From Lachnospiraceae bacterium (lineage in GTDB: Bacteria > Bacillota > Clostridia > Lachnospirales > Lachnospiraceae): a DNA stretch of 46,181 nucleotides. The notes below the pieces were generated by a model. The model made no database searches, was not told the DNA's origin, and saw nothing but the letters and a program-made list of their open reading frames with translations. The translations under genes were made by a program, and so were the position numbers. Every line of letters begins with the position of its first letter. Within the stretch, counting starts at the first letter, position 1. The stretch is from the NCBI GenBank assembly GCA_017455525.1, contig JAFTAP010000085.1, forward strand, positions 1 through 46,181, read 5' to 3'. Of the stretch, positions 1 to 46,181 are shown piece after piece.

Positions 1-2504
1 ATAATCAGAGCTATAAATATAAATAAGGAGATCAGGGTTGTGATCACACCTGTAGTAAAAAATGGAATATGATAAGAAAGGCTTATATGATGAAGTCCTT
101 CAGGTAACGGGAGCATCATGAATAAGCCATAGAAGCTCTCCGGCTCTATTCTCTGATTACCGTCCATTATTATCTCCCAGCCGTCAGAGCATGGCATCGT
201 CAGAAGAAGCTCCTTCTTCTCCGAAATGTCTATTATTCCTTCTATATGATCATCCTCGAACTCCGTAAGCGTAAGCGTTTCCTCGCCAAGCCTGTCTTCA
301 AGAGACTGCATGCTCACAGGATCTATCCTGTATAGAGCTATGTCAAGATAATCTTCTTCGCTCTCTTCATCCGATAAGAGCGTTACCGTATCACCCTTAT
401 CAAGCCTTCCCAGATCCATGACGCTGTTATATTTCATGTCCTCAAACCTGCCGTACGGCTCATCCTCCGCCTCATGAAGTTCCGTGTACTCTGATACCTC
501 ATCCACATCCGCATCCGTCCATGCGTAATAATGACCGTCCTCGGGCACGTAAATCTCAGCCCTGCCCTCTTCCTCATGAATGTACTCATCCGATATCTCA
601 TGGAAGACCTCATCGCCTCCAAGCTTCACGGAAATCCTGTTCTGCCTGACAACAGGATCGCACATGTTTTCCGTCTCCATGTCAAAATCATAGTCCTTAT
701 AAGGCACGGCATACCCGAAGGGCAGCATAAAAAGCCTTTCATACAGATAATCGCCATCCTCTTCTCCCTTGTAGAAAGCAACGTCATAGTCAGTCTGATT
801 GTTTCTGAAGTCATCAGCGAGAATATAATCCACACCCATAATCATTGCCGTAAAGGGAGTCATCCCGTCAGCCATGTAATGCACCCTCGAAGCCTTCATC
901 CCGAATTCCTTATAAAAATCGGTCACGCCCTCATTTATAGTCGATGAAAAATAAGAAGCGTCAGCATAGCCCGCAAGGCACGATATGTTCCTTATATTCT
1001 GCTCCGCTACGTCAAGCCTCGTAAAATGTCCCTGATTCACAGGATTAATAGCGGCTGCCTCCTCCGCGAGCTTCCAGTATGACCCGATATGCCTGAAATA
1101 AGCCTCCCTCGATATGTCCCTTGAAGAAGTAAGGCTCAGATTTATCGACAGTTCGAAAATCAGAATAAAAACCGCCGCCATCCTTCCCCAGCTTGCGAAC
1201 TCATCCGGCATGAAGGCATAGACAATGGTTAAAGTCATATAAATAAGGATGAATATCGCGCTGAATATCCATGTATATCTATCCGTGTGGCTCTCGCTCC
1301 GGCAGAATACAAGACATACGGAATAAATGGCAACCGGGATCAGCCCCGTTATTAATATTTTTTTATCCCCCCTATGCAAAGAATATATGCCATCTTCCGC
1401 AAGCGAAAGAAGGATTATTACAAAAAGAAACGCCTGCCTCGCAGGTATCGAATCAGGATAATTAAAACCGTGCCAGATATATTCGAGTACGTTAGTATCA
1501 AAGGAGAGGTAGAAAAATACAATCAAGAACCCTTTAGTTATCTTACATCTTAACGGCACGTCCTTATTCATAAAATACAAAGGAGCCAGCATAAGGACGG
1601 CAACAGAAGCGTATATAGCAGGCTCATGCCCAAGCCCCGTCTCGACTCCGACAGCCATAAGCGAGCGTACCATAAGCTTCGGAAGCGAAAGATAAAACTT
1701 TATCTCATGCGGGAATTTGATCCCTGCGAATGAAGTCTGCCTTATAGAAGCCCATTCCGGTATCAAAAGAACGGCGCACATCCCCGCCGATATAATAGTG
1801 GATATCAAAAGGCTGATGCCGCTTTTTAAAAGCTTCAGCAGTCCGTCATATCTTTCAACGCATAATACGACGAAATAAAACACAAGAAATATCCCGATAA
1901 CCATTGCGATATAGTAATTCGTCCAGACAGTGAATGCCATCGGCAGAATATAATGATAAGATTTCTCACCATCAAAAACCTTCTCAAAGCCCATTAAAGT
2001 AACCGGAGCTAAGGCTATCCCCCACATCCACATCACGTTCCAGTCGAAGGAAGCGATATACCCGGAGAAGCCATAGCATAGGGAAAGCGGGATAAGATAT
2101 ACGGCTTCCATTCCCTTATTCCGATACCTTAGATACCGGCACATATTCGCTGATGCGAGGGCGATCTTCATGTATGTTATCAAGGTCAGGAATTCAAGCA
2201 GAAACCTCTCCGGCACAAGGATGCAAAGGAAGTTCAGAGGATCAGAGAGATAATAAACATACATGGCATAAAAGGACGAGCCAATCCCCAGATTAAAGCT
2301 GTATTTAAGACTCTCCCCCGATATAAGCTTCCGCCTCAGCTCATACAGAAAGGGCAGGTATTGATGATATAGATCCTTCCTTAAGAAAGTAACGCTCCCA
2401 AACGGATAGATTCCCTGTATAAGGCTGTATAGGAAAAGCATGATAAGAGAGACAATAAAAGCTGTCATGCAAGGCTTCTGCTTTGCTTTATTATATATCC
2501 CCAT
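1..2504 (-). CDS. YfhO-family multi-spanning membrane protein, C-terminus cut by window edge
   Basis: The minus-strand frame starting at ATG 2504 stays open for about 834 codons to base 1 with no stop, so the gene is truncated by the window. The product begins with a short basic stretch and a membrane segment, then DLYHQYLPFLYELRRKL. A long series of hydrophobic segments follows to about residue 450, then a soluble region, the motif LLTMPCSDGWEIIMDG, and another membrane segment at the edge. The DLYHQYLPF and DGW..xxDG motifs and this layout are those of the YfhO family (large GT-C-like membrane proteins). In some Firmicutes YfhO proteins are linked to glycosylation of lipoteichoic acid. The start lies 1 base after the TGA of the LTA-synthase-like gene, so the two are probably one operon. 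No good ribosome binding site is visible, which fits coupling. Family call is firm; substrate is unknown. Confidence 0.85.
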   Translation of the reverse strand, partial: MGIYNKAKQKPCMTAFIVSLIMLFLYSLIQGIYPFGSVTFLRKDLYHQYLPFLYELRRKLISGESLKYSFNLGIGSSFYAMYVYYLSDPLNFLCILVPERFLLEFLTLITYMKIALASANMCRYLRYRNKGMEAVYLIPLSLCYGFSGYIASFDWNVMWMWGIALAPVTLMGFEKVFDGEKSYHYILPMAFTVWTNYYIAMVIGIFLVFYFVVLCVERYDGLLKLLKSGISLLISTIISAGMCAVLLIPEWASIRQTSFAGIKFPHEIKFYLSLPKLMVRSLMAVGVETGLGHEPAIYASVAVLMLAPLYFMNKDVPLRCKITKGFLIVFFYLSFDTNVLEYIWHGFNYPDSIPARQAFLFVIILLSLAEDGIYSLHRGDKKILITGLIPVAIYSVCLVFCRSESHTDRYTWIFSAIFILIYMTLTIVYAFMPDEFASWGRMAAVFILIFELSINLSLTSSRDISREAYFRHIGSYWKLAEEAAAINPVNQGHFTRLDVAEQNIRNISCLAGYADASYFSSTINEGVTDFYKEFGMKASRVHYMADGMTPFTAMIMGVDYILADDFRNNQTDYDVAFYKGEEDGDYLYERLFMLPFGYAVPYKDYDFDMETENMCDPVVRQNRISVKLGGDEVFHEISDEYIHEEEGRAEIYVPEDGHYYAWTDADVDEVSEYTELHEAEDEPYGRFEDMKYNSVMDLGRLDKGDTVTLLSDEESEEDYLDIALYRIDPVSMQSLEDRLGEETLTLTEFEDDHIEGIIDISEKKELLLTMPCSDGWEIIMDGNQRIEPESFYGLFMMLPLPEGLHHISLSYHIPFFTTGVITTLISLFIFIALI

Positions 2505-2505
2505 G

Positions 2506-4329
2506 TCACTTATTATGGTCGAAAAGCTCATAATACTGAAGCCTGCTATAGCTTTGTATCAATTCATCATCAGACGCTTCCCTGTCAGTAAGCTCCCGTC
2601 CATCATCGTCTGCCGCGCGGATTGCCGAGAATACAGGATAGCTTCCCTTCACCTCGTCAAGAAAGCTCCTGTAAGGATACAGCCCCGCCCCTGCTATATC
2701 CAGCACTTTATTTCCCAGAAAATTAGCGCTGGTCTCTTCATTCTGCGCACCATCAATATCAAAGTTCGTCCATATCACATAAGGTACGATATACCTTTTC
2801 TCTACGTCCTCCTCCGTAAGATTTCTGGAATCTTTACCGTTCATCTCCCAGATAGGACGTACCACCGAATCCGACGGCTGATGATCTCCGAACATCACTA
2901 TGACAGTCGGCTCATCCTGCTTCTCAAAATATTCAGTAAGATACTTTAATGCTTCATCTGATTTCTTTATAAGCGTAAGATATCTCTCCGTAGTCTCTAT
3001 ATTCTTAATTCTATCCTCACACTTTATATCAATCTCAAGCGGAAGGTCGTCATACGGTACATCATAAGGACTGTGATTCTGCATAGTGACAAGGAAAGCA
3101 AAGAAAGGCTTCCCCGTGTCAAGATTTGCCTCGTATTCATTTATTATCTGCCCGGAGCATGCCATGTCGCTGACATAATCTCTTACCTTAGAAGCACCTT
3201 TATCAAAACCGTCAAGAAAGACCGACTTCTCAAAGCCAAGCTCCTGATATACCCTCTCCCTCTCCCAGCCCTTGGAGTAGTAAGGATGCATTCCTACCGT
3301 CGTATATCCGATGTCCTTAAGATAAGAGGGCATCGCGTATATCCCCTCGCTCACATACTGCTGATATGGTATGGAGCCTTCGGGCAGAAACCTTAATGTA
3401 TTGCCTGTTAAGAATTCAAACTCGGTATTGGGGGTATTCCCGCCAACTATGGAGACATTAAGCTGTCCTGTCACCGCATCCCCGTCCTGCAAAGAATGGA
3501 AGAACGGCATATAATCCTCATCAGTCTCAAAATCCCCCAGCACGGAAAGATCAGAAAACGCCTCATTCATTATTACTATAATATTACTTTTATTTTCAGC
3601 AGGCACGGCTTCATATTTCCCAAGCATCTCCTCCGCTTCACCAGCAGAATATCCCACAGGCTTGCTCACATTAATATATTGAAGCTCCATAAGAAAAGCC
3701 GTAAGCGTACCATCCCTCTCCGATATAGCGGTAGGCGTAAAAAGCTTCGTATAGAATCCAAAGGTCCTCTCCGCAAACTCCGTCTGCACGAAATTCGTAT
3801 AAAGAATGATAACGCCGCATGAAATAAGAACCCCCGCACACCTGACTATAAGACTCTTCCTTTTAGAGCCGGTCCCATTCCCTCCTCCTTCACCACTTAA
3901 GACACCTATGCGATAATCCGCCAAACCGCTGATAAAGAAAAGAATGATAAACCCGATAATACAAAGAACAGCCCTGACCCCCGGCACATAATTATACCCC
4001 GAAGCAACCTCCGCCGCCGTCCCAAGCGACCCTATATCCCAAGGAAGAAGCGTAACCCCGCGAAACTCCACGAGATAATACTCCGCAAGCCCCAGCACCA
4101 TGAACATGACGCACATGATCCGAAGAGCAACCTTAAGCCTCCCCGTCAGAAACAAAAAGAAAACCTCGATAACAATAAAAAGAAAAATATTAAGAACCTG
4201 TATCCCCGCCCTCATCCTCACAAACGGATTATGCGTATACGCCTCGAAAAGATACATTATCGCAGCGGGGATAGCAATGAATAATATTATATTTTTAGCG
4301 ATAGATGATATCTTCCCTGGCCGGTCCAT
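2506..4329 (-). CDS. LTA-synthase-like membrane sulfatase-fold enzyme
   Basis: A 607-residue protein with five N-terminal membrane segments (about residues 12-28, 44-62, 68-85, 118-136, 163-180) and an extracellular sulfatase-fold domain. Visible metal and catalytic residues match the LtaS pattern: E256 in IVIMNEAFSD, T299 in GGNTPNTEFEF and D482-H483 in VMFGDHQP. Members transfer glycerol phosphate or related groups from phosphatidylglycerol onto lipoteichoic-acid-type polymers outside the cell; the exact donor and acceptor cannot be read here. ATG 4329 overlaps the end of purA by 35 bases with only a weak GGTG upstream; an internal ATG at 4257 is possible but would remove the first membrane segment. 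The YfhO-family gene follows directly, suggesting polymer synthesis and modification encoded together. Confidence 0.85.
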   Translation of the reverse strand: MDRPGKISSIAKNIILFIAIPAAIMYLFEAYTHNPFVRMRAGIQVLNIFLFIVIEVFFLFLTGRLKVALRIMCVMFMVLGLAEYYLVEFRGVTLLPWDIGSLGTAAEVASGYNYVPGVRAVLCIIGFIILFFISGLADYRIGVLSGEGGGNGTGSKRKSLIVRCAGVLISCGVIILYTNFVQTEFAERTFGFYTKLFTPTAISERDGTLTAFLMELQYINVSKPVGYSAGEAEEMLGKYEAVPAENKSNIIVIMNEAFSDLSVLGDFETDEDYMPFFHSLQDGDAVTGQLNVSIVGGNTPNTEFEFLTGNTLRFLPEGSIPYQQYVSEGIYAMPSYLKDIGYTTVGMHPYYSKGWERERVYQELGFEKSVFLDGFDKGASKVRDYVSDMACSGQIINEYEANLDTGKPFFAFLVTMQNHSPYDVPYDDLPLEIDIKCEDRIKNIETTERYLTLIKKSDEALKYLTEYFEKQDEPTVIVMFGDHQPSDSVVRPIWEMNGKDSRNLTEEDVEKRYIVPYVIWTNFDIDGAQNEETSANFLGNKVLDIAGAGLYPYRSFLDEVKGSYPVFSAIRAADDDGRELTDREASDDELIQSYSRLQYYELFDHNK

Positions 4330-5569
4330 TAGACACCATCGTGATCGGATACCCGATCTGCTTCTCTATAAAAAGAATATAATCCCTGCAATTCTCAGGC
4401 AAATCCTCAAACTTACGTATCCCCCTGATATCACACTTCCATCCGGGCAAAGTCGTAAGCACCGGCTTAGCCTTCTCCAATTCCCTCGGATTAGGGAACT
4501 CATGCACTACCTTCCCGTCAATCTCATAGTCCGTACATACCGGTATCTCATCAAGATACCCCAGCGCATCGACAACCGTGAACGCCACATCAGTAGTCCC
4601 CTGCACCCTGCATCCATATCTGCTTGCGACACAGTCATACCAGCCTACCCGCCTCGGTCTTCCCGTCGTAGCCCCGTACTCTCCGCCGTCACCGCCGTGC
4701 TGCCTCAGCTCCTCCGCCTCGTCACCGAAGATCTCTGATGTGAAAGCTCCCGCTCCTACAGCAGACGAATATGCCTTAGACACGGTTATTATCTTCTGTA
4801 TCTCATGCGGAGCGATGCCAAGACTCACCGCACCGTAAGCCGCTATAGGTGATGATGATGTGACCATAGGATATATGCCGTTATCGGGATCTTTCATGGA
4901 GCCAAGCTGTCCTTCAAGCAATAAGGTCTTCCCGGTCTTAAGCTCCTCCGTGCAGTAAAGGCTTACATCCGTCACATAAGGTTTTATAATATCCCGATAC
5001 TCCATGCAGGTCTCAAAAAGCTCCTTAGGATTAAGCGGATCCTTGTGATACAGCCCCGTGAGCATGACATTCTTCAGCGCACAGATATCTTCCAGCAGAT
5101 CCTTCAAATACGCTTCATCAAAAAGGTCGCACGCCTGTATGCCCTTCTTTGCATACTTATCAGAGTAAAAGGGCGCTATGCCGCTCTTAGTTGAACCATA
5201 AGCTTTGCCCGAAAGCCTCTCCTCCTCGCATACGTCAAAAAGCACATGATATGGCATCAGAAGCTGCACTCTCTCGGATATCAGTATCTTAGGCTCCGGA
5301 ACTCCCTTAGACACTATATCATCAACCTCCGCTTTTAGCTTCATCACATCAAGAGCCACTCCTGAGCCTATCACGTTGGTCACGTTCTCATTGAAAACTC
5401 CCGAAGGACAAGTATGAAGGGCGAACTTTCCATACTTATTCTTTATAGTATGTCCCGCATTGGCGCCGCCCTGAAAACGGGCGACTATATCCGCTTCCTC
5501 CGCAAGGACGTCGGTTATCTTGCCCTTGCCCTCATCACCCCAGTTTGCTCCGACTATCGCCTTAATCAT
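4295..5569 (-). CDS. purA: adenylosuccinate synthetase
   Basis: A 424-residue full-length enzyme joining IMP and aspartate with GTP to form adenylosuccinate, the first committed step to AMP. The N-terminal GANWGDEGKGK loop carries the catalytic Asp (D12), and NAGHTI carries the catalytic His (H40). TTGRPRRVGWYD and GTTDVAF, typical of the C-terminal half, are also present. ATG 5569 is chosen because the canonical start of the family begins there. A GGAGG lies 13 bases upstream, slightly far, and a 4-codon ATG..TGA overlapping the start is probably incidental. It follows purB by 71 bases in the same direction, so the two AMP-branch enzymes likely share a transcript. Confidence 0.97.
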   Translation of the reverse strand: MIKAIVGANWGDEGKGKITDVLAEEADIVARFQGGANAGHTIKNKYGKFALHTCPSGVFNENVTNVIGSGVALDVMKLKAEVDDIVSKGVPEPKILISERVQLLMPYHVLFDVCEEERLSGKAYGSTKSGIAPFYSDKYAKKGIQACDLFDEAYLKDLLEDICALKNVMLTGLYHKDPLNPKELFETCMEYRDIIKPYVTDVSLYCTEELKTGKTLLLEGQLGSMKDPDNGIYPMVTSSSPIAAYGAVSLGIAPHEIQKIITVSKAYSSAVGAGAFTSEIFGDEAEELRQHGGDGGEYGATTGRPRRVGWYDCVASRYGCRVQGTTDVAFTVVDALGYLDEIPVCTDYEIDGKVVHEFPNPRELEKAKPVLTTLPGWKCDIRGIRKFEDLPENCRDYILFIEKQIGYPITMVSNGPAREDIIYR

Positions 5570-5640
5570 TGTTTTCTCATGCCTCCATTACTTACAATAA
5601 CAGTTCATTCTTGAATGCTTCTCTGCCCTGGCATATATGC

Positions 5641-7077
5641 TCAGACATTTACCTCAGCCTCTTCTCCAAGCAGCTCCTTATACTTCTCTAAAACAGGCTT
5701 TATATCATTATCAAGAAATCTCTCAACCTGATGCGCCGCGCAGCCTGTATATTTAGCTGGATCAAGCCCTGCCTTTAGTTCATCAAGCGTAACTTTGAAG
5801 GTCGGGTCAGCAGAAATAAGCTCAAGCAGATCATTATCCCTTCCCTCTTCCTTCACATGCCTTCCGGCCTCCATCGAAAGCTTCCTTATGCTCTCATGAA
5901 GCTCCTGCCTGTTGCCGCCCTTCTTAACGCAGTCCATCATTATATTCTCTGTCGCCATGAAGGGAAGTTCCGCCATAAGATGCTTATAGATAACCTTCTC
6001 ATAAACCACAAGTCCGTCAACGACATTCATATCAAGAGTTAATATCCCATCGACCGCAAGAAAAGCCTCCGGTATCGAAAGCCTCTTATTTGCCGAATCA
6101 TCAAGCGTCCTCTCAAACCACTGTACGGAAGACGTGATCCATGCATTCATCGTATCGCTCATCACATATCTTGAAAGCGAGGCTATCCTCTCCGAGCGCA
6201 TCGGATTCCTCTTATACGCCATAGCGGACGATCCGATCTGTGACTTCTCAAAAGGCTCCTCGACTTCTTTTAGATGCTGCAAGAGCCGTATGTCATTTGA
6301 CATCTTATGTGAAGATGCCGCTATCCCCGCAAGGACATTAAGCACCCTGCCGTCAACCTTTCTCGAATAAGTCTGCCCCGATACGGGATAACAAGAATCA
6401 AAGCCCATCTTTTTGGCTATCATAGGATCAAGCTTATCCACCTTATCCATGTCTCCCTCGAAAAGTTCAAGGAAAGAAGCCTGTGTTCCCGTAGTTCCCT
6501 TAGAGCCTAGAAGCTTAAGAGAGCCCTGCACATATTCGAGGTCATAAAGATCCATAAGAAATTCCTGAAGCCAGAGCGTAGCCCTCTTGCCTACGGTCGT
6601 AGGCTGCGCCGGCTGAAAGTGAGTAAAGCCAAGTGTAGGCAGGCTCTTATATTTATCTGCAAAATCGGAAAGCTTAGCTATGACATTCACAAGCTTCTTT
6701 TTAACAAGCGATAGTGCGTCATTCATTATTATGATGTCCGTATTATCTCCCACGTAACAGGAAGTAGCGCCCAGATGTATGATGCCTGCTGCCTTCGGGC
6801 ACTGCTTTCCAAAAGCATAGACATGGCTCATGACATCATGCCTTACCTCTTTCTCCCTCTTCCTTGCGACATCATAATTTATATCATCGACATGAGCCTT
6901 CATCTCCTCTATCTGCTCATCGGTTATATCAAGCCCCAGCTCCTTCTCGGTCTCCGCAAGAGCGATCCAGAGCCTCCGCCATGTCGAAAACTTCTTATCC
7001 TCGGAGAATATATACTGCATCTCCTTCCCCGCATACCTCTCCGACAGCGGGCTAATATACCTGCCTGTATCCTCCAT
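5641..7077 (-). CDS. purB: adenylosuccinate lyase
   Basis: A 478-residue lyase of the fumarase/aspartase superfamily that cleaves adenylosuccinate and SAICAR, releasing fumarate in purine synthesis. The superfamily signature GSSAMAYKRNPMRSERI is intact, as is the TTVGKRATLWLQ segment; length fits the longer eukaryote-like PurB branch. A longer reading from 7101 is open, but ATG 7077 is preferred because GGGGAG sits 5-6 bases upstream of it (7083-7088) and the family N-terminus (MEDTGRYISPLSERY) starts there. A TATAAT box about 48 bases upstream supports a promoter for purB-purA. Confidence 0.96.
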   Translation of the reverse strand: MEDTGRYISPLSERYAGKEMQYIFSEDKKFSTWRRLWIALAETEKELGLDITDEQIEEMKAHVDDINYDVARKREKEVRHDVMSHVYAFGKQCPKAAGIIHLGATSCYVGDNTDIIIMNDALSLVKKKLVNVIAKLSDFADKYKSLPTLGFTHFQPAQPTTVGKRATLWLQEFLMDLYDLEYVQGSLKLLGSKGTTGTQASFLELFEGDMDKVDKLDPMIAKKMGFDSCYPVSGQTYSRKVDGRVLNVLAGIAASSHKMSNDIRLLQHLKEVEEPFEKSQIGSSAMAYKRNPMRSERIASLSRYVMSDTMNAWITSSVQWFERTLDDSANKRLSIPEAFLAVDGILTLDMNVVDGLVVYEKVIYKHLMAELPFMATENIMMDCVKKGGNRQELHESIRKLSMEAGRHVKEEGRDNDLLELISADPTFKVTLDELKAGLDPAKYTGCAAHQVERFLDNDIKPVLEKYKELLGEEAEVNV

Positions 7078-7124
7078 AAAACTCCCCTTCCACAAAAACA
7101 ATACGTCACAAACAACAAGAACGT

Positions 7125-7130
7125 ATTATA
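7125..7130 (-). promoter_or_regulatory. -10 box candidate of the purB-purA promoter
   Basis: A perfect TATAAT read on the minus strand lies 48 bases before the purB start in a 100-base gap after the previous operon. The 17-base-spaced -35 hexamer (TATGCA) is poor. No purine riboswitch or PurR-like box was recognised. Confidence 0.45.
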
Positions 7131-7178
7131 TCATAAAAGCTGGCAGGTGCATAATTTTGTTATATCCTGCATTTCAAT

Positions 7179-8414
7179 TCATTCATACGACCCAACGATA
7201 TCAAGTATCTCGTGGGCGTAGTTCGGGTATTTCGTGACAAGGTCCTGCACTTCCTTCTTGGCGTTCTCCCTGTTCTCAGTATTGTAGGATATGCGCTTCC
7301 TTAAGCCCTGACGTCTTGCTACAAGCTCGTGGCGAAGCTCCACCATCTCGCGCTTGTCAACGACCGCCTCCGCCTGATGAAGCCAGAGCATAGGATAATT
7401 CACATTCGCATTTATAAGCTCCTTGCGGTATCTCTCCTCCGCTGCGTCAAGGTCAGTGCTCATGCGACGCAAAAGTGCCCGCTCCTCCCGCTCCTCCTCA
7501 TAGAGCTTCCAGTTATAGGCCAGCTCATCAGAGGAATTTATATGGTACTTCTCATACTCATAAGTAATAAGGTTCTGTATGTTCACGTACTTTATCTTTA
7601 CCGTGTTCTGCTTCGCTACTATCTGATTGATCTGATTCCTCATGCGCCGCTCGACGCTTCTGGCATTGACGAAGGACGAGAAAGAAATGGCAAGAGTTAT
7701 AGAGCCTATCGCCGCTGCCATTATGAAGCCCGGTATCACTGTCATGTCAAACATCATCTTCAAGAGCAGGAGTATGAACATCACAAAGCCCATAGCGAAA
7801 ACCGTAATTACAGCGATATTCCGGCAGCTTATCATCTTCGTATGCGCATCGCTTCTCTCGAACTGCCTTGATACTTTCTCGCCCTCAAGCTTCCTTAGGT
7901 CATCCCTCACTATCTCCTTGAAGTCCTCATGCCCTCTTAAGTCATTCAAAGCCTTAGGCATGTCGGATGCGATGCTTGCCATCTGGTTATACTTTGCCTC
8001 GCTTATCTTGCCAAGCTTTCCGGTATGCTTCTCGCTCTTCTTCATAAGCTGCAGCACCGTCTCGGCAGCAGTTATCAGATGGCTCCCCGATTCCTCGGGA
8101 ATCTGGTCTATGACCTCGCAGTCCTTCAGATAATCGGTCACATACCTGTACTCCTTAGATGCGGCATCTATCTCATTCGTACACTCCTCCATAAGGTCGC
8201 AGAGATTCTTCACATACCTCTGCCTTAAAGTGCGCGAGGACATATCGACCTCAGAGCGGTCTATCTCCTCTACCTCAGGGATGTCCTCCTTCATGTACCC
8301 GCTGTCGAAGTAGTCGTTGTCCTCGTCATATTCGTACTCGTCGTCATCGTAATCATCATCGATGCGTCCGGCGAGCAGATCTTTTATTCTCTGAATAAGT
8401 CCGGTCTTTGCCAT
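7179..8414 (-). CDS. membrane-anchored coiled-coil protein of unknown function, last gene of the four-gene cassette
   Basis: A 411-residue protein I do not recognise by family. Residues about 19-40 are an acidic Asp/Glu/Tyr tract. Residues 60-195 are predicted mostly helical and charged. Two adjacent hydrophobic segments (about 198-219 and 226-248) form a membrane hairpin. The C-terminal 160 residues look like long coiled coils rich in Glu, Arg and Lys. There is no signal peptide, so both soluble parts should face the cytoplasm. The start ATG 8414 has AGGGATAG just upstream and follows the TPR-like gene's stop by 2 bases, so the genes are tightly coupled. It may be the membrane anchor for its three soluble partners; that is inference from context only. 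Confidence 0.8.
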   Translation of the reverse strand: MAKTGLIQRIKDLLAGRIDDDYDDDEYEYDEDNDYFDSGYMKEDIPEVEEIDRSEVDMSSRTLRQRYVKNLCDLMEECTNEIDAASKEYRYVTDYLKDCEVIDQIPEESGSHLITAAETVLQLMKKSEKHTGKLGKISEAKYNQMASIASDMPKALNDLRGHEDFKEIVRDDLRKLEGEKVSRQFERSDAHTKMISCRNIAVITVFAMGFVMFILLLLKMMFDMTVIPGFIMAAAIGSITLAISFSSFVNARSVERRMRNQINQIVAKQNTVKIKYVNIQNLITYEYEKYHINSSDELAYNWKLYEEEREERALLRRMSTDLDAAEERYRKELINANVNYPMLWLHQAEAVVDKREMVELRHELVARRQGLRKRISYNTENRENAKKEVQDLVTKYPNYAHEILDIVGSYE

Positions 8415-8416
8415 AA

Positions 8417-9190
8417 CTATCCCTGTATCCTTCTGTATTCCGCTTTAAGCCTGCTCGATAATCTCTCCGTGGCAAGCCTTCCTCCATACTTATTAGAGCC
8501 GTTAAGGGCAATCTTTAATTCCGCTATCTCGGGCGGTTCCTTGGTCATCTCCTCAACGGCTGCAGAAAGGCTCTCGTCGGGATGCTCCTTTAATAATAGA
8601 TCCACGTACTCAACCCTTGACATCGAAAGCTTCCTGCAGAAGAAAGTCCTTCTCTCATCCCCCGATATGCTGAAAGCCTCCGCCGCTTTGTCAAACATGA
8701 AATAAAGGGCGTAAAGCCTCCCAAGCTTATCCATGAGCTCCTTATAAATAAGGCCGTCCTTTTCTGATTCCTGATCCATTATCTCCCTTGCGTGCTCATA
8801 CAAGAGAATAGCAGATCTGTATTTCTTATTCTCCGACAGAAAATCGCCCCTGCTTATGAGCCTCACGAATTCCTTCTCATCGTTTCCCTCGCTTATGCTC
8901 CTGCATATATCATTCGCAGCGTCCTCATTCATGTAATGCCTGTACGAAAGCAGGACGCGCACATATTCAGAAAGCTCAGGCCTCGCCCCTGCAAGATCGT
9001 CTGCAAGATCAGGCAGGGCGAAGCATTCCTTAATAAATGATAGCAGACTGTCATCCATAAGGAAATCCCCCAGATCGTAAAGCTTCTCACGCACTACATA
9101 ACAAAGTTCCTCAAAGGAATGCACCGATACGGAAAGCTCAGGTATGTGATATGCACTTTTTGAGTAAACTCCTATCGCCTCGTATAACAT
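8417..9190 (-). CDS. TPR-like helical protein of unknown function
   Basis: A 257-residue, apparently cytosolic all-helical protein. The middle region (about 105-185) has helix pairs with TPR character, for example ENKKYRSAILLYEHAREIM and LYFMFDKAAEAFSISGD, where small and aromatic residues recur at TPR spacing. No catalytic motif, signal peptide or membrane segment is visible. The start ATG 9190 has AAGGCAGG upstream and follows the Hsp70-like gene by 6 bases. TPR-like proteins commonly act as adaptors or co-chaperones, which would suit the neighbouring Hsp70-fold protein, but this is inference. Confidence 0.75.
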   Translation of the reverse strand: MLYEAIGVYSKSAYHIPELSVSVHSFEELCYVVREKLYDLGDFLMDDSLLSFIKECFALPDLADDLAGARPELSEYVRVLLSYRHYMNEDAANDICRSISEGNDEKEFVRLISRGDFLSENKKYRSAILLYEHAREIMDQESEKDGLIYKELMDKLGRLYALYFMFDKAAEAFSISGDERRTFFCRKLSMSRVEYVDLLLKEHPDESLSAAVEEMTKEPPEIAELKIALNGSNKYGGRLATERLSSRLKAEYRRIQG

Positions 9191-9196
9191 CCTGCC

Positions 9197-10423
9197 TTAT
9201 ATAAATACCTCTGTCTCCACCGTATCACCTGATGACTTATATATATCCCCGAAGCCCAAATCATAAGCCTTACAGGAGACGCATGAATTGTCCTTCATCG
9301 CCACCTCAAGCCTTACTCTCGTGCATCTTGCCGGTCTCTTGGGAAAGCCGTCGCATCTTAACACGCTGTATCTTACATCCTTAGTGAAGAAGGATTCAAG
9401 CCTTATCCTGATCTCCCTGTCATCTCCCAGGTAGAACTCGCTCGCACCCTTTGCCTCGTACCAGTTGATCCCTGCCTCAAGCAAGGGAATATACGTCTCC
9501 TGTCCGTCCCTTATCATATGAAGCCCGATATTAGACACAAGCTTCTCATCATCGAAGAACCTGCAGATATCAAGCATCGGATTGCCGTCCCTGTCATCAA
9601 GTGCCGCATAGCAGGCACCCTTGGTATATAGATTCCTTCCTTGGAACACCCTTCGTCTTCTCTCACAGAGATAGGTAACAGAGGACTTAAGCCAGCCGCC
9701 CTCAAAGCCCTCGCCCGAAAGATACACGGCAGACACTATCTCCGAGTCAAGCACCGAGCGGGCAATCTCAAGGAAGCTTAGGTCATCCTTCAATGTCATG
9801 TCAAAATCCCTCTCCTCGACCATGCAAAGATGCGGCCTCGTGTCTACCCTCGTATAAAGCAGCATGCTTCGCACGATGGCACCGTCATAATCAAAGAGCG
9901 CTATCTTATTCTTCGTAAGGGAGGCGTCCTGATTCATAGCATAATAAAAGAAGCACTCCGGATAGCCTGTTATCCTGTATTTTATATCCTCGTCCTTAAG
10001 GAATCCCGCTGCCTCCTCCACGGTCTTCACGTACTCCTCCGATACATCGGGCATGGCTATCACCGCACGCTCGATAAGCTCCACAGGCGATAGAACGGAT
10101 GACATATACATAGTACGCTTCATAAACCCCGACAGCAGCGTGACATAGTCATATCTCTCGCCGTTCCTGTCTATATACAGTCCTTTAACCGCCCTGCTAA
10201 GAAGGTTAGTTATAAGCTTCCCGTCATCACCCGATGCCCTTACTGCATCCTCGCCGTAGGATACATCTCCGCTATCGCTGATGTACGCTGCGACAGGGAT
10301 CACGTATCTCTCCGAGCCCGCAAGCACGGGAACGGAGCGCACTTCTTCGTTACCCTCATTTTCTATGCTTATGCTGACCTGACAGGACAGATCGTTCAAG
10401 TCGTAGCCTAAGACTCTGCCCAT
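9197..10423 (-). CDS. divergent Hsp70/actin-fold protein (resembles DUF5716)
   Basis: A 408-residue protein whose order of motifs follows DnaK. MGRVLGYDLNDLSCQVSI stands for the phosphate-1 loop (DnaK GIDLGTT), YGEDAVR for the VGxxAKR turn, and RAVIAMPDVSEEYVKTVEEA for the helix before phosphate 2. IALFDYDGAIVRSMLL stands for phosphate 2 (DxGGGT), SAVYLSGEGFEGGWLK for the adenosine loop, and a beta-rich tail for the substrate-binding region. Nucleotide-contact glycines and threonines are largely replaced, so ATPase activity is doubtful. ATG 10423 is chosen over 10468 because GAGGGA lies 8 bases upstream and homologous-looking sequence begins there; it overlaps the previous gene by 16 bases. 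The DUF5716 name is from memory. Confidence 0.75.
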   Translation of the reverse strand: MGRVLGYDLNDLSCQVSISIENEGNEEVRSVPVLAGSERYVIPVAAYISDSGDVSYGEDAVRASGDDGKLITNLLSRAVKGLYIDRNGERYDYVTLLSGFMKRTMYMSSVLSPVELIERAVIAMPDVSEEYVKTVEEAAGFLKDEDIKYRITGYPECFFYYAMNQDASLTKNKIALFDYDGAIVRSMLLYTRVDTRPHLCMVEERDFDMTLKDDLSFLEIARSVLDSEIVSAVYLSGEGFEGGWLKSSVTYLCERRRRVFQGRNLYTKGACYAALDDRDGNPMLDICRFFDDEKLVSNIGLHMIRDGQETYIPLLEAGINWYEAKGASEFYLGDDREIRIRLESFFTKDVRYSVLRCDGFPKRPARCTRVRLEVAMKDNSCVSCKAYDLGFGDIYKSSGDTVETEVFI

Positions 10424-13400
10424 ATCACATCCCTCACTATCCTGTCCTTTATGATATAGTCCTCGCAAAGCTCTGTGAAGCTGTCAGTATCCCCCATGTT
10501 AAGGCTTGTGATGGCGTCCTGCAGTATATCATACCTCTTATCACCGTTCATAAGCCTTTCTTCGGATCTTTCTATATCACTTGCCGCAGCACCCCTGTCA
10601 GACACGGTGATATAGTATTGCATGGTCTCTCCGGGGAAGATAGTCCCCCTCGCCTGATACATTCCGGGATAAAGCTCCTTCATCTCCTCGGTCTTATAAT
10701 CAACGGCCGCATCCTCATTATCCGTCTCAAGGCAGTAATTGAGCGTTACGGTAAGCCCTCTCTCCGCTCTGTGCTCAATAAAGACACCCTCAGAAAATAA
10801 AGCAAGCGCAGGTATCAGATCCTTATACGAGACGAAGAAATCAAAGACTATGTCCCTCTCCGCAAGATCTCTTATATAAGGATAGAGTATCTTGTCAGAC
10901 CTCATATCCCTCCTGCCTTCGTAGAACCGTATAAGACAAAGCGCCTCTACGTCAGTTATCTTCTCATCTATGGCAAAATCAAGAAGCCCCATGAAAAGCC
11001 TGTCGTCAAGCACGGTGTCCTTCAGGAAATTATCCTCCGCAGCCTTTAAGAAATACTCGCCGACAACCCTCTTTGAAGCATCGCTCTTCAGATAATCAAA
11101 GAAGATCTCATCCCTCTCCCCTATGTACGCTCCGGTTGCAAGCATCTGCTCTATTATCCTGCCCTCTATGACCGATGCGTCAGCGTCGAAATCCTTGCAG
11201 GCTCTCCATATATCCTTAAGCTCCCTTGTGGTTCCCTCATAATGCCTTGATAGGAAATCAAGGATGCTCTCATTGTATTTATTTCCTCTGAAGGTAGCGG
11301 ATGCAACCTCTGTAAGCACGGGATCTATGCCTTCAGGTCTTATTCCCTCGCCCTGCACGTCGGATATCGCGCTTACTACCTCAGGACTATCGGATATGAT
11401 GCCGCCCTCTTCTATCAGCTTAGTTGCTATCCGCATCAGTATCCTGGCATCCATGCCATAGGAGCCGTATTCCTTTATTACTCTGTACGCCTCCTCGTCG
11501 TCATCCCTCATGGAGCAGAACCTTATGTATTCATTGCGCTCCTCCATGGTGAGCCCTTCCGCATCGATCTTAAGCAGCAGATCAGAAAGCTCCGTCTGCA
11601 TGTCATTATCGAAGTAAAACCTTAGAAGCTCAGTTAACAGTCCTTCCTTAAAGCCCGGATCGAAAAGATCCGAATCAATGATCGCCCTGACATACCGGAC
11701 ATTCTTCCCGTCTATCGAGATATAGCTCCTCCCCTTCTCGGATAAGGCTACCCAAAGTCCCGGTTCATCCGCTTCGGGATTGCTTATATTATCTATAAGC
11801 TCCCCTATCCTTAAAAGCTTTATGTCCTCGCTTGCGACATATTTGCTGCCGTATCTCCTGCCCTCATAGTCCTCGAAAAAGAGCTCGTAGTCATTATCAT
11901 AGATACTAAGGTAAGCCCTTCCGCCTTTAACCGCGGCGCTCCTTTCTTCCCCGAAGGCATCCTCCGTCACCGTGACAGTCCTGATCCTCGGATCATTTAT
12001 TATGATAAGTCTTAAGAAGCCATTCTTTATCAGAGCCTTATCTAAAGCGTAGGTATCAGTAATGCTGTCATCCCCGCCCGCATCCCTGAAATACCTTATA
12101 TAATCAACGATTATCGCAAGGTTCTCATCCATGTGACCCGCAAGCACCTCTGACGCGGCGAAGCGTCCCATATCTTCCATGCTCTGCGTAAGGAGCACTC
12201 CCGCCTCTTCCTCGTTCACTATCATATTGGCATAGACATAGGAACGGAACTCCGGCGGAAGGTCGTTGCGGAAGCTGTAATACATAAGCACGTTCTTCGG
12301 CAGAAGCTTCGTGCCGCTGCGCTTCATCGTATAGAGATAATAATCATAAAGGTTCGTAACTCCCAGATCCCTCTCTACCGCCTTCTCGAAATAAGTGAAA
12401 TACCTGCTGTCCGTTATCTCGTTCCTTATAAGATATGAGCAGATCGCAGTGAGCATCTCGTCATCTTTGAACTCGCTGTAATAAGCCCCCATTATCTTTA
12501 CCAGCCTTGCGTCATATCCCCTCATCCTCTGTGAGAGATTAGACACCTGATCCGCTATCTCCTTCTTCATAAGACCGTGCTTCACGGCAAAGCCTAAGAC
12601 ATTTATCTCAAATTCCGACAGTCTTCTTATTAGCGTCGGATCATGAGACAGCACGCTGTATGCCTCAAGGTACATAAGAGGACTTCTCATGCCCCGCTCA
12701 GTCTGCTCCTCTATAAGTGATCGCTCCCGCTCAGGAGACATCTTTATCGTCTCGTCAAGATATATCAGTATCCACAGTATACGCCATGAATCATCAGACC
12801 TGTTGTATAGCTCCCATACCTGCTTCACAGCCTTTGCTATGCCCCTATCGTCCTGATCGCACATAGCCCTTAAGTAAATGTAGTAAGCCGTAAGGTCATT
12901 AGAGAAATCCCTGTTATCCATCTCCCGCTCTACGGCTCCTAAGACTATGTCAGCCTCGCTGTACCTTTTTGCCGCAAGAAGGAGCTGCGCCTGCATAAGC
13001 CTGCTCTCAGGATCGTTGCGGTCGCTCGTCAGCATCCGCTCTACGAGCTTATTAGAGCGCATTATCCACTCATCGCCTGAGATATTCCCAATACGGAAGT
13101 TTATGAACTCATTCATAAGCTTTGTGACGCTTGCCTTCCTCTGCCTTACTTTCTCCCTTGCAGAACGATCGGAACCGCTCATATCAACGAATACGGGTAT
13201 GACAACCTCGGAATGCAATGACTTAAGCTCTATGCGGGCGAAGTTATGCCCCGCATGAAGCCTTTCATGTAGTATAGTAAAGGTTACCTCCGCAAAGTTT
13301 CCCTCGAAGTCATCTAAGTAATACTCATCCTTATGAAGCCTGACGAAATCATCCGTGCAGGATAAGGTAAAGCCCGGAAAGCCCCATCCGCTCTTTCTTA

Positions 13401-14013
13401 CGGTTATAGTGTATTCCTCATCCTCCTGAATACCTTTAGCCATCACGCTTCCCTCTGCGAAGCTTAGAAGCACGGGATTCTTCTTTCCGGCCTCTACGAG
13501 AAATTCCTCGACGCCCTCATATTTCCTGTTCTTACCCCCGCAGGCAGAAAAAGCCCTGTATTTAAAGAATGTCTCCCTGTCGCCACCCTTGAATATCTTC
13601 CTCGCCTTATCCGTATAAAAGAGCCTCGTCGCCTCCTCGAAGTCTTCCTTTGCAAGATTGGTGAAATGAAAGAGGTTCCTGACAGGTCCTTTGCTTGATG
13701 TCATCTCCTCCCTTATGACGCTTAAGGTAACGGGTATCTTATCCTCGCCCTGATCCGATACTACGGATATAAATCCCTTGAATACAGTTCCCGAATCAAA
13801 GCCGTGTGAATCTATCTCATAATCTATGGCTATGCCGCCATCGGGAAGGCTCCCGTTATAATCAGTTAAGGAAAGACGTATCCGCCTGTGGCTTGGTCTA
13901 AGCATGAAGGCAATGCGTGAGCAGTCAGGAGCATCAAGGATAAAAGACCCATTGACCCTTCCCTTTGCCTCGCAGCTCTCCTCTATTCTCTTTACGCTAA
14001 GCGCAAGGCTCAT
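10408..14013 (-). CDS. 1201-residue beta-sandwich plus helical-repeat protein (resembles DUF5717)
   Basis: This very large protein has no signal peptide or membrane segment. Residues 1 to about 290 look like two beta-sandwich domains. About 300-1050 is a helical repeat solenoid rich in acidic and aromatic residues. The last about 150 residues return to beta structure, then helices. No enzymatic motif is visible. The start is set at ATG 14013, not 14025, because the bases between them (GGAGGAAGAG) form the ribosome binding site, and ATG 14013 overlaps the trkH stop as ATGA. It then overlaps the Hsp70-like gene by 16 bases. The architecture suits a scaffold or client-binding partner of the Hsp70-like protein. 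The DUF5717 name is a recollection. Confidence 0.78.
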   Translation of the reverse strand: MSLALSVKRIEESCEAKGRVNGSFILDAPDCSRIAFMLRPSHRRIRLSLTDYNGSLPDGGIAIDYEIDSHGFDSGTVFKGFISVVSDQGEDKIPVTLSVIREEMTSSKGPVRNLFHFTNLAKEDFEEATRLFYTDKARKIFKGGDRETFFKYRAFSACGGKNRKYEGVEEFLVEAGKKNPVLLSFAEGSVMAKGIQEDEEYTITVRKSGWGFPGFTLSCTDDFVRLHKDEYYLDDFEGNFAEVTFTILHERLHAGHNFARIELKSLHSEVVIPVFVDMSGSDRSAREKVRQRKASVTKLMNEFINFRIGNISGDEWIMRSNKLVERMLTSDRNDPESRLMQAQLLLAAKRYSEADIVLGAVEREMDNRDFSNDLTAYYIYLRAMCDQDDRGIAKAVKQVWELYNRSDDSWRILWILIYLDETIKMSPERERSLIEEQTERGMRSPLMYLEAYSVLSHDPTLIRRLSEFEINVLGFAVKHGLMKKEIADQVSNLSQRMRGYDARLVKIMGAYYSEFKDDEMLTAICSYLIRNEITDSRYFTYFEKAVERDLGVTNLYDYYLYTMKRSGTKLLPKNVLMYYSFRNDLPPEFRSYVYANMIVNEEEAGVLLTQSMEDMGRFAASEVLAGHMDENLAIIVDYIRYFRDAGGDDSITDTYALDKALIKNGFLRLIIINDPRIRTVTVTEDAFGEERSAAVKGGRAYLSIYDNDYELFFEDYEGRRYGSKYVASEDIKLLRIGELIDNISNPEADEPGLWVALSEKGRSYISIDGKNVRYVRAIIDSDLFDPGFKEGLLTELLRFYFDNDMQTELSDLLLKIDAEGLTMEERNEYIRFCSMRDDDEEAYRVIKEYGSYGMDARILMRIATKLIEEGGIISDSPEVVSAISDVQGEGIRPEGIDPVLTEVASATFRGNKYNESILDFLSRHYEGTTRELKDIWRACKDFDADASVIEGRIIEQMLATGAYIGERDEIFFDYLKSDASKRVVGEYFLKAAEDNFLKDTVLDDRLFMGLLDFAIDEKITDVEALCLIRFYEGRRDMRSDKILYPYIRDLAERDIVFDFFVSYKDLIPALALFSEGVFIEHRAERGLTVTLNYCLETDNEDAAVDYKTEEMKELYPGMYQARGTIFPGETMQYYITVSDRGAAASDIERSEERLMNGDKRYDILQDAITSLNMGDTDSFTELCEDYIIKDRIVRDVIWAES

Positions 14014-15452
14014 CTCTTCCTCCATGTGCCTGGTGCAAAAAGGAGAAGCATCGGATAAAGCTCAAGTCTTCCCGCAAGCATATCAAATGTAAGCACGTAT
14101 TTTGAGACTATCGAGAAGCCGTCAAAATTCCCCGCAGGACCTACGACAGAAAGTCCCGGTCCGATGTTATTTAATGTCGCCATGACCGCCGTGAAATTAG
14201 TCTCGAAATCAAAGCCGTCAAGACTTATTATAAGCATGGAAACTATGAGCACCAGCACGTAGGATACAAGATATACCTTCACTCCGCTAACCGTCTCGTC
14301 CTTAACCTTCCGACCGTCCATGTAAATATTCTTTACAAGACGGTGGTGTATGAAGTGCCTCAGCTCCCTCACGTAAGACTTTGCCATTATGATAAGCCTT
14401 GAAATCTTGAACCCGCCGCCTGTAGAGCCTGCGCAGGCTCCGATGAACATCAGGCATACAAGTATGGTCTTCGATAAGGCAGGCCACTTATCAAAGTCCG
14501 CAGTCGAATATCCGGTAGTAGTTATTATCGAGCTTACCTGGAAGAAAGACTTGATGAAGCCGTCCTCTATGCTGTCAAACATATTTCTCGCATTCCACAT
14601 GATAAGAGCGGTTGACGCTGCGATTATCACAAGATATGTCTTTACCTCGTCCATATTAATCGCTTCCTTTATGCTCCGTCTTATGATGATGAAGAAATAA
14701 AAGTTGAAGTTTATCCCGAAGAGCACCATGAAGATAGATATTATCAGCTGCTGGATATAAGTATAGCCCGCTATCGAGGTGTTATATATCCCGAAGCCTC
14801 CCGTGCCCGCCGTACCGAAAGTAAGTGTTATCGAATCGAATAAAGGCATGCCCGAAATAAGCAATATAACCATCTGCAGTACGGTAATGACGAAATAGAT
14901 CATATACAGTATCTTTGCTGAATCACCAAGCTTCGGCACGAGCTTTCCCACATCGGGTCCCGGGGATTCCGAACGCATCAGGTGCATATTCTGCGCACCT
15001 GTCATGGGAAGTATGGCGAGCATGAAGACGAAAACTCCCATGCCTCCTATCCAATGCGTGAAGCTCCTCCAGAAAAGCGAGCAATGCGAAAGCCTCTCCA
15101 CGTCATGCAATATCGATGAGCCGGTCGTAGTAAAGCCCGATACGGTTTCAAACAAGGCATCGGTAAAATCAGGTATCTCTCCTGTGATCACAAAAGGAAG
15201 GCAGCCTACGACAGACATTATTATCCATCCGACGGCAACCGCTATGAAGCCTTCCTTTGCGTAGTAATTCTGCTTCTTAACCTTCCTTATGCTGATAAGC
15301 CTTCCGATAACGGCGCAGACTGCCGCCATCCCGAAATAGGTAATCCCCTGCCTCTCGCCGTAGAATAAGGACACGACCGCAGGGGCTATGAAAAGAGCTC
15401 CCTCAAGCTCTATAAGCTTTCCTAATATGAATAATATGCTGGCGAAGTTCAC
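14010..15452 (-). CDS. trkH: Trk/Ktr potassium uptake membrane subunit
   Basis: A 480-residue integral membrane protein of the TrkH/KtrB family, which forms the K+ pathway. Four selectivity-filter loops are visible in order: SGFTTTGSS, TFGTAGTGGFG, TTTGYSTADF and GACAGSTGGGFK. The C-terminus (ELYPMLLLFAPGTWRKR) is typical. The start codon is GTG at 15452, with GGAGGAAGGAAAG directly upstream. It follows trkA, its cytosolic gating partner, by 72 bases. The first gene of the four-gene cassette begins inside its stop codon (ATGA), implying translational coupling. Confidence 0.96.
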   Translation of the reverse strand: MNFASILFILGKLIELEGALFIAPAVVSLFYGERQGITYFGMAAVCAVIGRLISIRKVKKQNYYAKEGFIAVAVGWIIMSVVGCLPFVITGEIPDFTDALFETVSGFTTTGSSILHDVERLSHCSLFWRSFTHWIGGMGVFVFMLAILPMTGAQNMHLMRSESPGPDVGKLVPKLGDSAKILYMIYFVITVLQMVILLISGMPLFDSITLTFGTAGTGGFGIYNTSIAGYTYIQQLIISIFMVLFGINFNFYFFIIIRRSIKEAINMDEVKTYLVIIAASTALIMWNARNMFDSIEDGFIKSFFQVSSIITTTGYSTADFDKWPALSKTILVCLMFIGACAGSTGGGFKISRLIIMAKSYVRELRHFIHHRLVKNIYMDGRKVKDETVSGVKVYLVSYVLVLIVSMLIISLDGFDFETNFTAVMATLNNIGPGLSVVGPAGNFDGFSIVSKYVLTFDMLAGRLELYPMLLLFAPGTWRKR

Positions 15453-15524
15453 CTTTCCTTCCTCCGCTCTGCCGCATTATTTATTTCTGCCTTCATTACA
15501 GCTTAAATAGTATCCTTCCGTTTA

Positions 15525-16892
15525 TTATTTCTTCAATATATCCGTGATGTCATTAAGTCCCTGATGTGTCGTGACTACGACCACCCTGTCACCGACCCTT
15601 ATCTCATTCTTTCCTCTGGGGTACATGATATTGTTCCGTCTCCTTATACATGCCACGATCAGGTTATCCTTCAGGTTGAGATCCAGCAACGGAACGTCCG
15701 TCACCTCCGATTCTTCCCTTATGATAAATTCCAGAGCCTCCGCCTTTCCGTCAAGGATATTGACCAAAGTCTCAACCTGACTTCTGCCTTTTGAATTCTG
15801 TAAGGCGCGGACATTTGCATTTACAATCTCCGCGACTATGCTCCTCGTATGAACTATCGTTCCTATATCTATCTCCTCGACTATGGCGTCGAACATCATG
15901 CGGTTGACCTTCGTTATTATCTTCGCCTTCTCGTTATGCTTCTTGGCATAAAGCGATAATAAGATATTCTCCTCGTCTATATTCGTAAGTGCGACTATTG
16001 ACTGGACACGGTCCAAGCCCTCTTCCATTATGACAGTCTCTTCCGTGCCGTCTCCGTTTATTATCGTGGCATACTCTAAAGCCTCGTCAAGCTCTATGCA
16101 GCGGGACTTCTTCTTCTCTATGATCTTGACCTCTATACCTGTGTCAAGAAGCTCCTTAGCAAGATAATAGGCAAGCTTGCTCCCGCCTATTATCATGGTG
16201 TCCTTCACGGCATGAGAGGGTATGTTTATCGTCTTGAAAAATCTCGCCGCATTTAAGGGTGAGGCAAGGAATGAAACCCTGTCTCCCTCCATGAGCACCG
16301 TTGAGCCGTTAGCTATCAGTACATCGTCGCCCCGCTCCACTGCGCATATCTGTATAGAATTCCTTATCTCCTGTGAAAGATCCATTATCTTCTGTCCCGA
16401 TAATGGTGAAGCCTTATCTATGCGGAATTTCAAGAGCTCAACTCTTCCGCCTGAAAGCGTCGCTATATTGATCGCGGACGGCACCCTTAGGATACGGGCT
16501 ATCTCCCTTGCCGCAGCTCTCTCAGGATTTATCACCATAGTGATGCCGAGCTCCTCCCTGAAAAAACCTACCTCGTCAAGATATATGGGATTTCTCACTC
16601 TCACTATGGTCTTAATGTCTTTATTAAGCTTCCTCGCTATGAGACAGCAGAGCATGTTTATCTCATCAGATACGGTAGTAACGATGAGAAGCTCCGCTTC
16701 CTGTACTCCCGCTTCCTTCTGAACCTTTAGCGAAGCGCCGTTGCCCTCCACTCCTATGATGTCAGAGGCGTTCGCCGTCTCGTTTACGACGTCTCTGTCC
16801 TCGTCTATTACTGTTACTTCATGACCTTCCTTTGCAAGTGTCATGGCAAGCGCCGAGCCGACCTTGCCGCAGCCTACGATAATGATCTTCAT
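15525..16892 (-). CDS. trkA: Trk potassium system NAD-binding regulatory subunit
   Basis: A 455-residue peripheral protein with two RCK units. The first begins with IIIVGCGKVGSALA (Rossmann GxGxxG, residues 4-17) and is followed by a TrkA-C domain near 140-215. The second begins near 235 with TMIIGGSKLAYYLAKEL, where the glycine motif is relaxed, and ends with a second TrkA-C domain. It gates TrkH in response to nucleotides. Its ATG overlaps the stop of the upstream ABC exporter gene by 4 bases (ATGA), an unusual pairing that ties exporter and potassium subunit translation together. Confidence 0.95.
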   Translation of the reverse strand: MKIIIVGCGKVGSALAMTLAKEGHEVTVIDEDRDVVNETANASDIIGVEGNGASLKVQKEAGVQEAELLIVTTVSDEINMLCCLIARKLNKDIKTIVRVRNPIYLDEVGFFREELGITMVINPERAAAREIARILRVPSAINIATLSGGRVELLKFRIDKASPLSGQKIMDLSQEIRNSIQICAVERGDDVLIANGSTVLMEGDRVSFLASPLNAARFFKTINIPSHAVKDTMIIGGSKLAYYLAKELLDTGIEVKIIEKKKSRCIELDEALEYATIINGDGTEETVIMEEGLDRVQSIVALTNIDEENILLSLYAKKHNEKAKIITKVNRMMFDAIVEEIDIGTIVHTRSIVAEIVNANVRALQNSKGRSQVETLVNILDGKAEALEFIIREESEVTDVPLLDLNLKDNLIVACIRRRNNIMYPRGKNEIRVGDRVVVVTTHQGLNDITDILKK

Positions 16893-18826
16893 GCCGATAT
16901 CTCATTCCCCGTGTATAATTGATAATATTTTCCATGCGCCGCTATAAGCTCGTCATGGGTTCCCCGCTCAATGATCCTGCCCTGCTCTAATACCATTATA
17001 CAGTCAGAATTTTTGACCGTAGATAATCTATGCGCGATCACGAATGTCGTGCGCCCCTTCATAAGCCTGTCCATGCCGTCCTGCACTATCTTCTCCGTGC
17101 GGGTGTCTATGGAGCTTGTCGCCTCATCAAGTATCAGCACGGGCGGATCGGCTATGGCGGCCCTCGCTATCGCAAGGAGCTGTCTCTGTCCCATCGAGAG
17201 GTTAGCCCCGTCTCCTGTAAGCACCGTGTCATACCCCTGCGGAAGCCTCTTGATAAAAGCATGAGCGTTCGCAAGCCTCGCAGCACGCACGATCTCCGCA
17301 TCGGTAGCGTCAAGCTTGCCGAATCTGATATTTTCTCTTACCGTCCCCGTGAATAAATGCGTATCCTGTAATACCATTCCAAGCGAACGTCTTAAGTCCG
17401 CCTTTTTAATCTTATTCACGTTTATGCCGTCATACCTTATCTTGCCGTCCTGTATGTCATAGAAGCGGTTGATAAGATTAGTTATCGTAGTCTTTCCCGC
17501 GCCAGTGGAGCCGACAAAGGCTATCTTCTGCCCCGGCTTTGCGAAAAGCTCTATATCATGCAGCACCATCTTGTCATCGGTATAGCCGAAGTCAACCTCA
17601 TGCATCTCTATATCGCCCTTTAGCAGCGTGTAATCCGTCGTGCCGTCAGCCTTGTGATAATGCTCCCAAGCCCAGACCTTCGTATGCTCCTTTGTAGGAG
17701 TTATAGTGCCGTCCTCATTTATTACAGCGTTAGTGAGCGTCACATATCCGTCGTCAGTCTCAGGCTCGGAATCAATAAGCTCGAATATCCTCTCCGCCCC
17801 TGCAAGCGCCATAAGCACCGAGTTGAACTGCATCGATATCTGATTTATCGGCATATTGAAGCTCTTATTGAAGGTGAGAAAGCTTGCGAGCTTTCCTACC
17901 GTAAGGCTTCCCGTGCCGAAAAGCGCCATCGCCCCGCCGGCCGCTGCGCAGAGCACGTAGCTCACGTTTCCTAACTGCATGCTGACAGGACCTAAGATAT
18001 TGGCAAACTTATTCGCATTATATGCGGAATCAAAAAGCGCCTTATTCTTCACGTCAAAATCCCTTACCGCCTCGTCCTCATGGTTAAAGACCTTGACGAC
18101 CTTCTGTCCGGTCATCATCTCTTCTATGAAGCCATTAAGCTCACCAAGGGACTTCTGCTGACCTATGAAATTTGCTCCCGACCGCCTGCCTAATGCGCCC
18201 GCAGAAAAAAGCATAAGCATCACCATCACGACTGTGAGCAGGGTTAGCGGCATGCTTAGGACTATCATGCTTATAAATACGGACACTATCGTAATAAGGC
18301 TCTGGAAGAACTGCGGCATAGCCTGTGACAGCATCTGCCTCAGCGTGTCTATGTCGTTAGTGTAGATCGACATTATATCCCCATGAGGATGCGTGTCAAA
18401 ATACTTGATCGGCAGGGCTTCCATCTTAGAGAAAAGCTCTTTCCTTATCTCAAGCATCGTGCCCTGCGTCACATATATCATTATCCTCTGATTGATATAG
18501 GTGGACACCACGCCTATCGCATAAAAGATTGCGACTCTTGCTATCGCATGAAGCAAGGGCGAGAAATCGGTGCTGCCGCTCTTTAGCATCGGAGCAATAT
18601 AATCATCTATTAAGTTCCTTATGAAAAGAGTTCCCTGCACGGAAGCCAGCACGCCTATAAAAATGCAGGCTATGACTATAACGAGATGCACTGCATAGTG
18701 TCTCGTCATGTAACCCATGGTACGCGCAAAAAGCTTGCCGGGATTCTTAACCTTCACTCTTGGTCTCCCCGCCATACGCCTTCCGCCCCCCGGTCCTCTT
18801 ACTTCTCTCAGCTTTTCATCCGCCAT
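16889..18826 (-). CDS. heterodimeric ABC exporter, half with canonical ATP site
   Basis: A 645-residue half transporter: a basic N-terminal extension (1-35), six membrane segments (about 45-345) and an ATPase domain. Catalytic elements are intact: Walker A GSTGAGKT near 439, signature LSMGQRQ, Walker B VLILDEATSSID with the catalytic Glu, and switch His in AHRLST. About 50 extra residues (357-405) lie between the membrane and ATPase parts. The partner half is encoded upstream across a 109-base gap holding a dispersed repeat. Such pairs export drugs, lipids or peptides; the substrate cannot be told. The start ATG 18826 has only a weak GAG-type ribosome binding site. Confidence 0.93.
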   Translation of the reverse strand: MADEKLREVRGPGGGRRMAGRPRVKVKNPGKLFARTMGYMTRHYAVHLVIVIACIFIGVLASVQGTLFIRNLIDDYIAPMLKSGSTDFSPLLHAIARVAIFYAIGVVSTYINQRIMIYVTQGTMLEIRKELFSKMEALPIKYFDTHPHGDIMSIYTNDIDTLRQMLSQAMPQFFQSLITIVSVFISMIVLSMPLTLLTVVMVMLMLFSAGALGRRSGANFIGQQKSLGELNGFIEEMMTGQKVVKVFNHEDEAVRDFDVKNKALFDSAYNANKFANILGPVSMQLGNVSYVLCAAAGGAMALFGTGSLTVGKLASFLTFNKSFNMPINQISMQFNSVLMALAGAERIFELIDSEPETDDGYVTLTNAVINEDGTITPTKEHTKVWAWEHYHKADGTTDYTLLKGDIEMHEVDFGYTDDKMVLHDIELFAKPGQKIAFVGSTGAGKTTITNLINRFYDIQDGKIRYDGINVNKIKKADLRRSLGMVLQDTHLFTGTVRENIRFGKLDATDAEIVRAARLANAHAFIKRLPQGYDTVLTGDGANLSMGQRQLLAIARAAIADPPVLILDEATSSIDTRTEKIVQDGMDRLMKGRTTFVIAHRLSTVKNSDCIMVLEQGRIIERGTHDELIAAHGKYYQLYTGNEISA

Positions 18827-18847
18827 TTATCTCGTTCCCTTATATTA

Positions 18848-18915
18848 TGATGCCGGGGTCAAAAGCCCCTTTGCGTTGTTTATGATGCTTACGCATGGCT
18901 CCATTGCTTCGCAAT
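18848..18915 (+). repeat. dispersed intergenic repeat, copy A
   Basis: Bases 18848-18899 match 36214-36265 at 51 of 52 positions, differing only at 18854 (C against T). The unit includes a GGGGTCAAAAGCCCC hairpin. Directly after the shared block, copy A has a small hairpin ATTGC-TTC-GCAAT (18903-18915), and copy B has a similar AATTTGC-TAC-GCAAATT further on. It fills the gap between the two ABC half-transporter genes. Orientation is given as for copy B; the true strand is unknown. Confidence 0.85.
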
Positions 18916-18935
18916 TCTCGCTGCATTATCCCCTG

Positions 18936-20729
18936 CTAGTCATACAGGTTATCAAAGTCCCCTGTACCGCCTGTCTGTGATTCATAAACATCTTTATAGA
19001 TTTCTGATTGTTGTAATAATTCTTCATGCGTGCCTATAGCCGATACCTTTCCGTCATCCATTATGATTATCCTGTCGGCGTTCATCACGGAAGAAATCCG
19101 CTGTGCTATTATGAATATCGTGGTATCAGGTATTTCCTCGTTCATAGCCTTGCGTATCTTTGCGTCCGTAGCCGTATCAACCGCAGAGGTCGAATCATCG
19201 AAGATTATTATCTTAGGCTTCTTTATAAGAGCCCTTGCGATACAGAGTCTCTGCTTCTGCCCGCCGGACAGATTAGAGCCTCCCTGCTCTATATGAGACT
19301 CATAGCCGTCCTTCAGCTTCTCTATGAATTCATCGGCACATGCCATCCTACATACCCTAATGCAGTCCTCCAAGGTAGCGTCCTCATCGCCCCATCTCAA
19401 ATTATCAAGCACGGTTCCTGAGAATAAATTATTCTGCTGTAATACCATAGACACCTGATCCCTTAAGGTCACAAGGTCATATTCCCTTACATCAATTCCG
19501 CCTACCTTCACGCTGCCCTCTGACACGTCATACAGCCTTGGTATCAGATTGACTAATGACGATTTAGCCGAACCCGTACCGCCAATCACTCCTATGATCT
19601 CACCGGATTTTATATGAAGGTTTATGTCCTTTAGCACATATTCCTCAGCCGTCTTATTATAGCCGAAATTCACACCCTCGAAATCTACCGAGCCGTCTTT
19701 TACTTCTGTCACAGGATTTTCAGGGTTTTCTATATCACTCTTCTCTCTTATTACCTCGGTAATGCGCTGTGCGGAAGCAAGCGACATAGTGAGCATCACG
19801 AAGATCATGGAGAGCATCATAAGCGACATGAGTATGCTCATGCAGTATGTGAGCAGGCTCATAAGCTCCCCTGTCGTAAGCTCATTCTGCATTATGGCGT
19901 TCGCTCCGAACCAGCTTATAAGTATTATACAGGTATAGACCGTAGCCTGCATCACGGGCATATTCGTGACCATGAGCATCTCCGCCTTCACGAACATCTT
20001 ATAAAGATTCTCTACGGCCTTGTCAAATTTATTCTTCTCATATTCCTCTCTCACATACGCTTTTACTACTCTTATCGCAGAGACATTCTCCTGCACGGAA
20101 GCATTGAGGTCGTCGTACTTCTCGAATACCTTGCGGAAGTAGCCCGATACCTTTCTTATTATAAAAGACAGGAATATCGCAAGGAAAACAACAGCCACTA
20201 AGTAAATAGAAGACAGCTTCGGGCTTATGATTATAGCCATCGTCATGGCGATGATGAGCGACATCGGAGCCCGCATAGCCATACGAAGAAGCATCTGATA
20301 AGCATTCTGAATGTTAGTTATATCGGTCGTAAGCCTTGTGATAAGTCCGGAAGCAGAGAATTTATCAATATTAGCAAAGGAATAAGCCTGTATGCTCCTG
20401 TACATCTTAGCCCTTAAGTTCATCGCAAGCCCCGCTGACGCCCTTGCTCCGAATACGCCTCCGCCGATACCCGCTAAAAGCCCGATAACAGCAAGCACCA
20501 GCATCATGCCTCCTGTGGATAATATTATATTCATATTACCCGCATTCACGCCGTCGTCTATTATCTTCGCCATGAGAAGCGGTATCATCATCTCCATGAC
20601 GACCTCAAGTATCATACAGAGAGGTGTGAGGACAGATGGAACGGCAAACTGCTTAATCTCCGCCCCTATCGTCTTAAGGCACTCTCTTGCCCCTATGTCC
20701 TCATAAGATTTCTTCTGCTCTTCTTCCAT
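18936..20729 (-). CDS. heterodimeric ABC exporter, half with degenerate ATP site
   Basis: A 597-residue half transporter: six membrane segments (about 30-320) then an ATPase domain. The signature LSGGQKQR (487) is intact, but its own catalytic residues are altered. Walker B ends IIIFDDSTS, with Asp512 in place of the catalytic Glu. The switch His is Gln543 (IIAQRISS). The Walker A is GGTGSAKSS, with Ala in place of the usual second Gly. Degenerate halves of this kind pair with a canonical half in exporters such as TM287/288, BmrCD and LmrCD, and the neighbour at 16889-18826 is that canonical half. It follows galK by 63 bases. Confidence 0.93.
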   Translation of the reverse strand: MEEEQKKSYEDIGARECLKTIGAEIKQFAVPSVLTPLCMILEVVMEMMIPLLMAKIIDDGVNAGNMNIILSTGGMMLVLAVIGLLAGIGGGVFGARASAGLAMNLRAKMYRSIQAYSFANIDKFSASGLITRLTTDITNIQNAYQMLLRMAMRAPMSLIIAMTMAIIISPKLSSIYLVAVVFLAIFLSFIIRKVSGYFRKVFEKYDDLNASVQENVSAIRVVKAYVREEYEKNKFDKAVENLYKMFVKAEMLMVTNMPVMQATVYTCIILISWFGANAIMQNELTTGELMSLLTYCMSILMSLMMLSMIFVMLTMSLASAQRITEVIREKSDIENPENPVTEVKDGSVDFEGVNFGYNKTAEEYVLKDINLHIKSGEIIGVIGGTGSAKSSLVNLIPRLYDVSEGSVKVGGIDVREYDLVTLRDQVSMVLQQNNLFSGTVLDNLRWGDEDATLEDCIRVCRMACADEFIEKLKDGYESHIEQGGSNLSGGQKQRLCIARALIKKPKIIIFDDSTSAVDTATDAKIRKAMNEEIPDTTIFIIAQRISSVMNADRIIIMDDGKVSAIGTHEELLQQSEIYKDVYESQTGGTGDFDNLYD

Positions 20730-20792
20730 CTATCTTTATGTTATGTTTCGTTTTATATTAATATAACCAGAGAAATCATCCTTCTCTCACTG

Positions 20793-21968
20793 TTATTTTA
20801 ATCTTCTGGCTCCGTCACCTGCATCTGCGATATAGAACTCCGCATCTATTCCTGTGCGCTCTTTGTATACGCTACCAAGTGTGCTCGTAAAATTATCGAC
20901 ATATTCATTCTTGACTATCGAGACCGTGCATCCTCCGAAGCCGCCACCTGTAATCCTTGAGCCTATTACTCCGGGAAGCTTCCATGCTTCCTCTGCGAGT
21001 ATATCAACTTCTTCGCATGATGCTCCATAATCCTCGCTCATTGAAATATGAGCTTCATTCATAAGCTTTCCGAAAGCTTCCAAGTCACCACTTTGCAGGG
21101 CCTTTACAGCTTTTATCGTCCTCTGATTCTCATATACCGCATGCTTCGCTCTCTTCCTGCATACGTCGCTCTTTATATATTCGCACTGCTTGTCAAATTC
21201 CTCCTCGTCAAGCTCACCAAGCGAATTGATATCCATTATGCGCTGGAGATCTGCAAGCGCCTCCTCGCTCTCCTTGCGCCTCTGATTATATGAATTATAG
21301 GAATTCTCGGTAAGATTATGCTTGACCTTTGAATTGGTTATTACTATCTTCTCATTCGTAAGATTAAGAGGCACGTATTCATAGCTAAGGTCTGCCGTAT
21401 CAAGGAAGATAGCGTGATCCTTCTTCCCCATCGCGGAAGCGAACTGATCCATTATGCCCGAATTACTTCCATTATATTCATTTTCCGATACCTGCCCGAA
21501 CTTCGCACAGTCTATCATACTTATAGGAAGGTCGTAGAGATCCTTTACTATAACTGCAGCAAGCTCTTCTATCGAAGCCGATGCCGATAGTCCCGACCCT
21601 GCCGGAAGATCTGCGATCATTACCATATCATATCCGCCGGGTATATCTATACCCGCCTTCAGCATAGCCCAGATAACACCCTGCTGATAGTCATACCACA
21701 TGCCGTTGTCATTGGGCTTAAGGTCATCAAGACTTATCTCCTGCACTCCCTCGTCAGGCCATGTCATGTTGAACCATCTTAATATTCTGTCATCCCTCTT
21801 CCTGGCGACGCCATAATTTCCCATAGACAAAGCACAGGGAAACACATGCCCCCCGTTATAATCCGTATGCTCGCCGATAAGATTCACTCTCCCCGGCGCG
21901 AAGTAGCACCTTATATCCCCCTCGTCTCCGAACTTCTCCTTAAAGCACTCCAAAGCCTTCTCAATCAT
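20793..21968 (-). CDS. galK: galactokinase
   Basis: A 391-residue GHMP kinase that phosphorylates galactose at C1 for the Leloir pathway. The galactokinase signature GRVNLIGEHTDYNGGHVFP lies at residues 26-44. The GHMP ATP motif appears as PAGSGLSASASIE, with Ala where Ser is more common. NSGIMDQFASAMG carries the catalytic Asp, and GSRITGGGFGGC is the third GHMP motif. The start has AGGGGGTG upstream. It has its own TATAAT promoter and sits downstream of the sugar transport locus. galT and galE are not in the window. Confidence 0.96.
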   Translation of the reverse strand: MIEKALECFKEKFGDEGDIRCYFAPGRVNLIGEHTDYNGGHVFPCALSMGNYGVARKRDDRILRWFNMTWPDEGVQEISLDDLKPNDNGMWYDYQQGVIWAMLKAGIDIPGGYDMVMIADLPAGSGLSASASIEELAAVIVKDLYDLPISMIDCAKFGQVSENEYNGSNSGIMDQFASAMGKKDHAIFLDTADLSYEYVPLNLTNEKIVITNSKVKHNLTENSYNSYNQRRKESEEALADLQRIMDINSLGELDEEEFDKQCEYIKSDVCRKRAKHAVYENQRTIKAVKALQSGDLEAFGKLMNEAHISMSEDYGASCEEVDILAEEAWKLPGVIGSRITGGGFGGCTVSIVKNEYVDNFTSTLGSVYKERTGIDAEFYIADAGDGARRLK

Positions 21969-22000
21969 ACCCGCACCCCCTGTAAAAAAAATGACATTAC

Positions 22001-22029
22001 ATTATACCCCTATTTACCTTTATAATCAA
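22001..22029 (-). promoter_or_regulatory. galK promoter
   Basis: On the minus strand TTGATT (22029-22024) and a perfect TATAAT (22006-22001) are separated by 17 bases. The predicted start is about 27 bases before the galK ATG. It lies just after a terminator-like hairpin, so galK can be expressed apart from the sugar permeases. Confidence 0.6.
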
Positions 22030-22030
22030 A

Positions 22031-22067
22031 ATAAGCACATGGAGCATCCGAAAGCCCCGGATGCCCC
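22031..22067 (-). terminator. probable terminator after the sugar permease operon
   Basis: Arms 22067-22058 and 22050-22041 form a 10-base stem with one mismatch. On the minus strand it is followed by a short T-rich run (GCTTATTTT). A second small hairpin (TGTCAG/CTGACA) lies just before it. The T-run is weak, so efficiency is uncertain. Confidence 0.45.
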
Positions 22068-22131
22068 ATAGTGCACGACAGATCTATATGAGTTGTCAGT
22101 GTCCTGACATAACATCACCAGTTATCCACGA

Positions 22132-22980
22132 TTATTTCACAGCTCCAGTGATACCCTCTGCGAACTGCTTCTGCAATACGAAGAAGATCACCATCGTAGG
22201 CACTGAGCAGAAAAGCACTGCCATCATGAGCAAGCCGTAATCTACCGTATACCCGCCGGATATGTTAGCTATAAGCATCGGCATCGTCTGTGCCTCAGGC
22301 TTATTAAGCACTACCTTCGGCCAGAGGTATGAATTCCATGCGTTCATAAAGGTAATGACCGCAGCAGCGGCGTAGGTTGCCTTCATTACGGGCATGTACA
22401 TCCTCCAGTAGATGCCCCACTCCGAGAGCCCGTCTATGCGTGCGGCCTCCATGATGTCAAGCGGGAAACTCCTTGAATTCTGCCTGAACATCATTATAAG
22501 GAAAGGCGTCGATATTGCAGGGAGCATGAAGCCCACGACCGTATTAAGGAAACCCATCGCTGACATCATCTTAAAGAGCGGTATCATCGTAGCAACCTGC
22601 GGTATCATCATGGCAAGCAGGAGAATGGAAAAAACCTTGTCCTTAAGCTTGTCGTGATAAAGCTCGAAGCCGAAGCCCGCCAGCGAGCATATGAAAATGG
22701 CAAGTATTGTCTGCGTCGTGGCATACTTAAAAGAGTTAGCCATGTCATGCCAGAGGTCGTAGCCATTCAGCAGGTTTCGCAGGTTCACGGCCGCCTGATC
22801 ACCGAGAGCGAGCTTTCCTCTTGCGACATCAAGCGACTTGTTCGTAGCCGCAGATATCATCCAGTAGAAAGGGAACACTGACAGGAACGAGCATATGATA
22901 AGGAATATATATGTAGGTATCAGCCGCCTCTGTATAGCGGACTTATTCTTCTTAACCTTAGCCTCAGTCACGCGTATCAC
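22132..22980 (-). CDS. sugar ABC transporter permease, MalG/UgpE type
   Basis: A 282-residue membrane protein with six predicted segments. The cytoplasmic EAA loop, EAARIDGLSEWGIYW, contacts the ATPase. It is the second permease of a CUT1-type carbohydrate importer and pairs with the gene directly upstream, overlapping it by 17 bases. The start is a GTG: 22980 gives the longest frame, but a second in-frame GTG at 22971 has a better placed AGGTGAT and may be the true start. No ATPase gene is nearby, which usually means a shared MsmK-type ATPase is encoded elsewhere. Confidence 0.93.
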   Translation of the reverse strand: MIRVTEAKVKKNKSAIQRRLIPTYIFLIICSFLSVFPFYWMISAATNKSLDVARGKLALGDQAAVNLRNLLNGYDLWHDMANSFKYATTQTILAIFICSLAGFGFELYHDKLKDKVFSILLLAMMIPQVATMIPLFKMMSAMGFLNTVVGFMLPAISTPFLIMMFRQNSRSFPLDIMEAARIDGLSEWGIYWRMYMPVMKATYAAAAVITFMNAWNSYLWPKVVLNKPEAQTMPMLIANISGGYTVDYGLLMMAVLFCSVPTMVIFFVLQKQFAEGITGAVK

Positions 22981-23866
22981 CTACTTTCATATTGATGGCA
23001 GCAAGCACGGCTACCAGAATGAATACGAAGAAGCTCATCGCCGATGCGTATCCGAAGTTAGCCACTCCCTGTCCGAATGAGTTATTGTAAATATAATGCG
23101 ACATCGTTATCGTCGTATTTGCGGGACCTCCGCTCGTTAAGTTCACCGACTCGTCAAAGAGCTGTAAGGTTCCATTTATCGACATGATGAAGGTCATTAT
23201 TATAGTGGGACGAAGCAGCGGCACCGTGATATGCCAGAAGGTCTTCCAGCCGTTTGCGCCGTCTATCTTCGCCGCCTCATAGACCGAGTACTCAATGCCC
23301 TGCAATCCCGCAAGATAAAATACCATGTTGTATCCCGTCCACCGCCAGATAAGGGCTATTATTATGACCATCCTCGCAGACCAGGTCGTGCCGAGGAAGT
23401 TAAAATTCTCCTTTAATATGCCGAGGTTCACAAGTATCGTATTTATAAGTCCCTGTGTAGCGAACATCGACTTGAATATAAGTGAATATGAGACAAGAGA
23501 AGTCGCGCAGGGCAGGAATATGAATGTCCTGAAAAGCCCTCTGAACTTCACGTCCTTGTTATTCAAAAGCTGTGCCAGAAGTATCGCCAGCACGAGCATT
23601 ATAGGAACCTGCACGATAAGGTACAGGAAGGTGTTTCCCACAGACGTCATGAAACGCCTGTCCTGAAACATTCTGGTATAGTTGAAAGTAAGCGGACTCG
23701 CCCAAGTCATATTAGCCGACGAGCCTGTCTTGAATGACGTAAACAATGCCTGTATTATAGGCCAGAACGCCATTATCGCTATAAGGATGGTCGCAGGAGT
23801 CAAAAATATCCATCCTGCTACTGCCTGCTTCTGGGTTATCCCCCTTGAACTGGTCTTATTCTTCAT
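22964..23866 (-). CDS. sugar ABC transporter permease, MalF/UgpA type
   Basis: A 300-residue membrane protein with about six segments and the EAA loop EAAKIDGANGWKTFW, typical of the first permease of CUT1 carbohydrate importers. The N-terminus is short and basic (MKNKTSSRGITQKQ) before the first membrane segment. It follows the binding-protein gene across a 107-base gap that holds a strong hairpin. That arrangement usually makes the binding protein more abundant than the permeases. An AGAGGG lies about 11 bases before the ATG. Confidence 0.93.
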   Translation of the reverse strand: MKNKTSSRGITQKQAVAGWIFLTPATILIAIMAFWPIIQALFTSFKTGSSANMTWASPLTFNYTRMFQDRRFMTSVGNTFLYLIVQVPIMLVLAILLAQLLNNKDVKFRGLFRTFIFLPCATSLVSYSLIFKSMFATQGLINTILVNLGILKENFNFLGTTWSARMVIIIALIWRWTGYNMVFYLAGLQGIEYSVYEAAKIDGANGWKTFWHITVPLLRPTIIMTFIMSINGTLQLFDESVNLTSGGPANTTITMSHYIYNNSFGQGVANFGYASAMSFFVFILVAVLAAINMKVGDTRD

Positions 23867-23926
23867 AAGCTTAAATACCCTCTTAAAATAATAGATCTGT
23901 CGTTGTTTTTTATTTCTTAAAACAAT

Positions 23927-23950
23927 GGGGAACCGGCGAACCGATTCCCC
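23927..23950 (-). promoter_or_regulatory. intercistronic hairpin with TTCG tetraloop between binding protein and permeases
   Basis: On the minus strand GGGGAATCGG-TTCG-CCGGTTCCCC forms a 10-base stem with one G-T wobble, closed by the very stable TTCG loop and followed by ATTGTTTTAAG. It starts about 24 bases after the binding-protein stop. It could act as a partial terminator or as a block to 3' decay that keeps binding-protein mRNA high. Confidence 0.7.
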
Positions 23951-23973
23951 ATATACTTTCTTTTATTGCTGTA

Positions 23974-25407
23974 TTACTGTATGCCCATCTCAAACTTAAG
24001 GTCGGACTCAGCCTGCTCTATCTCGGTCTCGACATCAGCGCCTGCGATAGCATTCTGGATAGCCGTTGCGAGCACCTGACGAGCGGGATAGTGATAGTCG
24101 CTCTGCTCAACGACCGGTACGTGAGTTCCCATCTCAACTATCTTTGCGTAGATAGCCTGATCGTTGAAGTAAGCTACGCCCTGCTGATATACATCAGACT
24201 TACTTGCCTTTGTTGAGCAGGTGATGACGCCGCCGTTCTTTAACGCATCGTCATAAGTAGCCGTGCTGCCTGCGCCGAAGGTTGAAGCAAGGAACTTCTG
24301 AGCGAGCTCCACGTTCTTGCTGTTACCTGTGATGTAAAGTGAGGAACCGCCGTTTGCAGCATAGCCCTCGCCGCCCTTTATCGTAGGAAGGGAAGTGATC
24401 TCCCACTTACCGGAGTTATCGCCTACCTGCTCTATCGTAGGGATGATCCAGTTGCCGTTCATAACGCCTGCAACCATGTCGCCCTGGATAGCCTGATCCG
24501 TATAATCAGACCAATCGTTAGCGAGATAAAGCACGTTCTCCTGAGCCATCTGGACGATGAGCTTAACTACCTCTACAAGAGTCGGGTTGTCGACGAATAC
24601 CGGAACGCCGTCCTGGAACTGCGACTGTCCCTCAGCCTGAAGCATCATATAGACGAGGTCATTTCCGTCGCCGTCCATGCAGAGGAGATACTTGCCGGTC
24701 TTGTCATATACAGCCTTGCCTACCTCGATGAACTTATCCCATGAGATGCCCGTCATATCGTCTATCGTGTAGCCGGCCTGCTCAAGAAGGTCAACCCTGT
24801 AAGCCATGATAGCCGTTCCGTTGTCTACAGGCACTCCATAGTGCTTGCCATCGATCGTCGAATAAGAAAGCTTCTCTGCTCCGAAATCAGACCAGTCGAT
24901 GTCAGCTCCCTCAAGGTTGTTCCATGCATCAGGATAATCAGCTACATATCTCTGGATATAGTGATCCTGGAAAAGAACAATATCAGGGAGTGCGCTGTAA
25001 TCACCTGATGAACCTGCAAGCGTGATAGCGTTCTCTACGTCTGATGACTGTGACTGCTCCACGATGTTAAGCGTGAAATCAGGATCAACATTTGCCTTGT
25101 AGTCAGCCTCTGCTGCCTTCAGAGCGGGAATATTGAAGTTTGCGTCCCATGCCCATACCGTAAGGGAATTCTCACCCTCTGCCGCAGCCGCCGCTGCCTC
25201 GCCTGTTGAAGCATCTGCTGCCGCACTGTCATCTGCTGCCGCACTGTCATCTGCTGCTGCCTCTTCTGCAGGAGCCGCTTCCTCTGCCGCACCCGCGTCA
25301 GCCGCTGCGCCCGTATCTGCTGCGGGAGCCGCGCTGCTGCCGCATCCTGCAAGTATGGATGTAACCATAGCAGCCGTCAGAAGCACTGATAAAATCTTCT
25401 TTTTCAT
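23974..25407 (-). CDS. extracellular sugar-binding lipoprotein of the ABC importer
   Basis: A 477-residue protein with a lipoprotein signal ending in ILAGCGSS. A very Ala/Asp/Glu-rich, low-complexity linker follows (about residues 25-80), then a family-1 solute-binding domain beginning NSLTVWAWDANFN. The linker should hold the binding domain away from the membrane. The start ATG 25407 has GGAGGT 6 bases upstream. It is the first gene of the transport part of the locus, followed by two permeases. The paralog at 25581-26888 shares its domain order and many short segments (VWAWDANFN against VWTWNETFN; DKTGKYLL against EKTGKYML). The sugar is not identifiable. Confidence 0.94.
   Translation of the reverse strand: MKKKILSVLLTAAMVTSILAGCGSSAAPAADTGAAADAGAAEEAAPAEEAAADDSAAADDSAAADASTGEAAAAAAEGENSLTVWAWDANFNIPALKAAEADYKANVDPDFTLNIVEQSQSSDVENAITLAGSSGDYSALPDIVLFQDHYIQRYVADYPDAWNNLEGADIDWSDFGAEKLSYSTIDGKHYGVPVDNGTAIMAYRVDLLEQAGYTIDDMTGISWDKFIEVGKAVYDKTGKYLLCMDGDGNDLVYMMLQAEGQSQFQDGVPVFVDNPTLVEVVKLIVQMAQENVLYLANDWSDYTDQAIQGDMVAGVMNGNWIIPTIEQVGDNSGKWEITSLPTIKGGEGYAANGGSSLYITGNSKNVELAQKFLASTFGAGSTATYDDALKNGGVITCSTKASKSDVYQQGVAYFNDQAIYAKIVEMGTHVPVVEQSDYHYPARQVLATAIQNAIAGADVETEIEQAESDLKFEMGIQ
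25213..25258 (-). repeat. 18-bp tandem repeat in the binding-protein linker
   Basis: The plus-strand unit ATCTGCTGCCGCACTGTC occurs at 25213-25230 and 25231-25248, then partly again. It encodes the repeated DDSAAA blocks of the lipoprotein linker. Such in-frame repeats can change copy number and so linker length. Confidence 0.85.
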
Positions 25408-25521
25408 GTTCTACCTCCGTAAAGTATTGTTTTTGATCCATGCGGATACATCAAACTACGTATTCAGCTTACCCCGAAAGAGAATATGAACCATAGAAAT
25501 ATATTTATGGATATTTTTAAA

Positions 25522-25580
25522 ATTTTCAGAAAATCAGAAAAGTGTTGTAAAAATTTTCAGAATCTGGGACTATTTTCAGA
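25522..25580 (-). promoter_or_regulatory. three direct TCTGAAAAT repeats upstream of the binding-protein gene
   Basis: Read on the minus strand, TCTGAAAAT occurs at 25580-25572, 25561-25553 and 25530-25522. The steps of 19 and 31 bases are close to two and three helical turns. AraC-type regulators such as the YesN-like protein encoded upstream bind same-face direct repeats, so these are candidate operator sites. No convincing -35/-10 pair was found between them and the gene. Confidence 0.45.
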
Positions 25581-26888
25581 TTATTTCGACACCGCCGCAG
25601 CCTTTACTTCTACTTTTTTCAGGCACTCGTTATAATCCCCGCTTTCAATGACATTCTGAAACTCTTCTTCCAGTATGTCCTCTATCTCGTAAGTACGCCT
25701 GCCATAGTTCACGGCGGGAATCTCGTCCGCAAGCTCGGAGAGAAGCTTCGTAACCTTCTGATTCTGAAAGAACGGATCTTTTGCCTCGTAATTATTATAT
25801 ATAGTAGGATCCTTCACGGCAGGGATAAGCCCTATCTCCTCTATGAAGGTATCCATAAGCTCATCATCATGTGCGAACATCTCCACAGCGAAATCCTTCG
25901 CCGCCTTAGAATGTGCCGAATTTTTCATCACATACCAAGAGCTTCCGCCGACATTAGAAGCAGGCACGCATTCTTCCATGTCAGCAAATACAGGTATATT
26001 CGATATTCTCCATAGCCCGCTCTGCTCCGGAACCGCCTTTATATCGGATATTATCCAGCAACCGGTTATTATCCCCGCCACGTCACCATTCTGGAAAGCG
26101 GAAATAAAATCATTCCAGCCGTTCACGCTCTTAGCGCCGTCGCTTTTTATAAGCTTCCTGTATACATCAAGCGACCTTTTCAAAGACTCATTATCAGCTA
26201 TATCCGCTGTATAGCCGTCGCTTCCGACATACCATCTCCCGCAGCTTTGCATGATGATCCTCGCGACAGGCATATCGGTTGGGTCTAAGGTAAGCATGTA
26301 TTTTCCCGTCTTCTCATGGACTGTCCTGCTCATCTCTTCAAATTCTTCCCAGGTCATATCAATTAAAGCCGGAGACGAATATCCCGCCTCCTCCAATATG
26401 TCAGTGCGATAAAATAAGGCCGCCGTCCCGCTGTCAAAGGGTATGCCATACATCTTTCCATCCATCGTACATAGCTTCGTCTTATAATCAGCGAATTTAT
26501 CCATGTCTATGCTGTCCGTGAGGTCAACAAATTCGTCCTGATAATGCGTCAGAACGTCCTGAGCATCATAGTCCTCTATCATGACTATATCGGGAAGCCT
26601 GTCATACACGCCTGTTGAAAGCATGTTCTTGACCTCTGTCATTATCTCTTCCCTCTCCATAGTTTCAACTACGATATCCGCATCGGGATGTGATGTCTTA
26701 TATTTATCGGCAGCAAGCTTCGCCGCCTTCACGTTAAAGGTCTCATTCCAAGTCCAGACGACTATATTCTTGTCGTCTCTGCCCGTAGAAATCTCTCCAT
26801 CTCCAGTAGCTCCTTCAGACTGTCCTGTACATGACACCATGAATACCCCTAAGATAAGGATCAAAAATACAGTCGGAAGCCTTCTCAT
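25581..26888 (-). CDS. solute-binding lipoprotein coupled to the sensor kinase
   Basis: A 435-residue family-1 extracellular binding protein with signal and lipobox (FMVSCTGQ, Cys at about 20). It is a clear paralog of the binding protein at 23974-25407 but lacks the long Ala-rich linker. Its ATG overlaps the kinase stop by 4 bases (ATGA), so it is made with the kinase. The transport-type binding protein instead has its own upstream region 3' of this gene. This context suggests a sugar-sensing role, presenting ligand to the kinase, rather than transport. It could equally be a second importer receptor. Confidence 0.92.
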   Translation of the reverse strand: MRRLPTVFLILILGVFMVSCTGQSEGATGDGEISTGRDDKNIVVWTWNETFNVKAAKLAADKYKTSHPDADIVVETMEREEIMTEVKNMLSTGVYDRLPDIVMIEDYDAQDVLTHYQDEFVDLTDSIDMDKFADYKTKLCTMDGKMYGIPFDSGTAALFYRTDILEEAGYSSPALIDMTWEEFEEMSRTVHEKTGKYMLTLDPTDMPVARIIMQSCGRWYVGSDGYTADIADNESLKRSLDVYRKLIKSDGAKSVNGWNDFISAFQNGDVAGIITGCWIISDIKAVPEQSGLWRISNIPVFADMEECVPASNVGGSSWYVMKNSAHSKAAKDFAVEMFAHDDELMDTFIEEIGLIPAVKDPTIYNNYEAKDPFFQNQKVTKLLSELADEIPAVNYGRRTYEIEDILEEEFQNVIESGDYNECLKKVEVKAAAVSK

Positions 26889-28702
26889 AACCCGTTCCTA
26901 CCCTCCTCGGTGCCATCAGTCCCTGCATTATTATCATCGGAGTGCTCCGAACTCATCGCCGGAAGTCTTATAGAAACCGTGGTTCCTTTATTCTCCACGC
27001 TTGAAATCAGAACCTCCGCTTCATCTCCATATAAGAGAGACAGCCTGTCCCTCACATTATGCATCCCTATACCTGAAAAATGCTCCTTTTTAGTATCACG
27101 GTTAAGCTCCATATCCGCCCTGTCCTGCTTCATGCCTACTCCGTCATCTGCTATACTCACCGCAAGGTTTTCTCCGGTCTTTTCCATGTATATATTTATA
27201 TTTCCCTTCCGTCCTGACGGAAAAGCATGAAAAAAAGCGTTCTCAACAAAGGGCTGCAGTATCATCTTAGGCATGAGACAGTCCATACACTCATCCTCCA
27301 CATGAAAAGCCACCCTTACAGTATCTCCATACCGCATCTGATTTATAAGCGTATAATTATTAAGGTTCTCCACCTCCTGCTTTACAGTTATGAACTCATC
27401 GGCATTGCTTATGGTATTCCTGAGCAGAGAAATAAAGGCGTCTATCATCTTAATAGTCTTTTCCCTGTCGCCTGCATAGACCATCCATTTAATGCTTGCC
27501 AGCGTATTATAGATATAGTGCGGATTTATCTGCATCTGCAGAGCCTTTATCTCCGCAGTCCGCTTCTCCTGCTGCGTATTCATCAGCTCATCAATATAGC
27601 TCTTGATATCATCAAGCATGTAATTATAAGTGACTGCAAGATTCCTTACCTCACTCGTGCCCTCGACAGGCATGTACTCCATGAAGTCGCCCTCCTGCAC
27701 CTTAGTCATCTTGCCCGCAAGCCTCGCGAGGGGAAGCATCGCCCGGCTCGTTAAGAAAAGCACCAGAACCAGAACTATCGCAGAGATCAGCACGCATATG
27801 AATATAAGGAGAGGCATATTATAAAGTCCGCCGAGTGCCTTGTCATTATCTATTATGCCGTATATCATGCAGTCCTGATAGGTAAGCTCACGCCTTAAGA
27901 CCGTCAGGTTAGTGCCATCCTCTGTTATGAATCTGTCTCCCTCTCTGTCCGATATATAGGACATCCAAGAGGCTTCATTTTTTCCTCCCACAGCGGCTCT
28001 GTCATCGGAGCAGAGAACCATTCCCTCCTTATCAGTCATGTAAAAGGACGAGTAATCCGTAATGAAATAATCATAGAACCTGCGCATATCGTCCTGCGTC
28101 AATGTAATCAGCACAACTGCGTATATCTCTCCTGTCTCCTGGTAATAAAGGGCTTTTGAGATAATAATGACATCCCTGCCCTTAGCCGTTGCCGTATATC
28201 CTCCGTGAGACACCTGATAATGCATTACATCCGGCTCATCGACGGCAAGCCTTACAGGGGCTGACTCCCATATGGCATCATCGGTCATTGAGATAGTCTC
28301 TGTTCTTGACAGATAATGCCTGTCATTCAGTCCCAGCACTAATATATTCATGCTTTCCATATCAGAGGACTTCGCGGCTTCAAGATCTGCTTCCATCTGA
28401 TAAATGTTGCGGAATCTGTCCATATTATCCATTTCTTCCTTTGAATCAAGGAAAAGACGGAAAGCCCAGCTTGAATCTATGGCGGTCATCATATCCTGCA
28501 GATCGTCATGAAAATCATCAAGCTCTTTTTCTATCCGCGAGAATACTTTCTCCTGTGACGCACCATAAGTATCGGTAAAGACCTGTCTTGACATATAAAG
28601 CACTGTAAAGCTAACTGTCACCGATATGAACACAAGACCTAAAAGAACGGGTATGAATATCCTCCCGAAGAGGCTTCCAAAGATATCCCGTGCTTTCTTC
28701 AA
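26885..28702 (-). CDS. YesM-type sensor histidine kinase
   Basis: A 605-residue membrane kinase: an N-terminal segment (about 12-33), an extracellular sensor of about 250 residues, a second segment near 292-312, a HAMP domain, and a His_kinase/HATPase pair. The phosphoacceptor lies in MQINPHYIYNTLASIKW. The ATP domain has MILQPFVENAFFHAF (N box) and IADDGVGM (G1), and SGIGMHNVRDRL follows. The family pairs with YesN-type regulators in carbohydrate control. Its start overlaps the regulator's stop by 4 bases. Confidence 0.95.
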   Translation of the reverse strand: MKKARDIFGSLFGRIFIPVLLGLVFISVTVSFTVLYMSRQVFTDTYGASQEKVFSRIEKELDDFHDDLQDMMTAIDSSWAFRLFLDSKEEMDNMDRFRNIYQMEADLEAAKSSDMESMNILVLGLNDRHYLSRTETISMTDDAIWESAPVRLAVDEPDVMHYQVSHGGYTATAKGRDVIIISKALYYQETGEIYAVVLITLTQDDMRRFYDYFITDYSSFYMTDKEGMVLCSDDRAAVGGKNEASWMSYISDREGDRFITEDGTNLTVLRRELTYQDCMIYGIIDNDKALGGLYNMPLLIFICVLISAIVLVLVLFLTSRAMLPLARLAGKMTKVQEGDFMEYMPVEGTSEVRNLAVTYNYMLDDIKSYIDELMNTQQEKRTAEIKALQMQINPHYIYNTLASIKWMVYAGDREKTIKMIDAFISLLRNTISNADEFITVKQEVENLNNYTLINQMRYGDTVRVAFHVEDECMDCLMPKMILQPFVENAFFHAFPSGRKGNINIYMEKTGENLAVSIADDGVGMKQDRADMELNRDTKKEHFSGIGMHNVRDRLSLLYGDEAEVLISSVENKGTTVSIRLPAMSSEHSDDNNAGTDGTEEGRNGL

Positions 28703-30216
28703 GACTTCCCTCTCCTGTAATCAGACGGCGTCCTTCCTGTAAGCTTCTTAAATACCCTGCTGAAATAGCTGTGGTCAGAGTATCCTACCTCCATGCCAAT
28801 GCTTGATATAGGTATATCACTGCTCTCTAAAAGTCTGCAGGCTTCCTCAATCCTGAGCCTGTTTAAGTAATCAGAAAAACCCTCTTTCTTATGCTGTGTG
28901 AAATAAGTCGACAGATAATTATAATTAAAGCTGAACTCCGATGCGAGATCCTCAAGCTTTAAGTCCTCTTTATAGTTGTCCGATATATAGGACAGCATCG
29001 CATCCATACGGGAATCCGTCTCAGATGCCGTCTCTCCCACAAGGCTCCTCAGTTCTTCAAATATCCCGCTCATAGCCTCACTATACGCATCTATGTCTAA
29101 AGCACTGTCTATCGCAGAGAATATGGTGTGTCTCTTATTCTCCCGCTCGACATCGCTAAGGCCATGAAAGTCTAAAAAATGATAGATAAGATTCTTCATC
29201 TGATTCTTAAGACCGTAGGAATCCATACGGGATTCAAGTGACTCATCATTATATACCTCAAGCATCGATACCGCGTCAGCAGACTGCTTAGATGTAAGGA
29301 ACTGATTGAATTTGAAGAAATCAAACTTCGCATGTACGCCCGCTTCAACCTTATCTTCCTCTGCATACATAAGCTTTTCCGACGGACGATAGAAACTTAC
29401 GTCCAGCCTCTTTATTATATCCTCCTCATATACCTCGTAAAGCTTAGATATATCCGTGAAACCACGGCTAACTAACCCGAATGTGCCTTCATATATCAAA
29501 AGAAGGCTGTCATTTATTCGCTTTATTATCTCCTTAAGCGAGGGACCATCGTGCATCTCATAATTAAAAAGCACGACCGCCGTCTCACCCCTTAGCATGA
29601 CGCTGATATATTTTATTACCTGCAGCTCATGAAGCTCCCTCGTAAGCTTATTGTAAACAGCCTCCCATATATCAGTAACCCCCCCATGAGCGTTTCTGAC
29701 ACTTACGGCATACAGCCGGTAATAGCCGAAGAAATATGCCTTCTTAAACTCATCAAAATCAAAGGGCTCCTTATCAAGCAGATATTTTTCAAGCTTGCTT
29801 TCATGGCTTGTTACGCCCTTGCCCTCATCCCTCTTATACCCAGGTATCCTGTCCGTGGCCTTACTTAGAACCTTCCTTAGCTCATCAGGTGTTAGAGCCG
29901 GCTTTAATATATAATCCACGATGCCGTTCATAAGGGTATGCTTCACATATTCAAAGTTATCATACCCACTGAGTATTATGATCTGCGTCTTAGGATAGAT
30001 GCTGTGAACCGCATCCGTAAAATCGACGCCGTCCATGACCGGCATGACGACGTCACTTATTATGATATCAGGCTCCAGGGAGCGCACGAGCTTCATGGCT
30101 TCATCGCCATTGGTAGCCTCACCGACTATTGAGTAGCCCTCGCCCTCCCAGTCGATCATGAACTTCAGCCCCTGCCTCATTATATATTCATCATCTACGA
30201 TAAGAACCTTAAGCAT
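28699..30216 (-). CDS. YesN-type response regulator with AraC DNA-binding domain
   Basis: A 505-residue regulator. The receiver domain (1 to about 120) has DDE at 8-10, phosphoacceptor D55 in IIISDVVMPVMDG, and the later conserved Lys in YILKPAL. A middle region of about 270 residues resembles no named domain to me. Two AraC-type HTH motifs end the protein, with GYSDHSYFSRVFKKLTGRTP as the signature. It is first in a coupled regulator-kinase-binding protein set and probably controls the neighbouring sugar genes. Confidence 0.95.
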   Translation of the reverse strand: MLKVLIVDDEYIMRQGLKFMIDWEGEGYSIVGEATNGDEAMKLVRSLEPDIIISDVVMPVMDGVDFTDAVHSIYPKTQIIILSGYDNFEYVKHTLMNGIVDYILKPALTPDELRKVLSKATDRIPGYKRDEGKGVTSHESKLEKYLLDKEPFDFDEFKKAYFFGYYRLYAVSVRNAHGGVTDIWEAVYNKLTRELHELQVIKYISVMLRGETAVVLFNYEMHDGPSLKEIIKRINDSLLLIYEGTFGLVSRGFTDISKLYEVYEEDIIKRLDVSFYRPSEKLMYAEEDKVEAGVHAKFDFFKFNQFLTSKQSADAVSMLEVYNDESLESRMDSYGLKNQMKNLIYHFLDFHGLSDVERENKRHTIFSAIDSALDIDAYSEAMSGIFEELRSLVGETASETDSRMDAMLSYISDNYKEDLKLEDLASEFSFNYNYLSTYFTQHKKEGFSDYLNRLRIEEACRLLESSDIPISSIGMEVGYSDHSYFSRVFKKLTGRTPSDYRRGKS

Positions 30217-30222
30217 ACCCTG

Positions 30223-30438
30223 TCAGAACTCAAACGAAGTGAACCTCTTCATCATGTCCTTATAGCGAAGACGTACTAATTCATTCTTTGCGAGCACGTC
30301 CTCCTCCGTGCCGGTATACTGACACCTCAGGCAGTAATATTCCTTCTTATCCTCATCGTAAAACATATCCACGTCGATGTCCCTTATGAAGCATGAAGGG
30401 CATCTGAAATTCAGTTTGCCTTTTCCAGACTGAGCCAT
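30223..30438 (-). CDS. zinc-ribbon microprotein
   Basis: A 71-residue protein with two CxxC knuckles, FRCPSCFIRDID and YYCLRCQYTG, spaced about 22 residues as in small zinc ribbons, and a basic helical tail. GGGGGAGGTG lies 8 bases before its ATG. It overlaps the end of the 612-residue gene by 28 bases and ends 6 bases before the response regulator, so it is embedded in the operon. The role is unknown; nucleic-acid or protein binding is possible. Confidence 0.8.
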   Translation of the reverse strand: MAQSGKGKLNFRCPSCFIRDIDVDMFYDEDKKEYYCLRCQYTGTEEDVLAKNELVRLRYKDMMKRFTSFEF

Positions 30439-32249
30439 GTCGTAAACACCTCCCCCTTAGACAGATCCTTCTCAAAACCCAGAGAGAACATGGGCGAAAA
30501 AGCATAGCCCTCTCTCACATAGCCTGTTGCTTCCTTATCCTCACAAATCATCGATACTTTGGTATTGACAGGCGGGATCACTGCACTTGCGGCAGCGGCT
30601 CCCTTAAGGCTATCACTCCTGTCAAGATATTCATAGTCAATTGACTTATACTCCTTACCGTCAGTTACCGCAAGCTTCACGGAAGACATATCCTCCGAGT
30701 ATTCATTCGTCCCGTAGCAGGCAGTTATATATTCATTCAAGTGAACCTTCTTAGTATCGTCAGTGGAATCAACTACAATACGGTCAATCCTTATCCTATG
30801 CGAACCCTCGGTAAACGTGAACTTCGTCTGTAGCTTGATCGTAAAATCAGCAAACCTCACATCGACAGGGTCAAGAGTCAGTATGGTGTCCTTGCCCTCC
30901 TTGCTGTAGTGCCCCTTAGTGCGTTCAAGGCATAAGTCTACTTCCTCTCCGCCATAGGAAAGCTTTGCGCTCTTTATCGTGCCCTCACCCGCATAGTGCG
31001 TGAAATACCCCGCCCTGTATTTATCCTGAATAAGAAATGGATATGACGCATTGGTTGGATTTCCGGTACCGATTCCCACAGGGATATTAAGCTTTGCGGC
31101 ATAAGGTCTCAGATCAAATATCGCTCCGCCCTGATCCATATTTATGCCTACCCTCATATCGGGATCGACATACCAGAAATACTGTTTGTCAGAGCCATAG
31201 AGTATGTCTCTCCATAGAGCTACCTCAGGCTCAGTATAGCCCTTCTTCCCCCTGTAATAATCAGCGAACTCCGCCATCGTCATGTCCTTAAGCTTTCCCT
31301 CGCTCTTAAGCTTACCGTAGTAAGCCATGCCATCCTCATAGGACTTCTTCAAAAGCTCATAGGGAGCCTCCCATCGTCCCATTTTATTAAGCCATCCGGG
31401 ACCTACGAACATCATGTTGTACGAATAGCCGTTATTATACTTCTCCTGTGCCCTGTACTGATCCACGATATTATAAAGGTATGGATACTCCCAAGTCTTG
31501 GTATCATAAATCATGCCACGCAGAACATTCTGCGGATGCGTACCGAAGTTGGAACCATTTCCGTCATAGCACGCCATGAGATCCCTTGACAGATGCGGTA
31601 TCGCGACTATTCCCGAATCATCCTCCTTGCACGAAGCGGGAACGTGTGTATTATACTTTGAAGGTATCCATGGATTCCATGGGCCGCCGTCCATGAAGGT
31701 GTACCAACTGTTATTGCAGGTATGATAAGCCTTAGGTCCTTCCTCCCAGCAGGTTGCGACCGCACACTTGACCGTAGGATACTTCTCCTTGATATAACTT
31801 ATAAGCTCCGCATCCATGTAATAAGAGCCCGTGCTTTCAGGATAATAACCGAAGCACTCGTAGAACTTGCCGAAGACATCATCCACTATCTGCTTCTTCT
31901 GCTCCATGGAGAACATCCATATGCAGAAGTCATGCGTCTTATATTTCTCTCTGAACTGCTTGCAGGGAAGCCCTAATAGCGATAGCGCAATCTCGTCGCC
32001 GTACTTCTCATGGTCTTCCTTTACCATGTCTATTATCTGCTGTGAGAAAAGCGATGCATAGGTTATCTGTATCGTAGTCCTAAGTCCGTTCTTATGAGCC
32101 GTGTCCTGCTGGAATCTGAAAATGCTCTCCGACTCATCAAGAAGCGACGACCTTCCGATGTCGTCCTTCTTCCCCTGCCCCGTGACCTTTTCCGCATACT
32201 CCGGCGCAAGCTCCGGCCTGTGTATGATATTTACAATAAAATCGCTCAT
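30411..32249 (-). CDS. 612-residue protein of unknown family, first gene of the sugar-sensing operon
   Basis: I do not recognise the family. There is no signal peptide or membrane segment, so it is probably cytosolic. The first about 300 residues alternate helices and strands with conserved-looking acidic, aromatic and His residues (FGYYPESTGSYYMDAEL, TCWEEGPKAYHTCNNSWY, GPWNPWIPS, IPHLSRDL). That suggests a sugar-active (beta/alpha) barrel of the deacetylase or glycoside hydrolase kind. Residues about 390-610 are predicted beta-rich, like the accessory sandwich of many glycosidases. The start ATG has GGAGGAGGGGG just upstream and a promoter about 60 bases further. Its place ahead of a carbohydrate two-component system supports a sugar-processing role. 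Confidence 0.75.
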   Translation of the reverse strand: MSDFIVNIIHRPELAPEYAEKVTGQGKKDDIGRSSLLDESESIFRFQQDTAHKNGLRTTIQITYASLFSQQIIDMVKEDHEKYGDEIALSLLGLPCKQFREKYKTHDFCIWMFSMEQKKQIVDDVFGKFYECFGYYPESTGSYYMDAELISYIKEKYPTVKCAVATCWEEGPKAYHTCNNSWYTFMDGGPWNPWIPSKYNTHVPASCKEDDSGIVAIPHLSRDLMACYDGNGSNFGTHPQNVLRGMIYDTKTWEYPYLYNIVDQYRAQEKYNNGYSYNMMFVGPGWLNKMGRWEAPYELLKKSYEDGMAYYGKLKSEGKLKDMTMAEFADYYRGKKGYTEPEVALWRDILYGSDKQYFWYVDPDMRVGINMDQGGAIFDLRPYAAKLNIPVGIGTGNPTNASYPFLIQDKYRAGYFTHYAGEGTIKSAKLSYGGEEVDLCLERTKGHYSKEGKDTILTLDPVDVRFADFTIKLQTKFTFTEGSHRIRIDRIVVDSTDDTKKVHLNEYITACYGTNEYSEDMSSVKLAVTDGKEYKSIDYEYLDRSDSLKGAAAASAVIPPVNTKVSMICEDKEATGYVREGYAFSPMFSLGFEKDLSKGEVFTTWLSLEKAN

Positions 32250-32304
32250 ACCCCCTCCTCCAATAATGCTAATTTATTATCTGACTATATCTGTCCGGAT
32301 GCTG

Positions 32305-32332
32305 ATTTTATTTATTACAATTCAACGGTCAA
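32305..32332 (-). promoter_or_regulatory. promoter of the sugar-sensing operon
   Basis: On the minus strand TTGACC (32332-32327) and TAAAAT (32310-32305) are 16 bases apart. They point at the 612-residue gene with a predicted leader of about 50 bases. Confidence 0.5.
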
Positions 32333-32444
32333 TGTCAGTAACCTTTACTTTCCTTATGAAAACTCAAAAGGCTCCGTCCTTATTGACATTTACATCATTA
32401 TATTCTTTGACAATCAGGCATGCAAGCAAAAACAACCTGCTGTT

Positions 32445-33296
32445 TTAAGCCCTATTGTAGCCGTCGAGGAAGTGGTGTGTCACGCCGTCCTGCTTGTAGG
32501 CTATTATCGTGGAGAGATTCACATGCTCTACGCTCTTGAAAATATTCGCCTCGGTGTATTGATTTTTCTCATGAAGCTCTTTGATAAGAGTCTTTATTTC
32601 AGCCCTTTTGCTGTCCATGCTTCCGTTGCCTGACGCCATTCCCTCGGTAAGACGGCAGGCACAGGCTATGAAATCAAGATTGTTGTGCTTCGCCCACTTC
32701 TTTATGCTCTCCTCCCTTATGAGATACATAGGACGGATAAGCTCCATGCCGGGGAAATTCACCGAATGGAGCTTAGGCATCATGGTCTGTATCTGCCCGC
32801 CGTAGAGCATGCCCATAAGTATCGTCTCTATCACGTCGTCATAATGATGACCGAGGGCTATCTTATTGCAGCCCATATCCCTTGCATGGGAATATAAGGC
32901 TCCCCGCCTCATCCTTGCGCACGGATAGCAGGGAGAAGTATCATTCTTACCCGTAATCTCAAATATCGAGGACTCAAAGCCTTGTAAAGGAACTCCCAGA
33001 AGCTTCGCATTTTCCCAAACCTTTTTACGGTTTATTTCATTATATCCGGGGTCCATTGTTAGATAGACCGCCTCGAAATTCCTCTCCCCATGAGCATAAA
33101 GCTCTTGGAAAAGCTTCGCCATAAGAAAGGAATCCTTACCACCCGACACGCACACCGCTATCTTATCGCCTGGCTGTATCAGCTCATATTTATTCACAGC
33201 CTGAGTGAACCTAGACCAAAGCTCCTTACGATAAGCCTTGATCATGCTCCTCTCAATCTCTTCCCGTATTGTGTTTTCTGAGCTCTTGTCATTCAC
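32445..33296 (-). CDS. TtcA-like PP-loop ATPase (tRNA thiolation family)
   Basis: A 283-residue PP-loop protein. The P-loop SGGKDS lies at residues 51-56, the second family motif GHHYDDVIET is intact, and the Fe-S type pair C123-x-x-C126 occurs in SPCYPCARMRRG. A third Cys pair lies in IACACRLTEG. This matches TtcA, which thiolates C32 of some tRNAs using an iron-sulfur cluster. Several PP-loop relatives share the layout, so the exact target is open. The start is GTG 33296, overlapping the aldehyde dehydrogenase stop as GTGA; an internal ATG at 33242 is less likely because it would remove only a short, conserved-looking helix. Confidence 0.85.
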   Translation of the reverse strand: MNDKSSENTIREEIERSMIKAYRKELWSRFTQAVNKYELIQPGDKIAVCVSGGKDSFLMAKLFQELYAHGERNFEAVYLTMDPGYNEINRKKVWENAKLLGVPLQGFESSIFEITGKNDTSPCYPCARMRRGALYSHARDMGCNKIALGHHYDDVIETILMGMLYGGQIQTMMPKLHSVNFPGMELIRPMYLIREESIKKWAKHNNLDFIACACRLTEGMASGNGSMDSKRAEIKTLIKELHEKNQYTEANIFKSVEHVNLSTIIAYKQDGVTHHFLDGYNRA

Positions 33297-34672
33297 TTGA
33301 GAACAAGATGGAATATCTTCTTATACAGCGGATTCTTGTATGGCTGGTATCGCATCGGCAAGTCTATCCATGTCTTCTTATCGAGGATGCTTTTGTTATG
33401 CGAGAAGGTATCGAAGCCTACCTTGCCGTGGTACGCTCCCATGCCGCTCTCTCCTACGCCTCCGAATCCCATTTCGCTAGTCGCAAGATGCACTACGGCG
33501 TCATTGATGCACCCTCCGCCGTAGGAAACCCTTGCTGTCACTTCCCTTATTCGCTTCCTGTCCTCAGCGAATATATAAAGTGCCAGAGGCTTCGGCTTAT
33601 CGGCAAGGTCTGCATATATATCCTTATAGCTTTCAAAAGTAAGCACAGGCACGATCGGGCCGAATATCTCCTCGCCCATTACCGCATCATCATAAGTAAC
33701 ATCATCCATGACTGTCGGCGCTATTTTCAAAGCATTCTCGTCTGTCTCACCACCGTAAACTACCTTATCTTTATTAATAAGGCCGGTTAGCCTGTCAAAA
33801 TGCTTCTTATTAATTATCTTGCCATAGTCGGGATTATTCAAAGGCTCCGCCCCGTACTGCCTTCTTATCTCTTTCTTTAGCTCTCTGATGAACTCGTCCT
33901 TCACGCTCTTATGGCAGAGAACATAATCAGGCGCAACACAGGTCTGCCCGCAGTTTAGGAACTTCGCAAAGACGAACCTTCTTGCGGCGAGTTTTATCTT
34001 TGCGCTCTTATCTATGATACAAGGGCTTTTGCCTCCAAGCTCTAAAACTGACGGCGTAAGGTTCTCTGCCGCATGACGGAGCACCTCTTTACCTACCGCC
34101 TGGCTTCCCGTGAAGAAAATAAGGTCAAACTTCTGCTCAAGCAGAGCGGAATTTTCTTTCCTTCCTCCCGTGACGCAGGCAACATGCCTTGGGTCGAAGC
34201 TTTCTTTTATAAGCTTTTCAATTATCCTGCTTGACGCAGGAGAATAAGCGCTGGGCTTTACTATAGCCGTATTTCCCGCTGCGATCGCATCAACAAGCGG
34301 ATCTATGGTAAGTAAAAAAGGATAATTCCATGGACTCATTATAAGAGTACAGCCGTAAGGCGAGGGCTTCACGAAACTTCTTGATACGAACTGCGTTATA
34401 GGAGAATGCACGGTCTTTTCTCTGGCATAAAATCTTACATGCTTAGCCATATAGCTTATTTCCGAAAGTACCAATCCTGTCTCGCAGAAAAATCCTTCTA
34501 AATCAGATTTTCCGAGGTCTTCCGTAAGCGCCTCTCCGATTCCCTTTTCATATTTCTTAATATTGCGGTAAAGCTTCTTTAAGCTTTCTATCCTGAAGGA
34601 CACAGGAAGCGTCGCTCCGCTGTTAAAGTATTTCCTCTGAGCGTAAAGTATATCCTCTATATTCGTACTCAT
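33293..34672 (-). CDS. aldehyde dehydrogenase, class-3-like
   Basis: A 459-residue NAD(P)-dependent enzyme oxidising aldehydes to acids. ELGGKSPCIID carries the catalytic Glu and FLNCGQTCVAPDY the catalytic Cys; NPWNYPF (as SPWNYPF) and GEEIFGPIVPV are family hallmarks. The short length and C-terminal basic hydrophobic tail (NPLYKKIFHLVLK) resemble the class-3/YwdH group, whose tail can touch membranes. It follows the alcohol dehydrogenase by 82 bases in the same direction, so the pair could convert alcohol to acid or the reverse. Confidence 0.94.
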   Translation of the reverse strand: MSTNIEDILYAQRKYFNSGATLPVSFRIESLKKLYRNIKKYEKGIGEALTEDLGKSDLEGFFCETGLVLSEISYMAKHVRFYAREKTVHSPITQFVSRSFVKPSPYGCTLIMSPWNYPFLLTIDPLVDAIAAGNTAIVKPSAYSPASSRIIEKLIKESFDPRHVACVTGGRKENSALLEQKFDLIFFTGSQAVGKEVLRHAAENLTPSVLELGGKSPCIIDKSAKIKLAARRFVFAKFLNCGQTCVAPDYVLCHKSVKDEFIRELKKEIRRQYGAEPLNNPDYGKIINKKHFDRLTGLINKDKVVYGGETDENALKIAPTVMDDVTYDDAVMGEEIFGPIVPVLTFESYKDIYADLADKPKPLALYIFAEDRKRIREVTARVSYGGGCINDAVVHLATSEMGFGGVGESGMGAYHGKVGFDTFSHNKSILDKKTWIDLPMRYQPYKNPLYKKIFHLVLK

Positions 34673-34754
34673 TTAATCACTCCATTCCTCATTCCAAACT
34701 ATCCAACCCAGTATGGATTTAGCCAAAGCGAATATTAAAATAATATTACAGAAG

Positions 34755-35963
34755 TTATTCTAACTCATCCGCTACCATATAATAATATCTCTCCAACTCC
34801 TTAGCATCCATAAGCCTCGGCACGGGATAGAGCGGATTCGCTTCCTTGTCGGCATGGCCTGCCATTACAGGTATGTCCTCTTTCCTTATTCCCGAAAGCT
34901 TCTCAGGTATCCCCATACGGCGGTTAAGCAGACGGACTGCCGCGATGAACCTCTTCGCATTCACCCTGTCTGATGCCCCGACCTTAGCTATGCCTGCTGC
35001 CTTTGCAAGCTCCGACAGCTTCTTATACACGCACTCACCGTAGTCCTCCAGTACTATCGGAAGCAGCACGGCGTTCGCAAGCCCATGAGGTATCCCATAC
35101 TGCCCACCGAGCGAATGCGCGACCGCATGCACATACCCCACATAGGATATCGAAAAAGCAAGCCCCGCACGGTTTGATGCATGGAGCATATTGTCCCTTG
35201 CCCTTCTATTCCTGCCGTCCTTATAAGCTGTCTCGATATTCTCGAATATAAGCCTCGTCGCTTCCTTTGCAAGCCCTCTCGTCTTCTCCGTAGTCGAGCC
35301 TCCGATATAAGCTTCTACCGCATGGGTTAAAGCGTCCATGCCCGTAGTCGCCGTAAGCGACGGAGGAAGCGTGTATGTCACCTTCGGATCAAGCACATTA
35401 TATCTTGGTATCAGCGGAAAGCTGTTCAGAGCGTATTTATGCTTCTTCTCGCTGTCTGTAATGATTGAGGCAACCGTCACCTCGCTTCCCGTGCCCGCAG
35501 TGGTAGGTATAGCGATAAGGGGCGGTATCCTGCGCCATATCTTGAGTATCCCCTTCATCTGATCAATGCTGCGCCAGGGGTAAGCAAGCCTAGCCCCGAC
35601 CGCCTTAGCGCAGTCGATTGACGATCCCCCGCCGAAGCCAATGAGCGCCTTGCAGTTATTCTTCATATATACCCGCCTTGCCGCCTCGACATTATGTATC
35701 GTGGGATTCTGCTCCACCTTATCAAATACTGCGCAGCGGATATCATTTTCCTTTAATACCTTCTCAAGTCTTGCCGTGACGCCAGCATTCCTAAGCCCCT
35801 TGTCCGTGACAAGAAGCACCGAGCTTCTGCCAAGCTTCTTTAATAATACGGGAACCTCGTCCACGCTTGCCATCTCCTTAGGGTCCCGGTATGGCAGCAC
35901 TGGTATCGCCATCTTGAAAGCGAACTGAAAAGTCCTGCAATAAATCTTCTTTAATAGATCCAT
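34755..35963 (-). CDS. iron-containing alcohol dehydrogenase
   Basis: A 402-residue group III (Fe-type) dehydrogenase. The nucleotide site is IGFGGGSSIDCAKAVG. Metal ligands are visible in GMDALTHAVEAYIGG and HAVAHSLGGQYGIPHG. A longer frame opens at GTG 35975, but ATG 35963 is preferred because GGAAGGTGAG sits 7-8 bases before it. A promoter is visible upstream. With the following aldehyde dehydrogenase it suggests interconversion of a short alcohol and its acid; the substrate cannot be told. Confidence 0.94.
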   Translation of the reverse strand: MDLLKKIYCRTFQFAFKMAIPVLPYRDPKEMASVDEVPVLLKKLGRSSVLLVTDKGLRNAGVTARLEKVLKENDIRCAVFDKVEQNPTIHNVEAARRVYMKNNCKALIGFGGGSSIDCAKAVGARLAYPWRSIDQMKGILKIWRRIPPLIAIPTTAGTGSEVTVASIITDSEKKHKYALNSFPLIPRYNVLDPKVTYTLPPSLTATTGMDALTHAVEAYIGGSTTEKTRGLAKEATRLIFENIETAYKDGRNRRARDNMLHASNRAGLAFSISYVGYVHAVAHSLGGQYGIPHGLANAVLLPIVLEDYGECVYKKLSELAKAAGIAKVGASDRVNAKRFIAAVRLLNRRMGIPEKLSGIRKEDIPVMAGHADKEANPLYPVPRLMDAKELERYYYMVADELE

Positions 35964-36045
35964 CTGAAAACTCACCTTCCGTATAATCTTAAATCCATAA
36001 CGGTCATGTCACTCGACCGTCACGCCATCTGAGCAACATTATAAG

Positions 36046-36074
36046 ATTATAATTAAAAACTGGCTTTCATACAA
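36046..36074 (-). promoter_or_regulatory. alcohol dehydrogenase promoter
   Basis: On the minus strand TTGTAT (36074-36069) and TATAAT (36051-36046) are separated by 17 bases. A second TATAAT lies at 36043-36038. The leader would be about 75 bases and includes an inverted pair ACGGTC/GACCGT near 36000-36020 that might be an operator. Confidence 0.5.
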
Positions 36075-36213
36075 CCATTTATTATACTAACAACTGAAAT
36101 TGCTAGCGTTTTCATTCTTTTTACCGATGTAAACGTCATTAACCTTATTATCCTATAGCTACCGTTATGCTTCCTTGTACCCCTTGAGCTCCTTATAAGT
36201 CTTTATTATAAGA

Positions 36214-36265
36214 TGATGCTGGGGTCAAAAGCCCCTTTGCGTTGTTTATGATGCTTACGCATGGC
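36214..36265 (+). repeat. dispersed intergenic repeat, copy B
   Basis: Identical at 51 of 52 bases to 18848-18899, 17.3 kb away and in the same orientation. It contains the hairpin GGGGTCAAAAGCCCC. It opens a longer hairpin-rich block reaching about 36485. Confidence 0.85.
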
Positions 36266-36284
36266 GTCTTCGCTCCGCTACGGT

Positions 36285-36347
36285 CGGTGCTAAGCAAACA
36301 GCCACTGGCTGTTTAGCACCGGAATCCGCTAATTTGCTACGCAAATT
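36285..36347. repeat. two strong hairpins in the repeat block
   Basis: The first spans 36285-36321: arms CGGTGCTAA...ACAGCCA and TGGCTGTTTAGCACCG pair over 16 bases with a 4-base bulge. The second is a perfect 7-base hairpin AATTTGC-TAC-GCAAATT (36331-36347), like the small hairpin beside copy A. Confidence 0.8.
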
Positions 36348-36442
36348 GCTCCTTCACAATTTGTAATAAACGGGACCGCTTACGGTAGATTCCTTATGAC
36401 GATTCACTGTTTTCGAATCCTGCTTTACGTCCCCAAAAAAAT

Positions 36443-36485
36443 ACGCGCAGCAGAAAACTGGATTTACGCAATTTCTGCTACGCGT
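36443..36485. repeat. 14-base-arm inverted repeat
   Basis: ACGCGCAGCAGAAA (36443-36456) and TTTCTGCTACGCGT (36472-36485) pair with one mismatch around a 15-base loop. There is a run of A before it on the plus strand, so on the minus strand it is followed by TATTTTTTTGGGG and could terminate leftward transcription. Confidence 0.65.
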
Positions 36486-36750
36486 TCATTCGGGATTTTA
36501 GCACTATGCAAAACAAATTTCAAATGAAAATTACTATATTTAGTGCTTATTTATGAAAAAACTCATCCACAACCTATCAACCGGATTTCAACTTGCTATT
36601 AACGGGGTTATGAACAGCTTTTCAACAAAATAAGCTTTTGATATCGAGTGCTATTATTTGCTGCACCACAAGATATTCCGTCTCAATTTTAATCAAAATA
36701 CAACGGCATGTGTTATTTTTGTTATCAACGGGGGCTTCTAGCCTTTTCAG

Positions 36751-36856
36751 TTTTGCAACAAATCCTGCATCGCATTAACATAAAGTCTTACAAAATTATT
36801 ACGTTTTGCCGTAAATCTTGCATTTGCACAGTTTCAAGCTTGCAAAAATCCTGCAT
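36751..36856. repeat. three degenerate direct repeats of about 20 bases
   Basis: TTTTGCAACAAATCCTGCAT (36751-36770), TTTTGCCGTAAATCTTGCAT (36804-36823) and a third ending AAAAATCCTGCAT (36838-36856) share the core TTGC..AAATCyTGCAT. The first two match at 16 of 20 bases. Spacing is 53 and 33 bases. Confidence 0.55.
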
Positions 36857-36986
36857 GATTTATGTAATGTGCAAATTCAACATCTAGTATGTCGCATAAC
36901 ATCTGTTTTATATGCATTCTGCTTATCAAACCACTATCTACGGCATTAAAGACACCCCAAAATCTCTTTTTTTCTGTAATACGCAT
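36834..36986 (-). CDS. possible 50-residue protein, low confidence
   Basis: An ATG-to-TGA frame of 50 codons encodes a protein-like, mixed sequence beginning MRITEKKRFWGVFNAVDSG and containing CDILDVEFAHYINHAG. It is the longest sensible frame found by eye in the gene-poor region and lies about 170 bases downstream of the palindrome-linked TATAAT. There is no ribosome binding site before the ATG, and the third direct repeat overlaps its end. It may be a gene remnant or chance. Confidence 0.2.
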   Translation of the reverse strand: MRITEKKRFWGVFNAVDSGLISRMHIKQMLCDILDVEFAHYINHAGFLQA

Positions 36987-37162
36987 ATTTTCGTTATAAT
37001 TTGTACCGGTTATTTAGCCGTTTTCTCAGGATTTTCCTATAAATTTTAATATACATCCTTAAATTTTTATTTAATTTACTGTAATTTTTAAATTTACTAT
37101 CCTATTTATTGTACAATTATTTTTTCAACATAACATTAATTTTAAAATAAAGAAATTTTATC

Positions 37163-37188
37163 ATTATATTGTCCGATATATCGGACAA
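37163..37188 (-). promoter_or_regulatory. perfect 20-bp palindrome abutting a TATAAT box
   Basis: TTGTCCGATATATCGGACAA (37188-37169) is a perfect palindrome. On the minus strand it is followed at once by TATAATG (37168-37162). It fills the -13 to -32 spacer/-35 zone of a leftward promoter, the expected place for a dimeric repressor. No gene follows within 1 kb, and the nearest upstream gene ends at a terminator. Confidence 0.65.
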
Positions 37189-37217
37189 CTAATATGCTTA
37201 TTCCCATAAAACAATGC

Positions 37218-37258
37218 AAAAAAGATGGCATCTGCTCTTCTGCATGCCAGATGCCATC
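37218..37258 (-). terminator. rho-independent terminator after rubredoxin
   Basis: Perfect 10-base arms GATGGCATCT (37258-37249 on the minus strand) and AGATGCCATC (37233-37224) are followed by TTTTTT (37223-37218). It closes the flavodiiron/rubredoxin transcript. Confidence 0.9.
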
Positions 37259-37285
37259 CTTTCACATTCAATTATATGTCCTTTA

Positions 37286-37444
37286 TCAATCCGCTTTCTC
37301 GAACATGTCCTTGCTTAATCCGCATATAGGGCACTTCCAGTCGTCCGGAAGGTCTTCAAAAGCTGTCCCCGGAGCGATGCCGCTGTCAGGATCGCCCTCA
37401 GCAGGATCATAGACATACCCGCACGGGCACTTATACTTATCCAT
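37286..37444 (-). CDS. rubredoxin with a CxC first knuckle
   Basis: A 52-residue protein with the rubredoxin plan: [18 protein letters not shown], then [14 protein letters not shown]. It carries one electron at a Cys4 iron and normally reduces the flavodiiron protein encoded just upstream. The first metal knuckle reads KCPCGY (C6-P-C8), one residue shorter than the usual CxxCG; the second (C38-P-I-C41) is normal. GGAGGATAGGAG precedes the ATG, and a terminator follows the stop. Confidence 0.93.
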
Positions 37445-37482
37445 CTCCTATCCTCCTTTCCTTGTATGCTCTCACTATAACA

Positions 37483-38655
37483 TTACTTCCTCATAGCCTC
37501 AGCCAGAGCCTTAAATCCCGCATCATTCTCAGGCTTCCTTGTAGAGCGTATCGTAATCACAGGTTCAACGATTTCTATATTCTTCATCCCCTCAAGGTAC
37601 TCCCTCATCTTCTTTGCTGCCTGCGGAGACCATGAGCCATTCTCAATGATCCCAACCTTCCTGTTCTGATAATTCTTTATCTTAAGATGGTGCAGAAGAT
37701 CGTTCATGGGCGGGAATATCTCCAGATCATACGTTGCGGAAGCAAAGATTATCCTGTCATACAGGAAGCACTGCTCCACCGCCTCGGACACGTCCTCACG
37801 GGTTAGATCCATAGTAATAACATTCTCCCCCATATCTTCAAGCTCTTTCGCGAACTGCAGCACGGCTTTTTTCGTATTGCCGTGGATAGATGCATAAGGA
37901 ATGAATATCCCTTCATTAGGAGCCTCGTAGCTGCTCCATTTATCATAAGTTTTCACGACAAACTCTATATCATCCTTATGCACTGGTCCATGCAGCGGCG
38001 CAATAAAGGCTATATCAAGCCCGGATGCCTTCTTAAGCAATGCCTGTACCTGCGCGCCGTACTTTCCGACTATATTAAAGTAATAATGACTAGCATCCGC
38101 TATCCATTCCTCATCATTCTCCAAAGCCCCGAAGGTACCAAAGGCATCGGCCGAGAATAAGACCTTCTCGCTCTCCTCGTAAGTCACCATGACCTCAGGC
38201 CAGTGAACCATAGGAGCCATTATAAAACGTAAAGTATGTGAACCAAGCGACAGCGTATCATTCTCCTTTACCGCCTTAAACCTGTCCTGCATATCGCTCA
38301 TGAAAAACTGCGAGATAAGCTTACCCACGGTTCCGCTACCGATAAGCTCCATATCAGGATACAGCTGTGCAAGCTTTTCTATATTTGCCGCATGGTCAGG
38401 CTCCATATGCTGTATGATAAGATAAGAAGGCTTCTTATCTCCAAGCGCCTCCTTTAAGTTAGCGAAGTAAGCATCCGTTCCCCTTGCGTCTACGGTATCC
38501 ATTATCGCTATCTTGTCATCAAGGATAACATACGAATTATAAGATATCCCCTCCGTAGGATACTGGCTCTCGAAGATCTCAAGCTCCGTATCATCAAATC
38601 CGACATACCTTATGCTGTCAGATATCTTCATCCCCTCCCTTTCCTTTTCTGTCAT
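37483..38655 (-). CDS. flavodiiron protein (A-type flavoprotein, oxygen/NO reductase)
   Basis: A 390-residue protein with an N-terminal metallo-lactamase-like diiron domain (QHMEPDHA gives HxExDH; H in MVHWPEVM; D in SADAFG; H in LHGPVHKD). A C-terminal flavodoxin domain follows (IPYASIHGNTKKAV as the FMN loop). It reduces O2 to water or NO to N2O in anaerobes, using rubredoxin electrons. GGAGGGG lies 9 bases before ATG 38655; ATG 38631, where the usual family start MKISDSIRYVG begins, is an alternative with poorer spacing. It follows the MscS gene directly. Confidence 0.94.
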   Translation of the reverse strand: MTEKEREGMKISDSIRYVGFDDTELEIFESQYPTEGISYNSYVILDDKIAIMDTVDARGTDAYFANLKEALGDKKPSYLIIQHMEPDHAANIEKLAQLYPDMELIGSGTVGKLISQFFMSDMQDRFKAVKENDTLSLGSHTLRFIMAPMVHWPEVMVTYEESEKVLFSADAFGTFGALENDEEWIADASHYYFNIVGKYGAQVQALLKKASGLDIAFIAPLHGPVHKDDIEFVVKTYDKWSSYEAPNEGIFIPYASIHGNTKKAVLQFAKELEDMGENVITMDLTREDVSEAVEQCFLYDRIIFASATYDLEIFPPMNDLLHHLKIKNYQNRKVGIIENGSWSPQAAKKMREYLEGMKNIEIVEPVITIRSTRKPENDAGFKALAEAMRK

Positions 38656-38657
38656 AT

Positions 38658-39572
38658 TTAATCACCCCTCCTCTGTATCATGTCCGATCCGCCATTGCCA
38701 TGTAAAACCACATTCGTATACGAATAAGGTATCTCGATGCCTGCCTCATTAAGAGCATTGAAGACCCTGGTATTTATGTCGTCCTTTACCAACTCGCTTG
38801 CGCTGGTCTCCTCGTAATATACCGTTACATTCATCACCAGAGAGCTATCAGCCATCTCCATGAAATACACAGATCCGTATCCCATGCTTCCGTCCTTCAT
38901 TTTTTTACCCTTGACAGAGTACGGGCTGGCCTCTATGGCCTCTGCTATGACCTTTTTTGCCAGTGATATGTCTGTATCATAGCTGACCTGGAATTTGAAT
39001 AACGCAGACCTTGCTGCTTCTCCCAGACTGTAATTTAAGATAGTCATGCTGTTTATCCTGCTGTTAGGCACTACCATCCTGAGAGTATCTATACGAATGA
39101 TCAAAACATGTCTCATGGTGATATTTTCTATTATTCCTACGGTTCCATCCTCCAGCTCTACCCTGTCCCCTATATCAAATGGTTTATAGACGCTTATCAG
39201 GAAACCCGACAGCACATCTTTTATCACATCCTGTGCCGCAAAACCAACAACCGCCGTAAGTACGGCGGCGCTGCCAAGTATAGATTTTCCTATGCTGTCT
39301 CCTGCAAGAGGGATTATAATAATAACGCCCACTATTGCTATGTTTATGACACGTTCCAGGAATTGAAGATGTATTTTCTTCCCTCGCCTTTTTTCGATGT
39401 GCTCAAATAGTCTCTTATTTGCCCTTTGCGCAACATATACGACAGCAACGAGAAAAGACAGATAAAGTACAGTAGACAGAGCATTAATAAGAAATCTGAT
39501 TAAATGTCCAAACGGATGTCCCTCTATAAAGCTCTCCACATCCTTCGGCAGAATATCAAACAGAAACCTCAA
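38658..39572 (-). CDS. small-conductance mechanosensitive channel, MscS family
   Basis: A 304-residue membrane protein with three or four N-terminal segments, the pore-lining helix region rich in Gly/Ala (SILGSAAVLTAVVGFAAQD), and the family beta domain. The beta-domain signature is KPFDIGDRVELEDGTVGIIENI, here split by short spacing, with VPNSRI following. It opens under membrane tension to release solutes in hypo-osmotic shock. Its ATG overlaps the DctP gene stop by 4 bases, so both are probably translated together. Confidence 0.94.
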   Translation of the reverse strand: MRFLFDILPKDVESFIEGHPFGHLIRFLINALSTVLYLSFLVAVVYVAQRANKRLFEHIEKRRGKKIHLQFLERVINIAIVGVIIIIPLAGDSIGKSILGSAAVLTAVVGFAAQDVIKDVLSGFLISVYKPFDIGDRVELEDGTVGIIENITMRHVLIIRIDTLRMVVPNSRINSMTILNYSLGEAARSALFKFQVSYDTDISLAKKVIAEAIEASPYSVKGKKMKDGSMGYGSVYFMEMADSSLVMNVTVYYEETSASELVKDDINTRVFNALNEAGIEIPYSYTNVVLHGNGGSDMIQRRGD

Positions 39573-40573
39573 TGCTCTGCTCTCCAGGCTTCCATTTTAT
39601 TATATAGGTCGCCATAAATAGATGCATTCTCCGCAAGCACGGATTCCGTAGCCGATGCGAAGGGAGCAAGCTCAGGCTCATTTATCTGCATGCCCGCATC
39701 CTTCAGAGATCCTATGAGCTCCTCCGTCTGTCTCCTGTTATTCTCCCTGTCCGACTCAGCAGATGACAGCGCCGCCTGTCTTATTATCTCCTGCTGACCG
39801 GGACTCAGCTTATTCCACATCGACTCGGATATGGTGAAGCACATCCCCGAATAGATATGATTCGTAACCGAGAGATAATCCTGTACCTCGTACAGCTTAT
39901 TATTGTAGATCACGGGTATCGGGTTCTCCTGAGCGTCATAGGTTCCCTGCCTCAATGCAGGATAAAGCTCGGAGAATGAAAGCGGCTGCGGATTGGCTCC
40001 AAGAGCCGTCATGGTAGCCATTATTATAGGATTCTCAGGTGTCCTTATCACAAGGCCCTGCATATCATCAGGCGTCTCTATTGGATGCTTAGAGTTCGTC
40101 ACGCATCTGAAGCCATTGCAGTAGTGAGCAAGGACATGCATATTATTCTTAACTAACAGTGCCTCTGCCTCTGCCTCCACCTCGCTGTCCATGAAAGCCC
40201 ACGCAGTATCGAAATCATCAAATAAGAACGGAAGAGCCGATATGCCCATCTTCGGCTCGTAGGTCGCAAAATTTGAAGCATCGGTAATTACGATATCCAC
40301 CTTCTTTGAATCGGTAGCAAGGGCGTCAATCAGTGCCGCATCCCCACCAAGCTGTCCCGATGGATAAACAACAGCAGTTATCGTTCCTCCCGTCTTCTCG
40401 GCTATCTCATCCGCAAACTGCTGTGCGGCAATATTCCTTGGATCCGATTCGCCTGTGGATACGCCGATCTTCAAAACGATATCCTCTGCCGTACCTGATA
40501 CAGTACCGCCACAGCCTGCTAGCAGGCAAGCTGACACAGTCATGACCATGATCAATGAAACCAGTTTTTTCAT
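39569..40573 (-). CDS. TRAP transporter solute-binding lipoprotein (DctP family), orphan
   Basis: A 334-residue protein with a lipoprotein signal (ACLLAGCGG, Cys at about 20) and a DctP domain. Visible DctP hallmarks are the carboxylate-binding Arg in MQGLVIRTPENP and the segment RQGTYDAQENPIPVI. A longer frame to 40669 is open, but ATG 40573 is chosen because AGGAGA sits 8 bases before it and the signal peptide starts there. Neither DctQ nor DctM membrane subunits are adjacent. Instead it lies between c-di-GMP genes and MscS, so a sensing role or remote partners are likely. Confidence 0.92.
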   Translation of the reverse strand: MKKLVSLIMVMTVSACLLAGCGGTVSGTAEDIVLKIGVSTGESDPRNIAAQQFADEIAEKTGGTITAVVYPSGQLGGDAALIDALATDSKKVDIVITDASNFATYEPKMGISALPFLFDDFDTAWAFMDSEVEAEAEALLVKNNMHVLAHYCNGFRCVTNSKHPIETPDDMQGLVIRTPENPIIMATMTALGANPQPLSFSELYPALRQGTYDAQENPIPVIYNNKLYEVQDYLSVTNHIYSGMCFTISESMWNKLSPGQQEIIRQAALSSAESDRENNRRQTEELIGSLKDAGMQINEPELAPFASATESVLAENASIYGDLYNKMEAWRAEH

Positions 40574-40619
40574 AATAATATCTCCTGTTACGTTACAAGC
40601 ACTACAACAGCAATATTTA

Positions 40620-41276
40620 TCAGTCCCTAAAATTCTCGTCTCCGAGTCTTTCCATTCTCTTATGCACATCCTCCATACAGGCAGCGATCCGCTTCGTAGG
40701 TATAGAGCAGAATATCTTCACAAGCTCCTCGTCAAGCTGCGTCCCCGCAACGAGCCTTAGCTCCGCCGTCGCTTCTTCATAATCATAGGACGGCTTATAG
40801 GACCTCGCCATAGTTATGGCAGAATATGTATCCGCGACCGCCATTATCCTCGACGCAAGCGGTATCTGATCGCCTGTCAGCTTATAATAACCACTGCCGT
40901 CAACCCTCTCATGATGATAAAGCACCCAGTCTGAAATCCTGTCAAAATACTTCACGGAACCTAATATCTTGACGCCGATCTCCGGATGACGCTTCATCAT
41001 AGCCCATTCATCGCCTTCAAGCTTCCCTGATTTCCCCAGTATGCGCCTTGAAACCCCAAGCTTTCCTATATCAAGCAGAAGAGAGGCATACTCTAAATCG
41101 TCCTTATTAACCTTACGCTTATAAGAAAAAGGAAGATGATCATATAAGAGCATGGTCAGATTATGTACATGAAGCGAATGACCGTCCAGATTAGAATCAC
41201 CCGCTTCTATTACCCCAATCAGCATTTCGATGATCTCTATGGATCTCTTTCTTGATCTCGAAAGCCTATACAGCAT
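40620..41276 (-). CDS. HD-GYP-like protein with altered HD motif
   Basis: A 218-residue cytosolic protein with the HD-GYP layout: H36, then LLLDIGKLG at 66-74, H97 in KRHPEIG, HH at 121-122, DGSGYY at 126-131 and the Asp in VADTYSA. HD-GYP proteins hydrolyse c-di-GMP at a metal centre. Here the first residue of the HD doublet is Leu68 (codon CTT) where His (CAT) is expected, and GYP reads GYY, so activity may be lost or changed. Its start overlaps the GGDEF gene's stop by 11 bases, suggesting the two are partners. Confidence 0.85.
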   Translation of the reverse strand: MLYRLSRSRKRSIEIIEMLIGVIEAGDSNLDGHSLHVHNLTMLLYDHLPFSYKRKVNKDDLEYASLLLDIGKLGVSRRILGKSGKLEGDEWAMMKRHPEIGVKILGSVKYFDRISDWVLYHHERVDGSGYYKLTGDQIPLASRIMAVADTYSAITMARSYKPSYDYEEATAELRLVAGTQLDEELVKIFCSIPTKRIAACMEDVHKRMERLGDENFRD

Positions 41277-42450
41277 CAGTATCTCCCGTCTTCTCTAAAT
41301 TCTCATAAAACCGTATCTGGTTCTTGCCCGAGCGCTTTGATTCATATAGTGCCGCATCCGCCCGGTTATATGCGTCATCCATGTCTCTGTCATTAGAGCC
41401 TATCTCCGTCACGCCGAAGGATGCATGTATCCCATGCAAGTTCTCAAACTCGACAGCATTCAGCGAATCCAACATCTTCTGTAAGAGCTCTACCACTTCC
41501 TCTCTGCCGCTGGTTCCCCTGAGCAAGGTAATAAACTCGTCTCCGCCGAGCCTGCCCGCAAAGCTTAGCTTATCGGGTATCGCCCTCTCCGTGAAAGACC
41601 ATTTCTCTGACAGATCAACGCCCAGCGTGTCAGTTATAGTGTTACCCGCTATCTGTATCGCTTTATCTCCCATCTGATGCCCGAGCTTGTCATTTATCTG
41701 CTTGAAGCTGTCGAGATCAAGCAGGCAGATGGCGATATACTCGTCATCATGCGGAGACCTTAATACCTCTCCCGCCATTGAGAAGAATCGTCCGCGGTTC
41801 AGCAAGGACGTAAGAGCATCGAAACTTGACTTGACCTCAAGCTCACGCTGTATCTGGACATTATTCTGATAGGTTACATACTGACGCATTCTTGCCCTCT
41901 GGAACGTATAATGCAGCACGAGAGCCAGCGACAGGAAAATGATTATATTATAGAGATCCTGATATGCTATGGATTCGGGCTTATTCTTAAAAGAAGTAAA
42001 TATGAAGATAACGCTGTAAAGCAGGAGCATTAACGTCATCTTCGTCATAGTGTCTATGTAAGCAAGCGCCACGAGCACCACAAGCACGAGATACATCGTA
42101 GCCGCGAGATACGGCTGACCGATGGATACGACTATGCTGTAGGACATAAGCACGAGGATGCTGAGATACACAAGAAAGAATGCAAACGGCTTCTCCATTT
42201 GGCTCCTTAATGCGATGATCGCTATCTCAAAAGCCACGGCGATTCCAAGAAAGATCGCATAATTCCCCATCTTAAGCCGGTTAAGCCCGAAGATATTGAA
42301 ATAAGAGCAGATGACAAAGAACACGTTTATCGAGATGAACCACACATTAAGTATATGCATGTGCCTGAAATTCGTCGTGCGGATCAGGCTCATGCAGTCA
42401 GAGTGAGTGTCCCTGTCATATCCGTAATAATTAAAGCTGCTAGTAGTCAT
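41266..42450 (-). CDS. membrane diguanylate cyclase (GGDEF)
   Basis: A 394-residue protein with six predicted membrane segments (about 33-51, 63-81, 88-108, 113-131, 137-153, 168-183), a short coiled linker and a GGDEF domain. The active-site motif RLGGDEF is intact at 300-306 and DLDSFKQINDKLGH is typical, so c-di-GMP synthesis is expected. No RxxD inhibitory site is seen ahead of the motif. GGGGAG lies 5 bases before the ATG and a hairpin sits immediately before that. The HD-GYP-like gene follows with overlap. Confidence 0.94.
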   Translation of the reverse strand: MTTSSFNYYGYDRDTHSDCMSLIRTTNFRHMHILNVWFISINVFFVICSYFNIFGLNRLKMGNYAIFLGIAVAFEIAIIALRSQMEKPFAFFLVYLSILVLMSYSIVVSIGQPYLAATMYLVLVVLVALAYIDTMTKMTLMLLLYSVIFIFTSFKNKPESIAYQDLYNIIIFLSLALVLHYTFQRARMRQYVTYQNNVQIQRELEVKSSFDALTSLLNRGRFFSMAGEVLRSPHDDEYIAICLLDLDSFKQINDKLGHQMGDKAIQIAGNTITDTLGVDLSEKWSFTERAIPDKLSFAGRLGGDEFITLLRGTSGREEVVELLQKMLDSLNAVEFENLHGIHASFGVTEIGSNDRDMDDAYNRADAALYESKRSGKNQIRFYENLEKTGDTDAV

Positions 42451-42460
42451 CTTACTCCCC

Positions 42461-42487
42461 TGTCTGACACATAGGTAAGGTCAGACA
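42461..42487. promoter_or_regulatory. hairpin adjoining the ribosome binding site of the GGDEF gene
   Basis: TGTCTGAC and GTCAGACA form a perfect 8-base stem with an 11-base loop. The structure ends at the base next to the GGGGAG ribosome binding site (42455-42460). It is a candidate operator or translation control element; it lacks the conserved parts of known c-di-GMP riboswitches. Confidence 0.5.
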
Positions 42488-42551
42488 TGAATAAATCAAA
42501 GTTAATTTAATAATTGTAACATAATTCATCCAAAAAACCTAATGCGCCATA

Positions 42552-44270
42552 TCACGCCATGCCACTCGCTATAGGCAGGAAGGGTGGATCAGATATAAGA
42601 GAAGTCGCCGTCTCAAAATCCACGGGCTTGCTGTAATAATAACCCTGCGCATAGGAGCAGCCGAAATCAAGCAGCGCCCTGCCCTGCTCCGCTGTCTCTA
42701 CGCCCTCTGCGATTACCGACATCTTAAGCCTATGCGCTATGCTTATAATGCTCTCAATAAGTATCTTCGCCTTGCTTTCATTCGTTATCTCATCCACGAA
42801 GCTCTTGTCTATCTTCACTACATCAGCGTCTATATTATGAATAAGTGAAAGCGAGGAATAGCCTGTCCCGAAATCATCTATAGAAATATGTATGCCCAGA
42901 TTCTTCAGCGTCTTCACATATTCTATGAGCCTGTCGTAATCCGACTCCTTCACGCTCTCCGTTATCTCTATCTCGACATCGCCCGAATCAAGACCGTTCT
43001 CCTGTATGACTGAGTATATCTTTTCCTCTATGTCAGGCACGTAAAGATTCTTCCTTGAGAAGTTAGAGGAAACCCTCGGCGGGGTAAGCCCCATCTCCTT
43101 CCACTTCTTTATAGCATGGCAGGTCTCGGAGAATATGGCCATATCAAGATCGTGAATGAGACCTTCCTTATCAAGCACAGGTATGAACTGATCGGGATAG
43201 ATAAAGCTGCCTTCATGTATCCATCGGCATAACGCCTCAAAGCCCACTAGCTTGCCTGTATTCATGTCAACCTTTGCCTGGAAGAACGGATGGAACTCGT
43301 GATTCTTGACGGCAGGCTTGAAAAGAGCGATTATCCTTCTGCTCTGCCCCATCATCTTCACAAGCTCGTCATCGAAAAGCACGACATTTTTCTTGAAGCG
43401 CGTCTTACCCATATTGCATGCCGCCGCAGCCTCGTTAAGTCTTGCTACGAAAGGTTCCGGAGTCTGTCCCGGCTGTACCTCGGACACGCCTATCCAGCAG
43501 TTCACCTTAAAGACCTGATTCGGGGCGCTCTCTAGATCAGCCAGCTTAACGCTGTGAAGCTTCTCTATCATCTCATCAAGATGTTCCTTCAAGATGAACA
43601 TGACGAAATTATCACCGCCGATCCTGCAACACGACTCACAGCTTCTGTCAACGAAATGAAGTACTTTCCTTGCGTACTGGGTTATAGCCTCATCACCGGC
43701 CTTTGCCCCCGCTGATTCATTTATATATTTGAAATTCCTGAGGTTCACGAAAAGGACGCATATATCCTCAGGCGCGACAGTCTTCGTAACCTCGTTGTAT
43801 CTCCTCGTAGTAAATACTATATTGGGTATGCCTGTGAGCGGATCTACGATCTCTGCGAAATCAAGCATCAGGCGCATATTCTTACGGCTGACAAGGATAT
43901 AAATAACATCTGCCATCATTTGATAGATTTCAAGGTCGAGGTCTTCCTTCTTCACTCCGACCGGAAATTCTATATATGCGTGAACATACTCGACACCCTC
44001 GTAGTAATAAGGATAGGTCATAGTAAGATCGGTCTCCTCACCGCTGTCGTAGAGCATGATCTTGCCATCCCTCTCCTCGTCAGCTATGACAAGCTGCCCC
44101 GTGGCGAGATTCCTGTATCTGTTCTCTCTCCCGAGCTCGATATCGTAGTACATCTTAGATACATTAAGCTTTCCGCATATCTCCTTATATGCGTCAGTGT
44201 CCAGACTTTCCGTAGACGCCTTATGCATCAGATCCTTCAATCCTTCTATCAACTTCCCTGTTTCCTGCAT
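42552..44270 (-). CDS. c-di-GMP phosphodiesterase with degenerate GGDEF plus EAL
   Basis: A 572-residue cytosolic protein. Residues 1 to about 135 form an N-terminal domain I do not recognise. Residues about 140-300 are a GGDEF domain with IGGDNF (218-222), so not a likely cyclase. Residues about 310-565 are an EAL domain with EALCRW (345-350), EITES (435-439), DDFGTGYS (465-472), KIDKSF and AEGVET, all intact, so c-di-GMP hydrolysis is expected. The degenerate GGDEF may bind GTP as an activator, as in similar proteins. It is 101 bases upstream of the membrane cyclase. Confidence 0.94.
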   Translation of the reverse strand: MQETGKLIEGLKDLMHKASTESLDTDAYKEICGKLNVSKMYYDIELGRENRYRNLATGQLVIADEERDGKIMLYDSGEETDLTMTYPYYYEGVEYVHAYIEFPVGVKKEDLDLEIYQMMADVIYILVSRKNMRLMLDFAEIVDPLTGIPNIVFTTRRYNEVTKTVAPEDICVLFVNLRNFKYINESAGAKAGDEAITQYARKVLHFVDRSCESCCRIGGDNFVMFILKEHLDEMIEKLHSVKLADLESAPNQVFKVNCWIGVSEVQPGQTPEPFVARLNEAAAACNMGKTRFKKNVVLFDDELVKMMGQSRRIIALFKPAVKNHEFHPFFQAKVDMNTGKLVGFEALCRWIHEGSFIYPDQFIPVLDKEGLIHDLDMAIFSETCHAIKKWKEMGLTPPRVSSNFSRKNLYVPDIEEKIYSVIQENGLDSGDVEIEITESVKESDYDRLIEYVKTLKNLGIHISIDDFGTGYSSLSLIHNIDADVVKIDKSFVDEITNESKAKILIESIISIAHRLKMSVIAEGVETAEQGRALLDFGCSYAQGYYYSKPVDFETATSLISDPPFLPIASGMA

Positions 44271-44398
44271 AAGCTAACCTTTCAGCGGAATCATGAATGC
44301 AGCCGCTATCTGATTTGTTTTTGTAATACCTTATTTTAACAGGAAAAAGGTATTAAGGCAATAAAAACATAAGCTATGCAGCACCTGGTTTATTGGAT

Positions 44399-45244
44399 CT
44401 ATTTGCCCTTTGGCTTTCCGGGACGGCAGAACCAGCGGAATGAATGATTTATATTCGCCCCAATAAGTACTATATAGAAGCAGCCGTAGAGCCACATCAT
44501 GAAGACTACGACCGCAGCGAGGCTTCCGTAATAAGTACCGTAAATGCTGCTCCCTATGAAAAGCGAGAAGAAGAATGAAAACACAACCCATGCGAGCGTC
44601 GAAAACACCGCACCGGGAAACTGCTTCTTAAAAGACTGCCTTTCCCCCGGAACAAAAGCATAGATCAGCATGAAGCTGAATATACCCAGAGCGAACATCA
44701 GTAAATAGCGAAAAGTGAATATCACAGGCACCCTGTCAAGAAGCTTTATATGCATAATAAGAAAATCCATTATAGACTCTCCGAAGACTATGACGATCAA
44801 CAGAAGGACAAGGTCTACTACCATTAAGATAGTGACTACGAAAGCCCTTATCATAAGGACAACTCCGCCTCTCTTATTCTGCTGGACCTCATATATCCTG
44901 TTAAGCCCCCTGATAAGGGCAAGCATTCCCCTTGCGGTGGCATAGAGCAGAACCACCGCAGATATGGAGATAACTCCGGTCGAAGAGCCATAAGCCTGCT
45001 TCACTACAAGCACAACCATGAGATCCGTAAACTCAGGCGTGACAGAGGTTATTATCTTAATAAGCTGATCATCCGTGATCCCTGTCAACGGCAAGAGCTT
45101 CGACAGAATTATAAGAAGCGGTATGATAGCAATAAAAAAGAAAAACGCCGTACTGGAGGCATACGCAGCTATGTCCTTGTACGTCATCGCATCCGCAAAG
45201 CGAAAAGCGCTCTCCCTCAGTTCCCTTCTGGTGCTCTTATCCAT
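44399..45244 (-). CDS. YihY/BrkB-family membrane protein
   Basis: A 281-residue protein with about six membrane segments. The N-terminus DAMTYKDIAAYASSTAFFF is typical of the family, as are the central RGLNRIYEVQQ and the segment TYYGSLAAVVVFMMWLY. Members were once annotated as ribonuclease BN, a misassignment; their function is unsettled and may involve transport. The start ATG 45244 has no clear ribosome binding site, and an upstream in-frame stop excludes a longer form. A 9-base inverted repeat (44324-44332/44347-44355) follows the gene. Confidence 0.9.
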   Translation of the reverse strand: MDKSTRRELRESAFRFADAMTYKDIAAYASSTAFFFFIAIIPLLIILSKLLPLTGITDDQLIKIITSVTPEFTDLMVVLVVKQAYGSSTGVISISAVVLLYATARGMLALIRGLNRIYEVQQNKRGGVVLMIRAFVVTILMVVDLVLLLIVIVFGESIMDFLIMHIKLLDRVPVIFTFRYLLMFALGIFSFMLIYAFVPGERQSFKKQFPGAVFSTLAWVVFSFFFSLFIGSSIYGTYYGSLAAVVVFMMWLYGCFYIVLIGANINHSFRWFCRPGKPKGK

Positions 45245-45308
45245 GTCGGGGATATGATATCACATAATCCACCCAAATACTACAAAATAACACGTTCCTT
45301 TAAGTCGC

Positions 45309-45374
45309 TCAAAAGCATATACAAATCGTACTGAAAAGCTCTTCATCCTGCTGATTCTGTGGTATAATGTACAT
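45309..45374 (-). pseudogene. probable 5' remnant of a transposase gene
   Basis: ATG 45374 opens a 21-codon frame, MYIIPQNQQDEELFSTICIC.., that reads like the start of an insertion-sequence transposase and then ends at TGA. GGAGG lies 9 bases upstream and a TATAAT about 45 bases upstream. No further transposase sequence is visible downstream, so the rest would have been deleted. The family is not identifiable from this length. Confidence 0.3.
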
Positions 45375-45444
45375 GGCATAAATCCTCCGATTTGAAATGG
45401 TTTCTTGACAATTCCATTATACCAAAACGGAACGCATTTATGCC
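45360..45444. repeat. interleaved inverted repeats around the remnant's promoter and start
   Basis: TGGTATAATG (45360-45369) pairs with CATTATACCA (45415-45424), 10 bases. GGCATAAAT (45375-45383) pairs with ATTTATGCC (45436-45444), 9 bases. The pairs cross each other, so they would form a pseudoknot or exclusive hairpins. On the minus strand the outer arm includes the TATAAT box, and the partner arms surround the ribosome binding site and ATG. Confidence 0.75.
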
Positions 45445-45482
45445 TTTTTTATTGGCTGAAATATTGAATTTTCAAGGTTCAA

Positions 45483-45499
45483 CACACCTTTTCGGTGTG
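45483..45499 (-). terminator. possible terminator after the tandem HTH genes
   Basis: CACACC and GGTGTG form a 6-base hairpin with a GAAAA loop 12 bases after the HTH gene stop on the minus strand. The following bases (TTGAACCTT) are only weakly T-rich. Confidence 0.3.
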
Positions 45500-45510
45500 G
45501 GAAGTTTTAG

Positions 45511-45837
45511 TTAATTATTATTCCCATGCTCATTCCTGTTTACAGACATGGCTTTTTGAAGTGCATCCGGGAACATACCGTTCTTCTCCACGATCTCATG
45601 GCTCCTCTCATCGCTCCACAGCACGAAAAGGATGCACATATACTCGCTCCATTTCATACTGCGCTTGCCATCCATGATCTGACCTATCCTGCCGGGCTCA
45701 AGTCCGGCTCTGTGGGCTATCTCGCCGGGAGTTGTCCCCATCTCCCCCGTGAATATGGGAAGCTCATCTGAAAGCCGCTTCATAAGCCCATCTCGGTCGA
45801 GAGTGTCAAGCCCTTTAAGAATCACATTATCATCCAT
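45511..45837 (-). CDS. small helix-turn-helix-like protein, second of a tandem pair
   Basis: A 108-residue protein. Residues about 35-60 (TTPGEIAHRAGLEPGRIGQIMDG) read as an XRE-like HTH, followed by MKWSEYMCILFVLW and a helical tail. Its core aligns with the upstream protein at GKRSMKWSEYMCILFVL against GRREITWDQYIALLFVF. GGGAGG lies 9 bases before its ATG, inside the end of the upstream gene, with only 4 bases between them. A DNA-binding regulator is likely; targets are unknown. Confidence 0.75.
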   Translation of the reverse strand: MDDNVILKGLDTLDRDGLMKRLSDELPIFTGEMGTTPGEIAHRAGLEPGRIGQIMDGKRSMKWSEYMCILFVLWSDERSHEIVEKNGMFPDALQKAMSVNRNEHGNNN

Positions 45838-45841
45838 GCCA

Positions 45842-46181
45842 TCAGCCTCCCTTCGCCTCTATCCTGTGTCTCAGACGCTCCGGATATAGCCCAAGCGTGT
45901 CAACGACTTCCTCTGTTCTGCCGTTATATCGGAACACGAAAAGCAGGGCTATGTACTGATCCCAAGTTATCTCCCGTCTGCCTGCTTCCATGTTCTTATA
46001 TATGCTGACCGATACTCCGAGTATCCGTCCCATCTCCTCAGGGGAAAGTCCGGTAAGCAGCCTTAAGGATGCCATGTCCCGTGTCATCTCGTCCTTGAGC
46101 CATTTCCTGTCAATGGCATTCTTGTCTTCAGCTACCTTGGGTGGAAACTCGGCATCATTGTTTGCCTGTATCCTGGCAGAA
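45842..46181 (-). CDS. helix-turn-helix-like protein, 5' end beyond window edge
   Basis: The frame is open from the right edge of the window to a TGA at 45842, so the N-terminus is probably outside. An internal ATG at 46087 with AAGGA nearby could be a start giving 81 residues. However, the 31 upstream codons (..PPKVAEDKNAIDRKWLKDE) look coded. The C-terminal part holds an XRE-like HTH (LSPEEMGRILGVSVSIYKNM) then ITWDQYIALLFVFRYNG, shared with the following gene. Confidence 0.72.
   Translation of the reverse strand, partial: SARIQANNDAEFPPKVAEDKNAIDRKWLKDEMTRDMASLRLLTGLSPEEMGRILGVSVSIYKNMEAGRREITWDQYIALLFVFRYNGRTEEVVDTLGLYPERLRHRIEAKGG

Follow-up and report, generated by a model that had tools for sequence, protein, structure and literature searches.

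GrpE rotates subdomain IIB of Hsp70 and thereby opens the cleft (PMC4753570). Ssz1, a non-canonical Hsp70 of the yeast ribosome-associated complex (RAC), does not hydrolyse ATP and has no lid; it belongs to a complex, and its SBD-beta is functional (PMC7083937). GAP1-N2 neighbourhoods encode HSP70, GrpE, sometimes a second HSP70 without the peptide-binding domain, and FNIII-TPR or FNIII-DnaJ proteins (Kaur et al. 2020, PMC7159879).

The locus described here lies in the window, the whole stretch of 46,181 nucleotides of Lachnospiraceae DNA that was analysed. Four genes run end to end on the minus strand at 7179-14013: A, of family DUF5717; B, of DUF5716_C; C, a TPR gene; and D, coding for a membrane hairpin and coiled coil. 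We consider it probable that this cassette is what remains of an older operon with several Hsp70s, namely its ATP-independent core, and that it now holds or hands over clients on a scaffold. A literature search found no account of the cassette, no work on DUF5717 and only unrelated work on DUF5716.

Layout and conservation of the cassette

Gene A, the putative giant scaffold (10408-14013, minus strand), encodes 1201 residues from the ATG at 14013; its reading frame extends to an ATG at 14025 (10408-14025). The later start is favoured by homologues (L007 begins MSLSFS). Gene B, the pseudo-Hsp70 (9197-10423, minus strand), encodes 408 residues from the ATG at 10423, with a longer reading frame from a TTG as the alternative (9197-10468, minus strand). 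The ATG is again favoured by homologues (L012 begins MGRVIGYDL), and the first residues of the B model were of low confidence, in line with the later start. Gene C, a putative TPR adaptor (8417-9190, minus strand), and gene D (7179-8414, minus strand) encode 257 and 411 residues. If the later starts are used, the A-B overlap is 16 bases, gaps of 6 and 2 bases separate B from C and C from D, and A overlaps trkH (14010-15452; Pfam TrkH, E 2.5e-60) by 4 bases. An earlier note on this DNA had described four tightly packed genes, with coordinates and a 16-base overlap that fit these ATG starts, and had correctly named the families DUF5716 and DUF5717 (PF18980 in B, PF18984 and PF18983 in A).

A was found in 148 of 150 sampled Lachnospiraceae genomes (147 of 149 genera); G320 and G373 were the two without DUF5717. 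Synteny was assayed at 40 loci chosen from the 148 genomes with A. Genes A, B and C lay side by side on the same strand at all 40: A and B were always adjacent, and B and C were adjacent at 38 and fused at the other two (L074 and L087). Gaps were of 30 bases or less for A-B at 34/40 loci and for B-C at 36/38. The togetherness of A, B and C is more than chance. The earlier note's reading would have been refuted had the genes rarely been neighbours in other genomes, and for A-B-C the opposite was found; D came next at 19 of the 40 loci.

Two hydrophobic stretches of D begin near residues 200 and 225, and the protein aligns with D from five loci of other families. Its profile gave 19 PDB matches at E<=1 (best 0.0094), with no clear relative among them. 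The acidic tail, hairpin and coiled coil noted earlier are present in the window, but among 27 aligned D proteins the long acidic N-terminal tail was limited to the window and its close relatives L009, L012 and L092. D is an optional part of the cassette. Because it was matched in only 64 of 150 genomes of the family, the membrane tethering that had been proposed is not supported as a general property.

The hint of a link to ion homeostasis through coupling to trkH is likewise unsupported, because trkH is a local neighbour: it lies upstream of A at 7/47 Lachnospiraceae loci, the window included, and at none of 20 loci fetched from other families. The trkH/A overlap occurs only in the window and L009 among the 47, and in L092, of the same genus, an aminotransferase gene stands between trkH and A.

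A is a DUF5717 member by Pfam score (PF18984, E 7.5e-224, 745.8 bits; PF18983, E 3.5e-63, 214 bits; cut-off 25). Its AlphaFold model (mean pLDDT 87.2) bore out the predicted beta-sandwich/helical-repeat architecture. Along the minus strand, the model places a first beta-sandwich (residues 1-110, 13675-14004) and a second one (residues 178-275, 13180-13473) ahead of an alpha-solenoid (residues 280-662, 12019-13167), of which profile positions 320-446 match GmaR chains (E 6.3e-6). A small beta barrel (residues 664-729, 11818-12015) separates this from a second, PPR/TPR-like alpha-solenoid (residues 733-1070, 10795-11808; match to designed PPR chains, E 1.8e-8), followed by a C-terminal sandwich (residues 1074-1145, 10570-10785) and a helix pair. 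At several loci of other families the N-terminal part (first beta-sandwich) is a separate gene, A1. Structure searching with A was uninformative, with TM-scores of at most 0.15 by query length among the 50 matches listed; these were large solenoid proteins (Ski complex, UNC-45, Ctr9/Paf1, NatA and ciliary proteins).

C alone matched TPR_12 at E 8.5e-5, under the Pfam cut-off. Its family profile matched TPR chains at E 2.5e-42, making it a TPR protein by profile, as the earlier note had suggested.

Gene B as an Hsp70 without catalytic residues

B matched PF18980 (DUF5716_C) at E 3.2e-81, with 273 bits against a curated cut-off of 34.7. The Pfam HSP70 model failed to reach the single B sequence, and phmmer against the PDB gave no match at E<=10. 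The profile of 44 family B proteins aligned by hhalign with a profile of DnaK, B1, B3 and B4 (probability 99.7, E 1.4e-25), colinear across NBD and SBD-beta. Against the PDB, the family-only profile matched 12 sequences at E<=1, every one named as Hsp70-type (best 2.9e-8, positions 5-135). The B model (pLDDT 93.8) matched DnaK in Foldseek at E 9.6e-22, and the 50 matches listed were Hsp70 or Hsp110 entries or complexes containing one. Two ciliary chains among them carry the name Hsp70A. TM-scores to Hsp70s were moderate, the best being 0.60 by query length among the matches listed. By profile and by model, B is an Hsp70.

These matches bear on the proposal that B is a structural subunit, of actin/Hsp70 fold, in a scaffold serving the envelope or cell division, with D as membrane tie and A spanning. 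The membrane hairpin and long helices of D are in keeping with this idea, which is near that of the earlier note. However, D was unmatched in 86/150 genomes, B retains an SBD-beta-like domain, and its listed structure matches are Hsp70s rather than actins or MreB; we regard this proposal as improbable.

The catalytic residues of Hsp70, which we take to be K70, E171 and T199 in E. coli numbering, are largely gone from the 44 family B proteins: Lys and Glu were kept in none and Thr in three, and the third glycine of the GGG phosphate loop was also absent from all. Nine catalytic or phosphate letters were all kept in B1 and B3 (all 35 proteins), as against 1-4 in B2 and 0-3 in family B. This agrees with the earlier note, which had read an Hsp70/actin fold and a changed nucleotide site from the sequence of B. 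B could still bind nucleotide, because the adenosine-motif glycine (43/44) and the second glycine (44/44) are kept.

Motif spacing and comparison with DnaK indicate that most of subdomain IIB is missing from B, at approximately 9785-9856 (minus strand). The phosphate-2 and adenosine motifs are 59-78 residues apart in the 44 family B proteins, compared with 143 residues for DnaK and 132-152 for B2, and DnaK residues 187-267 mostly have no counterpart, the limits of IIB within DnaK being those that we assume. An SBD-beta-like sandwich follows (about 9200-9556, minus strand, from alignments and model), with the conserved end D-x-G-F-G. In both alignments and model B terminates there, so that the SBD-alpha lid is absent. 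As a fold, seen in profile and model, B falls in the Hsp70 superfamily, with an actin-like NBD then SBD-beta, colinear with DnaK; by its sequence features it is outside the ATPase-chaperone class, lacking the catalytic set, most of IIB and the lid. The B model gave a TM-score of about 0.60 against 'stimulating state' Hsp70 chains. Assigning it to the Hsp70 ATP-state was dropped, as scores to ATP-bound (0.51-0.53) and ADP-type (0.45-0.52) structures overlap.

Such a protein might regulate the housekeeping DnaK in the manner of Hsp110 with Hsp70: the complex would bring DnaK to a site or a client and time its release. The genome of the window encodes a single canonical DnaK, next to a frame the size of GrpE; B resembles Hsp70 and lacks the catalytic residues; and the fold search also returned Hsp110 Sse1. 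C is a TPR protein, and the TPR adaptor class docks Hsp70/Hsp90 in eukaryotes. However, B lacks the long SBD-alpha and most of IIB, one crude pattern found no J-like motif at 67 loci, and there is no direct link between B and DnaK. We therefore consider such regulation unlikely, while giving it some weight.

A larger operon in other families and the proposed role

In other families of the order, a parent-type operon was found that is not visible from the window itself. It carries A, Hsp70 B1, X (a long protein with a GrpE domain), pseudo-Hsp70 B2, Hsp70 B3, Hsp70-VWA B4, C and D, with seven genes in fixed order at 12/20 loci; its Pfam domains are Hsp70, GrpE, VWA and TPR. Catalytic residues are kept in B1, B3 and B4. 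By sequence, three of its Hsp70s are thus catalytically complete, and X is of GrpE type. At the Lachnospiraceae loci that were read, A, B, C and often D are present, and B1, X, B3 and B4 are absent. In the tree, 18 Lachnospiraceae B proteins form a single clade (98/97) adjoining B2 of L101 (100/99), and by this phylogeny the window's B descends from B2. X was found at E 1.1e-33 or better in 69/174 genomes outside Lachnospiraceae and in 0/22 inside. The outside genomes are not uniform: 68 have both A and X and 101 have no A; in five, A is present and X absent, and in one the reverse holds. The short form of the cassette also occurs in one of them (G830, L107). A hint of clients was sought in 20 ORFs within or next to the parent operon (L102, L104, L106 and L112), with no common theme; 14 of these passed a Pfam threshold (among them NUDIX, GNAT, Mrr, HD, peptidases and an epimerase).

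The HSP70, GrpE, TPR and VWA domains of this operon, with the beta-sandwiches of A, recall themes of biological-conflict systems like the GAP1-N2 neighbourhoods described by Kaur et al. 2020 (PMC7159879). Parent B3 (E 1.9e-7) and B4 (E 1.4e-4) also match the PADLOC candidate PDC-M61B, in part of the Hsp70 region. On the other hand, a GTPase is absent among the ORFs run through Pfam (part of the neighbours), and when the four window proteins were run through PADLOC, C alone gave a match, weak and partial (0.0088). No plasmid match was found for B. A matched four 'phage' records; the two examined carry A-B-C-D and look like pieces of bacterial chromosome, because of frames close to a valyl-tRNA synthetase (L121) and an MgsA-type ATPase close by in both, and a mobile or phage origin was set aside. 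Defence systems are patchy, whereas A is near-universal in Lachnospiraceae. Thus a defence role has little support and appears very improbable.

On the reading favoured here, a reduced chaperone core, A, B and C would make up a single complex, to which synteny and the fusion at 2 of 40 loci point indirectly. In it, A would act as the scaffold, B as a locked, non-cycling Hsp70, and C as a TPR docking arm kept beside B; D, if encoded, would tether the complex to the membrane. The part that B largely lacks, IIB, is the one turned by GrpE for ADP release. By analogy with lid-less Ssz1, its SBD-beta may keep a weak peptide-binding surface. The complex would hold a client, or hand it to the housekeeping DnaK or another partner, with no ATP cycle of its own. 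The earlier note's chaperone-like or scaffold machine survives as a chaperone-derived cassette with a scaffold-like A, without the general membrane tether. More tentatively, and with less confidence, nearly all Lachnospiraceae may depend on this conserved complex, in which a dead Hsp70 without catalysis, lid or exchange lever is fixed in a giant scaffold, the motor having been shed and the core kept.

Two large families of unknown function, present in nearly every sampled Lachnospiraceae genus, would then become parts of an Hsp70-derived machine. Should the more tentative reading hold, the complex would be a new one that handles clients independently of ATP and is particular to a dominant gut family. 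The series from full operon to reduced core may show what a chaperone complex does after losing its ATPases, and the cassette predicts testable partners, offering gut commensal genetics a family-specific subject.

Comparison with known systems

Compared with canonical Hsp70 and GrpE, NBD and SBD-beta of B are colinear with DnaK, and the parent operon has three Hsp70s with the full catalytic set and a GrpE domain. B differs in having no catalytic Lys, Glu or Thr, no lid and little of IIB, and Lachnospiraceae differ in that the GrpE-type X was found in none of 22 genomes. The parent operon shares HSP70, GrpE and TPR with GAP1-N2 neighbourhoods, but no GTPase or effector was seen among the ORFs run through Pfam (part of the neighbours); moreover, it has four Hsp70-type paralogues, one of them dead, and the cassette is near-universal in one family. 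B and A belong by score to Pfam DUF5716_C and DUF5717, for which Pfam gives no function. Finally, Ssz1 binds ATP and has a J-protein as partner, whereas no J-like motif was seen here with the one crude pattern. Like Ssz1, B lacks the lid, and it is probably a member of a complex. Ssz1 may be taken as a comparison of how B could work, rather than of kinship.

Gene order of the cassette in Lachnospiraceae

The cassette genes of the window all lie on the reverse strand: D (7179-8414), a membrane hairpin/coiled-coil protein; C (8417-9190), a TPR adaptor; B (9197-10423; start set by homology, the ORF reaching 10468), a pseudo-Hsp70; and A (10408-14013; start also set by homology, the ORF reaching 14025), a giant scaffold. 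Beyond A, on the same strand, lies trkH (14010-15452), confirmed by Pfam. Pfam assigned A to DUF5717 and B to DUF5716_C, both with very strong scores. C was TPR-like yet under the cut-off, D gave no Pfam match over the cut-off, and none of the four proteins had an NCBIfam match over the cut-offs. By Pfam, the flanking genes are trkH, trkA, an ABC exporter, adenylosuccinate lyase and adenylosuccinate synthetase. The trkA and ABC exporter genes, upstream of trkH, occupy 15525-18826, and the run ABC-trkA-trkH recurs at L007, L008, L009, L012 and L092.

The DUF5717_N model PF18984 matched 4 of 299 genomes in a phylum sample, and PF18983 matched 10 of 243 in a class sample; all of these belong to Lachnospiraceae. 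Within the family, PF18984 was found in 148 of 150 genomes (149 genera); only G320 and G373, which are 93% and 98% complete, had no match. A profile of A (alignment A2) returned from the class sample the same ten genomes with strong scores. Six more matched weakly (E 2.3e-6 to 7.8e-4), over 91-154 positions within the solenoids, the frames being 300-408 aa long. Matches to the D profile, two of which were weak, came from 64 of the 150 family genomes.

Gene neighbourhoods (up to 20 kb around A) were compared in 40 of the 148 A-bearing genomes, a non-random draw of 20 of the 23 top-scoring genomes and 20 from across the lower scores, with long contigs predominating. A and B stood side by side on one strand at all 40 loci. 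B adjoined C at 38, and the two formed a single reading frame at the others (709 aa at L074, 684 aa at L087). Gaps of at most 30 bases separated A from B at 34/40 loci and B from C at 36/38. D directly followed C at 19 of the 40. Upstream trkH was present at 7 of 47 loci, counting the window, all close relatives, and at no locus but the window and L009 did it touch A; at L092, from the window's genus, an aminotransferase gene separates the two. An aminotransferase-type gene adjoined A at 15 of the 40 family loci (on the same strand in one), and a valyl-tRNA-synthetase-type gene came after the cassette at 10. Because A, B and C stay joined, D is optional, trkH is local and the outer neighbours vary, gene order establishes A-B-C as the conserved unit.

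Across 67 loci, a class I/II aminotransferase-type gene occurred at 25 (including L092:4895-6001), three of them parent loci as described below, and a valyl-tRNA-synthetase-type gene at 18. Two GenBank scaffolds from human faeces labelled 'Bacteriophage sp.' (L121, MT835486.1; L122, MT835988.1) bear A-B-C-D, and L121 also has frames closely resembling a valyl-tRNA synthetase. Both scaffolds appear to be pieces of bacterial chromosome misfiled under phage. Two more phage-labelled records, MT837190.1 and MT835719.1, match A.

A longer operon in other families of the order

PF18980 matched 89 of 196 genomes in an order sample: 22 belong to the family and 67 lie outside it. Of these 67, 55 had two or three matches each, often separated by 1-3 kb of the same contig; most of the frames were roughly 475-580 aa long. 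At 12 of 20 outside-family loci with PF18980 matches, the genes A, B1, X, B2, B3, B4 and C followed one another in full order on one strand; apart from L101 and the short-form L107 (both below), the rest were partial, ended by contig limits or broken up by other genes. D was found at five of the 20 (L099, L101, L108, L109 and L110). L101 has all eight genes, several of them short or spread over more than one frame. In several outside-family loci two genes, A1 (about 390 aa) and A2 (about 900 aa), stand in place of A.

At L109, Pfam identified B1, B3 and B4 as Hsp70 (2.2e-70, 4.7e-55 and 2.9e-90), B4 continuing into a VWA domain, X as carrying a C-terminal GrpE domain (5.4e-9) and C as TPR; B2 and D gave no match over the cut-off. 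The layout of B4 (L109:6500-8590) was the same at other parent loci. Of five B4 proteins inspected, four have DTTGS as the VWA metal motif and one has DTTSS; the usual DxSxS was missing from 12 of 12 checked. In X (L109:11650-13362), the GrpE domain ends a long protein, of 564-644 aa at most loci, versus about 110-255 aa for the GrpE frames met in the same searches.

Among 174 order genomes outside the family, the X profile matched 69 (E 1.1e-33 or better, some being contig-cut pieces), A was present in 73 (one weak), and both occurred together in 68. G692, G777, G825, G830 and G849 had A without X, and G787 had X without A. In the 22 family genomes the X profile returned GrpE-sized frames of 211-239 aa in 3 and nothing in 19. 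In the class sample it likewise matched GrpE-sized frames, at the C-terminal end of X; the exception was an 824-aa frame in G455, matching weakly elsewhere in X. G830, placed in another family (86% completeness, 5% contamination), carries a short Lachnospiraceae-type A-B-C (L107), which could be a genuine intermediate form or a contig of foreign origin.

B as a degenerate Hsp70

The alignment of a family B profile (44 proteins) with a DnaK/B1/B3/B4 profile (probability 99.7, E 1.4e-25) starts at the first phosphate motif and extends through the whole SBD-beta. B2 matched the same DnaK/B1/B3/B4 profile at 1.1e-59, and the family B profile matched that of B2 at 3.5e-57, each E-value coming from a single profile pair. 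Searched against the PDB, a family-only profile (37 proteins) returned 12 sequences with E<=1. Every one bears an Hsp70-type name, and the top match spans no more than positions 5-135; with 14 added rows (13 B2, one L107) the best match reached 2.7e-19 over positions 6-408. The Pfam HSP70 model did not reach B, and the window's B as a single sequence had no PDB match. The AlphaFold model of this protein (mean pLDDT 93.8, pTM 0.90) found a DnaK model in the PDB by Foldseek at 9.6e-22, and the 50 matches listed were Hsp70/Hsp110 entries or complexes including one (TM by query 0.44-0.60). Profiles and model together show B to be kin to Hsp70.

Nine catalytic or phosphate-loop letters were counted per protein. 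All nine were kept in B1 (16/16) and B3 (19/19), and each was kept in 14 of 15 B4, the fifteenth being a 494-aa piece from L101 that is gapped there. B2 retained 1-4 of them, family B 0-3; neither the catalytic Lys nor the catalytic Glu is present in any of the 44 family B proteins. These counts place the loss of catalytic residues already at the B2 stage. The spacing from the phosphate-2 to the adenosine motif is 143 residues in DnaK and 132-152 in B2, versus 59-78 in family B. Residues 187-267 of the window genome's DnaK, which make up most of subdomain IIB, mostly have no counterpart in B: family B lacks most of IIB. In the window's genome PF00012 matched only one DnaK (two pieces) and a 344-aa frame, taken for MreB.

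When 43 proteins (18 of the 44 family B members, 18 B2, 6 B3 and DnaK) were compared in a maximum-likelihood tree, family B formed a single clade (98/97) next to the B2 of L101 (100/99), which retains the IIB stretch; DnaK and B3 were separated from the rest (100/99).

Origin and possible working of the cassette

X, B1, B3 and B4 were found neither at the 40 family loci nor in the window. A review (PMC4753570) describes GrpE as opening the Hsp70 cleft by turning IIB; thus the absence of X and that of IIB fit each other. The cassette very probably arose by reduction of the parent operon.

The AlphaFold model of A (mean pLDDT 87.2, pTM 0.64) runs through a beta-sandwich, a small helical part, a beta-sandwich, a solenoid, a beta barrel, a solenoid, a beta-sandwich and a helix pair; among the matches listed, its closest structures were large solenoid proteins at low TM. 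The family profile of C is plainly TPR. From the parent families through to the window, D retains its hydrophobic hairpin together with long helices, but its long acidic tail is confined to the window and close relatives.

A, B and C probably form one complex. Tentatively, this complex might act as a holder: the SBD-beta of B would hold a client, C would dock via its TPR and D, where present, would tether the complex to the membrane. Taken as a whole, the description of the cassette as the ATP-independent core of a multi-Hsp70 machine appears somewhat favoured.

A full-text literature search found no mention of DUF5717; for DUF5716 it returned a single paper, whose title and opening abstract deal with mismatch repair and curcuma compounds. 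The search, which reached few subscription papers and no bioRxiv preprints, found no published account of the cassette. The closest published gene neighbourhood is that of the GAP1-N2 systems, with their HSP70-GrpE theme (PMC7159879); no GTPase turned up among the ORFs put through Pfam. The closest working analogue documented for B is Ssz1, which, according to PMC7083937, binds ATP without hydrolysing it, has no lid and remains an active chaperone.
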